Origin: Odoribacter sp.
GTDB lineage: Bacteria > Bacteroidota > Bacteroidia > Bacteroidales > Muribaculaceae
DNA length: 55,664 nucleotides
Direction of reading: 5' to 3'
NCBI GenBank assembly: GCA_023663145.1
Contig: JAMPHZ010000019.1
Location: 1 to 55,664 of the forward strand
This document shows positions 1 to 55,664 of this stretch, piece after piece. The position numbers and the translations under genes were made by a program. The notes under the pieces are model-generated. The model was not told the DNA's origin. It saw only the letters and a program-made list of their open reading frames with translations, and searched no databases. Positions within the stretch are counted from its first letter, which is position 1. The number at the start of each line of letters is the position of its first letter.

Positions 1-580
1 CCATTTCGCCTTCAACCATCATGATGTTGTCGTAGGTGGCGCCGACCATTAATTCCATGTCGGCGTTTTCGAGTTGTTCGTAGGTGGGATCGATGACAAA
101 CTTGCCGTCGATGCGTGCCACGCGCACTTCGCTGATAGGTCCGTTAAATGGGATGTCGCTCACAGCCAGGGCTGCTGATGCAGCGAGACCGGCGAGGGCG
201 TCGGGCATTTCAACGCCATCGGCCGAATACATGGTTATGTTTACAAAAGTGTCGGCGTGGTAATTGTCAGGAAAGAGGGGGCGGAGCACGCGGTCAACGA
301 GGCGGGATGTAAGGATCTCGTAGTCGCTGGCGCGGCCTTCGCGTTTTAGGAAGCCGCCGGGGAAGCGGCCGTTTGATGAAAATTTTTCTTTGTACTCAAC
401 TGTCAGGGGCATGAAGTCAACACCTTCTCCGGCTTCCTTTGCCGAGCATACAGTGGCAAGGAGCATGGTGTTGCCCATGCGGAGTTCTACCGCTCCATCG
501 GCTTGCTTGGCAAGTTTGCCGGTCTCGAGTGTGATTGTGCGACCGTCGGCAAGCTCAATGGTTTTTTTGATTGGATTCAT
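1..580 (-). CDS. pnp: Polynucleotide phosphorylase, N-terminal part (cut by window edge)
   Basis: This is the first ~193 residues of PNPase, the phosphorolytic 3'-5' exoribonuclease of RNA decay. The start is the ATG at 580-578. The translation opens [19 protein letters not shown] and continues with [34 protein letters not shown] and [13 protein letters not shown], the hallmark segments of the first RNase PH domain. The frame stays open to position 1, so the second RNase PH, KH and S1 domains lie outside the window. It is separated from the neighbouring Bax-inhibitor gene by a perfect hairpin, so it has its own transcription unit. A TACCTTTG promoter box lies about 45 bp upstream. The family assignment is secure; only completeness is unknown. 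Confidence 0.93.
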
Positions 581-622
581 AAAATGCTTTATAATTGTTT
601 TGTATCTTCTTGATAAATCGCG

Positions 623-630
623 CAAAGGTA
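623..630 (-). promoter_or_regulatory. Putative pnp promoter -7 box
   Basis: The minus strand reads TACCTTTG, an exact match to the Bacteroidota -7 consensus TAnnTTTG, 43 bp upstream of the pnp ATG. I see no good TTTG -33 element at 19-21 bp, so the call rests on the -7 box and position only. Confidence 0.4.
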
Positions 631-744
631 AGAAAAAAAACTCATATTTCCTTGCGCTTAGGCATTTATTCACCAAATTTGGCTAAAAATGCGAGCTTTT
701 GTAAAGTAAAACGGTGCATATCAAAGATAAACCGCTCTCATGTG

Positions 745-788
745 ATGAAAAAGCACATCAGGCGTATGTGCCGGATGTGCTTTTTCAT
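745..788 (-). terminator. Rho-independent terminator after the Bax-inhibitor gene
   Basis: A perfect 15-bp stem (745-759 with 774-788) and a 14-nt loop, with a run of five T at the 3' side of the stem. It lies 22 bp past the stop of the Bax-inhibitor gene. The A/T runs are symmetrical, so it could work in both directions. It insulates the upstream unit from pnp. Confidence 0.8.
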
Positions 789-810
789 ATTGACGTTTGA
801 GCCTGTTGGA

Positions 811-1515
811 TCAGTCTCTGTTTCCGAAGAAGCGGAGGAGATAGAGGAACAGGTTTATGAAGTCAAGGTATAGGGATAATGCTCCGAGTGTTGCGAGGCG
901 GCCTACTTGGGAAGCAGGCATCATTGAGGCCATATTCTTGATCTGTTGGGTGTCCCAGGCGGTGAGTCCCACGAAGATCAACACGCCGGCCACGCTTATG
1001 ATCCAATCAAGTGTCTCGCTGTGCGTGAATATGTTGACCAAGGAGGCTATTATCAGTCCGATGAGGGCCATGAATAATATATTGCCAATCTTTGATAAGT
1101 CCTGACGTGTGGTGTATCCGAAGACACTCATCGCTCCGAACGTGCCGGCTGTGATGAAGAATGTCTTGGCGATGGAGGTGTGGGTGTATACCCAGAATAT
1201 GGGCGCAAGCATGAGACCGTTGACAACGGCAAACAGGTAGAACAGTCCTGTGGCTGTGGGTGATGACAGTTTGTTGATTCCGGCTGAGATTCCGAATACC
1301 ATGCCAAGCTCGAGCACAATCATTACGATCATGAACCAGCGGTTGGTGAGTGCGAAGTGTTGGAATGCCGGCGATGAGGCGCAGAAGTAGGAGATGAATG
1401 CTGTGATGATCAATGCTATGGTCATCTTCACATACACCTTCTTCATGGCAGCAGCGACCATTGACTGGATGGTGGCGCCGGAATTTTGTGCGGGATAGTT
1501 AGTGTATTGATCCAT
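811..1515 (-). CDS. Bax inhibitor-1 / YccA family membrane protein
   Basis: A 234-residue polytopic inner-membrane protein. After a short polar N-terminus (MDQYTNYPAQ) it has about seven hydrophobic segments, starting near VKMTIALIITAFISYFCA. The family-typical late segment VGLTAWDTQQIK and the final helix ALSLYLDFINLFLYLLRFFG match the BI-1 (UPF0005) signature, in which an Asp pair near the C-terminus forms the pH-sensing leak channel site. Known members are Ca2+-permeable channels or FtsH-associated YccA proteins; the physiological role here is unknown. It starts 19 bp after the argS stop, so it is probably co-transcribed with argS, and ends at a strong terminator. Confidence 0.88.
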   Translation of the reverse strand: MDQYTNYPAQNSGATIQSMVAAAMKKVYVKMTIALIITAFISYFCASSPAFQHFALTNRWFMIVMIVLELGMVFGISAGINKLSSPTATGLFYLFAVVNGLMLAPIFWVYTHTSIAKTFFITAGTFGAMSVFGYTTRQDLSKIGNILFMALIGLIIASLVNIFTHSETLDWIISVAGVLIFVGLTAWDTQQIKNMASMMPASQVGRLATLGALSLYLDFINLFLYLLRFFGNRD

Positions 1516-1534
1516 AATAGGGAGATTTTAGAAG

Positions 1535-3331
1535 TTACATACGTTCGGGAACACGGATGCCAAGAAGACTCATTGCGGCAGATACGGTGCGCGCTGTTGT
1601 GGCTGTTAGGCACAGACGCAGGGCGAGCAGGGCCGGATCGTCGACGCGTAGTATCGGGCAGTCGTGGTAAAATTGGTTGTATTCTTTCACAAGATCGTAA
1701 GCGTAGTTGGCAACGAGGGCCGGGGAGTAGGAACGGCCGGCTTCTGCTACAATTGCAGGGAAATCGCTCAAGCGTTGGATAAGTGAGATTTCGCGTTCGC
1801 AAGGCTCTACAGTCGAGTAATCTGTGTCGCCTGCTGTGTGGCCTTCTGCCTCGGCTTTGCGTAGCACGGATTTCATTCGTGCATATGCGTACTGGATGAA
1901 TGGGCCGGTGTTGCCGTTGAAGTCGATAGATTCCTCCGGGTTGAACATCATGTTTTTGCGGGGGTCAACCTTCAACAGGAAATATTTCAAAGCTCCAAGG
2001 CCTACGATTTCGGCCACGCGGTCCTTTTCATCATTGTCAAGTCCTTGAATCTTGCCCATTTCGTCGCTTACCCGGCGGGCTTCAGCTACCATATCGGCCA
2101 TGAGGTCATCGGCATCGACAACCGTGCCTTCGCGGCTTTTCATCTTGCCTGACGGCAGTTCTACCATTCCGTAGGAGAAGTGCACAAGGTCTTTCCCCCA
2201 TTTGAATCCGAGGCGGTCAAGAAGCAGAGAGAGAACCTGGAAGTGGTAGTTCTGCTCGTTGCCTACTACATATATCATCTTATCGATGGGGTAATCGGCA
2301 AAACGCATTTTTGCGGTGCCGATATCCTGGGTCATGTACACAGATGTGCCGTCGGCTCGCAGGAGCAGCTTGTGGTCTAATCCTTCGTCTGTAAGGTCAG
2401 CCCATACGGATCCGTCATCCTTTCGGTACATGAGACCTTTTTCAAGGCCTTCGAGGACCTTTTCCTTTCCTTGCAGGTAGGTTTGCGATTCGTAATAGAT
2501 TTTATCGAAATCTACTCCCATGCGCTTGTAGGTTTCATCGAATCCGGCGTATACCCAGGAGTTCATCATTTCCCACAGTTTACGCACGTTTTCGTCGCCG
2601 GCTTCCCATTGGCGCAGCATCTCGCGGGCCTCGGCCATGAGTGTGGATGCGGCTTCGGCATCTTCCTTAGACAGGCTTTTTTCTTCCATCAGTGATGCGA
2701 CTTCTGCACGGAAGTGTTTGTCGAAAGCTACGTAGAAATCGCCTATGAGGTGGTCGCCTTTCACACCGCGTGACTCAGGTGTGGCACCGTTTCCCCATTT
2801 CTGCCATGCGAGCATTGATTTGCATATGTGGATGCCGCGGTCGTTTACAATATTGGTCTTAACCACGCGGTTGCCGCAAGCCTTGAGTATTTCGGCAAGG
2901 CTGTAGCCGAGAAGGTTGTTGCGCACATGCCCCAGATGAAGGGGTTTGTTGGTGTTGGGCGAGGAATATTCAACCATCACCAGCGGTGACTGAGATGTTG
3001 GGTCGGTAAAGCCAAAGCGGTCGTCGGCGTATATGGCGGCGAGCACGCCGTTCCAGTATCGGGGTTCAACCACTATGTTGAGAAAGCCTTTTACGGCATT
3101 GAAATCGGCAACGACTTCTTCATTTTCTTTTAGCCAGGTCCCAATTTCGGCAGCTACGGCTTCGGGAGCCTTTCGGGCGGCTTTTACCCATGGAAAAACC
3201 ACAACAGTAACGTTGCCCTCGAATTCACGGCGGGTGGCCTGAAGGGCAATCGACTCAGGAGTGCTGTCAACCCCATATAAGGATTTAACAGCTTTAGACA
3301 CAGCTGATTGTATGATTTTATCTATTGACAT
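1535..3331 (-). CDS. argS: Arginyl-tRNA synthetase
   Basis: A 598-residue class I synthetase that charges tRNA-Arg; length is normal for the family. The N-terminal Add-1 domain is followed by the catalytic HIGH-type motif HLGHVRNN at residues 132-139, in the ArgRS-specific context SPNTNKPLHLGH. The KMSKS-type region is replaced by GKMKSREGTVV, a variant usual in this enzyme. The DALR anticodon-binding domain closes the protein and ends in the family-typical LLGIRVPERM. It is probably transcribed from a TATATTTG box just upstream and leads the argS/Bax-inhibitor pair. Confidence 0.97.
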   Translation of the reverse strand: MSIDKIIQSAVSKAVKSLYGVDSTPESIALQATRREFEGNVTVVVFPWVKAARKAPEAVAAEIGTWLKENEEVVADFNAVKGFLNIVVEPRYWNGVLAAIYADDRFGFTDPTSQSPLVMVEYSSPNTNKPLHLGHVRNNLLGYSLAEILKACGNRVVKTNIVNDRGIHICKSMLAWQKWGNGATPESRGVKGDHLIGDFYVAFDKHFRAEVASLMEEKSLSKEDAEAASTLMAEAREMLRQWEAGDENVRKLWEMMNSWVYAGFDETYKRMGVDFDKIYYESQTYLQGKEKVLEGLEKGLMYRKDDGSVWADLTDEGLDHKLLLRADGTSVYMTQDIGTAKMRFADYPIDKMIYVVGNEQNYHFQVLSLLLDRLGFKWGKDLVHFSYGMVELPSGKMKSREGTVVDADDLMADMVAEARRVSDEMGKIQGLDNDEKDRVAEIVGLGALKYFLLKVDPRKNMMFNPEESIDFNGNTGPFIQYAYARMKSVLRKAEAEGHTAGDTDYSTVEPCEREISLIQRLSDFPAIVAEAGRSYSPALVANYAYDLVKEYNQFYHDCPILRVDDPALLALRLCLTATTARTVSAAMSLLGIRVPERM

Positions 3332-3358
3332 TCTAAAAAATGATTAAGTTTCAATCTG

Positions 3359-3366
3359 CAAATATA
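3359..3366 (-). promoter_or_regulatory. Putative argS promoter -7 box
   Basis: TATATTTG on the minus strand fits TAnnTTTG, 28 bp upstream of the argS ATG. It lies downstream of the hairpin that ends the tRNA/rpsT unit, so argS seems to have its own promoter. No clear -33 element. Confidence 0.4.
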
Positions 3367-3450
3367 CGAAAAAAGCGACACATAATGGGCGGAAGTATCG
3401 CAATGAATGTTTAAAAAGATGAATAAATCGGAAAACAGTGAAACGAAAGA

Positions 3451-3478
3451 TCCCCGTCGCTGATAAAAGCGACAGGGA
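3451..3478 (-). terminator. Hairpin terminator after the rpsT/tRNA-Glu cluster
   Basis: An 11-bp stem (3451-3461 with 3468-3478) containing one G-U wobble on the minus-strand RNA, with a T-rich 3' flank (ATCTTTCGTTTC). It lies 8 bp past the 3' end of the second tRNA-Glu, so it probably ends the tRNA-rpsT-tRNA transcript. Confidence 0.6.
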
Positions 3479-3486
3479 ATCAGTCG

Positions 3487-3558
3487 TAGCCCATAGCAGA
3501 ATCGAACTGCTCTTTCAAGAATGAAAATCTTGCGTCCTAACCGATAGACGAATGGGCC
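3487..3558 (-). tRNA. tRNA-Glu (anticodon TTC), copy 2
   Basis: A full cloverleaf can be drawn: acceptor GGCCCAT paired with ATGGGCT (G-U closing pair), D-arm with GGTTAGGAC, anticodon stem CAAGA/TCTTG around loop TTTTCAT (anticodon UUC), and T-arm AGCAG-TTCGATT-CTGCT. CCA is not encoded. It is identical over the whole gene to the copy at 3914-3985. Confidence 0.95.
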
Positions 3559-3622
3559 AAAAATCTCTAAAAACTCAAATTATGAAAGCTTATGGCGCCG
3601 CTTGGGTGCCTGAGCTAAGAAA

Positions 3623-3880
3623 TCAAGCGCCAAGCTTGGCTATGTGGTGAGCGAGCTTGCTCTTGAGGTTGGCGGCTTTATTCTTGGAGATTGCCTTCTT
3701 TGATGCAAGACGGTCGAGCATGGCACCTACAGTGCGGAACTTTGATTCTGCTTCTGCTTTGTCGGTGATTTTGCGCAGGTTGCGAACAGCGTTACGGGCA
3801 GTCTTTGCATAGTAACGGTTACGCAGACGGCGGCTCTCAGTCTGGCGGATTCTTTTTAATGATGACTTATGGTTTGCCAT
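3623..3880 (-). CDS. rpsT: 30S ribosomal protein S20
   Basis: An 85-residue, very basic, Ala/Lys-rich helical protein, the usual length for S20, which binds the 5' domain of 16S rRNA. The opening [15 protein letters not shown] and the later [24 protein letters not shown] are diagnostic. The gene sits between two identical tRNA-Glu genes on the same strand (33 bp from the upstream one, 64 bp to the downstream one). The simplest reading is one transcript processed to free both tRNAs and the rpsT mRNA. No separate promoter box was found between the upstream tRNA and rpsT. Confidence 0.97.
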
Positions 3881-3913
3881 GTCAGATTATTAGTTTTATT
3901 ATTTTTTTATTTG

Positions 3914-3985
3914 TAGCCCATAGCAGAATCGAACTGCTCTTTCAAGAATGAAAATCTTGCGTCCTAACCGATAGACGAATGGGCC
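3914..3985 (-). tRNA. tRNA-Glu (anticodon TTC), copy 1
   Basis: Same cloverleaf and sequence as the copy at 3487-3558, with anticodon loop TTTTCAT giving UUC. CCA is not encoded. It lies upstream of rpsT, followed by an A/T-rich spacer of about 33 bp. Confidence 0.95.
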
Positions 3986-4072
3986 GTCGGTGCGTTTAGC
4001 GGTGCAAAGTTATAAACTTTTTTTGTTGTGACAAAGAAAAATGCGAAAAAAATGTGATTTCTCCGGTTTTTA

Positions 4073-5263
4073 TCAGTTTGCGGGATTTTTTTCAGCCAGT
4101 TTGGTGATGCTTGAGCCGGTTGGAGATTGGAATACGGACAGGCCGAAACGGTTTATTGTGGCATATATTATGTCGAAGATGTCACATATATCGTTTTCAT
4201 AACGTTGCCATTCGACAGTGCGGGTGAAGAAGTAAAGCTGTAGAGGTAGTCCTGTGGCAGTCGGTTCGAGCTGGCGCACCATGTGAAGCATGTCGGAATT
4301 GATGCGTGGATCGGTGTCGAGCAGATGTTCAATCCATTTGCGCAACAGGGTCAGGTTGACTGTATGCCTGGCTGTGTTGATGTCGGTCTCCTTGATAAAT
4401 CCATCGGCCGCAAGACTCTTCAGCTCGGCATGTGAGTAATGGCGTACACTGCTGAGGTCAATAGGAATCGAGCGTTCGCACCGGCGTCCCCCGCTATAGC
4501 GCATGGCCTCATAATTCCGGAATGAGTCACTTATAAGGGAGTAGGGCGGTATGGTTGAGATTGAATTATCCCAATTCCGCACCTTGACTGTAGTGAGAGA
4601 TACATCTATCACTTCGCCGTTGGCATTGTGGCGCTCGGCGACTATCCAGTCACCGCGGTGGAGCATCTTGTTGGCGGATAGCTGGATTGATGCTACAAGA
4701 CCCAGGATGGTGTCGCGGAAAACCAACATCAGTACTGCAGCTGATGCGCCGATGGTTGTAAGTATGACGACCGGCTCTCGCCCGATAATAATGCTTATTG
4801 CAACAATAGCTCCAAGTGCGATGGCAATTAGCTTGAGCATCTGGAATATGCCCTTTACGGCGTATGCTTTGGTATTTTCACGCAGGCTTAGAGCTGTGTA
4901 CATGTTGCCCAGGAATATGGTGATGATCCTGACTGCGGTGGCAAGAATGTATAGTGATGTCAGTTTCGAGAGCCACAGATGGGCAAACTGGGATGACTCA
5001 AATAGCCCCGGCAGCATGTATTTGACTGCGATAGCCGGTGCGAGTTGCGCCACGGCAGTCAGCATAGCAGTGTTCAGCAGATGGTCGTCCCATGTAGTTT
5101 TGCTTGAGGCTACGGCGCGTTCTATGGCTATGAGGAACAGTTTTGTGATATAGTAAACTGCCACAGCTACCGCGGCTATCATCGCGCACATGAGACAATC
5201 TGTAAGCCAGGCCGGGTATCCGGCAAGCCATTTGTCGAGTATTGCTTCTCTGAGTTGTTCCAT
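4073..5263 (-). CDS. MscS-family mechanosensitive ion channel (YbdG-like)
   Basis: A 396-residue inner-membrane protein. Hydrophobic helices lie near residues 20-45, 70-85, 98-118 and 135-165, followed by the pore-helix/beta region ILTTIGASAAVLMLVFRDTILGLVASIQLSANKMLHRGDWIV. That stretch and the downstream GEVIDVSLTTVKVRNWDNSISTIPPYSLI are the MscS beta-domain signature in its YbdG form. These channels release solutes on hypo-osmotic shock. It starts 9 bp after the recO stop, at the distal end of the efflux/lpxA/recO unit. A second osmotic valve, mscL, lies at 44477-44911. Confidence 0.9.
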   Translation of the reverse strand: MEQLREAILDKWLAGYPAWLTDCLMCAMIAAVAVAVYYITKLFLIAIERAVASSKTTWDDHLLNTAMLTAVAQLAPAIAVKYMLPGLFESSQFAHLWLSKLTSLYILATAVRIITIFLGNMYTALSLRENTKAYAVKGIFQMLKLIAIALGAIVAISIIIGREPVVILTTIGASAAVLMLVFRDTILGLVASIQLSANKMLHRGDWIVAERHNANGEVIDVSLTTVKVRNWDNSISTIPPYSLISDSFRNYEAMRYSGGRRCERSIPIDLSSVRHYSHAELKSLAADGFIKETDINTARHTVNLTLLRKWIEHLLDTDPRINSDMLHMVRQLEPTATGLPLQLYFFTRTVEWQRYENDICDIFDIIYATINRFGLSVFQSPTGSSITKLAEKNPAN

Positions 5264-5272
5264 GTCTGATAT

Positions 5273-6004
5273 TTAAAAGATGTCGTAGACCACCTGTAAA
5301 GAGTTCAGATAATCAAGTGATGTGTGATGGATTGAATAGTAGCGCAGCACTGTTTCAAGAGCGGCCCGACGAGTCTCGCGTGGAATACTCAGTCGCTCGC
5401 TGTTTGAGTAGTCAAGACGTGCAAGTAATGCGGCAAAGCCCGCTTGTCGTGTGTCAAGGGTGAGCGAGCTGACCGGCGCGGAGGATCTGAAAATGCCGTC
5501 GCGCATATCAAGCACGCGGCCGTCTTGCCATGCCCCCCAATCGGGGCTGATTCCCAATATCTGCCCCAGGCGCATCAGAAAAACGATAGGGAATGAGGCG
5601 ACTCCCGCCGGGCGTTTCATCCGGTCAAGCGATGCTATTGAATTAATGAGGAATGTCCATAGAGCACGGTCGGGCGCGCCGGTGCGCAACAACTTCTCAA
5701 GTACTTCGCTCAGGAACAGGGCTACGACAGTCTTGGCCGGGTGAGTTGATGTGGAGGTTGTAATGAATGAGGGGCGTACATCCTTTATGTTAAGTACCTC
5801 GGTGTGGCCCGGCTTTATGTCTACAACGCCTTCGAATACACTAAGCGGCATCATGATAGCACGCCGGCGGCGGGCTTCTCGCCCGGCGCCGGCAGGCACC
5901 GCGAGTGACACGCGGCCAAGGCGGTCACTCCATGCGGTGACAATCGACTTGCGATCGTCATATTTTATGGTGCGCAGTGCTATACAACAGAGTGGTTGGT
6001 ACAC
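5273..6004 (-). CDS. recO: DNA repair protein RecO
   Basis: A 243-residue RecO, which promotes RecA loading in the RecFOR pathway. The N-terminal OB-fold is recognisable (ALRTIKYDDRKSIVTAWSDRLGRVSLAVPAG), followed by a helical domain containing TVVALFLSEVLEKLLR. The zinc-finger cysteines of some RecO proteins are absent, as is usual in Bacteroidota. The start is a GTG placed directly after the TAA of lpxA with no spacer, so translation is probably coupled. No in-frame ATG upstream could serve. The assignment rests on the overall pattern, as RecO is poorly conserved. Confidence 0.85.
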   Translation of the reverse strand: MYQPLCCIALRTIKYDDRKSIVTAWSDRLGRVSLAVPAGAGREARRRRAIMMPLSVFEGVVDIKPGHTEVLNIKDVRPSFITTSTSTHPAKTVVALFLSEVLEKLLRTGAPDRALWTFLINSIASLDRMKRPAGVASFPIVFLMRLGQILGISPDWGAWQDGRVLDMRDGIFRSSAPVSSLTLDTRQAGFAALLARLDYSNSERLSIPRETRRAALETVLRYYSIHHTSLDYLNSLQVVYDIF

Positions 6005-6793
6005 TTAATCGGTAACGTTGGATGTGCCGACTATCCGGTTGTTGTTGCCACGGATGAAGTTGATTATTTCATCGCGCACAGCTGATTTGTCAATGTCGGC
6101 CTCGATGCGTGCCAAAGCATTGTAAAGAGAGCTGCCGGACTGGTATATAAGACGGTATGCCTTTGCTATGACGTCTATGGCTTCTTCCGGAAAAGCGGCA
6201 TGTTTGCCCAGGACAATCGAGTTCACTCCGTAATATGATGCAGGGTTGTGTGCGATGATCACATATGGGGGTACATGAGTACTTATACGGCAGCCGCCTT
6301 TTACAAGGGCCAGGCAACCTACGTGTACACCTTCGTGGAGGATGACGTTCGATGACATGATGGACCCATGGGCAACTTTCACATCGCCGGCAATGGTTAC
6401 ACCGTTGCCGAGCACGCAGTTGGAGGCGATGTGAGTGTCATGACCTATATGTGAATCGGCCATTACAAACGTGTTGTCATCAATGCGTGTGCCGCCGTCA
6501 GGGGTGATGCCGCGGTTGATGATCACGTGTTCGCGTATCACGTTATTGTTGCCGATATAGCAGTGGGTCTTCTGCCCTTTCCATCTGAAGTCCTGTGGAT
6601 CGGCGCCCACGATAGCACCCTGATATACCTTGTTGTCGGTGCCCATGCGGGTGCCGTTCATAATTGATGCATATGGGTATATCTCGCAACGGTCGCCGAT
6701 TTCGACGTCTTTGTCAATGAAAGCGAATGGATGTACTATGACATCTTTGCCGAGTTTCGCGGCGGGATCGACGTAAGCTAAATTGCTGATCAT
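6005..6793 (-). CDS. lpxA: Acyl-ACP--UDP-N-acetylglucosamine O-acyltransferase
   Basis: A 262-residue cytoplasmic enzyme for the first step of lipid A synthesis, moving an R-3-hydroxyacyl chain from ACP to UDP-GlcNAc. Left-handed beta-helix hexapeptide repeats run through residues ~1-190. SHIGHD at 114-119 carries the catalytic His (H118, equivalent to H125 of the E. coli enzyme). GGCRISTHVPPYVI and AYRLIYQSG of the C-terminal helical region are also typical. It lies 18 bp after the outer-membrane factor gene and directly abuts recO, so outer-membrane lipid synthesis shares a transcript with the efflux pump. Confidence 0.95.
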   Translation of the reverse strand: MISNLAYVDPAAKLGKDVIVHPFAFIDKDVEIGDRCEIYPYASIMNGTRMGTDNKVYQGAIVGADPQDFRWKGQKTHCYIGNNNVIREHVIINRGITPDGGTRIDDNTFVMADSHIGHDTHIASNCVLGNGVTIAGDVKVAHGSIMSSNVILHEGVHVGCLALVKGGCRISTHVPPYVIIAHNPASYYGVNSIVLGKHAAFPEEAIDVIAKAYRLIYQSGSSLYNALARIEADIDKSAVRDEIINFIRGNNNRIVGTSNVTD

Positions 6794-6811
6794 AACTGGT
6801 TGTATTTATGG

Positions 6812-8191
6812 TTAACGACCTCCGCCGAGGCTCTGATAAAGATTTATAACTGCCAGGTCGCGGGCACGGTTGCAGTCGATGAGTGAGATCTGGGCGCCGA
6901 GCAATCCTTGTTGGGCGGTGATTACCTGAAGGTAGTCGACATCGCCGGTTGAATATTCAAAGAGGTCTTTGATCATAGACACTGTGGTCTCAAGATCCTG
7001 CACCTGTAATTCGAGGTATTTGGCTTTGTCGATGCTCTTGTCGTATACGGTAAGGGCGTTACTTACTTCTGAAGCCGCATTCAGTAGGGTGTATTCAAAC
7101 GAGTTCAGGGCTGCCTGTTGCTGAGCTTTGGCTGCGCGCAGTGTGGCTATGTTGCGGCCACGCGAGAATATGGGAGCTGCCAGTGAGCCGGCAAGCTGCA
7201 CGAACCAGTCGCCTGGGTTGGATATCATGGAGCCCAGTAGGTTGGTGAAACCTCCGTTGGCTGTGATGGTGAGTCCCGGATAAAAGTTGGCCCGGGCGAG
7301 GTTGGTTGCGTAATATGCCTGGGCGAGAGACATCTCAGAGGCGGCAACGTCGGGGCGCGAGGCGAGCATTGACATTTCCACTCCGTTGGTTGCAAATTCA
7401 GGTGCCGAAAGGTCGCGGTAGGCGTTGACTTCCCATTGTTGGGGCATTACGTTCAGCAGCAGAGACATGGTGTTGTTCAGCTGCACGACAGTCGCTTCAA
7501 GGTCGGTTATTGAACCCAGGATATTGTGATAACTTGCCTGAGCTTGTAATACGCCGGCTTCAGTGGTGCGGCCGGCCTCCTTGAGGTCGCGCATGGTGCT
7601 CACTGTTTCCGCCCAGAGCTTTGAGGTGTTCCGTGATAGTTCAAGCTGACGGTTGACTGCACCAAGCGTATAATATGTGGTGGCAACGGCCGATATGATC
7701 TGCGAGCGAACAGCCTGCTGATATGCCTGTGTCTGCATAAGCGCAGCCTGAGCCGAGCGCTTTGAGTTCAGAAGTTTTCCGAAGATGTCAATTTCCCATG
7801 ACACTTGGGCAGGTAGCTGATAGCTCCAGCCAAAGCTATTGGAGCCGTATTTGGCGCCTGCGCCGTTGGGCGCTATGGCCACCGATGGCAGATAGGCAAG
7901 TTTGGCACCTAACACCTGAGCCTGGGCTGCTTCGACGTTGAGTTGGGCGTTGCGCAGGTTGGTGTTGTTGGCGAGGGCCATGTTGATGTATGATACCAGA
8001 AGAGGATCGGTGAACACATCCTGCCAGGCAAGATTGCCGAATGCCGTGGAGTCAATCTCCTGTGCCAGAGCCTCAGCATAGCTCTTGGTGAGCGGTGTTG
8101 ACGTGGGGGTCTCGTATTTCTGATAAATGTGGCAGCTCGATACGCCTGTGGCAAGCACTATGGCCAGAGCGCCTTTTATTATATTGTTCAT
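6812..8191 (-). CDS. RND efflux outer-membrane factor lipoprotein (TolC/NodT family)
   Basis: A 459-residue OMF that forms the outer-membrane exit duct of a tripartite pump. A lipoprotein signal ends at ATGVSSC (Cys20). Two repeats of the OEP fold follow, with family motifs such as WQDVFTDPLLVSYINMALANNTNLR, SWEIDIFGKLLNSKRSA, RPDVAASEMSLAQAYYATNLARANFYP and LFEYSTGDVDYLQVI. The last motifs and the early Asp/Asn-rich helices are characteristic of the NodT subfamily. It follows the pump gene by 12 bp, in the usual adaptor-pump-OMF order. Confidence 0.95.
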   Translation of the reverse strand: MNNIIKGALAIVLATGVSSCHIYQKYETPTSTPLTKSYAEALAQEIDSTAFGNLAWQDVFTDPLLVSYINMALANNTNLRNAQLNVEAAQAQVLGAKLAYLPSVAIAPNGAGAKYGSNSFGWSYQLPAQVSWEIDIFGKLLNSKRSAQAALMQTQAYQQAVRSQIISAVATTYYTLGAVNRQLELSRNTSKLWAETVSTMRDLKEAGRTTEAGVLQAQASYHNILGSITDLEATVVQLNNTMSLLLNVMPQQWEVNAYRDLSAPEFATNGVEMSMLASRPDVAASEMSLAQAYYATNLARANFYPGLTITANGGFTNLLGSMISNPGDWFVQLAGSLAAPIFSRGRNIATLRAAKAQQQAALNSFEYTLLNAASEVSNALTVYDKSIDKAKYLELQVQDLETTVSMIKDLFEYSTGDVDYLQVITAQQGLLGAQISLIDCNRARDLAVINLYQSLGGGR

Positions 8192-8203
8192 TATTGTAGT
8201 GGC

Positions 8204-11200
8204 TTAACGTGCATATTGTTCTATTTCACTTTCAATTGTACCGCCTTCTTCCTGGTCTTTCCATCTGATGGGTTTGACTTTCTCCTGGATTGCCTGGAAC
8301 ACGCAGAACAATGCGGGGACAATGAAAATCTGGAGTATCATGCCTATGAGCATGCCACCGACAGATCCCGATCCCAAAGCGCGGTTGCCATTGGCGCCTA
8401 CACCGGTGGATAGCATCATGGGTAACAGACCTATTACCATGGCCAAAGATGTCATGAGGATAGGGCGGAGACGGGCAGCTGCGCCTGCGACGGCGGCGTT
8501 GAATATGCTCATGCCAGAGTGACGGCGTTCGAGCGCGAATTCCACGATAAGAATGGCATTCTTGGCCAACAGACCGATAAGCATGATGAGGGCGATCTGC
8601 AGGTAGATGTTATTGCTGATGTCGAATATGCTGGCGAATATGAATGATCCCATAAGGCCGAACGGAATTGAAAGGATGACGGCCCATGGCAGGAAGTAGC
8701 TCTCATACTGAGCCGAGAGCAGCAGGTAAACGAAGAGCATGCACAGGCCGAAAATCATGGCTGTGGAGTTCCCGCTTCCACTACCGGCTTCTTCGCGCGT
8801 CATACCGGCGTATTCGAAGCCGTAACCCTGCGGGAGGGCCTGGGCGGCGACTCGCTCGATTGCTGCGATTGCGTCACCGGATGAATATCCCGGAGCCGGA
8901 TTACCTGTGACTGAGATTGAGTTGAACAGGTTGAAGCGGTTGAGGAGGTCAGGGCCGTAAATGCGGGTGAGCTTGATGTAGTTGTCAATGGGGGCCATTT
9001 CTGAACCGTTGCGCACCTTTACTTTATTGAGGGTCTCGGGTGATATTCGGCTTTCGGGATTGGCCTGCATCATTACGCGGTAGATTTTACCGAAACGGTT
9101 GAAGTTAGACACATACATGCCGCCATAGTAGCCTTGCAATGTAGAGAGGATTGTTGATGGTGAGATGCCGGCCTGCTTGCACTTTGCGGCATCGATGTCA
9201 ATCATGTACTGCGGGAATGTGGGGTTGAATGTGGTGTAAGCCACCTGTATTTCAGGCTGAGCCATAAGTTGGCCAAGGAATGATTGCACCACGGCATAGA
9301 ACTGGTTGATATCACCACCGGTTTTGTCCTGCATTTTGAGTTCGAAACCGTTGGTAACCGAGTAGCCGGTAATCATAGGCGGGGCGATGAAGATCACACG
9401 GCCGTCTTTCACAGAAGATGTTGCTCCATAGAGTTGCTGGATCACGCTTGTGACGTCCTGGCCCTCGTGGCGGTCGTCCCAATTCTTGAGTTTAATAAGC
9501 AGAGTGCCGTATGTCGCACCCTGGCCGGCTACGAATGAGTAACCGTTGATCGTCTGCACGAGTCGTACTGCGGGATTGGCCATGACTATGTTTTCAAGAG
9601 AGTCAAGGACCTCGGTGGTGCGTTCCTGAGAGGTGCCGGCCGGCATGTCTACCATGCCGAACATAAAGCCTGTGTCTTCATCTGGTACCATGGCACTCGG
9701 TGTGATGCTCATGAGCCATACCAATACTGCGACTGCCGCAGCCACGGTGGCAAATGATGTGATCTTATGACGGGCAAAGAATCTGACTATTTTTTTGTAT
9801 CCATTCAGAAGGCTGTTGTAGCCGTTCTCGAACGCACGATGAAAACGCTTGCCGAAAAGCCCCAGGATTGTAAGGACTGCTACCACACATGCTATGGTGA
9901 GTTTCATCACGTCGTGCATGGAGAACCAGTGGGCTATCATAAAATAGATAGTGGCTATTAGCAGTAAAAGGGTGATGAGCGGCGGGAAGTTGAGTCCGAA
10001 ACTGCCGGCATATTTCTTCTTTACAACCTCTGTGGCAGCGCCATAAGCCTCTGTCATGCGTTCGCCAAGCTTTTTGTCATCGTGGCCTTTAAGGAACACG
10101 GCGCAAAGTGCCGGCGACAGGGTGAGGGCGTTCACTGCCGAGAAACCGATGGCGATTGCCATGGTGATACCGAACTGTTGGTAGAAGATACCGGCGGTGC
10201 CGGGCATGAATGATACCGGGATGAACACAAGCATCATTACCAAGGTGATCGATACAAGTGCTCCGGCAATCTCGCTCATTGCGTCGATAGATGCTCGACG
10301 GGCTGATTTATATCCTTGGTCGAGCTTGGCATGTACCGCTTCGACGACCACAATGGCGTCATCGACCACAATGGCAATAGCAAGCACAAGAGCTGACAGG
10401 GTTATGAGGTTGATTGAGAATCCTATGATATTGAGCACGAAGAATGTGCCTATCAGTGCTACGGGAATTGCGATCGCCGGGATGATGGTGGAGCGGAAGT
10501 CCTGCAGGAATACGTATGTTACGAGGAACACGAGCACGAATGCCTCGATGAGTGTGCGTATCACGTTGTCTATGGAGGCATATAGGAACTCGTTGTTGTT
10601 CATGGGTATGTCGAAACTTAGCCCCTTTGGAAGGTCGGCTTTCATCTTGTCAACCTCGGCAAGCACATCATTGATGATTTGGGTTGCATTGGAGCCTGCG
10701 GTCTGGAACACCATGGCCATAGATGCGGGATGGCCGTTAGCTTTGTTATGGAAGCCGTAAGTAACACGTCCGAGTTCAAGCTCGGCTACGTCTTTAAGAC
10801 GGAGAACTTCGCCGGTTGGTTTGGCGCTGATTACGATGTTGCCGAATTCTTCAGGTGTAGTGAGGCGGCCGCGGTATCGCAGAGGATATTGGAATGATTG
10901 GTCACCTTGTTCGCCGAATGCACCGGGCGCGGCTTCGACGTTCTGCTCTGCAAGAGCTCCGGCAACGTCAGACGGCATTAGCCCGTATTGGGCCATAACG
11001 TCGGGTTTGAGCCATACACGCATAGAGTAGTCGGCGCCGAAGTTCATGACATCACCAACGCCGGAGATACGTTGTAGCACAGGTACTACGTTTATCTTGA
11101 GGTAGTTGTCAAGAAATTCTTCTGAATATGTATCGGTTGTATCAATAAGTGCGACACCTACGAGCATAGAAGTCTGGCGTTTCTGAGTCTGTACACCGAC

Positions 11201-11575
11201 TTGATTGACTTCGGAAGGCAGGAGGTTGGCAGCCTTAGATACACGATTCTGCACGTCAACGGCGGCCATGTTGGGGTCGAAACCTTGTTCGAATGTAACG
11301 GTGATGGTGGCTGAACCGGTATTGGTTGCTGTCGAGGTGATGTATTGCATGCCTTCTGCACCGTTGATTGATTCTTCAAGAGGTGCTATTACGGAGTTGA
11401 GCACAGCCTGAGCGTTGGCGCCGTTATAGGTGGTTGATACCTGGATGGTAGGCGGTGCAATATCGGGATATTGGGTGATAGGCAGCGACACCAGGCCTAA
11501 CAGGCCAAGCAAGACGATAAAGATTGAGATCACCGTCGAGAGCACAGGCCGGTTAATAAATGTATCGAGTTTCAT
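8204..11575 (-). CDS. RND multidrug efflux pump, inner-membrane subunit (AcrB/HAE1 family)
   Basis: A 1123-residue proton-driven drug exporter. Signature parts: N-terminal FINRPVLSTVISIFIVLLGL; porter domain with NRVSKAANLLPSEV; the TM4 proton-relay pair in AIVVDDAIVVVE (D405, D406); the TM10 Lys in GLLAKNAILIVEFA. It is about 75 residues longer than E. coli AcrB. The extra length sits between TM6 and TM7 (about residues 500-580) and contains two additional strongly hydrophobic stretches (about 529-551 and 555-576), so the topology may be 14 rather than 12 helices. It stands between its adaptor (64-bp gap) and its OMF (12-bp gap). Substrates cannot be told from sequence. Confidence 0.95.
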   Translation of the reverse strand: MKLDTFINRPVLSTVISIFIVLLGLLGLVSLPITQYPDIAPPTIQVSTTYNGANAQAVLNSVIAPLEESINGAEGMQYITSTATNTGSATITVTFEQGFDPNMAAVDVQNRVSKAANLLPSEVNQVGVQTQKRQTSMLVGVALIDTTDTYSEEFLDNYLKINVVPVLQRISGVGDVMNFGADYSMRVWLKPDVMAQYGLMPSDVAGALAEQNVEAAPGAFGEQGDQSFQYPLRYRGRLTTPEEFGNIVISAKPTGEVLRLKDVAELELGRVTYGFHNKANGHPASMAMVFQTAGSNATQIINDVLAEVDKMKADLPKGLSFDIPMNNNEFLYASIDNVIRTLIEAFVLVFLVTYVFLQDFRSTIIPAIAIPVALIGTFFVLNIIGFSINLITLSALVLAIAIVVDDAIVVVEAVHAKLDQGYKSARRASIDAMSEIAGALVSITLVMMLVFIPVSFMPGTAGIFYQQFGITMAIAIGFSAVNALTLSPALCAVFLKGHDDKKLGERMTEAYGAATEVVKKKYAGSFGLNFPPLITLLLLIATIYFMIAHWFSMHDVMKLTIACVVAVLTILGLFGKRFHRAFENGYNSLLNGYKKIVRFFARHKITSFATVAAAVAVLVWLMSITPSAMVPDEDTGFMFGMVDMPAGTSQERTTEVLDSLENIVMANPAVRLVQTINGYSFVAGQGATYGTLLIKLKNWDDRHEGQDVTSVIQQLYGATSSVKDGRVIFIAPPMITGYSVTNGFELKMQDKTGGDINQFYAVVQSFLGQLMAQPEIQVAYTTFNPTFPQYMIDIDAAKCKQAGISPSTILSTLQGYYGGMYVSNFNRFGKIYRVMMQANPESRISPETLNKVKVRNGSEMAPIDNYIKLTRIYGPDLLNRFNLFNSISVTGNPAPGYSSGDAIAAIERVAAQALPQGYGFEYAGMTREEAGSGSGNSTAMIFGLCMLFVYLLLSAQYESYFLPWAVILSIPFGLMGSFIFASIFDISNNIYLQIALIMLIGLLAKNAILIVEFALERRHSGMSIFNAAVAGAAARLRPILMTSLAMVIGLLPMMLSTGVGANGNRALGSGSVGGMLIGMILQIFIVPALFCVFQAIQEKVKPIRWKDQEEGGTIESEIEQYAR

Positions 11576-11639
11576 TTTTAACGATCTAAAGGATTAGAAA
11601 TAATCGCATGAGCGAAACGTATGGGTGGATGACAGGATA

Positions 11640-12812
11640 TTATTCCTGGGCAGCTTCGGGCGCGGATTCGGCTGCGTTGGCATCAACAGGGTTGATCGGC
11701 ATGCCGGCGCGCACTGCGGTGCCGATACCTTCGATTACTATGCGGTCACCAGGTTTCAGGCCTGAGGTCACTACATAGTTCTTGCCGTCATTGAGGTTGA
11801 GCACCTCTATCTGGGTGGGTACGGTGATATTGCTGTCGTTAAGAGTGAATACATACCGTAGGTCCTGCATTTCGTAGGTGGCCTTCTGTGGTATGAGGAT
11901 TGAATTTTCAGCGTTGACAGGTATCTGAACCTGACCGGTATAGCCGCTGCGCAGCATGCCTGAAGGGTTAGGGAAAAGCACACGCACCGATGCAGCGCCG
12001 GTAGAATTGTCAACAACTCCTGATATGGTTGATATTTTACCTTCGAACGGATATTTTTCGCCATTTGACAGGATTAGATTGACTGCCGGAATCTGGCTGA
12101 GTGCGGAATTCAGATTTTTTGTGCCGGCATCGGTCATTTCAAGCATGTCATCCTGATTGAGGGCGATGTAGGCGTAGATTTCAGAATTATCGCTCACGGT
12201 AGTGAGGGGCACAGCCATTGAGGGCGATGCGAGTGCGCCTTCGCGGAAAGGTATTGTTCCTACAAACCCGTCGGAAGGAGCTTTCACAATGGTGTATGAA
12301 AGTTGATTGCGTGCCGATGTCAGGGCTGCTTGTGACTGCTTGAGCTGAGCTTTGGCCTGCTGCAGCTGGTTGTCGGCTACCTGCCATGCATTCTGGCTTA
12401 TGATGTTGCGGTCATAAAGGGCTTTCTGGTTGTCGGCGTTAATTTGGGCGGTCGCTACAGCTGTGGCAGCAGCGTTGACAGAAGCCTGTGCTTGATCAAC
12501 AGCGGCTTGATATGAAACCTGGTCAAGAGTGAAAAGGGGTTGGCCTTTTCTCACGAACTGACCTTCTTCGACGTGAACGTTGGTGATGTTGCCTGATACG
12601 AGGGGGCGTATGTCAACATCTGTTTTGCCTTTGATTGTTGCGGGAAGGCTTTTGTAAAGTGTTGAGGAACTCTCATCAACTGTGAGCACTTTAAGTGATG
12701 GTGCGGGGGCTTGTCCGGCTGTTTCCTGCTTCTTGGAGCATGAGCTTAACGATGCTCCCATGATGGTTGCGCTTACGAGCAAGGTGGTGAGGGACAGATT
12801 TTTAAAATTCAT
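11640..12812 (-). CDS. RND efflux periplasmic adaptor lipoprotein (MFP/AcrA family)
   Basis: A 390-residue membrane-fusion protein. The lipoprotein signal ends at GASLSSC (Cys25). A biotinyl-lipoyl half-motif, GNITNVHVEEGQFVRKGQPL, is followed by a long alpha-hairpin rich in Ala/Gln. The second lipoyl half is APSDGFVGTIPFREGALAS, followed by beta-barrel and membrane-proximal domains ending in LKPGDRIVIEGIGTAVRAGM. It is the first gene of the pump operon and links the inner-membrane pump to the outer-membrane factor. There is no regulator gene next to it; a TAACTTTG box and a near-palindrome upstream are the only visible control elements. Confidence 0.95.
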   Translation of the reverse strand: MNFKNLSLTTLLVSATIMGASLSSCSKKQETAGQAPAPSLKVLTVDESSSTLYKSLPATIKGKTDVDIRPLVSGNITNVHVEEGQFVRKGQPLFTLDQVSYQAAVDQAQASVNAAATAVATAQINADNQKALYDRNIISQNAWQVADNQLQQAKAQLKQSQAALTSARNQLSYTIVKAPSDGFVGTIPFREGALASPSMAVPLTTVSDNSEIYAYIALNQDDMLEMTDAGTKNLNSALSQIPAVNLILSNGEKYPFEGKISTISGVVDNSTGAASVRVLFPNPSGMLRSGYTGQVQIPVNAENSILIPQKATYEMQDLRYVFTLNDSNITVPTQIEVLNLNDGKNYVVTSGLKPGDRIVIEGIGTAVRAGMPINPVDANAAESAPEAAQE

Positions 12813-12876
12813 TTCTCTTTCTATTATTGTTGCTTTATTATTTACACGTCTGTTATGTACCTATCTTTTGGCGCTG

Positions 12877-12884
12877 CAAAGTTA
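12877..12884 (-). promoter_or_regulatory. Putative efflux operon promoter -7 box
   Basis: TAACTTTG on the minus strand is an exact TAnnTTTG match, 65 bp upstream of the adaptor ATG. The -33 region is only T-rich. An imperfect inverted repeat (12919-12939, CCAAT...ATTGG ends) lies about 35 bp further upstream. Confidence 0.5.
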
Positions 12885-13045
12885 CCAAAAAAATCTGCAA
12901 CAACAGTGGTAAAAAGGACCAATAATTTCGTAAAATTGGCTTTTTGTTCGGTTAAGAATTATTAAAAGAGGTTTATACATCGGCAATAAGTAGGCTATTC
13001 CTCAACATTTCAAAGGAGTCATTGTTCTATTTTTACTAAATTTCA

Positions 13046-13345
13046 ATGATTATGGACTATACATCAATTACTAAGGAAGCGCCTGTGGTGCTTGTTGAAT
13101 TTTTTGCCACCTGGTGTCCCCATTGCAAGGCAATGGCTCCGGTGGTTGACCAGGTTAGCGAACTGCTTGATGGCCGTGTGCCGGTTTATCAACTTGACAT
13201 AGATAAAAATGAGGATGCCGCTGATGAGGCGGGAGTTCAATCAGTTCCCACATTTATCGTATATGTCAACGGAAATCCTGCTTGGCGTCACAGTGGAGAG
13301 ATTGAAGCAGATGTACTTCTTGGAAAAGTAGAATCGTTCCTATGA
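13046..13345 (+). CDS. Thioredoxin (cytoplasmic, stand-alone)
   Basis: A 99-residue single thioredoxin domain without a signal peptide. The active site is WCPHC in the context VEFFATWCPHCKAMAPVV, and the cis-Pro region is VQSVPTFIVYVNG. The first ATG (13046) and an in-frame ATG two codons later are both possible starts. It precedes the C39-like/VKOR gene by 7 bp and is probably co-transcribed. In related Bacteroidota proteins a thioredoxin domain is often fused to VKOR, so the two separate genes here probably form one disulfide-exchange pair. The lack of a visible export signal makes its compartment uncertain. Confidence 0.93.
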   Translation: MIMDYTSITKEAPVVLVEFFATWCPHCKAMAPVVDQVSELLDGRVPVYQLDIDKNEDAADEAGVQSVPTFIVYVNGNPAWRHSGEIEADVLLGKVESFL

Positions 13346-13352
13346 CCACACG

Positions 13353-14342
13353 ATGACCATCTTCTCTGATTTTCTTAAGGCGCTTAAGGTGCCACATACG
13401 ATTGATTATAGCGACAAGGCTTTCGATTCGATGCCGTTCAGAACTCTTTTTGGACTGAGTAAGTTGCTACAGCAATATAATGTGGATAATCAGGGTCTGG
13501 AACTGGAGACACCGGCTGTGCTTGCGTCATTGCCGGTGCCGTTTCTTGCCGCTACACCTGCCGGGTTGGTGATAGTGATTTCAATTGATAATGATAAGGT
13601 TGAATATCTGTCGCAGGGCAAGTTGGAACAGATGTCGTTCGAAGCCTTTTCTCAAGCCTATTCCGGGAAGGTGCTTGTGGCGCATTCCACTTCTGAATCA
13701 TGCGAGCCAGATTACGCAGCTCACCGGCGTGCCATTTTATTTACTTATGCAAAGCGGGTTGCACTTATGGCTGCGGTAGCGTTCGTGGCAGTTTATTGGT
13801 TTATATCCAATGGTCTGTATCGTGAGGTGTCTACGTTATTGCTCATAGTGTTCAATATCATCGGACTATATTTCTGTTATCTGTTGATGGGCAAGATGCT
13901 GAAAGTGCATAGTGTTGCCGCAGATGCGGTGTGCGGTGTATTGCAGCGGGGTGGTTGTGATGATGTATTGGCGACAAAGGCTTCTACATTTTTTGGCATC
14001 TTCAGTTGGAGCGAGGTTGGATTTACATATTTTTCTGTATCTCTGCTTACGATGCTCGCTGTGCCGACGGTATTGCCGTGGCTTGCTGCGATTAATGTAT
14101 GCTGCCTCCCTTTCACTTTGTGGAGCATCAGTTATCAGAAATTTGTGATCAAGAAGTGGTGCACATTATGTGTGAGTGTGCAGGCTACGCTGTGGGCATT
14201 GTTTTTATGTTATCTTGGCGGAGGATGGCTGCACGGAGTTTTTCCCCTCGGAGGGGGATTCTTTGTGCTTGTCGCTATATATGCAATAGGATTGCTTACG
14301 CTTAACAGATTATCGCCTTATCTTGAAAAAAATGGCAAATAA
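13353..14342 (+). CDS. VKOR-family membrane oxidoreductase with N-terminal C39-like domain
   Basis: A 329-residue protein. Residues ~1-125 resemble a peptidase C39-type fold (a GLSKLLQQYNVDN-like helix, then PFLAATPAGLVIV) but carry no catalytic Cys in the expected place, so this part is probably not a protease. Residues ~130-320 hold about five membrane helices with the vitamin K epoxide reductase cysteines: loop pair C194/C202 (CGVLQRGGC) and active-site C270-C273 (WCTLC). VKOR homologues reoxidise thioredoxin-like partners using quinones to make disulfides. It is flanked by a thioredoxin gene (7 bp upstream) and overlapped at its stop by a small ORF. VKOR is secure; the C39-like label is tentative. 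Confidence 0.85.
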   Translation: MTIFSDFLKALKVPHTIDYSDKAFDSMPFRTLFGLSKLLQQYNVDNQGLELETPAVLASLPVPFLAATPAGLVIVISIDNDKVEYLSQGKLEQMSFEAFSQAYSGKVLVAHSTSESCEPDYAAHRRAILFTYAKRVALMAAVAFVAVYWFISNGLYREVSTLLLIVFNIIGLYFCYLLMGKMLKVHSVAADAVCGVLQRGGCDDVLATKASTFFGIFSWSEVGFTYFSVSLLTMLAVPTVLPWLAAINVCCLPFTLWSISYQKFVIKKWCTLCVSVQATLWALFLCYLGGGWLHGVFPLGGGFFVLVAIYAIGLLTLNRLSPYLEKNGK

Positions 14343-14493
14343 TATCAATTCATTGCTTTATCCGCAGCTCAAGGGAGTCCGCGTCTTGACTGCGGCAGAA
14401 CTGAACGCTGTGCGGCTCAGTGACCGTCGTACGGTGCTCACCCCAGAGAAGCTTGCAGGCGCATTGGCAAAAAAACGGGGAAGCCGCAAGTGA
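14332..14493 (+). CDS. Small basic protein overlapping the VKOR gene end (53 aa)
   Basis: An ATG 11 bp before the end of the VKOR gene opens a 53-codon frame ending in TGA at 14491-14493. The product begins MANNINSLLYPQLKGVRVLT, continues with a hydrophilic helix-forming region (AAELNAVRLSDRRTVLTPEK) and ends in a Lys/Arg-rich tail. It has no signal peptide, no Cys and no Gly-Gly leader cleavage site. The overlap with VKOR suggests translational coupling. I do not recognise the family. It could be a small partner or substrate of the redox pair, or a fortuitous frame; the last ~20 bases also encode the terminator of the opposing amylase gene. Confidence 0.5.
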   Translation: MANNINSLLYPQLKGVRVLTAAELNAVRLSDRRTVLTPEKLAGALAKKRGSRK

Positions 14494-14504
14494 GGCCTCC
14501 CCGT
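14470..14504 (-). terminator. Rho-independent terminator of the amylase gene
   Basis: Read on the minus strand, an 11-bp stem (14494-14504 with 14475-14485, one mismatch) is followed by seven T. It begins 21 bp after the amylase stop codon and lies inside the end of the converging 53-aa ORF. Confidence 0.75.
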
Positions 14505-14525
14505 AGTAAATGTTATTGTAATTGT

Positions 14526-17456
14526 TTAGAGAACAATCTTTGTGCCGTTGACGATGTAGAATCCGCGAGGCAGCTCGATGGTGTTTATGCCTACGTGTAG
14601 ATCAACGGGGAATGAAACGCCATCAATGCGCACGATCGAGGTTGTGCAGGCGTCGGGAGTCTCGATAATGAGGCTGCCGTTGCGTGTATAAACCTTCAAA
14701 TTATTTACAATTATGGCTTGGTCGATACCGTCGGCATAATATTTGCCGGTAAATCCCTGGGCGTTGTATATGCCGTTGTTGAAGAAGTCAAGGTCAGCTG
14801 TCTGGCCGGAGCCGTTGTTGCTGAAGATAATCTTCATGATGGGATTGGCGTCGGTGACGGTACAGGTGAATTTGAAGTATCCGCTTACAGGGTCAAGTGC
14901 GATTCCTTGTCCGGGCCAGTTACCGCCTGAATAATTTTTGGAATCGTGTGCGCTGTCCCATGCCCATACAGTGGGTGTGTTCCAAGAAGATGCACTGTTG
15001 TCGAAATAAGCTGTGAATACAGTGTTTGCCTCGATTGGATCATCACCGCCTTCGATCTCACCGGCTCCTTCGATAGTCTTTACATATCCAGAGGCATTAT
15101 AGTAGCCGCCGTTGACATATGCCCAACCGTCTTTTGAAGTCTGGTCATTGCCGTTATTGAAAATAAGCATGCCCTGTACCTTGCCGGTGCCGGTGTAGCT
15201 CCATTTCCATACCTTGTTTCCAAGATATGTAAGTGACTGTCCTGGCCAGTTGCCTCCTGTGAAGTTTGTTGCCGAGCTCCATATCCATGCGTTGACATTA
15301 TTCCATCCGTTTGTAGCCTCAAAGAATACGGCCTGCTCGCCTTTATTCATCGAAGGTGCGATGGGGTTTTCGGGTTCATCGGGTTCTATGATAACGGGTC
15401 CTGAGGAATCACGCTGTGTAACAGTCTCTTCAGGCTCCTCATTTCCGTCATATCCGGCCTGAGGCACAATGACGGGTGATGATGAGTAGAGATACTTGCC
15501 GTCAGAACCGATCTTGCCGGGCGCCGGAGTTTTATCAGTAGAGAGGACATATATGCGCATATTGCCTTTTCCTGAGCAGGTAACGCTGAGAGAACCGTTG
15601 GTCACTGTTTTTACGTCACCTGTGATCACGTCGGTGTATGTGCCGTTGAGCACACCTGTGAATGAAGCGTTTCCGCTGATAGCCACAAGGGCATAAGAGT
15701 CAGTGGTGGCATCGGTATAACGGCGCTTGAATGCCATGGTGCCTGAGCAACCTTCGGTCGAATACTGGCCTTTGCGCAGGGCAGGCACGGCGGCGCGGAT
15801 CATGTTGAGGCGCTGGATGTGCAATGCGAGGGGATGTGACAGGGTCGCGGCCATATTGCCGGTGGCGTTGGTATAGGTTGCGAAGTCGGTCACGTCAACC
15901 GAGCCCTCGATGTAGCCGCCGAAATAAGCGCGACCGCTGTTTTTGAGTGCAAGGTTGGCACCCTCGTCAATGGTTTTTCCGGCCTGGAATTCTATTTCGG
16001 AGCCATAATACAGGCATGGTATGCCTCGCCATGAGAACATTAGAGAAAGGTTCTCGGCCCAAGCTTCCTGCCCCCAGCTGAAGCGGCAACGGTCGTTGCC
16101 GTTGGGGCCGTAGTCATGTGAGTCTACATATACCACATTCCAGCGGGCATCATTATAAAGGTCATCGTCAGAGCGCACGCCGAAAGCGTTTTGGGCGTCT
16201 CTGAAGCGCCAGTGCATGGGGAAGTCAATTACATTGAGGCCTGAATACATTGAGTAGTCTTCAGTATGGTATGCGTTGCCGTCGAGAAAGGCGTTCTTCG
16301 AGCGAGGCATGGAGGTGTGTCCGGTATAGTCTTGGGCCTGGGCAAGGACTGACTTGGCATTGGTGTGTGTGCCGAATTCACCTTCCATAATCACCTGGCT
16401 GTCCCATGATGAGGGATCGGTGTCCCAGGCGTAGTCTTTTTCTTCTTTCCATGTGTAGAAGCATGGCGAGCAGTTATAGTTCTGGCCGCGGTATATTACT
16501 TCCTCGGCGCGGGCGCAAACTTCTGTATACATGAAGAATGGCGAGCCTCCACGGCGGTCTTTGTATTTCTCGGCCGCTGCCATAAGGCCGGGAACGAATG
16601 CTTTGTTGAACGTAAGACGTGAGACGTGTCCGCCGGTGTCAATTCGGAATCCGTCGACACCCATTGCTATGAATTTAGAGTAGCAGTCAATGAGGTAATT
16701 GTATACTGTGGGGTGTTCTGTATTGAGGTCAACACAGTCACCGGCTATCTGTCCCCACCAGCGTGAGGCATCATCCCAATCCCAATTCTGACCTACGTGG
16801 TGCCAGTAGTTGTGCGAGTCGTGGTTTTGTCCGTCGGTATTCTTCATCAGAGCCAGGCGTGATGCATATTGGCTGCCGGCGGGTAGCGAGAAGTAGTTTG
16901 AGGGAAGTTTGGTGTCGGGGTGAAGGAGCAGTGATGTATTGATGTTGCTCAGGTTCTTGGTGTAATCCTTGGTAAACATAGGGCAAAGATTTTCTTCGCC
17001 GAAGTTTCCGGTGTGTTGAAGCACTATGTCAAGGATGATTTTCATGCCGCGGGCGTGGGCGGCGTCAATAAGATCCTGAAACTTGCAGTCATCACTTTCG
17101 TAGCGGGGATCTACCTTGTTGAAGTTGATAGCATGATAGCCGTGGTAGTCAAGACCAGATGCATTTTCAACCACAGGAGTGATCCATACGGCGGTGAAAC
17201 CGAGGGCTTTGATGTAGTCAAGCTTTTCGATCAGACCTTTGAAATCGCCTCGCCATTCAGGATCGTTGATGTTGTTGATACCGTCCCAACAATACGTGTT
17301 GTTGGTGATATCTCCATCATAGAATCGGGTGGTCATCGCGAAGTAAATCGTTTCGTCGCGGAAGTCACCGCGGTCGCCGATGAATGTGGATGCCGACATA
17401 GGGATGGCCGTTGCGGCCAAGGCTATGCCAAACAGCGCATTACGCATTTGTTTCAT
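14526..17456 (-). CDS. Secreted GH13 alpha-amylase with two C-terminal starch-binding modules
   Basis: Start chosen at the ATG at 17456 (MKQMRNALFGIALAAT, a clean signal peptide). An upstream in-frame start at 17513 would lie beside the promoter. The ~976-residue protein has a GH13 barrel with ALGFTAVWITPV, the nucleophile Asp in GFRIDTGG (D273), the acid/base Glu in YTEVCA (E312) and the third Asp in VDSHD (D448). An all-beta C domain follows. Two related modules at ~700-790 and ~815-905 share GGNWPGQ and NNG motifs and look like CBM26-type starch-binding domains. The C-terminus (ELPRGFYIVNGTKIVL) resembles a degenerate secretion/anchoring tail. No susCD-like pair is adjacent, so this is not a classical starch-utilisation locus. 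It probably degrades starch or glycogen outside the cell. Confidence 0.9.
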   Translation of the reverse strand: MKQMRNALFGIALAATAIPMSASTFIGDRGDFRDETIYFAMTTRFYDGDITNNTYCWDGINNINDPEWRGDFKGLIEKLDYIKALGFTAVWITPVVENASGLDYHGYHAINFNKVDPRYESDDCKFQDLIDAAHARGMKIILDIVLQHTGNFGEENLCPMFTKDYTKNLSNINTSLLLHPDTKLPSNYFSLPAGSQYASRLALMKNTDGQNHDSHNYWHHVGQNWDWDDASRWWGQIAGDCVDLNTEHPTVYNYLIDCYSKFIAMGVDGFRIDTGGHVSRLTFNKAFVPGLMAAAEKYKDRRGGSPFFMYTEVCARAEEVIYRGQNYNCSPCFYTWKEEKDYAWDTDPSSWDSQVIMEGEFGTHTNAKSVLAQAQDYTGHTSMPRSKNAFLDGNAYHTEDYSMYSGLNVIDFPMHWRFRDAQNAFGVRSDDDLYNDARWNVVYVDSHDYGPNGNDRCRFSWGQEAWAENLSLMFSWRGIPCLYYGSEIEFQAGKTIDEGANLALKNSGRAYFGGYIEGSVDVTDFATYTNATGNMAATLSHPLALHIQRLNMIRAAVPALRKGQYSTEGCSGTMAFKRRYTDATTDSYALVAISGNASFTGVLNGTYTDVITGDVKTVTNGSLSVTCSGKGNMRIYVLSTDKTPAPGKIGSDGKYLYSSSPVIVPQAGYDGNEEPEETVTQRDSSGPVIIEPDEPENPIAPSMNKGEQAVFFEATNGWNNVNAWIWSSATNFTGGNWPGQSLTYLGNKVWKWSYTGTGKVQGMLIFNNGNDQTSKDGWAYVNGGYYNASGYVKTIEGAGEIEGGDDPIEANTVFTAYFDNSASSWNTPTVWAWDSAHDSKNYSGGNWPGQGIALDPVSGYFKFTCTVTDANPIMKIIFSNNGSGQTADLDFFNNGIYNAQGFTGKYYADGIDQAIIVNNLKVYTRNGSLIIETPDACTTSIVRIDGVSFPVDLHVGINTIELPRGFYIVNGTKIVL

Positions 17457-17502
17457 GGTTTTAATAACTAATGTAAGTGATATAGTAGTATAAAAATCGC
17501 TG

Positions 17503-17534
17503 CAAAAGTACACTTTTTACACTAAAATGGCAAA
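17503..17534 (-). promoter_or_regulatory. Amylase promoter (-33 TTTG, -7 TACTTTTG)
   Basis: On the minus strand TTTG (17531-17534) and TACTTTTG (17503-17510) are separated by exactly 20 bp, a full match to the Bacteroidota promoter. The implied transcription start is near 17496, about 40 bp before the chosen ATG. This argues against the longer upstream start. Confidence 0.7.
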
Positions 17535-17603
17535 AAAATAAATAAAAAAATCGGAAAAGAAGAAAAAAAGGCAAAGTAAGCGTGAAAATTCGCTTTTTTG
17601 TGC

Positions 17604-17611
17604 TAATTTTG
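17604..17611 (+). promoter_or_regulatory. Putative pyrH-frr promoter -7 box
   Basis: TAATTTTG matches TAnnTTTG. Transcription would start near 17618, so an ATG at 17619 would be leaderless, while the ATG at 17640 gets a ~20-nt leader. No good -33 element. Confidence 0.45.
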
Positions 17612-17639
17612 TGTTTTAATGATAAAAACACTAACGTAT

Positions 17640-18353
17640 ATGCGCACAAAATATTCACGAGTATTATTGAAACTTAGCGGAGAGTCGCTGATGGGAACCC
17701 AGGGCTACGGTATTGACACTGAGCGTTTGAACGCTTATGCCTCACAGATTCAGGAGGCGGTAGGGGCCGGGGTGCAGGTTGCCATTGTCATAGGTGGCGG
17801 AAATATTTTCCGTGGCCTGAGTGGAGCTTCGCGTGGCTTTGACCGCGTGATGGGAGACCAGATGGGCATGCTTGCTACCGTAATAAACTCATTGGCGCTA
17901 TGCTCGGCTCTTCGTGGAATAGGTCAGGCAGCACGTGTGTTCACCGCTATCAACATGTTTCCTGTGGGCGAGCAGTACAGCAAGTGGAAGGCTATCGAGG
18001 CTCTTGAACGTAACGAGGTGGCTATAATTGCCGGAGGTACAGGGAATCCGTTCTTTACAACTGACACAGGCTCAGCGCTGCGTGCCGTAGAAGTGGAGGC
18101 AGGTGTGATGCTGAAGGGTACACGTGTAGATGGCATATATACCGCCGATCCTGAAAAGGATCCGCAGGCTACAAAGTTTGATGTGATAACCTATGATGAG
18201 GTGTATAACCGCGGACTTAAGGTGATGGATCTCACTGCTACAGCCTTGTGCAAGGAGAATGGCATGCCTATCATCGTATTTGACATGGATACTCCGGGAA
18301 ACCTCGCCAAGGTGCTTGCCGGTGATAAAATCGGAACATTAGTAACAGTATAA
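17640..18353 (+). CDS. pyrH: UMP kinase
   Basis: A ~237-residue amino-acid-kinase-fold enzyme that phosphorylates UMP to UDP in pyrimidine nucleotide synthesis. The start at 17640 ([19 protein letters not shown]) gives the usual length; the ATG at 17619 is in frame but sits at the predicted transcription start. Signature segments: [56 protein letters not shown] and [17 protein letters not shown]. It is followed 10 bp later by frr, a common bacterial pairing. Confidence 0.96.
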
Positions 18354-18363
18354 TTATAATATC

Positions 18364-18924
18364 ATGACCGACCCCAAAACGTATCTCGGCCCGGCCGAGG
18401 AAAAAATGGAAATGGCTGTCGCTTTCCTTGATGAAACGCTGTCGCACATCCGTGCCGGCAAGGCCAATCCCAAGATTCTTGATGCTATACGTGTCAATTA
18501 TTACGGCAGCATGTCTCCCCTGAGCAATGTGGCCAATATTTCGGTGCCTGATGCCCGCACCATCGTCATCACTCCTTGGGAGAAGTCGATGTTCAAGGAG
18601 GTTGAGAAAGCAATCATCAACTCTGAGCTTGGCATCACCCCTGAAAATAATGGTGAGGTTATACGCCTGAGCATTCCCCCGCTTACAGAGGAGCGTCGCA
18701 AGTCGCTTGTAAAACAGTCGAAGGCTGAGGCCGAACAGGCTAAGATTTCAGTGCGTAATGCCCGTCGCGATGCCATTGATGGACTGAAGAAGGCTATAAA
18801 GCAGGGTATGCCCGAGGATGTTGAGAAGGACGCCGAGGCTTCCGCCCAAAAGATGCATGACAAGTATCTGAAGAAAATCGATGATCTTTACATTGCCAAG
18901 GAAAAAGAAATCATGACAGTGTGA
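18364..18924 (+). CDS. frr: Ribosome recycling factor
   Basis: A 186-residue RRF, the standard length; with EF-G it splits post-termination ribosomes. The three-helix domain is recognisable from [22 protein letters not shown] at the N-terminus and from [34 protein letters not shown] near residues 115-150. Co-transcribed with pyrH and ended by a strong hairpin terminator. Confidence 0.97.
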
Positions 18925-18947
18925 CGATTGTCAGACTGTTCTGAACC

Positions 18948-18990
18948 ACAGCGGGCCGGTGCTGATCATAACCACCGGCCCGCTGTTTTT
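18948..18990 (+). terminator. Rho-independent terminator of pyrH-frr
   Basis: A perfect 14-bp GC-rich stem (18948-18961 with 18973-18986), 11-nt loop and T5 tract, 24 bp after the frr stop. The fimbrial operon converges from the other side and may use the same stem. Confidence 0.9.
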
Positions 18991-19009
18991 GTTTTATGCT
19001 GACTATCGG

Positions 19010-19939
19010 TCAAATACCTATCGCATGAGCTATCTGAGACAACGGGGCGTCTTTGAGGACAATAGTGCCGTCGGCTGATATAAGATAGAATGAAGGTGTG
19101 GCGCGTATTATATATAGGTCATCGCGGTCAATTATGCCGTCACGGTCAATTGTAACCTCCCAGGAAGCCGGCAGGGTTGATGCATGTTCAGACCAATGGT
19201 CGTAATCGTCGCCATCGTAAACGAGCAGTAATCTGAGGCGACCTGAAGCAATAGCCATCTCTACAGATGGTGCGTTACGCATCATCTCAATCGAGGCGTT
19301 GCATTTTTCGCAGTCCGGCTCATAAAACATAAGTATTGTAGATGCACCTTCAGATGAAGACAGTTTTACAACGCGGCCGTCGCGGCTGTAGACAGTGAAA
19401 TCCGGAGCTTTCTGTCCCGGGTGGTTCTTGAGGATGATCTCACGCCGTCCCTCAGCGGTCGGATCGCCATCAGGCTTAATGGCAATCGCATGATTTATGA
19501 AGTATAAGTAAAGCTCTTCCGAGATAAACGGGCTTTCGGCCTCCCACAGGTAGTGGGTGGCAAGCGATTGGATGTTATCGTATATTCCATCCGGAGCGTT
19601 GTAGGCATTGTCGAGCAGTTTGTTCACGCTGCCTGAGAGTGCATCCGGTGAGCATAATGGCAGCACGGAGATAAAGTTACTGAAACTCTGCTCCATGAAA
19701 GCGGTGTCGAGGCTAAGGGAGGTGTCGTTGAAGTCGAGCTTATCCCAAAAATGCAATGCGAGGTAATCGGCGCGTTCCCGGGGGGTTGAAAGTGATTCCG
19801 GAATATCGGGCATCTCCACCTCAGTCGGTCTTGCGATAAAAGCCCTGTCAGTTGACTCAGCCTTGTGGACACATGCGGTGACAGTCATGGCCAGTGCCAT
19901 GGCTGCCAGTAGCGAATGTATGAATTCTCTCGTTCTCAT
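19010..19939 (-). CDS. DUF5106/thioredoxin-like lipoprotein, last gene of the fimbrial operon
   Basis: A 309-residue lipoprotein (signal to TVTAC, Cys23). Residues ~45-165 fit the helical DUF5106 region (RADYLALHFWDKLDFND). Residues ~170-305 are a thioredoxin/TlpA-like fold with GQKAPDFTVYSRDGRVVKLSS, a CxxC in FYEPDCEKCNAS and the cis-Pro region IIRATPSFYLI. Its ATG overlaps the stop of the tip-protein gene by 4 bp (ATGA), so translation is coupled. A cell-surface or periplasmic thiol-disulfide role is inferred; its link to fimbriae is only by operon position. Confidence 0.85.
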   Translation of the reverse strand: MRTREFIHSLLAAMALAMTVTACVHKAESTDRAFIARPTEVEMPDIPESLSTPRERADYLALHFWDKLDFNDTSLSLDTAFMEQSFSNFISVLPLCSPDALSGSVNKLLDNAYNAPDGIYDNIQSLATHYLWEAESPFISEELYLYFINHAIAIKPDGDPTAEGRREIILKNHPGQKAPDFTVYSRDGRVVKLSSSEGASTILMFYEPDCEKCNASIEMMRNAPSVEMAIASGRLRLLLVYDGDDYDHWSEHASTLPASWEVTIDRDGIIDRDDLYIIRATPSFYLISADGTIVLKDAPLSQIAHAIGI

Positions 19940-22900
19940 TCTACATAATCCCGGACACAGCGCAGAACGAAGTATCCGCCGTCATCTCCCTGTGTCGCTT
20001 TTACGTCATCGCTGTTTGATGTCACTTTCATGATCCAACGGAAGACCTCGCTGATTGTGCCATCCGGATCCTTCGGGTTATTCCCCGGTGTGTATGATTC
20101 GCGGTCGAAGTAGGAGAATGTGCAGGACCGTGCGTAGGTCGCTGCTGTTGAGCGGGGCGATTTCCCTAAGATACCCATGATTGTAAGTTCTTTTTGGTTT
20201 GGAATCCGCCAACCGTCTTTCCCTGTCTTTTCTTTAAGCGATGCACATGGATTGTGACCGAGCAGATATTCACCCCATTCTGTGGTGCCGGGTATAAATC
20301 CGTCAAGATCATAATAAAGCAAGTCATATTCTGCATCAGCGAATTCAAATGCCTTGTAACAGCGGTTGTATCGTTGGTCGAAGATATGATGGGGTGGCAT
20401 GGGGGCATTTACCGAGTAATATGGCTCGGTGCGGATTGAATTTGCGTCGTAGTGGCTGAGATCAATGATATTTGTACCTTCGCGTAGTTTGAAGGCAGGT
20501 TCTGTTACATTGGATTCGTTTATTACAGTCATATTACCGCCCAGATTGCGCACGCAACGCACATGCCAGGGTGCGCCGCCTCCCCATTCCATCCATTTTG
20601 AGTCAGATGTTCCTTCCATAGCCCATATTTGGCGTCCGTCGGAAGTGTAGAGCATTAGTGACGAATTGTAGTCATTGCGTGTGTACTGCAGTTTTGTAAG
20701 ATTCTCCACATTCACGATAGGAGTCTCGAGAGAACGCCGTCCCAAAATCACACGCACATATTGCGCACGTGTAGGCACGAACCAACGTAATTCGTTGGCA
20801 TCGATCTTTCCGTCACCGTCAAGATCCCGGTTGCGGTTGAGGCATGCTGTGATTGCCTCGATGAATTTCGGGGAACGTGTCTGGTCGGGATCATAGCTTG
20901 ATGCGGTGCCGCTGATGGTGATGATGGCCGGGAGGGCTTCGGTGCGGGCGGCGCGCACATTGTTCTGATTATTTACTGCGTTGACATTCTGAGGGGATGT
21001 TAGGGTCAGGAATGAACTCCAGTTATATCGGTCGTCGCGCCATGTCAAGGACGCATTTTCGCTCCATTTTGTATTGCCTGCAAGGTAATATGCCGCATTG
21101 AAGCGCCCCGATGCGGTGTTGCCGTTGCCGCCCGGATTGTAGTTGTTGCGCAGATTCAGACCCATTGATTCATTGATGTGCTCTACCCCAAGCCCCGAGG
21201 CTGATGATGACACGTAATAGGTTTGAATAGATTTCTGCGAGAGGGCGTACTTGGAGGTGTAATGAATGCTGTTGCCGTCGGCTGATGTATATGCGGCGAC
21301 ATTTAGCCATACACGTCGTTCAGGGCGGTTCACATAGTCGTGCCATGCTTTTGAGCCGGTCTCGTTGCCGTAGGCGTATGCATCCTCTTCATAGGTGTTC
21401 TCATTTACAAACATCGTATACCACCCGGCACTCAAATTTCCTTTCACCTGATCAAGAGTGTATGTCCGGCCGTCGGCGTTGACGCCTGTGCGGGGTTTAT
21501 ATGTGGCGAAAACATTTTGACTGGTTGTAGGGCGGAGTTCGATCCACGAGATGTATTTGTAGTCGGAAGATCCTGTAGCCGGTACCGATGCCGGATTCAT
21601 TGAGTTTATGTATCGGTTGGAACCGTCGAGGGCGGGCACCGAGAATAAGTATTCGAAGTTTGCGATCTCGCTTGCTGTCAGGTATATGTTTGTCTGTGCA
21701 TAGTGGGCGTCAACCTCGAAGAATGAGTCGGTTATATCAGAGACAAATCCTTCTACCGCCGGGTTTGTCTCCGAGTTCTGGCCGTTCTCATTGCGGGCCT
21801 CGACAACCAGGTCGTTAACATTGTTTATGGTGACATTGTAGATATATCTGGCGTTGCGGCGGCAGTTGAAGTCACGTGCTTTTGTGAGATTGTCATAACC
21901 CTCCACATATCCGAGGTGCACAACATAATCAGTCTCAACAGTACGGCTTGCAAGCCCGCTGTCGCTTATGTCATCTCCGTTTTCGTCCACTTTCATATCA
22001 AGGGTGACATGAAAGCGCACGTATGTGGCGAAGTTATTGTAGTCGGAGCTGTTTATGTTATCAATAAGCGACACATATCGGTCGCTGTTTGAGCCGTCGG
22101 GATTCTTGTATTCAAGTTCTCGGTATGAGTATGCGTTGGTGTTATTGTATGCAGGGCCGGGTTCAAGTCCGGAGCGCTTGTTTTCAAGTTGCCAGAAGTC
22201 AAAAGTGAAAGAGTTGGCGTTGCGTGTGATTTCGGTTGATCGCGTGCTGTTGAGGAAACGGTTGTCAGCAGCTGTGCGGGCGTCGGGGGCGTTCTCGGGT
22301 TGTTGCTCTGCGGTCCGCTCGTGCAGCCATGAATGTGCAGGCATGTTAATCACCTGCCATGACTCAACGGCACACGAGTTTATGTTCTTGCTGTTGATGG
22401 TGATGTTGAATTTTACTTGCGAGATGAGTCGGCGCAGATGTATGGCACCCTTCAGTGCTCCGTTGCCCGGGTATATGTTAACAGCTGACATCTGCGGAAG
22501 GCTTCCGTCGGTGTGGCTGTCTTCGGTATAGAACCCGCTCATGACAAGGGCGTTGAGAGGTGCTTCTGTATTGATGGTGCCTGATGTGTTGAACGCTGCC
22601 GAAATTGAGGTGAATTCATTCCAGGTGTCGGCCTGTTCAAGGGCCTCGCTCATTGCTATAAGTTTGCCGGAGTCATCGACTGATGCGTAACGGTAATTGT
22701 AATTGGCTACGGCTACTATATAGCTGCGACCTGAGAGGGCCTCAAGGCTTATGGACCGGTAGTTGTGGTTGAGGCTTTCGTTGAGGTCAGTGAATTCCAT
22801 CACGCCGGTTCGTGCTCCGGTATTGGCGTTGTATACCGCGACCCATAGAGTGTTTACCTTTTGGTCAAGGCCGGCCTGCATGTCACCGCGTGACATCACC

Positions 22901-23085
22901 GGCGCTTCCGGTAATGATATGGATAAAGTGATCTCGGCCGGAAGTCCTTCTTGACATTCACTTTTGACCGGCACATCGAGCTCGTCTGTACAGCCCGCAC
23001 CCGTCACCATGGCAACTATAGCTGCCACGGCCATAAGTAATGCTTTGAAGCGACCGTCAAATATATAGAGAGATGTTGCTGTCAT
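19936..23085 (-). CDS. Large fimbrial tip/adhesin-like lipoprotein (DUF4906 type)
   Basis: A 1049-residue lipoprotein (signal ends at TGAGC, Cys32). The N-terminal ~400 residues have the beta-rich fimbrillin-like pattern (TLWVAVYNANTGARTG, YIVAVANYNYRYA, AIHLRRLISQVKFNI) seen in DUF4906 proteins at the end of type V fimbrial operons. A perfect EF-hand-type loop, DLDGDGKIDANE, lies near residue 752. Two C-terminal modules each end in a similar motif (PWHVRCVRN and YFVLRCVRD), with GWRIPNQKEL in the second, suggesting tandem lectin-like domains. The likely role is a tip adhesin. It starts 2 bp after the previous gene. The family is inferred from pattern and operon position; ligand unknown. Confidence 0.78.
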   Translation of the reverse strand: MTATSLYIFDGRFKALLMAVAAIVAMVTGAGCTDELDVPVKSECQEGLPAEITLSISLPEAPVMSRGDMQAGLDQKVNTLWVAVYNANTGARTGVMEFTDLNESLNHNYRSISLEALSGRSYIVAVANYNYRYASVDDSGKLIAMSEALEQADTWNEFTSISAAFNTSGTINTEAPLNALVMSGFYTEDSHTDGSLPQMSAVNIYPGNGALKGAIHLRRLISQVKFNITINSKNINSCAVESWQVINMPAHSWLHERTAEQQPENAPDARTAADNRFLNSTRSTEITRNANSFTFDFWQLENKRSGLEPGPAYNNTNAYSYRELEYKNPDGSNSDRYVSLIDNINSSDYNNFATYVRFHVTLDMKVDENGDDISDSGLASRTVETDYVVHLGYVEGYDNLTKARDFNCRRNARYIYNVTINNVNDLVVEARNENGQNSETNPAVEGFVSDITDSFFEVDAHYAQTNIYLTASEIANFEYLFSVPALDGSNRYINSMNPASVPATGSSDYKYISWIELRPTTSQNVFATYKPRTGVNADGRTYTLDQVKGNLSAGWYTMFVNENTYEEDAYAYGNETGSKAWHDYVNRPERRVWLNVAAYTSADGNSIHYTSKYALSQKSIQTYYVSSSASGLGVEHINESMGLNLRNNYNPGGNGNTASGRFNAAYYLAGNTKWSENASLTWRDDRYNWSSFLTLTSPQNVNAVNNQNNVRAARTEALPAIITISGTASSYDPDQTRSPKFIEAITACLNRNRDLDGDGKIDANELRWFVPTRAQYVRVILGRRSLETPIVNVENLTKLQYTRNDYNSSLMLYTSDGRQIWAMEGTSDSKWMEWGGGAPWHVRCVRNLGGNMTVINESNVTEPAFKLREGTNIIDLSHYDANSIRTEPYYSVNAPMPPHHIFDQRYNRCYKAFEFADAEYDLLYYDLDGFIPGTTEWGEYLLGHNPCASLKEKTGKDGWRIPNQKELTIMGILGKSPRSTAATYARSCTFSYFDRESYTPGNNPKDPDGTISEVFRWIMKVTSNSDDVKATQGDDGGYFVLRCVRDYVE

Positions 23086-23087
23086 TG

Positions 23088-24227
23088 CTAATTAAAGGGC
23101 GGAATGATTATATTGTTTGTTACCCAGGGGCACACTGTGTAGTTGATGGTGATGTCAGATGTGCGTAGATTCACGTTCACGATCACATGAGTGTTGCGTG
23201 GCAGGTCATTCATCGGTGCCGTCTGCGACGGTGTCTGCGGTGTCGACCAGTTGATTATATTCCAACCTGTAGACACGTCATCGAAGACGAATGCCGTGGC
23301 GTATTCGTTTCCGGCAGTTGTTACATGACCTTCGGGTAGGTAGAACGGGCCGAGTTCAGTTTCGTCTCCGGGAGCAAGCTCCGTGGCTGTATCGAAGAAT
23401 ACTTCTTTGCCTGATGTATCGGGGGTATTGTAGCTGTCCCAGAACATCTGGGTGTCATCGGTGAATGTTGCCTGGGGAAAGAAGTATTGCCGTGAGGCTA
23501 CATTGTTGATGCCAATCGATGTCACCGTATGTGGCTTTGAATCATTGTTTTTTATACGGTAGGTGTATTTTACCGCGGCCCGGTGTATTGTGAATGTGGC
23601 ATTGTAGTGCTCGCTGTCGTTACCTATGAAGTAGTGGTGTATGGCACTCATCGTCAGAGGGAGGCGCAGGGTGGTATTCGTTGCCTGATCAGCGTTGTCG
23701 GCGGCGGTAAAGATCAGTGATTCTAATTCTGATTCGTTGATCCTCACGCCTATGGACGCATCGAATGTGCGGAAATATGTGCCGGCTGATATTGCATTGC
23801 CCGTGACTGGGTCATTCACCATTGTGCCGTCTTCGTTGGCGATAAGAATTATGGTCTTCAGCTCGTTGGATTTTACCTCGAAATCCTGCCCTGTGGCAAC
23901 GATGTCGGGAGCGGTGGACAGATCCCACAGCGTATTATGCTCCACAAATCCGTCTGCATCGGCGATTATGATACGCACTGTGTGCATCTTTTCGCCGTTT
24001 GATGCGGGAAGTTTGTCGGGTTCATATTCGTCGCCGGTGGCGCGTGAGTGTGCCACGGACGCCATGTCGGGGTTATTGAGGTTTATGCGCAGGGTGAGCA
24101 CTGCTGTCTGTGCATTACCCTTATCAATTATGTCAAGGTCATCGTGCGAGCAGCCGGTGGCTGCCGTCATTGATGCGATGACGGCGGTCACGATGGAGAG
24201 TTGACGGATCAATGTCTTGAATGTCAT
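23088..24227 (-). CDS. Fimbrillin-family accessory lipoprotein (FimA/Mfa-like)
   Basis: A 379-residue lipoprotein with signal to TAATGC (Cys26) and two beta-sandwich halves in fimbrillin style: AVLTLRINLNN, HTVRIIIADADGFVEHN, and later FTIHRAAVKYTYRIKN and HVIVNVNLRTSDITINYTV. It ends in CPWVTNNIIIPPFN, a strand pattern like the C-terminal strand of fimbrial subunits. Its place after the major subunit and the anchor suggests a minor shaft or tip-complex subunit. The gene is tightly packed (31 bp after mfa2-like, 2 bp before the tip gene). Confidence 0.8.
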   Translation of the reverse strand: MTFKTLIRQLSIVTAVIASMTAATGCSHDDLDIIDKGNAQTAVLTLRINLNNPDMASVAHSRATGDEYEPDKLPASNGEKMHTVRIIIADADGFVEHNTLWDLSTAPDIVATGQDFEVKSNELKTIILIANEDGTMVNDPVTGNAISAGTYFRTFDASIGVRINESELESLIFTAADNADQATNTTLRLPLTMSAIHHYFIGNDSEHYNATFTIHRAAVKYTYRIKNNDSKPHTVTSIGINNVASRQYFFPQATFTDDTQMFWDSYNTPDTSGKEVFFDTATELAPGDETELGPFYLPEGHVTTAGNEYATAFVFDDVSTGWNIINWSTPQTPSQTAPMNDLPRNTHVIVNVNLRTSDITINYTVCPWVTNNIIIPPFN

Positions 24228-24258
24228 TTTCGTGGCTGCTTGTTAAAGGAGGAGTAAA

Positions 24259-25311
24259 TTATAAATCTTGGATGTCGTTTACGCGAACAACCCAGCCGTT
24301 GATGATAATTTTGGTATCAACCCACAGGTTGTTATTGTCAAGGAAGAATGTGAGATTCCAATTGCTGCAGCGGTCAAGGTATTCCTGATTACTGTAGTTG
24401 TAGGCATCGCTTTTTCCCATGAGCAAATACGTGTTTAGCGGTATGTCTATGATATCTTGGGCGGCCTGCTTGCTATAGACAATAAGGCGTGGGCGTGTTG
24501 ACAGGTGAAGGCGCGATGTCGAAATTTCACCGTATCCAATGGTTATGTTACCGCCAATGCCTGTCTCTACTGTTACATTGGAGCGGGAATCAAGTTCAGG
24601 ATAGTCAATATCCTGTGTAGATATGCTGCCTTTTGTCCAGGCGTTGTATTTTATCGGGTGGCCTGTCACGGGAGTGTTGTTGTGATCAAGCTCGGTATGG
24701 TCATCGGTAATGTAGAACTCAAAGTCGTTGCCATCCACCGGCTCGCCGTTGAGTTGCTGAAGCAGAAGGCGCAGGTGATTGGTGGTCTTGGTCATCTTCA
24801 TTGTGACGGCTGTATATGTAAGAGCCGCAGGGTCTATTGTGAAGTCAAGTGCGCCGTGGAAGTGATCGTGCAGGCGTGTGCCGACATGATCTTTTTTGAG
24901 GCTCATCGCGATGTCGGTGTAATGTGATGAGCCTGCGGCAGGTGTTGATGTGTGCTCGAATGATGCTTTGTCACAGCTGAGGCCGCCATATGCAACGGCG
25001 TGGTAGGATCCGGGAGCGAGGTCAAGCGTCAGGCGCCATGATTCATCGCCAAGCATCGCTTCTGAGTTTTCAGTTATGGTGGAGACGAGGATTCCCCGGT
25101 CATTGTAAATGTGGAGAGTCAAACAATCCACCTGGGAGGGGAACGCATTTGCTCCCTCAAGGTTGTAGTCGTAGACAAACCGCATCTCCACACCCGCAGG
25201 GCATGGGTCGAGCTCGTCAAAGACGCTACCGCATGACGACATTGCTGCCGCTGCGCTCATAGCCACAGCAATAGCGGCTGCTTGCCTTGAAATGAATTGT
25301 TTTGTAAACAT
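24259..25311 (-). CDS. Mfa2/FimB-family fimbrial anchor lipoprotein
   Basis: A 350-residue lipoprotein (signal ends AAAMSSC, Cys27). The mature start, with DELDPCPAGVEMRFVYDYNLEGANAF, is the characteristic opening of the FimB/Mfa2 family, which ends fimbrial growth and anchors the fibre in the outer membrane. LTLHIYNDRGILVST and LDLAPGSYHAVAYGGL of the first beta-sandwich also fit. The C-terminus (IIINGWVVRVNDIQDL) shares WVVRVN with the end of the major subunit. It follows the major subunit after a 114-bp gap containing a GC-rich hairpin. Confidence 0.9.
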   Translation of the reverse strand: MFTKQFISRQAAAIAVAMSAAAAMSSCGSVFDELDPCPAGVEMRFVYDYNLEGANAFPSQVDCLTLHIYNDRGILVSTITENSEAMLGDESWRLTLDLAPGSYHAVAYGGLSCDKASFEHTSTPAAGSSHYTDIAMSLKKDHVGTRLHDHFHGALDFTIDPAALTYTAVTMKMTKTTNHLRLLLQQLNGEPVDGNDFEFYITDDHTELDHNNTPVTGHPIKYNAWTKGSISTQDIDYPELDSRSNVTVETGIGGNITIGYGEISTSRLHLSTRPRLIVYSKQAAQDIIDIPLNTYLLMGKSDAYNYSNQEYLDRCSNWNLTFFLDNNNLWVDTKIIINGWVVRVNDIQDL

Positions 25312-25361
25312 TGTATACAGGTGCTCCGCCGTGGAGCTTAAGGTGTTGGGTGAAAAATAAG

Positions 25362-25405
25362 AGAGCGGGCGCCTGCGGGTATGAGGCCTGCCGGCCGCCC
25401 GCTCT
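25362..25405 (-). terminator. Intercistronic hairpin between major subunit and anchor genes
   Basis: A 10-bp GC-rich stem (25362-25371 with 25396-25405), inner GC-rich loop, followed on the minus strand by CTTATTTTTC. It lies 20 bp after the major-subunit stop. It could be a leaky terminator or an mRNA-stabilising 3' structure that keeps the major subunit more abundant than the downstream genes. Confidence 0.55.
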
Positions 25406-25425
25406 GAAGTGTGTGTGAAGTATTA

Positions 25426-27006
25426 TTAGAATTCGAGTGAATTTACGCGTACAACCCAGGGGCGTACAGCTACGTCAAGATCGAAGTATACGTTCCAGTC
25501 TTCGATCACAGTGCCGGGTTCGAATGTGCCGAATTTTGTGATGTTCTTCACTGAAAGTTTGTATACGTTGTTACGCACGGTTGCAAATTCCATGTCACCG
25601 GTGGTGGCGAGGTCATTGTTGTCGTTGTGACGGTTGAATGCGAAATAGTAGCAGAGGTAGTCACCGGCAGCATTGGGGCGGTAGATTGTGAATCCGTTGG
25701 CTTTGAGCACGTCATCGGCCGCGGGGGTGAAGGTGCCGTCTGCTTCCTTGGTGAAGCATGCGTGGAATGCGGTGGCAAGGGTTGATACGGGAGTTTCTTC
25801 AATCACGGCAGCCATGGCTTCTGCGTTGGGGTAAAGTGTCTGGCCGTAGAGATACATGATGTCACCTTCTTTGAGCTTGTCACTGTTGATTGTGATCTTG
25901 GCCTCGAAGATGTAGCCGGTGGTGTTGTCGGTTGCAGGTTCAGCGCCGGGTCCGAAAGTGTTTTCGGTAGTATAGCGCCAGATGTAGTAGCCTTCTTTGT
26001 TGAAGTCTTCGCCCTGGTTGTTTGGCCAGCCTTCGTCATTGTCTTCTGTGCCGCCGATGATGTCTGCGAGGTTAGCCCACTGCAGGTCGTTGTCGCCGGA
26101 ATTGAGGGGATCGATTACTGAGGGCAGGTTCTGGGTATAGCTACGGTTGTCGGGCGAGATTACAAAGCCGTCTTCCATGCCGTCGAAGGTGGGGCAGAGG
26201 GTGCTGGGGCTTGATGCGTCGGCTTTGGTGCGGGGCAGGTAGTAGAACTTATCGGCCATGTTGGTCATAGCTACACGGGTAAGTGTTACGGTGCCCTGTA
26301 CGTCGTTGGTCTCGGTGTTGGTGATGTCATATGAGAGGTCACCGTTCTTCGAGGCGTCGCGGAAGTCGAAGCGGCTCATGGTGCGGATTACTTCAATGGT
26401 ACCGAGTTTATAGGGATTGGCGGGGGAGTCGTAGCTGCGCAGCGTGGTCTCGGTGGGGAGGGTTTTCTCAAGTACCTCAACGCTGCTCATGAGGAATCCG
26501 TTTTTCTGCCATGTTATGGAGGGATCGGAGCCTTCGAATATAGCGTCGGTAAATAGGTCACCGACGTTGAGGTTGGTGATCTTGTTGCGGAGTTCTTCTG
26601 TGGGGTTGCAGAATGCGAAGAGGTTTACAACATGTTCAGCCTGGTTGAGCAGAGCCTCGCGGTTGTCGAAGGTGATTGTGTAGGTTGCCTCGGCGTTGGT
26701 GGCGGGAGTCTGCGAGATGGGAGCATCATTAAGGGCGTAGGTGAGGAACTTGTAGTCGGTTGAGCCTTCTTCTTTGGTTGTCATTACCACAAGGATAGAT
26801 CCGACTTTGTTTTCGTAGTCCTGTCCGATTTCTTCGCCATCTTTTTCGCTTGAACGGGCGGAGGAGCGGAAACGGAATTTAACCGATGAGTAGAACGCAT
26901 CTTGGTTCTCGTTAGAGCCGCCACCGTTGTTGGTCGGTTCATCGCTCGAGCAGGCAGTCATGCCCAGAACGAGGGCCGCTGCGAGGAGTTTGTTGAATAA
27001 TTTCAT
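25426..27006 (-). CDS. Mfa1-family major fimbrial subunit
   Basis: A 526-residue lipoprotein precursor (MKLFNKLLAAALVLGMTAC, Cys19) with a low-complexity Asn/Gly linker after the lipid site. Typical Mfa1 segments: KVGSILVVMTT, EHVVNLFAFCNPTEEL, LGTIEVIRTMSRFDFRD and VYKLSVKNITKFGTFEPGTVIEDWNV near the C-terminus. In this family the lipidated precursor is exported and cleaved after an Arg by a trypsin-like protease, and subunits polymerise by strand exchange. Several Arg residues (FRFRSSARSSEK, residues ~45-55) could serve, but the site cannot be fixed here. It is the third gene of the operon, 36 bp after the DUF3868 gene. Confidence 0.9.
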   Translation of the reverse strand: MKLFNKLLAAALVLGMTACSSDEPTNNGGGSNENQDAFYSSVKFRFRSSARSSEKDGEEIGQDYENKVGSILVVMTTKEEGSTDYKFLTYALNDAPISQTPATNAEATYTITFDNREALLNQAEHVVNLFAFCNPTEELRNKITNLNVGDLFTDAIFEGSDPSITWQKNGFLMSSVEVLEKTLPTETTLRSYDSPANPYKLGTIEVIRTMSRFDFRDASKNGDLSYDITNTETNDVQGTVTLTRVAMTNMADKFYYLPRTKADASSPSTLCPTFDGMEDGFVISPDNRSYTQNLPSVIDPLNSGDNDLQWANLADIIGGTEDNDEGWPNNQGEDFNKEGYYIWRYTTENTFGPGAEPATDNTTGYIFEAKITINSDKLKEGDIMYLYGQTLYPNAEAMAAVIEETPVSTLATAFHACFTKEADGTFTPAADDVLKANGFTIYRPNAAGDYLCYYFAFNRHNDNNDLATTGDMEFATVRNNVYKLSVKNITKFGTFEPGTVIEDWNVYFDLDVAVRPWVVRVNSLEF

Positions 27007-27042
27007 AATAATTAAATAGATTGGTTATTTTTGTTTTGTAAA

Positions 27043-28527
27043 TTATCGTGTGAATGTCTTGGGCGTGTTGTCATTGAGGTATGTTATATTGTTTTGTGAC
27101 ACTTCCTCTACCTCAGAGAGGTTGTCAAGAGCTGTTGCTGCCTGAGGCACTCCTTTGGTTGCTGCCGTCTGTAACAGAGGGCGAGCTGCGGCAAAATTGC
27201 CTTGGCGCGCAAGTATGATGCCGTTCAGATAGTCTACGGCCGGGGAGCCGGGCACACGGCTCAGGAATCTGGCTGCTGCTTCAGGATCTTCTTTATTGAT
27301 TGCCACGGCTGCGGCATTGATGTTACTGGTGGAGTCGTCGGGGAAGCAGCGTACGGCCACATCGAACACTTCATTATATTCATCGCTGCCGGGGGTATAT
27401 GAAGATGCGAGCAGATGGAATTCCCGCAGGCTCAGATTGCCGGGGCGTTCACGCATCACGCGGCGGATCTCATCGATGTCGGTGTATTCACGTATTGTGT
27501 AACGTACTGTGTAATCGGAGTGACGTAGCGCCGGATAGATGTATTCGAGTATGTATTTGTAATCGGAGGGGAATTTGCGCTTTATAGCGGCGTCTTTGGC
27601 ATCGGGTGCGAGGTCGCTGTCGATGAGTTCGATGATTCCGGCACGGTTGGGTAATATTGATATGAGCATGGAGTCGCGGAATCCGGCCCAGTCTTCAGGT
27701 TCGTTGTCGGTGTGGAAGATTGATGCTGGGAAATCGTATTGTGACATAACGTAGTCCTTTAGAGCCACTGTACGGCCTTTGGAGAGGCGTATGTTATTGT
27801 TGTAAGGGCCTTCGGGCGATGCATAACCCTTGATGGTAATGTCGGTGATGGTGGCGTCAGGATTTTCGCGCACTACATTTATTGTGGCGAGAATCTTTGC
27901 AAGCTCGGTAGGGTTTTTGCGGTAGACAGGGTCTATTTCTGTGCGGTTTACGCGGAAATCAATGAACGCCGAGCCGTGAAGCTCTATCGTTTTTGAGTCG
28001 GCCACGGGCGGTGCTTCGGCAATGAAGTCAGGCGCGATGAATTCGTGAGGGCGCATGTCTATCATGGCGGCCGGAGTGGAAGTATTACGCTCGGGAGCTC
28101 CGCAGCATCCGTATTCATGCGCGTCCATGGCTATGGTTGATACCTGCATCCAAGGCTGGAACTCAGTGGCTGCGCTGTAGGTTATGGTTTTGTCGCGGCC
28201 GGCTCGCAGAAGTATCGCACCATGAGGAAGCTTCCCGGGTTCCCGCACGTATCTCAAGTATCGGTCGTGGCCGGCGATCACTATGGGAGGCAAGGTGGCG
28301 CTGGATGTGGAGTCGGCGTTGTAGATCACGGGCTGTAGTGTGAGCTCGCGGTTGCGCCCGAAGTTATACTGAGCGGGATTGATGTCCATCTTGAGTGAAA
28401 CCAACGCATTGTCCTGCACACTCACAGTGAGATCAGAAATGGCCAGCGACGACATTTCGTGTGCGGCGGCTGCGGCTGTGATTCCCATGGCTGCTGCAGC
28501 TGCTAAAATGTATTTATTGATTTGCAT
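27043..28527 (-). CDS. DUF3868/OmpA-like periplasmic protein of the fimbrial operon
   Basis: A 494-residue secreted protein: signal peptide (residues ~1-22), then a DUF3868 beta-domain (SDLTVSVQDNALVSLKMDIN ... ELTLQPVIYN). The middle region has an OmpA-like peptidoglycan-binding fold (DITIKGYASPEGPYNNNIRLSKGRTVALKDYV, residues ~225-260). A C-terminal TPR-like helical region (FAAARPLLQTAATKGVPQAATAL) follows. Genes of this type lead type V fimbrial operons together with a DUF3575 barrel, and the pair is thought to act as envelope support for assembly. It is 15 bp after the DUF3575 gene. Confidence 0.85.
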   Translation of the reverse strand: MQINKYILAAAAAMGITAAAAAHEMSSLAISDLTVSVQDNALVSLKMDINPAQYNFGRNRELTLQPVIYNADSTSSATLPPIVIAGHDRYLRYVREPGKLPHGAILLRAGRDKTITYSAATEFQPWMQVSTIAMDAHEYGCCGAPERNTSTPAAMIDMRPHEFIAPDFIAEAPPVADSKTIELHGSAFIDFRVNRTEIDPVYRKNPTELAKILATINVVRENPDATITDITIKGYASPEGPYNNNIRLSKGRTVALKDYVMSQYDFPASIFHTDNEPEDWAGFRDSMLISILPNRAGIIELIDSDLAPDAKDAAIKRKFPSDYKYILEYIYPALRHSDYTVRYTIREYTDIDEIRRVMRERPGNLSLREFHLLASSYTPGSDEYNEVFDVAVRCFPDDSTSNINAAAVAINKEDPEAAARFLSRVPGSPAVDYLNGIILARQGNFAAARPLLQTAATKGVPQAATALDNLSEVEEVSQNNITYLNDNTPKTFTR

Positions 28528-28542
28528 AGCGGTTTCCTGATT

Positions 28543-29133
28543 TTAGAATACGTAAATAAGGTTCACTGCGGCCTTGGTGGGGCCTACGTAGTTGTGGGCG
28601 CGGTTGCTCTCAAGCTTAGTGCCACAGGTGGCGCAAGGATAGACGTCGTAGCGTGTATATATCCATCCCACGGCAATCTCGGCTTCTATGCTCCAATGCT
28701 TTGAAAGCATCCATGTGTAGCCGTAGCCGATTCCGAGCCCTGCGCTCCAGCCTTGGTAGCGTTTGTCGCTCAGGCCCGAGAAATCGCTGCCTAACATTTT
28801 GAATGAGTTGTCGAGATTGCCAAAGTTATACTCGCCGGCGATGGCGTGTGCGGCCAGGAAGTGCCCTCCGAAGCGTTCGCACAGCCAATATCGGGCCTCA
28901 GGTTGTATGAACCAATGTTTCCATTGATGACCGCTTACGTTCCAGTTGTTGAAATTGCCTGAAAGATCAATCGACCATTTGGGCGCTACTCCCACTTCAA
29001 TTCCCAGGTTCGGGCTCAAGGCTGCGTCGTATAGCAGGTTGCTCTTGATGCTTACCGTCTGAGCTCCGGCGGTGAGTGCCAGTATTGTGACGGCGGCAAG
29101 CGTCACGGGCTTGGTGTGTTTATGATGTGACAT
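28543..29133 (-). CDS. DUF3575 outer-membrane beta-barrel protein, first gene of the fimbrial operon
   Basis: A 196-residue protein with a signal peptide ending near TAGAQ and the DUF3575 opening SIKSNLLYDAALSPNLGIEVGVAPKWSIDLSGNFNNW. Alternating aromatic beta-strands (WKHWFIQPEARYWLCERFGGHF, GLGIGYGYTWMLSKHWSIEAEIAVGW) run to a terminal aromatic (YVF), as expected for an outer-membrane barrel. It is the promoter-proximal gene of the operon and pairs with the DUF3868/OmpA protein downstream. Confidence 0.88.
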   Translation of the reverse strand: MSHHKHTKPVTLAAVTILALTAGAQTVSIKSNLLYDAALSPNLGIEVGVAPKWSIDLSGNFNNWNVSGHQWKHWFIQPEARYWLCERFGGHFLAAHAIAGEYNFGNLDNSFKMLGSDFSGLSDKRYQGWSAGLGIGYGYTWMLSKHWSIEAEIAVGWIYTRYDVYPCATCGTKLESNRAHNYVGPTKAAVNLIYVF

Positions 29134-29245
29134 TCCGTATAGGTTATTATTCAGTTAAGTGCGCAAAAGATCATTGGCACAAAGTTCTTTGCCCAAAAAA
29201 CTCGTGCCCCTAAGACAATAGTCTCTTAAATTAGATTGCTGATTA

Positions 29246-29350
29246 TCAGTGCCTTGTGTTGTAGGGGGGGGTAATAGCAAAAATCTCCGGCAAGGTGTGT
29301 TTACATGCCTTGATGGATGAGAGGGTCGTGCCGGAGAGAATAGTTGTCAT
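29246..29350 (-). CDS. Possible 34-aa leader peptide in the fimbrial leader
   Basis: An ATG 37 nt after the predicted transcription start opens 34 codons (begins MTTILSGTTLSSIKACKHTL, ends YNTRH). The frame runs through the terminator-like hairpin and the C8 tract, then stops at TGA 29246-29248. The same frame is open further upstream but there lies beyond the promoter. There is no homology I recognise. Translation across the hairpin would disrupt it, which is the reason for listing this ORF; it may equally be chance. Confidence 0.3.
   Translation of the reverse strand: MTTILSGTTLSSIKACKHTLPEIFAITPPYNTRH
29284..29337 (-). terminator. Terminator-like hairpin (possible attenuator) in the fimbrial leader
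   Basis: A perfect 9-bp stem (29329-29337 with 29284-29292), followed on the minus strand by T5 (GAGATTTTTGC). A shorter alternative stem (29291-29295 with 29308-29312) overlaps one arm. The gene upstream has its own terminator at 29548-29579, so this hairpin seems to act on transcripts started at ~29387. Confidence 0.55.
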
Positions 29351-29393
29351 TAATTGATGCTTTGTTGCAAATATTGAAGTTTTATCTATGCGG

Positions 29394-29424
29394 CAAAGGT
29401 ACAAAAAATATATCAAAATGCAAT
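29394..29424 (-). promoter_or_regulatory. Fimbrial operon promoter
   Basis: TACCTTTG (29394-29401, exact TAnnTTTG) with ATTG (29421-29424, one mismatch to TTTG) 19 bp upstream on the minus strand. The region up to 29545 is A/T-rich and contains no gene. Confidence 0.55.
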
Positions 29425-29547
29425 AGAAAGATAAGAAAAAAGCAACTAAATGTTTAGATATTGTATTATTTTTACTGGATATGGGCTCATTTTTGGCAAA
29501 AAAACACAAAAGGTCATATAAATGCAGTTAATCAGTTGTATAAACAA

Positions 29548-29579
29548 GCAGAGCCATTCCCATCGGGGAACGGCTCTGC
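29548..29579 (-). terminator. Terminator of the TonB-receptor/DUF5689 operon
   Basis: A 14-bp stem (29566-29579 with 29548-29561, one G-U/mismatch) with a short loop and TTGTTTA 3' flank, 29 bp after the stop of the 938-aa gene. It separates this operon from the fimbrial leader. Confidence 0.65.
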
Positions 29580-29608
29580 CGGATGTGTATATGTTACCTT
29601 GGAAGTTT

Positions 29609-32425
29609 TTATTCCCAGGTGAGGTTCCAGATGGCCACGCGGTCGCTGTTTTTGGTATTGGCCGAGAGGCAGTCGTTGACAATCTTGATCTGGAAGTCGC
29701 CGCTGATGTTTACGTCGAGCGAGTAATCATAGGCAGTCTTCTGTTCAAAACTTGTGAGTGATACGGTTCTCTCGGATACTACGCTGCCGTTCTGGATAAA
29801 CTGGATTGTGAACGAGCACTGCTTGTCGGCGTAAGGGAAGCCGTATTTGAACGTGAGTTTTGTACATCCGCCGGTGAGTGTGGGAGAGGTGAGTTCACCT
29901 GCTGAGCCGGCCTTACCGTTGAGACATACTGCAATGGTTGACTCTCCGCCGATAAAGGCGAAACGGGGAGTCTGTTCGGTCCCTCCTGCTGCGAGGCCGC
30001 TCAAGATGTTGGCGTTCACCGCAGTCCAGCCGGTGGCATTGGTGTAGGTGCCGTAGGTTGATTTAGGAGTACCGTCATTGAACGAGTCGAAGTCTCCCTT
30101 GTACTGGGTCGAGGGTGTGGGAGGAGTGGGGGGAGTAACTGTGCCTGCTCCACCTACTGTGAGGTTGCCTTCGTAGGTGAACACCAGATCGCGTATTTCC
30201 CATGTGTCGGCGCCTGCTGTGCTTGAGGCGTATTTGAAACCAACCTGCACTTTCTTGCCGATGTAGGCGGTGAGGTCTATCGCTCCTGAATTGGTGAAAG
30301 TCCACGCGCCGGCGGCGGGCCATGTGGGGATAGTCAGCATGTGCCATATTGATGATCCTTCCTCGCGCACTGCGAATCCGCAAAGTGTGGTGCAGGTGGT
30401 CTGGAATTTGGCCGCGTGGTCAAATGCCGCGCTCACGGCGGTGGCCGATGTGAGGTCAATAATGGGTGAGATCGCCCATGCTTCCGAGTCATAGTTGGTG
30501 CCGTTGGCGAAGGCTGATGCATTGAGATAGTAGGCAGAGCTGTATTCTTTCCACTGCCAGATGTCATAGCTCAGAGCTGAAGGCACGGTCACGTTGTCGA
30601 ATGTCCAGTTGGTTATGCCGTCGGCGCTGGTCGGGTCAAGCAGTTTGACGGTGTTGCCGCTCACGGGCGGAGTCACGGGCCCCTGTCCGTTGATCTTGTA
30701 ATTACTTGTATTCTTGATACCGGGGAGGGTATTATACTTCATGACGTCGCCGAATACCTGAACCTGCGATCCCAACATGCCCGGATTGTCAACGAGGTTG
30801 AGGGCTGTGCGGGTGTCGGTCTGTGCCACGAGCTGTATGCATACACAGTTGGCGGTAGATTGAGTGGAGGGATCGTCGCTGATGAGGATGTTGGCGCGCT
30901 GTGTGCCTCCGGCCTCAAAGTGAGCGGCATAGTCTTGATAGTAACCTACGATATAACCGGTGGTCCACACGCCTGACTGGACTGCCTCGGTGGTGGATGA
31001 CGGATTCATCGCAATAACCTGCGCGCATGTGTATGGTGACTCTTCGCTACCGTCGCCCAGCTCGGGGGTTACGGGTCCGAGGTCAATACCTTCGATCTTG
31101 AATGTAGAAGCGGAACCGTCGTTGTCGGTGAGTCCGTAAGTGCCCATGAATTCGGCGAATGTGCCACGGATATCGATCTGCTTGCCGTAGTTTTCGGGAT
31201 TTTCGCGCAGTGCGCCGTAGGTCTGCAGGTCAGAGCCTTGGGGAAGAGCTACCACGATGCATTGGGTGATATCTTCGGTCTCGGCGGTCTGGCCGATGAC
31301 GAGGGTGTTGCGCAGGGTAGGATTGGCACCCCATTCAATATCGGCGTTGGAGGCTACGGTCTCGACTTCGGGAGCCACGGTGCCTACAATGTAGCCGCGT
31401 ATCCATCCGCTGCGTTCTACTCCTGAGCCGTTCACTTCAAATGCGATGGCTTCAAGCACTGAGTAGGGGTTGCCTTCCGAGCCTTTGGGTATGGTTGGGT
31501 CACCTACATTCATGATTGAATTGGCATCAATGAGAGTGAGCTGCCAGTCGCCGTTGCCGGCGAGGTTGACGTAGTAACCCAGGAGGGCTACGATATCGCA
31601 CTTGCCTTCGGGAAGCTCCATGTTCCAGAAATTGGCGTAGCCACTGGTACGGATATCCAAAGTGTTGCCGTCGTTGTCGCGGATCTGCTGTGTGACACCG
31701 CTTGAATGGTAGGTGGAGAGGGTCGGTATAGTGGCATTGGGGATGAATTCCACGTTATTTATGCGCACGAGTTGGCTTTGCCATTTCTGCAGGTCGGCGG
31801 GTGTGACACCGAGGGCATTTTTACCTTCAAGGACAATAGTGTCGATCTTGGCTGCGTCGGGCATGCCGTTGAGCTCCATATTACGCACGAACATCTCGGG
31901 AGCCATGAATGAAGTCTCGTATCCGGGGATCGAAGAGTTGTAGCTGGGGAAGCCTACTTGCTCGAGTCCGCGGTATTTACCCATATATAATCCGGTGAGA
32001 TCAACCACGATTTCCTGACCTACACGGTAGTTGAGGTATAGGTTATAAGAGTTGATGGAGAAGTTGAGGGCACATGTCTCATCCTGGAGTACGATGTACT
32101 TGAAGCAGTTGCCTGCATAGTCGGATGATACGACGCGGCCTTTCACTATCAGGTGCTCGCCCTGGAACTTCATTTCCTCGGTGGGATTCTCACCTTTCGC
32201 AAGAGCTTCATAATAGTCTTTCGTATACACCTGCCCGCAGTAGTTGTTGTCATCACTCCACATCAGGGCCTTTGCCTCGGCGAGCGTTGTGTTGGCCACC
32301 ATTGTGGCTTCGGGTATAGAAGCCTCCTTGTCGGGCTCGTCGAAATGGTCCTGGCAGGATGGGAGCGCCACGGCGGCGGCTACGATGGCCGTCACGCCAA
32401 AGATATATTTATTGAGAATATTCAT
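29609..32425 (-). CDS. Multidomain surface lipoprotein: DUF5689, OB-fold-like modules, choice-of-anchor J
   Basis: A 938-residue lipoprotein (signal ends LPSC, Cys24). Residues ~45-305 are a DUF5689 region built like paired OB-folds (HLIVKGRVVSSDYAGNCFKYIVLQDET ... YRVGQEIVVDLTGLYMGKYRG). Two further OB-like modules (~315-450 and ~455-580) each start with GS/GDGSEE-x-PY and contain RGYIVG or TTGYIVG. Residues ~595-755 match the choice-of-anchor J fold (WAISPIIDL, FDHAAKF, TWEIRDLVFTYEG), paralogous to the end of the neighbouring 561-aa protein. A last beta-sandwich (~775-938) is carbohydrate-binding-module-like. There is no catalytic motif. It is probably a surface binding component working with the TonB receptor two genes upstream. 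Confidence 0.8.
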   Translation of the reverse strand: MNILNKYIFGVTAIVAAAVALPSCQDHFDEPDKEASIPEATMVANTTLAEAKALMWSDDNNYCGQVYTKDYYEALAKGENPTEEMKFQGEHLIVKGRVVSSDYAGNCFKYIVLQDETCALNFSINSYNLYLNYRVGQEIVVDLTGLYMGKYRGLEQVGFPSYNSSIPGYETSFMAPEMFVRNMELNGMPDAAKIDTIVLEGKNALGVTPADLQKWQSQLVRINNVEFIPNATIPTLSTYHSSGVTQQIRDNDGNTLDIRTSGYANFWNMELPEGKCDIVALLGYYVNLAGNGDWQLTLIDANSIMNVGDPTIPKGSEGNPYSVLEAIAFEVNGSGVERSGWIRGYIVGTVAPEVETVASNADIEWGANPTLRNTLVIGQTAETEDITQCIVVALPQGSDLQTYGALRENPENYGKQIDIRGTFAEFMGTYGLTDNDGSASTFKIEGIDLGPVTPELGDGSEESPYTCAQVIAMNPSSTTEAVQSGVWTTGYIVGYYQDYAAHFEAGGTQRANILISDDPSTQSTANCVCIQLVAQTDTRTALNLVDNPGMLGSQVQVFGDVMKYNTLPGIKNTSNYKINGQGPVTPPVSGNTVKLLDPTSADGITNWTFDNVTVPSALSYDIWQWKEYSSAYYLNASAFANGTNYDSEAWAISPIIDLTSATAVSAAFDHAAKFQTTCTTLCGFAVREEGSSIWHMLTIPTWPAAGAWTFTNSGAIDLTAYIGKKVQVGFKYASSTAGADTWEIRDLVFTYEGNLTVGGAGTVTPPTPPTPSTQYKGDFDSFNDGTPKSTYGTYTNATGWTAVNANILSGLAAGGTEQTPRFAFIGGESTIAVCLNGKAGSAGELTSPTLTGGCTKLTFKYGFPYADKQCSFTIQFIQNGSVVSERTVSLTSFEQKTAYDYSLDVNISGDFQIKIVNDCLSANTKNSDRVAIWNLTWE

Positions 32426-32444
32426 TGTCAGAACAGTTTAATGG

Positions 32445-34130
32445 TTATTCGGCAACCTTTGCGTTGACGAGGGTGAGATTTCTGATTTCCCAGGTGTCGG
32501 TGGCCTTGCATCCGTATTTGAAGCCGATTTCCACGGTCTTGCCGGCATAGTCGGCGAGCGACACGGCCCCTGAGTTTACAAAAGTCCAGCTGCCGGCTTC
32601 GGGCCATGTGGGCATTGCGAGGGCTGTCCAGGCATCACTGCCTGCCTCGCGTATCACGATGCCGCATTCGGTGCGCAGGCCGCTGTCCTGGAACTTGGCC
32701 GCATGGTCAAAGGAGAATGATGCATCAGCACTTACTGTGATCTTGGGTGAGATTGCATATGCGTCTTCGGTGGGTACGGGATCAACGCCGAACAACTGAC
32801 CGTTCAGGTAATATTTGCCGTTGTATTCTTTCCATATCCACACCACAGGGTCGGTGATGGTCCATCCGTCAAGGGCATTGGCATCGGTTTCAACGAGCAG
32901 TGTGCCGGCTGCCGGTTCGGGAGTTGTGCCGCCCTGGCCGTCATAGCTTATGATGGAGCTGCCGGTGCCGACTTGAGGAACTCCGTTATAAGATGTCAAT
33001 GTGCCGAGGATGATGACATCCTTGCCTTCCTCAAGGTCTTTTTCAGATGTGAATTTGGCTCCGTTGAGGCCATAGCCGCGGTAAACAAGCATTGAGGTTG
33101 TGCCGGCACCGTCGTTGATGGTATAGCTTGCGTTGCCGAATTGGGTGCTGATCTCAGATATCTGGTCAATGGTACCCTTGATGTATACCGGAGTGTCGGC
33201 AGCGCCGCCGGCGTTCACGACAGCCAGTGCGGCAGCCACGTTGTATGGGCTTGCGAGTGTGCCGTCGCCTTCAGGGGTGACAGGTCCTACGGGTTGGTCA
33301 GGCTTGCCTTCACCGTCAAAGTCGATGCATGATTCTGCGTCGATGAGCAGCAGTCGCAGTGTGGAACGATAGCATGAGAGGATACCGACAACGTCGCCGG
33401 TTCCGTATGGAAGCAGGTCGTAGGCGAAGTCAGCATACGAGCTGTTGTAGACTATCATCTTGTTGCCGTCGGCATCAATTATATTGCGTGATGTGGTGTT
33501 GCCGTTTGAGAAAGGTTGTCCGGCCTCTACGAACTTGACGCCGTTGATGCGGATAAGACGGCTCTGCCATTCGATCTTGCCTTCCTTGGTCTGGTTGGCC
33601 TCGATCATCTCGGGGATTGTAACCACTGTGGTATCAAGATTTGCTGAGTGGAAGTCGAGCATTGTGTGAGGCTCGAACGCTGCATTTGTGATACGGTTGA
33701 CACCGCTGGTGTCGAGTTTACCCAATTGTACCAGTCCGTTGTAACGGCCGATTGCAAGTCCGCTCACGTTTACGGCCATGCCTATGCCCATGGGGTATAG
33801 TTTCTCGAGGTTGGTGGTGTCGACGCCGATTGTGATTGCGCCGCTCTCATCCTGAAGCACGATGGTCTTGTAGATGTTGCCGGCCTCGGTCGATGACACG
33901 ATTGTGCCTGCGATCCATACATCTTCGCCGTTGAGTTTGCCTATTTCGGTGCCATATGTGTCCTGATCCTGCCAATACTGTTCTTTCAGTTCGGCTATCG
34001 AGAGGGTAGGCTTGAAATCGGCGGGATAAGAGGGAACATCCATCGGGGGTTGCTCCCAATTGTCGGAGCAGGATTGCATTGCGGCTGCTCCAAGCACCAG
34101 AGTGGTGATATATAATGAAATCTTTTTCAT
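32445..34130 (-). CDS. DUF5689/OB-fold/choice-of-anchor J lipoprotein
   Basis: A 561-residue lipoprotein (signal ends AMQSC, Cys21). DUF5689 spans ~40-273 (GEDVWIAGTIVSSTEAGNIYKTIVLQDESGAITIGVD). An OB-fold module spans ~290-396 with TPVYIKGTIDQISEISTQFGNASYTI and ILGTLTSYNG. This module is closely similar (about half identical by eye) to one in the 752-aa secreted protein at 38331-40589. A choice-of-anchor J domain spans ~408-556. The gene lies between the TonB receptor (33 bp) and the 938-aa lipoprotein (19 bp). By analogy with receptor-linked surface lipoproteins it probably captures the ligand; OB-folds and context make a nucleic acid or other polymer possible. Confidence 0.82.
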   Translation of the reverse strand: MKKISLYITTLVLGAAAMQSCSDNWEQPPMDVPSYPADFKPTLSIAELKEQYWQDQDTYGTEIGKLNGEDVWIAGTIVSSTEAGNIYKTIVLQDESGAITIGVDTTNLEKLYPMGIGMAVNVSGLAIGRYNGLVQLGKLDTSGVNRITNAAFEPHTMLDFHSANLDTTVVTIPEMIEANQTKEGKIEWQSRLIRINGVKFVEAGQPFSNGNTTSRNIIDADGNKMIVYNSSYADFAYDLLPYGTGDVVGILSCYRSTLRLLLIDAESCIDFDGEGKPDQPVGPVTPEGDGTLASPYNVAAALAVVNAGGAADTPVYIKGTIDQISEISTQFGNASYTINDGAGTTSMLVYRGYGLNGAKFTSEKDLEEGKDVIILGTLTSYNGVPQVGTGSSIISYDGQGGTTPEPAAGTLLVETDANALDGWTITDPVVWIWKEYNGKYYLNGQLFGVDPVPTEDAYAISPKITVSADASFSFDHAAKFQDSGLRTECGIVIREAGSDAWTALAMPTWPEAGSWTFVNSGAVSLADYAGKTVEIGFKYGCKATDTWEIRNLTLVNAKVAE

Positions 34131-34163
34131 GTAAAAAGGAATGTCTATATATTAATGTGGAGA

Positions 34164-36935
34164 TTAGAAGCGCACACCGATGTTCAGGAATGCACGCACG
34201 CCTTGCGCGTAGGTGTAGCGGTTGGGATAGGCGTTGCGGTCGTAGTTCTTGGTGTCGAGGCGGCCTTGCTGGTAAGCGTAGGTTACGACATCGCGGTTGT
34301 TGAGGATGTTGTTGACGCTCAGGTTGAGGTTCAGGGTGACCTTGCGGTTTATGTAGATTACCTTGCCGATTGAAACGTTGAGTGTGAAATTGTTCTTGAG
34401 CTTGTCCTGAGTGGAGAGCTCGGCGATCTTGGCGGCGAGGTCATCTTTGTCGGGGTATGATTTCCACAGATCTGCTATCACTTCGTGGTAAGCCGGCGAG
34501 AGGTTAACGTAGGCATCGCCCTGGAATGTACCGTTTATATTGAAGAACCACATACCGGGCGCAGCCCAGTCAATACCGATGTTGGCGGCGTATTGGGGTG
34601 TTGAGCCTACATAGTAGTTGCGCAGGTATACAGTCTGGGTGGTGTCGGGGTGCAGGCCGTTCTCAAAGGTACGGGTACCCTGGGGATTGTTCTTATATTG
34701 GAAGCGTGCGTAGGTACCGGCGAAAGTCGCGGTCACCGAAGGGGTGATCTTATATGCCATACCTAATTCTACACCTTTGTAAACTTTCTTCACACCTGAA
34801 AGGATGTAGTAGGTGTATGAATTGTAACGGTCGTCGTAGAAGCCGGTGCGTTCGATGCCGTTATCGCTCATGGTGGCGAAGGCGGCAAGAGAACCGCGGA
34901 AGCGGCGGTAGTTCCATGTGTAAGCGATGTCGCCTGACAGGATGCGTTCCGATGATACGCCTTCAACTACATCATTTTTCACACGGGGCATGAGGTAGAT
35001 GGCGTCGGCGAGCGGAGCGCGGGTGCCGTACTCGACGTGGCCGAGGAAGTAGTTGTGGCCGTCAAGCTTATAGGTTGCGCCTGCCTTGAATCCTGCATTG
35101 TCGAATGATTGCCACTTGCCTTTGCCGTAAGAGGTAAGGGGTGCGCGGCCGTTGCGCATGTGTCCTTCGCGCTGATACTGGGTGTATGATACGTTGAAAC
35201 CGTAGTTGATGTCCCAGTGTGGCAAGGTGATGGTATTTTGCAGCCATGCATTGGCGGTGAGGGCGTAGAGGTTATAATGATAGCCGAATTTATCACCTTT
35301 GTAAACACGATGGCTGTAGGGATCGGGATAATTGAAGTTGTTTACGAGGTTGTCGGGGGCGAGGGTGATGTCGCGGTCGCTGAAAGGATCGACGTCAATC
35401 CAGAACTCACCGCCGAGCAGGTCGCGTATGGTTTTGTAGTTGGAAGAGTTGGCATATTGCACGGCAACACCACCCTGAAGGCTGATCTTGTCGTTGATGC
35501 GGGTATTGATATACGAGTTGAACTTGAGGTTGAGTGTGGTGTTGATACGGTTCTCAAGGATGTAGCTTGCGCCTTGCTGCTGACCTTCGGGAAGGTTTGC
35601 ATTGGCAGCGTTGTTGAGTTGGTTTACCGAATAGAGATTGTCCCAGTTGATTTGGGAGAATGACTGGTCGTTTTGCCACAGCCAGGTATAATATTCGCTT
35701 TGTTCTGTGGGTTCGTCGTTGTCGTCAAGGTAATATGACGGGAGATAACGGTAGTAGGTGGGGTTTGGATCGTTGGCTTTGTAGTACTGGAGCGCCGAAC
35801 GGTTGTAGTAGTTATATACAACGGCAAGGCCGGTATTTACCGTAGTGGAGCCTTTTTTGTATAGCCAGTTCAGCATGGCCGTGGGATCGTAGGTCTCGGT
35901 TACGCGAGCCGCACGTTTCTTGCCCTGATACCATCCCCAGTTGGGGTTGTAGAGATTGTTGTCAAGCAGGTCATATACTTCCTGATATGTGCCGGTAGAT
36001 GTGGCACGCTGTGTGGGGCCGCCCCATGCTGTAAGAATCAGTTGGTTGTTGGCGTTGAAGTATTTCTCAATTGACAGGAACAGACCGCCGCTGTTGTAGA
36101 ATGTGCCGTCGATGACCCCTTCTTTGGCGTATCGGCCAATAGCGCTTACGGTGAAAGCCCAACCTTTTTTGTTCAGGCCTGTAGCATATGTCACCATGGC
36201 GCGCATCAGGTAGTTTGAATTGGTAAAGGCGATAGATCCGTTGAAGCCGGGAGCGTAAAGATCGGTCGTTGTGTTGTAATTGACTGATCCGCCTATATCT
36301 CCGAAACCGTAGTTGGCGGCTGCCATGCCTATTGAGGTGGTTTTATTTCGGAACGCGCGCGAGGTCATGCCCAACAGTGATGAGAATGTGAAGCGCCCGC
36401 GGATCAGGTCGTTCATCTGCATGCCGTTGATGTATACTGCCTGGTATTGGCTGTCATAACCACGGTAGCGGAAATACATGGGACCGAAATTGTAGGAAGC
36501 AGTGTTGTAGTAGATGTCATCGTTGGCACCGGTCAGGGCCGCGATGCCCTGAGTGTTCTCGTCTTCATCCTCGAGTAGATCCTCATCGAATATGAGATCA
36601 TTGGCGTCGCCATAGAAATCAGTGGCTGCGGTTTCGGGAGTTACACGTATGTGACCGATGTCATTTGCGCCGGGATTTAGGTCAACATCAATGCCTTGCG
36701 ATGCGAACCCGTCACAAGTAATGACAATGTAGCACTTGCCGGGGGCGGCTTCAAGGCGGAAATCACCGTTGAATCCTGTCATGGACGATGTTCCGGTAGC
36801 CTGAATGGTTACATAGGCTCCGCTGACCGGACTGTCCGACTGACTGTTCACCACTACACCGGTAAGGGTAGCAGTCTGCGCCATAACCGGCAATACTGCC
36901 GCTAATAGCGATAAGAGAAACAATTTTAGTCTCAT
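34164..36935 (-). CDS. TonB-dependent outer-membrane receptor with N-terminal carboxypeptidase-regulatory-like domain
   Basis: A 923-residue transporter: signal peptide to MAQ (19), CarboxypepD_reg-like domain (LTGVVVNSQSDSPVSGAYVTIQ, to ~100), then an acidic linker (FDEDLLEDEDENTQGI, ~115-130). The plug follows, with YNFGPMYFRYRGYDSQYQAVYINGMQMND. A ~22-strand barrel with many aromatic alternations ends in RAFLNIGVRF. The acidic linker and RGYDS plug are features of a Bacteroidota receptor subfamily distinct from SusC. It leads an operon with two DUF5689 lipoproteins and is divergent from a secreted EEP-family enzyme. The substrate is unknown. Confidence 0.9.
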   Translation of the reverse strand: MRLKLFLLSLLAAVLPVMAQTATLTGVVVNSQSDSPVSGAYVTIQATGTSSMTGFNGDFRLEAAPGKCYIVITCDGFASQGIDVDLNPGANDIGHIRVTPETAATDFYGDANDLIFDEDLLEDEDENTQGIAALTGANDDIYYNTASYNFGPMYFRYRGYDSQYQAVYINGMQMNDLIRGRFTFSSLLGMTSRAFRNKTTSIGMAAANYGFGDIGGSVNYNTTTDLYAPGFNGSIAFTNSNYLMRAMVTYATGLNKKGWAFTVSAIGRYAKEGVIDGTFYNSGGLFLSIEKYFNANNQLILTAWGGPTQRATSTGTYQEVYDLLDNNLYNPNWGWYQGKKRAARVTETYDPTAMLNWLYKKGSTTVNTGLAVVYNYYNRSALQYYKANDPNPTYYRYLPSYYLDDNDEPTEQSEYYTWLWQNDQSFSQINWDNLYSVNQLNNAANANLPEGQQQGASYILENRINTTLNLKFNSYINTRINDKISLQGGVAVQYANSSNYKTIRDLLGGEFWIDVDPFSDRDITLAPDNLVNNFNYPDPYSHRVYKGDKFGYHYNLYALTANAWLQNTITLPHWDINYGFNVSYTQYQREGHMRNGRAPLTSYGKGKWQSFDNAGFKAGATYKLDGHNYFLGHVEYGTRAPLADAIYLMPRVKNDVVEGVSSERILSGDIAYTWNYRRFRGSLAAFATMSDNGIERTGFYDDRYNSYTYYILSGVKKVYKGVELGMAYKITPSVTATFAGTYARFQYKNNPQGTRTFENGLHPDTTQTVYLRNYYVGSTPQYAANIGIDWAAPGMWFFNINGTFQGDAYVNLSPAYHEVIADLWKSYPDKDDLAAKIAELSTQDKLKNNFTLNVSIGKVIYINRKVTLNLNLSVNNILNNRDVVTYAYQQGRLDTKNYDRNAYPNRYTYAQGVRAFLNIGVRF

Positions 36936-37024
36936 GCGGTATTATTAATTGATTTTTAATTATTTATGAGCGTTTGTGTATGTAAGGCAGTTTAAGTGTA
37001 GACGTTAGGTGCTGTTTAAGCCCC

Positions 37025-37055
37025 CAAAAATACGACTAAAATTTGAGGTGGCAAA
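37025..37055 (-). promoter_or_regulatory. TonB-receptor operon promoter
   Basis: TTTG (37052-37055) and TATTTTTG (37025-37032) on the minus strand with 19 bp between them, a full Bacteroidota promoter match. Predicted start near 37018, leaving an ~80-nt leader before the receptor ATG. Confidence 0.65.
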
Positions 37056-37090
37056 AAATTATTTAACAAAATAAGTATTTTTTAACAAAA

Positions 37091-37110
37091 CAATCTCACC
37101 TGTGAGGTTG
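37091..37110. promoter_or_regulatory. Inverted repeat, candidate operator between divergent promoters
   Basis: CAATCTCAC-CT-GTGAGGTTG: two 9-bp arms with one mismatch and a 2-bp centre, 35 bp upstream of the receptor -33 element and about 100 bp upstream of the nuclease-like gene's -7 box. The symmetry fits a dimeric DNA-binding regulator. No regulator gene is adjacent. Confidence 0.45.
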
Positions 37111-37212
37111 CAAATGGCATTGTATAACGGCTGGCTGAGACACCCGAAGCCGTAAAAATCAAATGAATAATAATTTTTAATCCAATTATTAGAAAATACC
37201 GAAAATTTGTAG

Positions 37213-37220
37213 TAACTTTG
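37213..37220 (+). promoter_or_regulatory. Putative promoter -7 box of the EEP/OB-fold operon
   Basis: TAACTTTG, exact TAnnTTTG, 40 bp upstream of the ATG at 37260. Transcription would start near 37227, which rules out a TTG start at 37218. The -33 region is only T-rich. Confidence 0.5.
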
Positions 37221-37259
37221 AGCCGTGAAATGAATAATAACTACCATCCACGATACACC

Positions 37260-38297
37260 ATGTTCAAGAAACTAATAATCGCGGCTGCGCTTGTCCTTGC
37301 TTCTATCCCTGCGGTAGTTGCCCAAGGTGGAATGCAGGCTGCCGGAATCGCGTTCTATAATCTTGAGAATCTTTTCGACACCATTCCCAACAATCCTCTC
37401 GGGCGAGATCTCGAATACACACCCGGTGGTCAGAACCGGTGGGATTCGCGCAAGTATAACAATAAGTTGCATAATCTTGCGACCGCAATATCGTCATTCA
37501 CTACCAAGACCACTCCTTATGGACCCGCGATCATTGGTGTGAGCGAGGTCGAGAACCGAGGAGTGCTTGAGGATCTCGTAGCACAGCCTGAACTGAAATC
37601 CTGGAATCTTCAGATATGCCATCATGATTCACCCGACCGCCGCGGCATTGATGTCGGCCTGCTCTATAATCCGCGTTATTTCAAGGTTGAAAATGTGACA
37701 AATCATCGTCTGACCGCTGTGCCGTTCGCTACCCGTGACCAGATGTGTGTGGTCGGATCCTTATTAGGCCAGCAGGTAGCCGTTATTGTAAACCACTGGC
37801 CTTCGCGTCTCGGTGGTCAGGAGCAATCATCCCCGAACCGTGAGGCCGCGGCTGCATTGTGCCTTGAGATCGCCGATTCATTGTGGAATATAAATCCCAA
37901 TATCGGAGTAATAATCATGGGCGACCTTAATGACGATCCCATGGATAAGTCTTGTGCCAATGTGCTTGGCGCCAAGAAAAAAGCAGCAGGAGTAGGAGCC
38001 CATCAGTTCTATAATCCGTTTTGGAAAATGCTTGATGACGGTATCGGCACCCTTGCATACAAGAGTTCGTGGAATCTGTTTGACCAGATCATACTGTCAG
38101 GCAACCTCGTAAACGATACCGGTGACCAGAACTGGCATTTCTACCGGGCCGTTGTGCATAATAAGGATTTCCTGAAAGATAAAGAGGGGACACGTCAGGG
38201 TTATCCGTTGCGAACATTCGCCTCAGGCTCGTATCTAAACGGCTATAGCGATCACTTCCCAACCGAGATCCTGCTTGTGCGTAAAGTCGCCCGTTAA
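37260..38297 (+). CDS. Secreted endonuclease/exonuclease/phosphatase (EEP) family enzyme
   Basis: A 345-residue protein from the ATG at 37260 (MFKKLIIAAALVLASIPAVVAQ, a signal peptide). All core EEP motifs are present: FYNLENLFD (metal/phosphate Asn), SEVEN (metal Glu), RRGIDVGLLY, NHWPSR (His), MGDLNDDP (Asp/Asn), FDQII and the terminal SDHFP. The family cuts phosphodiester or phosphoester bonds (nucleases, sphingomyelinases, phosphatases). The NHWPSR and RRGIDVGLLY forms are like those of extracellular nucleases such as ExeM. It is divergent from a TonB receptor operon and 33 bp upstream of an OB-fold secreted protein. An exported DNase or RNase is the leading guess; a phosphatase or phospholipase is the alternative. 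Confidence 0.88.
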   Translation: MFKKLIIAAALVLASIPAVVAQGGMQAAGIAFYNLENLFDTIPNNPLGRDLEYTPGGQNRWDSRKYNNKLHNLATAISSFTTKTTPYGPAIIGVSEVENRGVLEDLVAQPELKSWNLQICHHDSPDRRGIDVGLLYNPRYFKVENVTNHRLTAVPFATRDQMCVVGSLLGQQVAVIVNHWPSRLGGQEQSSPNREAAAALCLEIADSLWNINPNIGVIIMGDLNDDPMDKSCANVLGAKKKAAGVGAHQFYNPFWKMLDDGIGTLAYKSSWNLFDQIILSGNLVNDTGDQNWHFYRAVVHNKDFLKDKEGTRQGYPLRTFASGSYLNGYSDHFPTEILLVRKVAR

Positions 38298-38330
38298 TTG
38301 AATCATTTATAACCAACTTAATATATCGAT

Positions 38331-40589
38331 ATGAAGAAACTTTTACTCAGTTTAGTCTGTGCGGCCTCAATGGTCTTCGGTGCTTCGGCAGCCGATGTTA
38401 CCGTTACTCCCGCTCAGTTAAATCTTTCAGGGTCAGTGACTGTTGATGGATTTACCATCGACATTCAGAAGAACAATGGTTCAACAGCTCCCGCTCTCAG
38501 TGGCGCCAATCTTCGCCTATACGCCAAGAATACAATGGCTATCAGTGGCGAAAAGGTTGCGAAGGTAGTGTTTACTTTCGCGAGCGATAACGGTTACCGC
38601 TATACAACATTCACACCCTCTACCGGCGCCTACACAACTGAGCAGGCCAGCGGTGATACAGAACTTACATGGACCGGTGATGCCACAGCAATCACTTTTA
38701 CTGTAGGTGACAAAGCAACTTTCGGTTCAGACGGTGCCAGCAAAGCCGGTCAGATCCGTCTCGCTTCAGTTACAATCTCTGGTGAAGGCGGTGAAGGTGG
38801 CGATACCCCTGTCACCCCGCCCGTTGACATTGCCAACACTCCTGAAACAGCATATACCGCAACCAAAGCCCTTGAGCTTATCGCCGCCGGCGAAGGTCTC
38901 TCCTCAGATGTTTATGTTCAGGGTGAAATCAAGTCGATTAAAGAAGTTAGCACAAGCTACGGCAATGCCACATACACCATTACCGACGGCACTTCAGATC
39001 TCACCATCTTCCGTGGCTATTATCTTGAAGGTGCCAAGTTTACTGCCGAAGACCAGATTAAGGTAGGACAGAAGGTTATCGTTTATGGCAAACTTACCTC
39101 ATATAACGGTGAAGGTCAGATGAACCAAGGTAATAAAATCTACAGCATCGATGGTGAAGGTGGTGACACCCCCACTCCCGAGAAGGTGGAAGTAAGTACC
39201 CTCGCAGCTCTCAAGGCTCTTGCTGTAGACACTCCTGTTAAGTTTACAGCCAATGCAACCGCTGTTTACCAACATCAGAGCAGTCTTTATCTCACCGATG
39301 GTACTGACTGGCTCCTCGTTTACGGCAAACTCAACACTACCTATACTAACGGTACCGTGCTGACCGGTTTCGAAGGTACTGTAGGTGAATACAACGGTAT
39401 CAAGCAGCTCACACCCGCTGCCGATACATTTACCGCAGGCACTGCAGGCACCGCCGTTGAACCTACCGAAATGGCCATCGAAGAAGTTGCATCTGACCTC
39501 GCTTGCGAATATGTCAAGTTTGTAGGTGTTGCAATTGCTGCAACCGAAAATACCCGCACATTCACAATGAGCGACGAGTCTGGTTCAATCACACTTTATC
39601 AGAATTGGACTGATATCGACATCCCCACCGGCGAAGGTCTCACAGTTACCGGTTTCATAGGTATGCACAGCGGCGTTGCCCAGATCCTCTGTGTTTCAGT
39701 GACCACCGCAAGCGGTCTTGAAGTTGTTACCGCTCCCGTCTTCTCAGTAACCGGTGCAGTAGCTGAAGGTACTCTCGTCACTCTTACATGCGACACCGAA
39801 GGCGCTACAATCTACTATACAGTAGACGGTACCGAACCCACCACAGATTCTGCAGTCTACACTGACCCCATCGCTATCAATGAGGAGATGACCATCAAGG
39901 CTATAGCTGCCAAAGCAGGTATGGAAACCTCAAGCGTTGCAACCGCATCTTACACCATTAAGGCACCCGTTGTAGTAGAAGGCAATCAGGCAACATTCGA
40001 CTTCACTGATATTGCCAGTCTCACCCCCGCTTATAACGCTGATCAGGCAACAGATGACGGCACTACCGGCAACAAACTCATCGATGTGAAAGATGTGGAA
40101 TTCCAGGCCAACGGTGTGACTGTAGTCAACGCAGGTGAAGGCACAGCCGCCCGTCTCTACTATCAGCCCACCAAAGACGCATGGACATACCGCATCTACA
40201 AGAAGTCTACTCTCACCATCACTTGCCAGAGTGGATATGCTCTTGAAAGCATTGCATTCGAAACCCAAACCACATCTTATGCTACCGCACTTGGTAACTC
40301 TACCTTCTCAACCGGTACATTTGCTGATGGAGTTCTCTCGTTCCCTGCACAGTCAGCCAACGATGTCAACACAGTTTCAAGTGTTACCATTACACCCTCA
40401 GCAACTATCGGTTTCAATAAAATGACTGTTACTTTCAAACCGATAAATGGTGTCAATGACATTGAAATCGACGCTAACGTTCCTGTAGAATTCTATAACC
40501 TCCAGGGTGTGCGTGTTGAAGGCGAACTTACCCCCGGCCTCTATATCCGTCGTCAAGGTAATACAGCATCTAAGGTGCTTGTTAAGTAA
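38331..40589 (+). CDS. Large secreted OB-fold protein with CHB_HEX domain and conserved C-terminal tail
   Basis: A 752-residue protein with signal peptide (1-20, ending GASA). Modules: beta-sandwich (~22-152); an OB-fold (~170-277; SDVYVQGEIKSIKEVSTSYGNATYTI) paralogous to one in the 561-aa lipoprotein; two more OB-like modules (~285-365, ~385-460). A chitobiase C-terminal-like domain (~468-545; GATIYYTVDGTEPTTDSAVY) follows, then a second beta-sandwich (~550-705) and a C-terminal tail (~709-752; FYNLQGVRVEGELTPGLYIR). No enzymatic motif. Codon use is biased to GGT, GAA and CTC/ACC compared with neighbouring genes, as in highly expressed genes. It is probably a secreted or surface-attached binding protein working with the EEP enzyme. 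Confidence 0.8.
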   Translation: MKKLLLSLVCAASMVFGASAADVTVTPAQLNLSGSVTVDGFTIDIQKNNGSTAPALSGANLRLYAKNTMAISGEKVAKVVFTFASDNGYRYTTFTPSTGAYTTEQASGDTELTWTGDATAITFTVGDKATFGSDGASKAGQIRLASVTISGEGGEGGDTPVTPPVDIANTPETAYTATKALELIAAGEGLSSDVYVQGEIKSIKEVSTSYGNATYTITDGTSDLTIFRGYYLEGAKFTAEDQIKVGQKVIVYGKLTSYNGEGQMNQGNKIYSIDGEGGDTPTPEKVEVSTLAALKALAVDTPVKFTANATAVYQHQSSLYLTDGTDWLLVYGKLNTTYTNGTVLTGFEGTVGEYNGIKQLTPAADTFTAGTAGTAVEPTEMAIEEVASDLACEYVKFVGVAIAATENTRTFTMSDESGSITLYQNWTDIDIPTGEGLTVTGFIGMHSGVAQILCVSVTTASGLEVVTAPVFSVTGAVAEGTLVTLTCDTEGATIYYTVDGTEPTTDSAVYTDPIAINEEMTIKAIAAKAGMETSSVATASYTIKAPVVVEGNQATFDFTDIASLTPAYNADQATDDGTTGNKLIDVKDVEFQANGVTVVNAGEGTAARLYYQPTKDAWTYRIYKKSTLTITCQSGYALESIAFETQTTSYATALGNSTFSTGTFADGVLSFPAQSANDVNTVSSVTITPSATIGFNKMTVTFKPINGVNDIEIDANVPVEFYNLQGVRVEGELTPGLYIRRQGNTASKVLVK

Positions 40590-40611
40590 TTTCCGTCTTA
40601 TCTCAATATCA

Positions 40612-40645
40612 AGCAGCCCCGCCATTAGTGGCGGGGCTGCTTTTT
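40612..40645 (+). terminator. Rho-independent terminator of the EEP/OB-fold operon
   Basis: A perfect 12-bp GC-rich stem (40612-40623 with 40630-40641), 6-nt loop and T5 tract, 23 bp after the stop. Confidence 0.9.
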
Positions 40646-40671
40646 CAGATACAAGTTATGGGAAAATGTTG

Positions 40672-40679
40672 TAACTTTG
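40672..40679 (+). promoter_or_regulatory. Putative MATE gene promoter -7 box
   Basis: TAACTTTG, exact TAnnTTTG, ending 10 bp before the first in-frame ATG of the MATE gene. No clear -33 element. The expected start (~40686) leaves almost no leader for that ATG. Confidence 0.45.
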
Positions 40680-40689
40680 CAGTCGCATT

Positions 40690-42066
40690 ATGAGAACGCA
40701 TACTAAGAAGGGAACCGGTGTTGACATGCTCCATGGCCCTATGGCGTGGAAAATACTGATCTTCTCGCTACCCCTTATGGCAAGCGGGATATTGCAGCAG
40801 TCATTTAATGCAGTGGACGTGGCAGTGATCGGTAATTATTCAACATCACAGGCCATGGCTGCTGTAGGATCAAATGGAGTGATCATAAGTATCCTGGTGA
40901 ATTTGTTTCTTGGGGTAGCTGTTGGCGCTAATGTTGTTATCGCTAATTACATAGGGCAACGGAACCAACAGGGAATACGCCGCTCGGTAGCCACGGTTGG
41001 CGTAGTGTCGCTGATCAGTGGTTTTATACTCCTGGTGCTCGGGGTGTCACTGGCGCGCCCTATCCTGGAATTCATGAGTGCTCCGGCTGATGTTATTGAT
41101 ATGGCTGCCACATATCTGCGTATTTATTTCTGCGGCATGCCGTTTATAATGGTGTATAACTTCGGATCGGCGATACTGCGGAGTATAGGGGATACCAACC
41201 GCCCCTTTTATTCTCTGTTGGTGGCTACTGCTGTTAATGCTCTGCTTGATTGGGTATTCGTGGCGGTGTTGGGGATGGGCGTTGACGGGGTGGCGGTGGC
41301 AACTGTCATAGCCAACGGTGTGAACGCCGGTATAATATTATGGATATTGATGCGTCGTGAACCGGAACCTTATACTCTGCATCTGCGAAGCATGAGGGTT
41401 GATCGGCGAGATCTTGGCAAGATGCTCAAGATAGGTGTGCCGGCAGGCCTGCAGGGTATGATATTCTCATTGAGTAATGTGTTTATACAGTCGTCGGTCA
41501 ATACATTCGGTGCACGTGCGATAGCCGGTAGTGCGGCAGCTCTCACTTATGAGGCATACTGTTATTATATCATCACCGCGTTTTGTGCAGCGGCGATTGC
41601 ATTCACCGGGCAGAACTTCGGCGCCGGTAATTTCGACCGGTGCCGCAAGGTTTTCCGCATATGTATGACCATGGCGGTGGTGGGCGCCGCGGCCGCTGAT
41701 CTTATAATTGTGTGGCAGAGTAAAGTGTGTATAGGCCTGTTCACGTCTGACCCTGAAGTGGCGCATTACGCCTGGCTTCGTCTCAAGACGGTGCTTGCAT
41801 TCCAGTTCATTGCATCTTCTTATGAAATATCGGCAGCTTATATGAGGGGGCTCGGTTATTCTGTGTTACCAATGGTAATAACGGTTTTCGGCACCTGTGT
41901 GGTAAGACTCGTGTGGGTGTTTACAGTGGCCGCGCATTATCATGATTTCACTGTCCTGCTTGATATTTACCCTATAAGTTGGGTTCTTACAGGTATAATG
42001 GTGGTCGTTGCAGCTCTCATCGTACAGAAGAAAGCATTCAGAGAGCATTCGCGTGAATCTGTGTAG
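40690..42066 (+). CDS. MATE-family efflux transporter
   Basis: A 458-residue exporter with about 12 membrane helices in two homologous halves. The opening MLHGPMAWKILIFSLPLMASGILQQSFNAVDVAVIGN matches MATE helix 1-2, and AIAFTGQNFGAGNFDRCRKV in the second half matches the equivalent loop. These proteins export cationic drugs or metabolites using Na+ or H+. The first ATG (40690) would be nearly leaderless given the promoter box at 40672; the ATG at 40726 (MLHGPM) gives the usual MATE N-terminus and is a serious alternative. Its stop codon directly abuts the stop of the converging rnhA gene. Confidence 0.9.
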   Translation: MRTHTKKGTGVDMLHGPMAWKILIFSLPLMASGILQQSFNAVDVAVIGNYSTSQAMAAVGSNGVIISILVNLFLGVAVGANVVIANYIGQRNQQGIRRSVATVGVVSLISGFILLVLGVSLARPILEFMSAPADVIDMAATYLRIYFCGMPFIMVYNFGSAILRSIGDTNRPFYSLLVATAVNALLDWVFVAVLGMGVDGVAVATVIANGVNAGIILWILMRREPEPYTLHLRSMRVDRRDLGKMLKIGVPAGLQGMIFSLSNVFIQSSVNTFGARAIAGSAAALTYEAYCYYIITAFCAAAIAFTGQNFGAGNFDRCRKVFRICMTMAVVGAAAADLIIVWQSKVCIGLFTSDPEVAHYAWLRLKTVLAFQFIASSYEISAAYMRGLGYSVLPMVITVFGTCVVRLVWVFTVAAHYHDFTVLLDIYPISWVLTGIMVVVAALIVQKKAFREHSRESV

Positions 42067-42717
42067 TTATTTGCGGCCGAAATCGGCAGGGATCTCACCC
42101 CATCGTTCGGTATCCCATTTCAATAAAGGATTTGGAATGGTGTGGGTCGCTATCCATGAGTCGGCACGCTCAAGGAGCTGACGTAGTTGAGCGTTTTCGG
42201 GCGTGGGCTGTATTTTTGTGTTTGAATGTCGGCGTCGTACCCATGCCTGGGCTGTCATTGAGTCGCTGTATATAGGTGTTGTTGTGTCGCCTCGCGCCGC
42301 AAGGAGTGCGGCTGCATGAATGATGGCAAGGTATTCTCCTATATTATTAGTGCCTCCGGCAAAAGGACCTTTGCGGAATATTTCCACACCATCAATTACT
42401 CTCACGCAGCGGTATTCCATTGGTCCCGGGTTTTTGGAACACGCGCCATCTACGGCAATTGCATCAAGGCGTATCTCCGGGATAAGAGTGTAATCATGTG
42501 GTGCCCCCGGCATTGATGCCGCGTGGTTGGCTGCCAATCTCAGAAATTTGGATTCCTCAGTGGGTGAGCCCCGGAATGCCTCAATTGCAGCTTCATGATT
42601 GGTGAACGATTTGTATCTGGCACCCGGATAGCCGTCGACTTGCTCAAAGGCATCATCCCAATCGGTGTATACCCCCGGTTCACGGCCTTCCCATACCACG
42701 TAGTATTTGGTCTTCAT
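42067..42717 (-). CDS. rnhA: Ribonuclease HI with N-terminal viroplasmin domain
   Basis: A 216-residue enzyme that cuts the RNA strand of RNA-DNA hybrids. The N-terminal ~50 residues are a viroplasmin (hybrid-binding) domain: YYVVWEGREPGVYTDWDDAFEQVDGYPGARYKSF. The RNase H fold has the four acidic residues D90 (VDGACSKNPG), E128 (GEYLA), D152 (YSDSMTA) and D212 (GEIPADFGR). This compact viroplasmin-RNase H form is usual in Bacteroidota. Its ATG overlaps the stop of the AlaDH-like gene by 4 bp. It converges with the MATE gene with no spacer. Confidence 0.95.
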   Translation of the reverse strand: MKTKYYVVWEGREPGVYTDWDDAFEQVDGYPGARYKSFTNHEAAIEAFRGSPTEESKFLRLAANHAASMPGAPHDYTLIPEIRLDAIAVDGACSKNPGPMEYRCVRVIDGVEIFRKGPFAGGTNNIGEYLAIIHAAALLAARGDTTTPIYSDSMTAQAWVRRRHSNTKIQPTPENAQLRQLLERADSWIATHTIPNPLLKWDTERWGEIPADFGRK

Positions 42718-43904
42718 GACAATTGCAGGAATATGTTTATGTCTACGGTGCGCAATCCGGATATGCGGGCAATTTCGGGATTCACGGCTTTGCCCAAAAA
42801 AGTCAGGGCAGCTTTCCGCAGGCCGAGGTTAAACCGCAGGGCATTTGTCATACCTTCGCACACAAGTACGTCGTCAAGCAGGGTGGTTAGTGTTGTTGTC
42901 AAGGCCATGGCTGCCGTCCGCGGTACTGCTGAACCGGCATTTATATAGCAGGTGGCCAAAGCTCCCGGCAGTCCGGGCACGGCTGAGGCAGCTGCCAGAT
43001 CCACTTGCTCCAGTCCGGGGAAAACCGGAGCCTCGGGACGTCCGGTCAGGTCGAAGGCAATCACGCCCCGTTTCATCTCGGCAATCATGTCGATTCCCAC
43101 TTTCACAGGATGACGGGTAGGTGTGGCAATGATAATGTCGGCAGAGCGGAGAGCCGATGCAAACACCTTTGGATGGATAGAAGATGAAATGACAGATGTG
43201 CCGGATACCCCCGAGAGACGACTGACGGCTTCCCGCAAAGAGTATGCGTCATTGTCAAACATTCTAACCGTAGCGCCTAATCCGATTGCTGACCGGGCTG
43301 CCGCTATAGCGGCGATATCAGAGCCAATTATAGTAACCTCGCAAGGCACGATGCCAGCTATGCCTCCCAATAGGATGCCTTTTCCGTGAAGTGGATCGGC
43401 CAAGAGTGCTGATGCCAATGCCATGGCTGCGCGCCCGTCAATCTCGCTTAGAATATCGGCAAAGGGGTGGTTTTCCCGCTCGTCGCATATAAGGTCAAGC
43501 GCTATTGTGATAATATGCCGCTTAAGCAGTGTGTTGATGCTGGCGGCTGATCTGTTGTGGCAATGCAGAAGCGACATAAGGACTGCTCCGGGGCGCAGCA
43601 TGGCCGCGTCGTCATTGGATATCGCCGGCAGGTAGAACACCATGTCGCACCCCAAAGCCTGGGCGCGTTCAACAATGCGTGCGCCTGCATTGCGGAAGGC
43701 CATGTCGCTGAAGTGTATGCACTCAGCGGCGCCACGCTCCATCATTACCTGAAAACCGCGTTCCGCTAAAATTGCAGCGCCTTCCGGGGTCAGCGGAAAC
43801 CGTCGCTCGCTGTCGCCGGCAGGAGCCGGCAGTCCGATAGTGATGTGACGCCTGCCAGTGAGCTGTTCTACGGGTTGTTCCTGTGGAGTGGGGACATGTG
43901 ACAT
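42714..43904 (-). CDS. Divergent alanine dehydrogenase/PNT-family protein, probably without normal dehydrogenase activity
   Basis: A 396-residue protein with the AlaDH/transhydrogenase alpha-subunit layout: N-terminal ERRFPLTPEGAAILAERGFQVMMERGAAE (the substrate Arg is kept), SLLHCH (His kept), and the C-terminal VPGLPGALATCYINAGSAVPRTAAMAL. The expected catalytic Lys position reads MVFYLP instead of a KVKEP-type motif. The Rossmann GxGxxG reads IIGSDIAA. The catalytic Asp of the IDQGG motif is replaced in FDLTGRPEA. It is coupled to aroK (1-bp overlap) and rnhA (4-bp overlap). I infer a repurposed or regulatory paralogue rather than an active alanine dehydrogenase. Confidence 0.75.
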   Translation of the reverse strand: MSHVPTPQEQPVEQLTGRRHITIGLPAPAGDSERRFPLTPEGAAILAERGFQVMMERGAAECIHFSDMAFRNAGARIVERAQALGCDMVFYLPAISNDDAAMLRPGAVLMSLLHCHNRSAASINTLLKRHIITIALDLICDERENHPFADILSEIDGRAAMALASALLADPLHGKGILLGGIAGIVPCEVTIIGSDIAAIAAARSAIGLGATVRMFDNDAYSLREAVSRLSGVSGTSVISSSIHPKVFASALRSADIIIATPTRHPVKVGIDMIAEMKRGVIAFDLTGRPEAPVFPGLEQVDLAAASAVPGLPGALATCYINAGSAVPRTAAMALTTTLTTLLDDVLVCEGMTNALRFNLGLRKAALTFLGKAVNPEIARISGLRTVDINIFLQLS

Positions 43905-44455
43905 CAGTGTAAGTATTTGGTTATAAATTGTGAGACAGTAGACTTGACTTCATCAGAAGTGTCGAGGAATGTTGAATCAAATGTTGATGAAGCGCGTTTG
44001 TACGCGTCAAGCCTTATTTCGGCAGTCGCGTCAAGGTATTCCTCGATTTCCCGGGGTGATAATCCTGCAGTCCTGGGGCGTTTAAGCTGTTCAGAATACA
44101 GTCGTTTGAGTAACCTCTCCCGGGAGGCCTGTAGCCATATTACGTGACCCGACGCAAGCATGAGATCCATTGCGCCCGGATTACACGGAGTGCCGCCACC
44201 ACATGCTATTATTACTGGATTGCAGTTGTCGTGGGAACTGTATGTCGCACACAGTTCAGAGAGTATCACGGTTTCACATCTGCGGAAATATTCTTCGCCT
44301 AAAGTGTCGAATATCTGTGGTATGGTCAGACGTTCATGCTCTTCTATGGTGTTGTCGAGGTCTATAAACGTAACTTGTTCCGTTTCTTTTACGGCATGAC
44401 CGAGAGTAGACTTCCCGCATGCGGGAAGTCCTATTAGAAATAGTAATCCGGCCAT
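43904..44455 (-). CDS. aroK: Shikimate kinase
   Basis: A 183-residue P-loop kinase that phosphorylates shikimate in aromatic amino-acid synthesis. The Walker A loop GLPACGKST is at residues 9-17, the shikimate-binding FIDLDNTIEE follows, and ACGGGTPCNPGAMDLM and RLYSEQLKRPR (lid) are in place. It begins 21 bp after the mscL stop and overlaps the next gene by one base, so mscL-aroK-AlaDH-like-rnhA probably form one transcript. Confidence 0.93.
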   Translation of the reverse strand: MAGLLFLIGLPACGKSTLGHAVKETEQVTFIDLDNTIEEHERLTIPQIFDTLGEEYFRRCETVILSELCATYSSHDNCNPVIIACGGGTPCNPGAMDLMLASGHVIWLQASRERLLKRLYSEQLKRPRTAGLSPREIEEYLDATAEIRLDAYKRASSTFDSTFLDTSDEVKSTVSQFITKYLH

Positions 44456-44476
44456 TGGTATTGCGCTTATATATGG

Positions 44477-44911
44477 TTATTTGTCAGCCTGCTTCTTGAG
44501 TAGATCGCGGATTTCTGTGAGAAGTTCCTCTTGAGTGGGGCCTGCGGGAGCTTCTTCTTTAACTTCTTCTTTTTGTTTGCGCATAAGTTTATTCATTACC
44601 TTGATTGCAATGAATATGCAGAATGCAATGATTAGGAAATCAACGATCGTCTGCACAAAAGCACCCCATGTGATGGCTGCCTCAGGTGTAATTACTGCAC
44701 CTGTCGCACCGTCAATCTCAGCATCTTTCAATACAAATTTGTATTCCGAGAAGTTGGTTCCTCCGGTGAGTACTCCCACACCGGGCATAATGATGTCATT
44801 GACCAAAGATGTTACGATTTTTCCGAATGCACCACCTATGATCACACCTACAGCCATGTCGACAACATTACCGCGCATGGCAAACTCTTTAAATTCCTTG
44901 AGTAATTTCAT
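44477..44911 (-). CDS. mscL: Large-conductance mechanosensitive channel MscL
   Basis: A 145-residue channel from the ATG at 44911 ([37 protein letters not shown]), the normal MscL start. The longer frame to 45046 lies across the promoter and is rejected. The second membrane helix is [25 protein letters not shown], followed by a charged C-terminal helix ([14 protein letters not shown]). It opens as a last-resort osmotic valve. Divergent from the DUF177 gene. Confidence 0.95.
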
Positions 44912-44937
44912 ATTAACTGTACGGGATAAGATTTTTG

Positions 44938-44945
44938 CAAAATTA
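44938..44945 (-). promoter_or_regulatory. Putative mscL promoter -7 box
   Basis: TAATTTTG on the minus strand (TAnnTTTG), 27 bp upstream of the chosen mscL ATG. Weak -33 region. Confidence 0.45.
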
Positions 44946-45049
44946 CAACAAAAAAGTGAAAGAAAAGGTGCAGGAGAATAAAAAACTATAGTTTCGCGCG
45001 GATCAAAAATGTGTTTTGGGATCAAATTAACAATATTTTTATCCAAAAC

Positions 45050-45080
45050 TTTGCTATTTTATAGATATTCCGTAACTTTG
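45050..45080 (+). promoter_or_regulatory. Promoter of the DUF177-rpmF unit
   Basis: TTTG (45050-45053), 19 bp, TAACTTTG (45073-45080): a full Bacteroidota promoter. Predicted start near 45087, about 17 nt before the ATG. Confidence 0.7.
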
Positions 45081-45103
45081 CAAAGTTTTTCACAAACCTT
45101 GAT

Positions 45104-45694
45104 ATGGGTAAATTCTCAGCTTACAAGCTACCGTTGAAGTCATTGGCTCAGGGAACTCACGAGTTTGACTACAAGCTCGACAAGCAGTTCTTTGCCAATA
45201 TGGAATATGAAGACGTGCGCGATGCGGATCTCAATGTGCACCTTACTGTGGTTTACAGCCACGATATCTATAAGTTGCATTTTGATATCAAGGGCACTGT
45301 GCTCATGCTCTGTGACCGTTGTCTTGATGATCTAATAGTGCCTATCGACACCACTTACGACATCAATGTGGAATACGGTGACGACTATAACGACGAGAGT
45401 GATGATCTGCTTGTGATACCTGCCGGTGACAATGATCTCAATGTCGCTTACATGCTCTATGATACAGTGGTGCTTGCGATACCCATCAAGCATGTGCATC
45501 CAATGGGCAAATGTAACCGCCAGATGAGCGCTTTGCTCAAGAAACACCGTTCGGGAATGAGTGCCGAAGACGAGGAGTTGGCGGAATCAATGGTTGAGTC
45601 TATAGATGACATGGATAATGACTCGACAGGCGGTAGTGATCCCCGTTGGGATGCTCTCAAGGGTCTCGGCAGTGAAAACGACAGTAACAATTGA
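45104..45694 (+). CDS. DUF177 (YceD-like) rRNA-accumulation protein
   Basis: A 196-residue acidic cytoplasmic protein. The DUF177 core appears in YKLHFDIKGTVLMLCDRCLDDLIVPIDTTYDINVEYGDD, with the family CxxC (CDRC) and a following acidic stretch. The C-terminal segment PMGKCNRQMSALLKKHRS and the tail DPRWDALKGL are also typical. YceD family members influence 23S rRNA levels, and the gene normally precedes rpmF, as here (60-bp gap). Confidence 0.9.
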   Translation: MGKFSAYKLPLKSLAQGTHEFDYKLDKQFFANMEYEDVRDADLNVHLTVVYSHDIYKLHFDIKGTVLMLCDRCLDDLIVPIDTTYDINVEYGDDYNDESDDLLVIPAGDNDLNVAYMLYDTVVLAIPIKHVHPMGKCNRQMSALLKKHRSGMSAEDEELAESMVESIDDMDNDSTGGSDPRWDALKGLGSENDSNN

Positions 45695-45754
45695 TCAGTA
45701 TACGAAATCTCTTCTCCATATAAATTAAAAATAATAATAAACAAATAAGCAATC

Positions 45755-45943
45755 ATGGCACATCCTAAACGCAAACAATCAAAGACCCGCACCGCAAAGC
45801 GCCGTACTCACGACAAGGCAATTGCCCCCACACTGTCAATCTGCCCTAACTGCGGCGCATGGCACGTTTGTCACACTGTATGTGGTGAATGTGGCTACTA
45901 CCGTGGCGTTCAGGCCATAGTGAAAGAAGAAGCTGCTCTGTAA
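45755..45943 (+). CDS. rpmF: 50S ribosomal protein L32
   Basis: A 62-residue L32 with the invariant MAHPKRKQSKTRTAKRRTHD start and the zinc-ribbon cysteines CPNC ... CGEC (residues ~30-47). Located between DUF177 and fabH, the standard arrangement. A long hairpin follows the stop. Confidence 0.97.
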   Translation: MAHPKRKQSKTRTAKRRTHDKAIAPTLSICPNCGAWHVCHTVCGECGYYRGVQAIVKEEAAL

Positions 45944-45984
45944 CAGAGTCAACCTTTCTCAGGCCCCTGGCGGTATGAAAAATT

Positions 45985-46061
45985 CTCCTTGCGGCTCCAC
46001 GGCTTGTCACTCGGAAATTTAGCTCCGCGACAAGCCGCCGGAGTGGAAAGGAGCGATTTTT
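45985..46061 (+). terminator. Long imperfect hairpin with T5 between rpmF and fabH
   Basis: Outer arms CTCCTT/AAGGAG (45985-45990 with 46048-46053) and inner perfect 8-bp arms (46001-46008 with 46029-46036) form an extended stem-loop ending in a T5 run (46057-46061). It could be a partial terminator that lets rpmF be made in excess of fabH. Confidence 0.5.
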
Positions 46062-46167
46062 CGTATATATACATATAGTCCGGAATACGGCATTTATGTC
46101 GCCTCGGTCAACCTCAACAAGAACTACAATCAAATTTTCCGAAAACCAAATTCATACTGTTTATACT

Positions 46168-47154
46168 ATGCTCAGCGCACGCATATCAGCCATTGCCTCT
46201 TATGTCCCTGATGACATTCTCGACAACGAAATGCTCTCCAAGATGGTCGATACCAACGACGAGTGGATTACCACCCGTGTCGGCATCAAGGAGCGCAGGA
46301 TTCTGCATGTCGAGGGCGCAGGCTCCTCATACATGGGAGTTGAAGCCGTAAACAAGATGCTGAAAGACTACAATATCAATCCTGATGAAGTAGATCTACT
46401 CATCTGTGCTACCTCAAACCCCGACTACCGCTTCCCGTCTACAGCCTCGGTTATTGCTCATGGCTCACAACTCAAAAACTGTTATGCTTATGATATTCAA
46501 GCAGCATGTGCCGGGTTTATTGTCGCCTTGCAGGATGCTGCTGCCTATGTTAAGGCTGGTATCTACCGTAAGGTAATCGTGTGCTGCACTGAGAAGATGT
46601 CATCAATGGTGAATTACCAGGACAGAGCAACCTGTCCGCTGTTTGGCGATGGCGCGGCATGTGTGCTTGTAGAGCCGACAGAGCAGGAGGGTGTAGGTGT
46701 GATTGATGCTGTTTTCCATGTTGACGGGCGTGGCCGTGAACATTTGCTGATGCCTGCAGGAGGTTCTGTACTCCCTACCTCGCAGGACACACTTGATGCC
46801 GGACAGCACTTCCTGTTTCAGGACGGTCGCAATGTTTATAAGAATGCCGTCGTGGACATGCTTACATCAACCCTTGATGTCATGAAGCGTAACAATCTTG
46901 AAGCAGATGATGTTGATTATCTTGTGCCTCATCAGGCCAACCTCCGTATCATTGAGGCAGTAGCTGATCGTGCGAAGTTCCCGGCATCAAAGGTGTTGGT
47001 TAATATTCAACATTACGGCAATACATCCGCTGCATCAATCCCCTTGTGTCTTGATGAGTATAAGGGACAGCTCAAGAAAGGTGATCGCATTGTGCTGACA
47101 GCATTCGGTGCCGGCTTTACCTGGGGCGCCATGTATCTCGTATGGGACATGTGA
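46168..47154 (+). CDS. fabH: 3-oxoacyl-ACP synthase III
   Basis: A 328-residue KAS III that condenses acetyl-CoA (or a branched primer) with malonyl-ACP to start fatty acid synthesis. The start at 46168 (MLSARISAIASYVPDDILDN) matches the family; a frame extending to 46096 is not supported. The catalytic triad is complete: C114 (QAACAGF), H255 (VPHQANLRI) and N285 (HYGNTSAA). NDEWITTRVGIKERRI near residue 40 is the signature. plsX, often between rpmF and fabH in other bacteria, is absent here. Ends at a strong terminator. Confidence 0.96.
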   Translation: MLSARISAIASYVPDDILDNEMLSKMVDTNDEWITTRVGIKERRILHVEGAGSSYMGVEAVNKMLKDYNINPDEVDLLICATSNPDYRFPSTASVIAHGSQLKNCYAYDIQAACAGFIVALQDAAAYVKAGIYRKVIVCCTEKMSSMVNYQDRATCPLFGDGAACVLVEPTEQEGVGVIDAVFHVDGRGREHLLMPAGGSVLPTSQDTLDAGQHFLFQDGRNVYKNAVVDMLTSTLDVMKRNNLEADDVDYLVPHQANLRIIEAVADRAKFPASKVLVNIQHYGNTSAASIPLCLDEYKGQLKKGDRIVLTAFGAGFTWGAMYLVWDM

Positions 47155-47180
47155 TCCCAATGCCCGAAATAGATATAGTA

Positions 47181-47225
47181 TTTATAGGTTTACGGGCGAT
47201 GCGGCCAGTAAACCTATAAATTTTT
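47181..47225 (+). terminator. Rho-independent terminator of fabH
   Basis: A perfect 13-bp stem (47181-47193 with 47208-47220), 14-nt loop and T5, 26 bp after the fabH stop. Confidence 0.9.
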
Positions 47226-47296
47226 ATATACTTGCTGCAATTACCACTTAACAATAAAACCGGACAGTCCCGGATTTACTTAAAAAACCTTTTTCT

Positions 47297-48775
47297 ATGA
47301 AAAAAATTCTACTCGTTTCATTACTTTTGGGTTCTCTGAGCCTTGGTGTCACTGCCCAGGAAATAATTACGGAAACCCCGGCTGGTACTCTTTACAATCA
47401 CGTCAGCGGTAACTCAGGAAAGGCACTGCGGATTTACCAAGGAGGTCTTGCCAGTAGCGCCGATGGCGGTTATCAGGCAGAGTTCGTCATCAATGGATCT
47501 GAGATCTATATTCACAATATAGTTTCGCAGCATACTACGCTTGACTCCTGGATAAAGGGCACGCTTGATAGTGAGGGAAATGCCACATTTACTTTCCCGC
47601 AGCCTGCAATTGTCAATGGTCTCAATTATTCATATTACAATATGGTGACTCTTGACGAAAGTAACACCCTTGTGGCAGAAAGTGGAGAGAACAATGTGCT
47701 GCATATGACATGGGACGGTAAAACCTTGCGTCAGATAATGCCTTTGACCGATGCCAGTGATAAACGTCGTTTTGATGGGACTGTTGCTGTGACCAATGCC
47801 GGAGGTGTGCTGACTGGTTATGGTGACCAGAACATAATCTATAATGTTATTCCGGAAGAGCTTCCTGCTCCGGGTGCTGACGCTGTTTACAGCAGATACG
47901 GTCTTACGGGATTGAATGCCTGGAATGAAGACCAATCGTCGGCAGTGGAAGTTGCTGTAGAGGGCGATAAGTTGTGGATAAAAGGGCTTTATCCTCTCTG
48001 TCCCGATGCGTGGGCCTGCGGTACAATTGAAGGTGACAAAGTTACATTTCTGACTCAGCCTCTTGGCCTTAGCTCAATGGGCTACTACATGTACCTTTTT
48101 GGAGCTGCTGAAGCTCCGAAACATGAATATACATGGGCAGAGTCGCTTGTGCTCAACCGTGCCGGAGACGGCTCCTATACGGCAGCAAATCCGTTTATGT
48201 TCAACTTTGGTTCTGAATTCTATGTGCTCTCTTATGGTTATTACTCAGCCACATTGAAACCTCTGAGTGAAGAGACACCTACGCCCGCTGATCCTACAGA
48301 TGTAAATGCAGAGGTTGAAGATGGCCTTGCACTCCTTGAATTTGAATTGCCGGCAAAGGATGCCGCAGGGAATCCGATTGATACCTCAAAATTGTTCTAT
48401 AATATCTTCCTTGACGGAGAACTTTTTGAGGCCGATGAACTGTATGGTTTTTCTACTCCCACCGCAGATATCCCTTACGGTTATAGTGATCCTGCTGAAG
48501 AAATGCTTATGGCCATGCTTGACTATCACGTGGTGATATTTTTTGGTGAGCCGCATACCATCGGCGTGCAGGCTGTATACAAAGATGGTGACGAAGTTGC
48601 CAAGTCAGCCGTTGTGGAATGGAAAGCTGATGGTGTGTCAGATGTCACAGTTCCGGATGCAAATGCTCCGGTGCTTTATTTCAATCTGCAAGGTATAGAA
48701 GTTAAGGGTGATCTTGCTCCGGGCATATACATTCGTCGCCAAGGTATGGCCACATCAAAAGTATATGTAAAGTAA
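47297..48775 (+). CDS. Secreted protein of unknown function with conserved C-terminal tail
   Basis: A 492-residue exported protein (signal MKKILLVSLLLGSLSLGVTAQ). The first ~320 residues are beta-rich and seem to contain two similar halves: YQAEFVINGSEIYIHNIVSQHTTLDSWIKGTL compares with VEVAVEGDKLWIKGLYPLCPDAWACGTI. Residues ~330-445 resemble a fibronectin-III-like module (LLEFELPAKDAAGNPID ... HTIGVQAVYKDGDEVAKS). The last ~44 residues (FNLQGIEVKGDLAPGIYIRR ... KVYVK) closely match the end of the 752-aa protein at 38331-40589. No catalytic motif. The gene stands alone between two strong terminators. Confidence 0.75.
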   Translation: MKKILLVSLLLGSLSLGVTAQEIITETPAGTLYNHVSGNSGKALRIYQGGLASSADGGYQAEFVINGSEIYIHNIVSQHTTLDSWIKGTLDSEGNATFTFPQPAIVNGLNYSYYNMVTLDESNTLVAESGENNVLHMTWDGKTLRQIMPLTDASDKRRFDGTVAVTNAGGVLTGYGDQNIIYNVIPEELPAPGADAVYSRYGLTGLNAWNEDQSSAVEVAVEGDKLWIKGLYPLCPDAWACGTIEGDKVTFLTQPLGLSSMGYYMYLFGAAEAPKHEYTWAESLVLNRAGDGSYTAANPFMFNFGSEFYVLSYGYYSATLKPLSEETPTPADPTDVNAEVEDGLALLEFELPAKDAAGNPIDTSKLFYNIFLDGELFEADELYGFSTPTADIPYGYSDPAEEMLMAMLDYHVVIFFGEPHTIGVQAVYKDGDEVAKSAVVEWKADGVSDVTVPDANAPVLYFNLQGIEVKGDLAPGIYIRRQGMATSKVYVK

Positions 48776-48796
48776 TTAATAGAGGAATATCTTGAT

Positions 48797-48832
48797 AAAG
48801 CGGGTTTGCGTTTCGACGCAAACCCGCTTTTT
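48797..48832 (+). terminator. Rho-independent terminator
   Basis: A perfect 14-bp stem (48797-48810 with 48817-48830), 6-nt loop, ending in T5, 21 bp after the preceding stop. Confidence 0.88.
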
Positions 48833-48943
48833 GATGTTTGTCTGATGGGGTGTGAGTATAAAATGTAACTAAAATGTAACACAATTTTGAACCCATTCCA
48901 ATACGTCAGTGTTGTAGATGCAAAACCTCAAAAACTCATAACT

Positions 48944-49906
48944 ATGAACCTCTCTTTCATTTCGCGCCGAACCGCTGTAGAGACAGTTACTGCCACCCGT
49001 CTGTCCTTTAAACCGGTGTGTCTTCCCGATATGCCACTGATCAACCGCTTCCTTCAGCAGGCCGTCTGCCGAACATGTGATTACTCAATCGGTGGGATAT
49101 ACATGTGGATCGATTATTTCAGATATGAATATTGTGTTGTAGACAATACCTTGTTTCTCAAAGGTGTGGATGAGAATGATACTTCGCGTGTCGCTTTCAT
49201 GTTACCGGTAGGTGCTCTTACTATCGGTGTGTCGGTTCAGATGATACTTGATTATTGTAAGACTGTGGGTATAAGGCCGGTCTTTACTGCTGTGCCTGCA
49301 GAGCGTCTTGATGATCTGTTGGCAGTGGTTGGGCATAACGCAGTTGTACAGCAATTGCGTGATTGGAGTGATTATGTTTATGATATACAGTCTCTTGCTA
49401 CACTTACAGGTAAGCACCTGATGAAAAAACGCAATCATGTGAACCGATTCTTTGCCGAAAATCCGCATTGGCGTTTCGAAGCACTCACGCATGAAATTCT
49501 TCCTGAAACAATTCTTTTCTATGAAGGGCAGTCCCATCCTGATGATCCGGAGGCATCCCCTCTTGAACTTTATGAAGGGCGTCAATGCCGGAGAGTACTC
49601 GCCAATTACTCATCATATCCATTTGAGGGAGCTGTGTTGCGTGGTGAAAGTGGTGAGATCGTCGCATTTTCGATCGGCGAGATAATCGGAGATACAGTAT
49701 TTGTGCACATAGAAAAGATAAATCATGAGATCAACGGAGCCGGGGCCGCCATCAATAAGCTTTTTGCAGCCTATATGCTGCGTCGTCATCCGGCATTGCG
49801 TTTCGCTAACCGTGAGGAGGACTGTGGTGATCCTGGACTGCGCCAGGCTAAGGAGTCTTATTTCCCGACAATGCTGCTTGATAAATACAATGTGGAGCCG
49901 GCCTGA
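48944..49906 (+). CDS. DUF2156-family protein (GNAT-like, LPG-synthase C-terminal-like)
   Basis: A ~320-residue soluble protein from the ATG at 48944 (MNLSFISRR); an upstream TTG frame from 48887 is unsupported. Typical DUF2156 segments: CDYSIGGIYMWIDYFRYEYCVVDNTLFLKG, a linker YDIQSLATLTGKHLMKKRNHVNRFF, and the acceptor fold LRGESGEIVAFSIGEIIGDTVFVHIEKIN with NREEDCGDPGLRQAKESYFP at the end. It is related to the aminoacyl-transferase domain of phosphatidylglycerol lysyltransferase but lacks the membrane part. Substrate unknown. Located between two terminators/promoters, so monocistronic. Confidence 0.85.
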   Translation: MNLSFISRRTAVETVTATRLSFKPVCLPDMPLINRFLQQAVCRTCDYSIGGIYMWIDYFRYEYCVVDNTLFLKGVDENDTSRVAFMLPVGALTIGVSVQMILDYCKTVGIRPVFTAVPAERLDDLLAVVGHNAVVQQLRDWSDYVYDIQSLATLTGKHLMKKRNHVNRFFAENPHWRFEALTHEILPETILFYEGQSHPDDPEASPLELYEGRQCRRVLANYSSYPFEGAVLRGESGEIVAFSIGEIIGDTVFVHIEKINHEINGAGAAINKLFAAYMLRRHPALRFANREEDCGDPGLRQAKESYFPTMLLDKYNVEPA

Positions 49907-49992
49907 AGTTCTGGTATAACTTGCTAAATACACATGCCGCCGTAGGATTCTCTCTGACTATACGAGGTCCTGCGGTGTTAAATTTATGTAAA

Positions 49993-50026
49993 TTTGTGGG
50001 TATAAGGTGTGTTTTTTGTAACTTTG
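49993..50026 (+). promoter_or_regulatory. Putative promoter of the DUF2723 gene cluster
   Basis: TTTG (49993-49996) and TAACTTTG (50019-50026) separated by 22 bp, slightly more than the usual 19-21. Predicted start near 50033, ~22 nt before the chosen ATG. Confidence 0.5.
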
Positions 50027-50054
50027 CTTCTTGATAGTTAACATCATCCGTTGC

Positions 50055-53000
50055 ATGAAAAAATATAACCTTATAAATAATATGCTCGGTTGGGTCTGCT
50101 TTGTTGTGGCCGCCGTGACATATTTGCTCACATTGGAGCCGACAGCCAGTTTTTGGGACTGTCCGGAATTTATTTCACAAGGTGCGAAACTCGAAGTGGG
50201 GCACCCGCCGGGTAATCCTATTTTCATGCTTGCCGCACGCTTTTTTGTCACGATATTCGGGAACAATATCGCCAATGCAGCCATAGCGGTGAACACGATG
50301 TCCGCTTTGCTCAGCGCCGCTACAATATTGCTGCTTTTCTGGACTATAACCCACATTGCTCGCCGGATAATAGTGCGGGACGACGCTTCAGAAGTGTCAT
50401 TGTGGGAGATGGTGATGATTTTTGGTGCCGGTATATGCGGTGCGTTGGCATATACATGGAGCGATACTTTCTGGTTTTCGGCAGTCGAAGGTGAGGTCTA
50501 CGCTTTCTCGTCGTTCTGCACCGCTTTGGTATTTTGGCTTATACTGAAATGGGAGAACCGTGCGTCACAGCCTCATAGTGATCGCTATCTTGTGTTGATT
50601 GCTTACGTTATTGGCATTTCGATTGCAGTACACTTGCTTAATCTTCTATGTATTCCGGCCATTGTACTTGTATTTTATTACAAGAAGTTCAAGAATGTCA
50701 CTGCAAAGGGGTCAATAGTGGCTTTGTTGGTGTCGTTTGTGATTGTCGCACTCATTTTATATGGCCTTGTACCCGGCTTTGTAAAAGTAGCCCAATGGTT
50801 TGAGCTGCTGTTTGTAAACACTTTTGGCATGAGTTATAACACGGGTGTGCTGTTTTATGCCATTATACTTGTTGCATCGTTCCTTTGGGCCATTTGCGCG
50901 ATATATCGTCAGAAAAGCGCTTCGGCAATCAAATGGAGCTTCCTCGTAAGTCTTACGCTTTCGGGTATGCCATTTATCGGCCAATGGTGGATGGCTGCGT
51001 TGCTTGTGGCTGTGTTGGGCGGTTATCTGCTTTTTGCCTGTAACAAGGTGCCCGTTAGAATCTTCAATGTGATTATACTCAGTGTGTTTCTTATATTTGT
51101 GGGGTATTCATCCTACGCATTGTTGCTCATACGCTCACATGCCAATACACCCATGAACCAGAATGCGCCTGATAATGTGTTTGCTCTCGGCTCATATCTC
51201 AACCGTGAGCAGTACGGCGAACGGCCTTTGTTCTATGGATCAACTTTCGCCGAGGAGCTTGTGCTTTCAAATGCAGGCACCGAGGAAAATCCGCTTTATG
51301 TGGCTCATGTTGATGAATATGGCCGCCCTCTTACCCGTACTCTTGACGGTGTTTTACGTGATGAGACCGGTAATCCTTACAGTGACCCTTCAACTACATA
51401 TGCAAAGGTGCCTAAGACTTCAAAGGATCAGCCTGACCAATATGTGGAAAAGACGTCAAGTCCTAACTATGGTGAGATTCCCGGATTGAAAATGGTGCTC
51501 CCCCGTATATACAGCACTCTTCCCGCGCATATTTCAGGATACAAGGGCTGGTCACAGTACTCTATAGAAGACCTGGATAATATACCTCAGGAGGTGCGTG
51601 CGCGTTGGGCCGCCCAACGCTACGCACCACTCTATGAACTGATGCCATACCTGTCGGACACAGAGCGTGTGGCCACCTATATTGATCACGACGGTCGTGA
51701 AATTGACTATTCCGATGTGTGGAAGCCCGGGATGGGTGCTAACCTGCGCTTTTTCTTCAACTATCAGTTCGCGCATATGTATTGGCGCTATTTTATGTGG
51801 AATTTCGCAGGCCGCCAAAATGACTTCCAGGGAAACGGTGAACCGCATCTCGGCAACTGGATATCCGGCATTCCTGTGATTGACAATGCTCGTCTCGGAG
51901 ATCAAAGTTTATTGCCAGATGAATTCGGTGAAGGAAATAAGGGCCATAATGTATTTTATATGCTGCCTCTCCTTTTAGGTATAATAGGCTTATTGTGGCA
52001 GGCACTTTATGTGAAACCCGATGCTCCTCAGCGTGGTATTGAACAGTTCTGGGTAATATGTTTCCTGTTTTTCATGACAGGTATTGCAATCGTGCTATAT
52101 CTTAATCAGACTCCCGGACAACCTCGTGAGCGTGATTATGCATTTGCCGGCTCATTCTATGCATTTGCTATTTGGATAGGTATGGGAGTGCCTGCCATCG
52201 GCATGATGCTGCGCAATCTTATCGCAGGAAAGAAGAATCAGAATGGCGGCAGTAAACAAGCCCGGATTATCTCGGGTGCTGTGGCAGTCGTTGTAGCATT
52301 GGCTATACCTTTGCAGATGGTGTCGCAAACCTGGGATGATCACGATCGATCAGGGCGTTACACGGCTCGTGATTTTGGCATGAACTATCTTTCATCCGTT
52401 GCTCCTGACGGTATAATTTTCTGTAACGGTGACAATGACACATTCCCCCTGTGGTACGCGCAGGAGGTAGAGGGTTATCGTACTGATGTGCGTGTGGTAA
52501 ACCTTTCATATCTCACTACTGATTGGTATGCAAATCAGCAACGTATACCTTCATATGACGGCAAGCCGGTGCCTATGTTCGCGAAACCTACAGATTATGC
52601 CAATGAGCGCATGGCTTATGCTTTTGCTTACCCTGTTGCCGACACTATAGTGCCGGCAGAGTTTGCGCTTGAGGAACTTTACCGTTCGCCTGCCATGTTC
52701 CAGCAGCCGGTGATGACATACCCGACTGTTGAAATGGCAATTGACACTGTGGCTGTAGCGCGTTATTTTGCCCTTGATACTGTTTCGGCTGCGTCTCGCC
52801 TCTATAAACTGCCCTATGTTTCGGCGCCATCGACAGATATCTACCGGTACCTTCAGGAAAATGGTAAGAGCGGGCTGAATCTTGGAAATACTCTTTCGCT
52901 TGATATCATAGCCAACTCTGTGAAAAATAACTTTGAACGGCCCGTCTACTTCGCTTCAACCGTGCCGTCGAATTATTACCTCGGCCTGTCACCGTATATG

Positions 53001-53888
53001 TATTCTACAGGTCTTGCATCAATGGTTACACCGTTCCGCGACGCTCCCGTATCTCCCATGGTTGAGGATGCGTATGAGAATATTGTAGGTAGCTTCCGTT
53101 GGGGTGGTCTTGATATCGATGATCCTGCGAGCCTCTATTTGGATGAAACTGTGCGCCGCATGGTGTCGTCGACCCGTACGTCCATATACTCGGTGGCCCG
53201 CGACCTGATAGCCTCGGGAGAGTTGCCTGCATCGCAGTGGGCTGTTGAACATGCTCGTCAGAATGGTACGGCGATCCCGGCTACCCGCTATGATATGGCC
53301 CGCAATTTGCTCAATCTGATGCTGGGTAAACTTCCGGCCTCGGCAGCTCCGCTTGATGGCCAGTTGGTTGTATATCTTGCGCAGTCATATTATGACCTTT
53401 ATGTGGCTACGCACAATAAGTCTGATCTTGACGCGGCGCGTGCGATTGTCGCTGAGAATCTTCCGCGTTTTGCCGAGTTCACGCGTTACGTCACCGGCCT
53501 GTCACCAACTTCTCTTGCCCTTGTTGGGTATGATCTTGATTACGCACAATATCTGGCTGCTTTGATAGCTATGCAAAATCGCCTTGACATCCTTGAATCT
53601 TTGGAGAGGAATCCGGTAGCAAATGCTGAGATCCTTGACACATGGGCACAGCGCACGGCTTATGATCTGCATCCTACAGTCTCGCTGCTGCTTTATGCCC
53701 ATGGGGTCGATATACCTGAACTGCAGAATGAACTTGCTATGTCAAGTGGCTCTACAGCGATGCTTCTTCAGGCTGCCATAACAAATCTTCAGGCTTCGAA
53801 AGCTGCCGGGATAGATCCCATGGCTCTGTCGCGTAAAACAGCGGAGAAGTACGGGTTTGATATAGCGGCCTGGGCTAATCTTCTCTGA
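50055..53888 (+). CDS. DUF2723 membrane protein, probable dolichol/polyprenol-P-sugar-type glycosyltransferase
   Basis: A ~1277-residue protein from the ATG at 50055 (MKKYNLINNMLGWVCFVVA). The N-terminal ~370 residues have about nine membrane helices with the DUF2723 signature LTLEPTASFWDCPEFISQGAKLEVGHPPGNPIF; the acidic residue in WDCPE resembles the catalytic Asp region of GT-C enzymes. More helices lie at ~630-760 around LNQTPGQPRERDYAFAGSFYAFAIWIGMG. The C-terminal ~500 residues are soluble and helical. The eukaryotic DUF2723 protein TMEM260 is an O-mannosyltransferase, so a role in protein O-glycosylation or glycan transfer is plausible. It is followed by a polysaccharide deacetylase after 6 bp. 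Confidence 0.87.
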   Translation: MKKYNLINNMLGWVCFVVAAVTYLLTLEPTASFWDCPEFISQGAKLEVGHPPGNPIFMLAARFFVTIFGNNIANAAIAVNTMSALLSAATILLLFWTITHIARRIIVRDDASEVSLWEMVMIFGAGICGALAYTWSDTFWFSAVEGEVYAFSSFCTALVFWLILKWENRASQPHSDRYLVLIAYVIGISIAVHLLNLLCIPAIVLVFYYKKFKNVTAKGSIVALLVSFVIVALILYGLVPGFVKVAQWFELLFVNTFGMSYNTGVLFYAIILVASFLWAICAIYRQKSASAIKWSFLVSLTLSGMPFIGQWWMAALLVAVLGGYLLFACNKVPVRIFNVIILSVFLIFVGYSSYALLLIRSHANTPMNQNAPDNVFALGSYLNREQYGERPLFYGSTFAEELVLSNAGTEENPLYVAHVDEYGRPLTRTLDGVLRDETGNPYSDPSTTYAKVPKTSKDQPDQYVEKTSSPNYGEIPGLKMVLPRIYSTLPAHISGYKGWSQYSIEDLDNIPQEVRARWAAQRYAPLYELMPYLSDTERVATYIDHDGREIDYSDVWKPGMGANLRFFFNYQFAHMYWRYFMWNFAGRQNDFQGNGEPHLGNWISGIPVIDNARLGDQSLLPDEFGEGNKGHNVFYMLPLLLGIIGLLWQALYVKPDAPQRGIEQFWVICFLFFMTGIAIVLYLNQTPGQPRERDYAFAGSFYAFAIWIGMGVPAIGMMLRNLIAGKKNQNGGSKQARIISGAVAVVVALAIPLQMVSQTWDDHDRSGRYTARDFGMNYLSSVAPDGIIFCNGDNDTFPLWYAQEVEGYRTDVRVVNLSYLTTDWYANQQRIPSYDGKPVPMFAKPTDYANERMAYAFAYPVADTIVPAEFALEELYRSPAMFQQPVMTYPTVEMAIDTVAVARYFALDTVSAASRLYKLPYVSAPSTDIYRYLQENGKSGLNLGNTLSLDIIANSVKNNFERPVYFASTVPSNYYLGLSPYMYSTGLASMVTPFRDAPVSPMVEDAYENIVGSFRWGGLDIDDPASLYLDETVRRMVSSTRTSIYSVARDLIASGELPASQWAVEHARQNGTAIPATRYDMARNLLNLMLGKLPASAAPLDGQLVVYLAQSYYDLYVATHNKSDLDAARAIVAENLPRFAEFTRYVTGLSPTSLALVGYDLDYAQYLAALIAMQNRLDILESLERNPVANAEILDTWAQRTAYDLHPTVSLLLYAHGVDIPELQNELAMSSGSTAMLLQAAITNLQASKAAGIDPMALSRKTAEKYGFDIAAWANLL

Positions 53889-53894
53889 TGCGAT

Positions 53895-54515
53895 ATGCTT
53901 ATTGAGCGCCCACCATTGCTATATCGCCTCCTCTTCCCGGAGGCGATATGGCGTATAAAACGCCGTCACCGTAAGGTTGTGTACCTTACATTTGATGATG
54001 GACCCATTCCGGAACAGACGCCGTGGGTGCTTGATATTCTTGACCGATATGGTATAAAAGCTACATTTTTCATGGTTGGTGATAATGTGCGCCGGCATCC
54101 GGAACTGCTTGATGAGGTGCGTCGTCGCGGGCACAGTTACGGGAATCATACCATGCACCATCTGCAAGGCATGAAGTCAACATCGCGTAAGTATATGCGC
54201 GATATCACCGAGGCTGATCGACTTATTGACTCAATTCTGTTCCGCCCTCCACATGGAATCATGAGATGGAAGCAGGCCCGCCGGATCAAATCGCATTATA
54301 ATATAATAATGTATGATCTCATCACACGCGATTATTCGCGTAAGATATCGGCTGAGCGCGTACTTGACAATGTGAAGAAATTTGCCCGCAACGGGTCAAT
54401 AATAGTGTTTCACGATTCTATCAAAGCTTCCGAAAATATGCGGGCGGCTCTTCCAAAGGCAATAGAATGGTTGTTATCGCAGGGATATGAATTCGAGCCT
54501 ATCCCTATGTCCTGA
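53895..54515 (+). CDS. Polysaccharide deacetylase (NodB/CE4 family)
   Basis: A compact 206-residue deacetylase with no signal peptide but a hydrophobic N-terminal stretch (PPLLYRLLFPEAIW). NodB motifs: TFDDGP (32-37, D34/D35), metal His pair in GNHTMHH (H85, H89), RPPHG, and the late IIVFHDS. CE4 enzymes remove N- or O-acetyl groups from glycans. It starts 6 bp after the DUF2723 gene, so the two probably act on the same glycan. Its end overlaps queG by 29 bp. Confidence 0.92.
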   Translation: MLIERPPLLYRLLFPEAIWRIKRRHRKVVYLTFDDGPIPEQTPWVLDILDRYGIKATFFMVGDNVRRHPELLDEVRRRGHSYGNHTMHHLQGMKSTSRKYMRDITEADRLIDSILFRPPHGIMRWKQARRIKSHYNIIMYDLITRDYSRKISAERVLDNVKKFARNGSIIVFHDSIKASENMRAALPKAIEWLLSQGYEFEPIPMS

Positions 54516-55401
54516 CAGTGCCATACGTGGTCTTTGTATGCAGGCGGGAGCTTGCGCCGTTGGGTTTGCTGAGGCCGGCGTAGTCGATGAATCGCACAGG
54601 GATGCGTTTTCCCGTTGGATCGCAGGCGGTGGCCATGCGGCGATGGCTTATATGGAGCGTTACGCAGAGCAGCGTTTTGATACGCGCCTGCTTCTACCAG
54701 GGGCGCGCTCAGTGATCTCTGTAGCATTCCCTTACAGGCCGTCGGGTGGCTATCACCACGCCCTTATTGCTGATTATGCTCTTGGAAGAGACTACCACGT
54801 GGTGCTTAGAAGACGGCTTCAGCCGGTGATTGATTTCCTGTCATCAATCGGTGCGCGTAACAGAGTGTGTGTTGATACCGCTCCGGTGCTTGAGCGTTTT
54901 TGGGCGGTAAAGACCGGAGTGGGATTTATAGGTCGCAACAAGATGCTTATTGTACCGGGTGTCGGAACAGGGGTATTCCTTGCTGAAATTATAACAACCC
55001 AATACCTGCACCCCGACACTCCATGCGATCTTACCTGTGGGGCATGTTTCCGTTGTGTAAGCGCGTGTCCCGGGTGTGCTTTGTCAGTTGATGGACTTTT
55101 CGCGGCATCGCGGTGCCGCTCATATCTCACTATCGAGAGTCGGGAGCCCTTGCCTTCCCCGCTGCCGGCTTCTGCTAAAGTATATGGATGCGATATTTGC
55201 GCGGCAGTCTGTCCATATAATAAATGTGAGCCTCCTGAACCTGTGTCGGATTTTTTTCCGGACAGGCGATTGCTCTCTATTGATCGAGAAACATTGATGC
55301 AACTCACAAGTTCTCAATTCAAACGCCTATTTGCGGGTAGTGCAGTTTCACGTATTACTGCGGCTAAAATGAGAAATAATTCCGGAGTTAACAAATATTA
55401 A
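54487..55401 (+). CDS. queG: Epoxyqueuosine reductase
   Basis: A 304-residue cobalamin- and Fe-S-dependent enzyme for the last step of queuosine synthesis on tRNA. Motifs: IAGGGHAAMAYMERYAEQRFDTRLLLPGARSVI, DYALGRDYH, VDTAPVLERFWAVKTGVGFIGRN, then two [4Fe-4S] cysteine groups, CGACFRCVSACPGCAL with the downstream RCRSYLTIE, and GCDICAAVCPYN. The start at 54487 overlaps the deacetylase gene by 29 bp; an ATG at 54538 would cut into the first helix. No functional link to the glycan genes is apparent. Confidence 0.95.
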   Translation: MNSSLSLCPDSAIRGLCMQAGACAVGFAEAGVVDESHRDAFSRWIAGGGHAAMAYMERYAEQRFDTRLLLPGARSVISVAFPYRPSGGYHHALIADYALGRDYHVVLRRRLQPVIDFLSSIGARNRVCVDTAPVLERFWAVKTGVGFIGRNKMLIVPGVGTGVFLAEIITTQYLHPDTPCDLTCGACFRCVSACPGCALSVDGLFAASRCRSYLTIESREPLPSPLPASAKVYGCDICAAVCPYNKCEPPEPVSDFFPDRRLLSIDRETLMQLTSSQFKRLFAGSAVSRITAAKMRNNSGVNKY

Positions 55402-55435
55402 CGCGAATCAGTGCTCTCATTTCATAAATCGTTGC

Positions 55436-55443
55436 TAACTTTG
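55436..55443 (+). promoter_or_regulatory. Putative promoter -7 box of a small RNA gene
   Basis: TAACTTTG, exact TAnnTTTG, 34 bp after the queG stop. No annotated coding frame follows before the terminator at 55502-55534. Confidence 0.5.
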
Positions 55444-55449
55444 CAGTGC

Positions 55450-55534
55450 AAAAGATACAGAAAGCATTAGGAAAACCCCAATTAAAGTTAAGGAAATCCC
55501 GAAAGCATCCCTTTGTGAAAAGGGGTGCTTTTTT
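55450..55534 (+). ncRNA. Candidate small RNA (~85 nt), family unknown
   Basis: A consensus promoter box and a strong intrinsic terminator enclose about 85 nt with no ATG-started frame of useful length. The transcript would be A-rich and largely unstructured at the 5' side (short AGGAAAACCCC and AAGGAAATCCC segments) and end in the terminator stem. I do not recognise 6S, SRP or tmRNA features. It could instead be a leader for a gene beyond the window edge. Confidence 0.4.
55502..55534 (+). terminator. Strong Rho-independent terminator
   Basis: A 13-bp stem (55502-55514 with 55519-55531, one T-G wobble), GTGA tetraloop and T6 tract (55529-55534). Confidence 0.85.
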
Positions 55535-55664
55535 AGTTTTATCAATGTGGGATATTTTGCGCTTTACAAATCATATTTGCAAAAAAATGGCAGAACCTTG
55601 CTTGAATCGGAGGTGTACCGGTTTCGTTGTTGACAGCGGGATTATTGTCGCTGGCGTTCATGGG
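55535..55664. other. Unassigned sequence at the right edge
   Basis: A plus-strand frame opens at ATG 55587 (MAEPCLNRRCTGFVVDSGII...) and stays open to the window end (26 codons). A minus-strand frame runs from beyond the edge to a TGA at 55542-55544 (about 39 codons seen). Neither resembles a family I know, and they overlap, so at most one is real. Confidence 0.3.

What the first reader, a model, noticed from the sequence alone, without database searches (positions are those of the whole stretch)
29609..40589. Divergent receptor / OB-fold lipoprotein / secreted EEP nuclease-like locus: candidate polymer-scavenging system
Seen: a TonB-dependent receptor and two DUF5689-type lipoproteins on one strand, and an exported EEP enzyme with all catalytic motifs plus a 752-aa secreted protein with three OB-like modules on the other. 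They are back to back around one 324-bp control region. Known: extracellular nucleases such as ExeM combine OB-fold domains and an EEP domain in one protein, and TonB receptors import large ligands captured by surface lipoproteins. Inferred: here the same parts are split over separate genes and joined to an importer. That would make a surface system that binds, cuts and imports a phosphodiester-containing polymer such as extracellular DNA/RNA (for phosphate, nucleosides or carbon). It lacks SusC/SusD and glycoside hydrolases, so it is not a polysaccharide locus.
Basis: partly seen in the sequence, partly recalled or inferred. Interest (0 to 1): 0.75.

Follow-up and report, generated by a model that had tools for sequence, protein, structure and literature searches.

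The report
Pilus-free bacterial DNA-uptake locus with nuclease
This stretch of bacterial DNA carries relatives of two surface-protein genes that another bacterium needs for natural transformation (taking up outside DNA), back to back with a gene for a predicted DNA-cutting enzyme, so it likely builds a pilus-free DNA importer whose cutting enzyme would be an overlooked partner.

Summary
The substrate guess (a nucleic-acid polymer) is probably right, but DNA uptake of the natural-transformation kind fits better than scavenging. Receptor 34164-36935 and DUF5689 lipoprotein 32445-34130 are relatives of the Riemerella anatipestifer genes taken to be RA0C_RS04915 and RS04920; published deletion of either abolishes transformation (PMC8459023). 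In that species the same EEP gene sits divergently, 247 bp from the receptor. The paper mentions RS04910 (inferred to be this EEP) once, as the upstream gene. In 99 genomes of the window's order the receptor occurs in 45; DUF5689 lies within 6 kb at 44 of 46 receptor places, an EEP gene within 4 kb at 30 of 46. One EEP clade follows the receptor: 43 of 45 genomes with it against 3 of 45 assessed without. ComEC there lacks the nuclease domain (0 of 32), so this EEP is a candidate for the missing strand-degrading nuclease. Against: the window's genome has ComEC and DprA but no detected relative of Riemerella's HhH protein, ComEC's loss of the domain is not tied to the receptor, and no function was tested.

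The parts
34164..36935 (-). Outer-membrane TonB-dependent-type receptor, relative of the R. anatipestifer receptor taken to be RA0C_RS04915 (essential for transformation)
   Evidence: PF13620/PF13715; Foldseek to TonB-dependent transporters, weak model; BLASTP to the Riemerella receptor 27% over 967 columns, E 9e-102; in 45 of 99 genomes of the order at 232 bits or more
32445..34130 (-). DUF5689 + OB + choice-of-anchor-J lipoprotein, relative of the protein taken to be RA0C_RS04920; predicted surface DNA-binding partner
   Evidence: BLASTP to the Riemerella protein E 3e-22; model pLDDT 86.7; Foldseek rows include p204 HIN-dsDNA and Teb1 OB folds at low TM, beside many carbohydrate-binding modules
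29609..32425 (-). Second DUF5689 lipoprotein with DUF6359 and choice-of-anchor-J domains
   Evidence: the only DUF5689 matches in this genome are the two here
36936..37259 (.). 324-bp divergent control region; TAACTTTG at 37213-37220 fits the Bacteroidales -7 box TAnnTTTG (motif recalled, not from a call)
   Evidence: read directly
37260..38297 (+). EEP-family enzyme (PF19580), clade A, predicted exported; predicted DNase and candidate competence nuclease
   Evidence: PF19580 4.3e-111; motifs conserved in 27 aligned sequences; clade A of the tree; the only PF19580 match in this genome; 35% identical to the Riemerella neighbour
38331..40589 (+). 752-aa protein, predicted exported, with an OB module shared with the 561-aa lipoprotein; accessory, 33 bp behind the EEP gene
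   Evidence: best match of no ORF in 40 related loci

Best explanation
This locus is likely a Bacteroidota outer-membrane DNA-uptake module, in which a TonB-dependent-type receptor and DUF5689 lipoproteins are predicted to capture DNA and pull it through the outer membrane, and the divergently encoded EEP enzyme would be the nuclease that trims it. Inferred steps: (1) the OB-containing lipoproteins bind extracellular DNA at the receptor's mouth; (2) TonB energy drives DNA through the receptor; (3) in the periplasm or at the surface the EEP enzyme cuts DNA and/or degrades one strand; (4) ComEC carries the remaining strand inward and DprA receives it. Shown by calls: gene order, homology to the Riemerella genes, conserved linkage, clade-specific co-occurrence of the EEP enzyme with the receptor, and absence of the ComEC nuclease domain. 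Not shown: DNA binding, DNA transport, nuclease activity, or competence of this organism. Separate estimates: the locus imports DNA 0.7; the EEP enzyme is the strand-processing nuclease 0.45.
For: R. anatipestifer markerless deletions of RA0C_RS04915 and RA0C_RS04920 give no detectable transformants, wild type 5.4e-5 (PMC8459023 section 18). Window receptor against Riemerella receptor 27% over full length, E 9e-102; lipoprotein E 3e-22; EEP 35%, E 2e-73. Same divergent EEP | receptor - DUF5689 order there, 247-bp gap, ComEC about 2.2 kb past the EEP gene's end. The Riemerella receptor as query finds the receptor gene in 40 of 40 fetched loci, the Riemerella EEP finds an EEP in 26 of 40. Order-wide: receptor (232 bits or more; next distinct gene 121) in 45 of 99 genomes; DUF5689 within 6 kb at 44 of 46 receptor places, and 62 of the 66 DUF5689 hits of 74 bits or more lie beside a receptor; EEP within 4 kb at 30 of 46, four of the other 16 receptors cut by a contig end. 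In 25 of the 26 EEP-bearing loci of the first 40 the gene is divergent; in one (L064) it is 10 bp upstream on the same strand. EEP clade A in 43 of 45 receptor genomes and 3 of 45 assessed receptor-less ones, p 3e-19 with genomes treated as independent. Lactamase_B in 0 of 32 ComEC proteins, HxHxDH-type motif in 0 of 32; control E. coli YcaI has both. Mutation of tonBA or tonBB inhibits Riemerella transformation and only tonBB lowers iron acquisition (PMC8383284, passages; its authors suggest a nutrient effect). Endonuclease_1 genes lie in three receptor loci by Pfam, a fourth clusters with them.
Against: The window's genome has ComEC and DprA but no match to Riemerella's HhH protein at E 1e-5; its one HHH_3 match is in a protein that looks like Tex. 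HhH presence does not follow the receptor: 37 of 45 against 36 of 54, p 0.11; nor does ComEC: 42 of 45 against 52 of 54. ComF and the DUF1343 gene were not sought. ComEC also lacks the nuclease domain in receptor-less genomes, so its loss does not track this EEP. RS04910 is not reported as a hit of the 3000-mutant Riemerella screen (one mention in the main text). At 12 of the 42 receptor places not cut by a contig end, the EEP is more than 4 kb away or elsewhere. The receptor model is weak; the lipoprotein's DNA-binding look-alikes have low TM-scores and stand beside many carbohydrate-binding modules. The Riemerella lipoprotein family's namesake M949_1556 is linked to antigenicity and pathogenicity (cited title and a review passage), so other roles exist. 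A reciprocal best-hit test in the whole Riemerella genome was not run for the receptor.
Confidence: 0.66

Rival explanations
1. Nutritional nucleic-acid scavenging: the same parts bind, cut and import DNA or RNA fragments for phosphate, nucleosides or carbon, and transformation in relatives is a by-product.
For: A predicted exported nuclease-type enzyme beside an importer; Endonuclease_1 genes in three loci; the window's genome lacks a detected HhH protein. A review says P. gingivalis may use DNA as a nutritional source (PMC5907639, passages).
Against: In Riemerella the two importer genes are essential for transformation, so DNA long enough to recombine gets in. Among gene clusters found in at least 4 of the 40 loci none looks, by eye, like a nucleotidase, phosphatase or nucleoside transporter.
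Confidence: 0.2
2. The module imports something other than nucleic acid (a lipid, glycan or phosphodiester metabolite) and its loss blocks transformation indirectly.
For: TonB mutants may act through nutrients in Riemerella (PMC8383284); the C-terminal lipoprotein domain resembles carbohydrate-binding modules and gingipain adhesin domains; EEP folds also include lipid and phosphatase enzymes (recalled).
Against: Complete loss of transformation with markerless deletions; OB-type hits and a nuclease-like enzyme in the same set.
Confidence: 0.1
3. The EEP gene is an unrelated neighbour and only the receptor-lipoprotein pair takes up DNA.
For: EEP is not within 4 kb at 12 of 42 receptor places not cut by a contig end; no mutant of RS04910 is reported in the parts of PMC8459023 that I read.
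Against: Clade A follows the receptor even where unlinked: 43 of 45 against 3 of 45; co-directional 10-bp spacing in L064.
Confidence: 0.15

Closest known systems
R. anatipestifer natural-transformation genes RA0C_RS04915 and RA0C_RS04920 (PMC8459023)
   Same: Homologous receptor and DUF5689 lipoprotein in the same order, same divergent EEP neighbour
   Different: The window has two lipoproteins, an extra OB protein, no detected HhH partner and ComEC on another contig
ExeM/NucH extracellular nucleases
   Same: EEP domain and OB-type modules; weak NCBIfam hits for the 752-aa protein and for two related EEP proteins
   Different: 22-24 bits against a cut-off of 300; parts split over genes
EndA of Streptococcus pneumoniae
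   Same: Proposed role: degrade the strand that ComEC does not import, where ComEC has no active nuclease domain (PMC12455585, PMC5031224, passages)
   Different: EndA is membrane-bound (PMC12455585 passage) and of another fold (recalled); the EEP here is predicted soluble and its role is untested
SusC/SusD polysaccharide loci
   Same: TonB-type barrel with surface lipoprotein
   Different: No SusD and no glycoside hydrolase model among the five proteins

Membership tests
Riemerella-type receptor-DUF5689 module | Receptor homologous to the Riemerella receptor | tested here: met
   27% over 967 columns, E 9e-102
Riemerella-type receptor-DUF5689 module | DUF5689 lipoprotein directly behind the receptor on the same strand | tested here: met
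   37 of 40 fetched loci have one downstream
Complete Riemerella-type transformation pathway | ComEC and DprA in the genome | tested here: met
Complete Riemerella-type transformation pathway | Periplasmic HhH protein (relative of RA0C_RS02645) | tested here: not met
   no match in G000 at E 1e-5 with one Riemerella sequence as query (identity as RS02645 inferred); PF12836 only in a Tex-like protein. A diverged one could be missed
Complete Riemerella-type transformation pathway | ComF and DUF1343 proteins | not tested
   no search made
Complete Riemerella-type transformation pathway | Deletion abolishes transformation | not testable with these tools
   known for Riemerella only
TonB-dependent transporter | Transporter fold by structure search | tested here: met
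   231 PDB matches at E 0.001 or better; the 50 rows shown are TonB-dependent transporters; model weak, most of the plug region under pLDDT 50
TonB-dependent transporter | Pfam plug or receptor model | tested here: inconclusive
   no hit for this protein; 4 of the 120 listed relatives carry PF00593
NF052645 M949_1556 lipoprotein subfamily | Score over the curated cut-off of 475 | tested here: not met
   118 and 120 bits for the window's two; the Riemerella protein 591
ExeM/NucH nuclease | NCBIfam NF033681 over cut-off 300 | tested here: not met
   no hit for the window's EEP, 22.6 bits for the 752-aa protein
EEP superfamily, PF19580 | Pfam gathering score and conserved motifs | tested here: met
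   371 bits against 27; motifs
EEP superfamily, PF19580 | DNase activity | not testable with these tools
   no assay; no PDB relative by profile
SusC/SusD locus | SusD-like lipoprotein | tested here: not met
   no SusD model among the ten proteins scanned

The most novel reading that the evidence does not exclude
Bacteroidota import DNA without pili through a TonB-powered barrel with DUF5689 OB lipoproteins, and the clade-A EEP enzyme is their dedicated competence nuclease, doing outside the inner membrane what ComEC's missing beta-lactamase-like domain or EndA does elsewhere.
Probability: 0.4. Interest if true: 0.88.

Novelty: new variant of a known kind. Interest (0 to 1): 0.77.

Why it matters
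How DNA crosses the outer membrane in bacteria without type IV pili, and which nuclease makes single strands where ComEC has no nuclease domain, are open. PMC8459023 (discussion read) has dsDNA degraded to ssDNA 'by an unidentified protein'. PMC6299819 (passages) describes DUF4131 as gained in Bacteroidetes ComEC and Porphyromonadaceae as Competence-only, in line. A conserved EEP gene beside the proven importer makes the second question testable with one gene removal. The locus also extends the importer, described by PMC8459023 as mainly in Flavobacteriaceae, to 45 of 99 sampled genera of the window's order, which bears on gene exchange in their communities. I did not find the EEP link in print; searches: (openly licensed PMC papers only).

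Tried and rejected
Polysaccharide locus: no SusD or glycoside hydrolase model. Chance neighbours: rejected. ComEC, RecA or the 145-aa Riemerella gene beside the receptor: no match in the 40 fetched loci. Recurrent flanks: a glycosyltransferase-like gene in 8, a dihydroorotase-like gene in 7 and a 145-aa gene in 5 of 40 loci (named by eye), not followed. Sequence searches of solved structures: nothing for EEP or lipoprotein profiles, only the N-terminal carboxypeptidase-like domain for the receptor profile, chance-level rows for single sequences. The VIA-align list was filled by one domain, residues 404-557, so it says nothing on the OB parts. The receptor model is poor, perhaps because its alignment held 18 close relatives. 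The L036 receptor with an internal TAA was left out of alignment A2, not mended. A phylum-wide count was never obtained.

Receptor hits under 232 bits were not counted, so 17 of the 54 'receptor-less' genomes have weaker TonB-type hits. DUF5689 hits under 74 bits were not counted. Of the 54, 37 had at least one EEP fetched (not every copy), 8 have no PF19580 hit, and 9 (G011, G013, G022, G038, G058, G069, G079, G092, G095) were not sampled. Searches fetched 40 of the 45 receptor places outside the window (39 genomes), three more. Of the 32 ComEC proteins one is a 307-aa fragment and one is 580 aa. The tree's bootstrap had not settled.
Full report
What is there. One search confirms the five genes, another the 324-bp divergent gap. 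Pfam and NCBIfam give DUF5689 in both lipoproteins, DUF6359 in the longer one, choice-of-anchor-J domains in both, PF19580 in the EEP enzyme, OB-fold hits in the 561-aa and 752-aa proteins, and only the N-terminal PF13620/PF13715 in the receptor. The receptor's predicted model, although weak (mean pLDDT 56), matches TonB-dependent transporters such as Fiu, FhuA and BtuB. The 561-aa lipoprotein gives a good model (pLDDT 86.7). Its Foldseek rows include a HIN domain bound to dsDNA and the Teb1 OB folds, but at low TM-scores and among many carbohydrate-binding modules, so this is a hint only. Its C-terminal domain, residues 404-557, fills the VIA-align list. The genome has two DUF5689 matches and one PF19580 match, all here.

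The key link. The one held paper that uses the word DUF5689 is a transposon screen for natural transformation in Riemerella anatipestifer (PMC8459023; abstract, passages and sections 18, 19 and 21 seen). Markerless deletion of RA0C_RS04915 (PF13620, predicted outer-membrane barrel) or RA0C_RS04920 (DUF5689, choice-of-anchor J) gives no detectable transformants. The authors propose, as speculation, that RS04920 binds DNA and RS04915 passes it across the outer membrane, and that an unidentified protein makes it single-stranded. A second paper (PMC8383284, passages) finds that mutation of tonBA or tonBB inhibits transformation and that only tonBB lowers iron acquisition.

Direct comparison. I located R. 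anatipestifer (strain CCUG25054; the mutants were made in ATCC11845) with a published comEC primer and read the region. The order is ComEC, a 145-aa gene, a 542-aa gene that looks like an acyl-CoA carboxylase subunit, EEP (minus strand), 247 bp, receptor and DUF5689 lipoprotein (plus strand). With locus tags stepping by five from ComEC (RS04895), the EEP gene is RS04910, the receptor RS04915 and the lipoprotein RS04920. That is inferred from gene order and domains and agrees with the paper calling RS04910 the gene upstream of RS04915. The window's receptor, EEP and lipoprotein align to these with E 9e-102, 2e-73 and 3e-22. The Riemerella lipoprotein is a full member of NCBIfam NF052645 (591 bits); the window's two hit the same model at 118 and 120 bits, under its cut-off of 475. 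With the Riemerella receptor as query, the receptor gene is found in 40 of 40 loci fetched from the window's order.

Conservation. In 99 genomes of the window's order, each from a different genus (the order is Bacteroidales by the names of protein relatives), the receptor (232 bits or more; the next distinct gene has 121) is in 45, at 46 places. A DUF5689 hit lies within 6 kb at 44 of 46, and 62 of the 66 DUF5689 hits of 74 bits or more lie beside a receptor. A PF19580 hit lies within 4 kb at 30 of 46; four of the other 16 receptors are cut by a contig end. Among 40 loci read in detail, 26 had an EEP by clustering, 25 divergent and one (L064) 10 bp upstream on the same strand; a 27th (L070) showed up later. 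Many genomes hold a second PF19580 gene. A tree of 70 EEP proteins has a 48-row set (support 95/90) with the 30 receptor-adjacent EEPs and the Riemerella one, and a 21-row set of the other paralogue (90/88); the bootstrap had not settled. Profiles of the two sets separate the training rows by at least 92 bits, and 40 of 40 further EEP proteins fetched from receptor-less genomes score as the second kind. Counting tree rows too, clade A is in 43 of 45 receptor genomes (not G032, G009) and in 3 of 45 assessed receptor-less ones (G025, G067, G071), p 3e-19 with genomes treated as independent. G067 has a receptor-like gene beside its EEP (299.5 bits to the receptor profile), so it may not be an exception; I did not score unrelated TonB receptors with that profile for comparison.

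ComEC. ComEC has a match in 94 of 99 genomes, 93 over the cut-off. Of 32 ComEC proteins examined (30 from that search, the window genome's and Riemerella's), 32 hit Competence, 30 hit DUF4131 and none hits Lactamase_B. None has the HxHxDH-type motif. E. coli YcaI, the control, has both. PMC6299819 (passages) already reports domain profiles for Bacteroidetes in which DUF4131 and Competence are named and no gain of Lactamase_B is mentioned. PMC12455585 and PMC5031224 (passages) state that S. pneumoniae, whose ComEC domain is likely inactive, uses EndA, and that H. pylori lacks both. The absence is general in the sampled ComEC proteins, receptor or not, so it opens a slot for the EEP enzyme but does not prove that it fills it.

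Against. The window's genome has ComEC and DprA, but Riemerella's HhH protein (445 aa, taken to be RS02645) has no match there at E 1e-5. Across the order HhH does not follow the receptor (37 of 45 against 36 of 54, p 0.11), and nor does ComEC (42 of 45 against 52 of 54). Either another or a diverged protein does that job, or in this organism the module serves nutrition. The Riemerella screen did not report RS04910 as a hit, though 3000 mutants need not saturate a genome. The EEP's DNase activity is predicted from family only; weak NCBIfam hits of two related EEP proteins point to ExeM/NucH and exonuclease III, and the window's own EEP has no NCBIfam hit.

Verdict. The best reading is a pilus-independent, TonB-type DNA importer with a linked EEP nuclease, a variant of the Riemerella transformation module. 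The importer pair is known in Riemerella; I did not find its EEP partner described in print.

Noticed in passing
window 25426-29133: Next to the locus lies a fimbrial set: Mfa1-family major subunit (NF038041, over cut-off), a protein with weak OmpA hits and a DUF3575 protein.
   Followed up: partly
L073:14711-18913: In R. anatipestifer a 1400-aa protein that looks like Cas9 (recognised by eye) follows the transformation locus, so DNA import and DNA defence genes may be close neighbours.
   Followed up: no
L034:4244-5656, L036:15672-18159, L069:4407-5756: Endonuclease_1 (PF04231) genes lie within about 6 kb of the receptor in three loci; an open-ended ORF in L041 clusters with them.
   Followed up: partly
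L036:10140-11753: One receptor gene (G030) is split by an internal TAA.
   Followed up: no
window 38331-40589 and 32445-34130: The two proteins share an OB module, 47% identical over 126 aa; relatives of the 752-aa protein show many domain combinations.
   Followed up: partly
L097 (G025): The one other genome of the window's family in the sample keeps a clade-A EEP gene but has no receptor hit over 66 bits, which suggests loss of the importer.
   Followed up: no
L115:1699-5881 (G008): Here the EEP gene lies directly in front of the receptor on the same strand, as in L064; both fall in one small tree clade with L070.
   Followed up: partly
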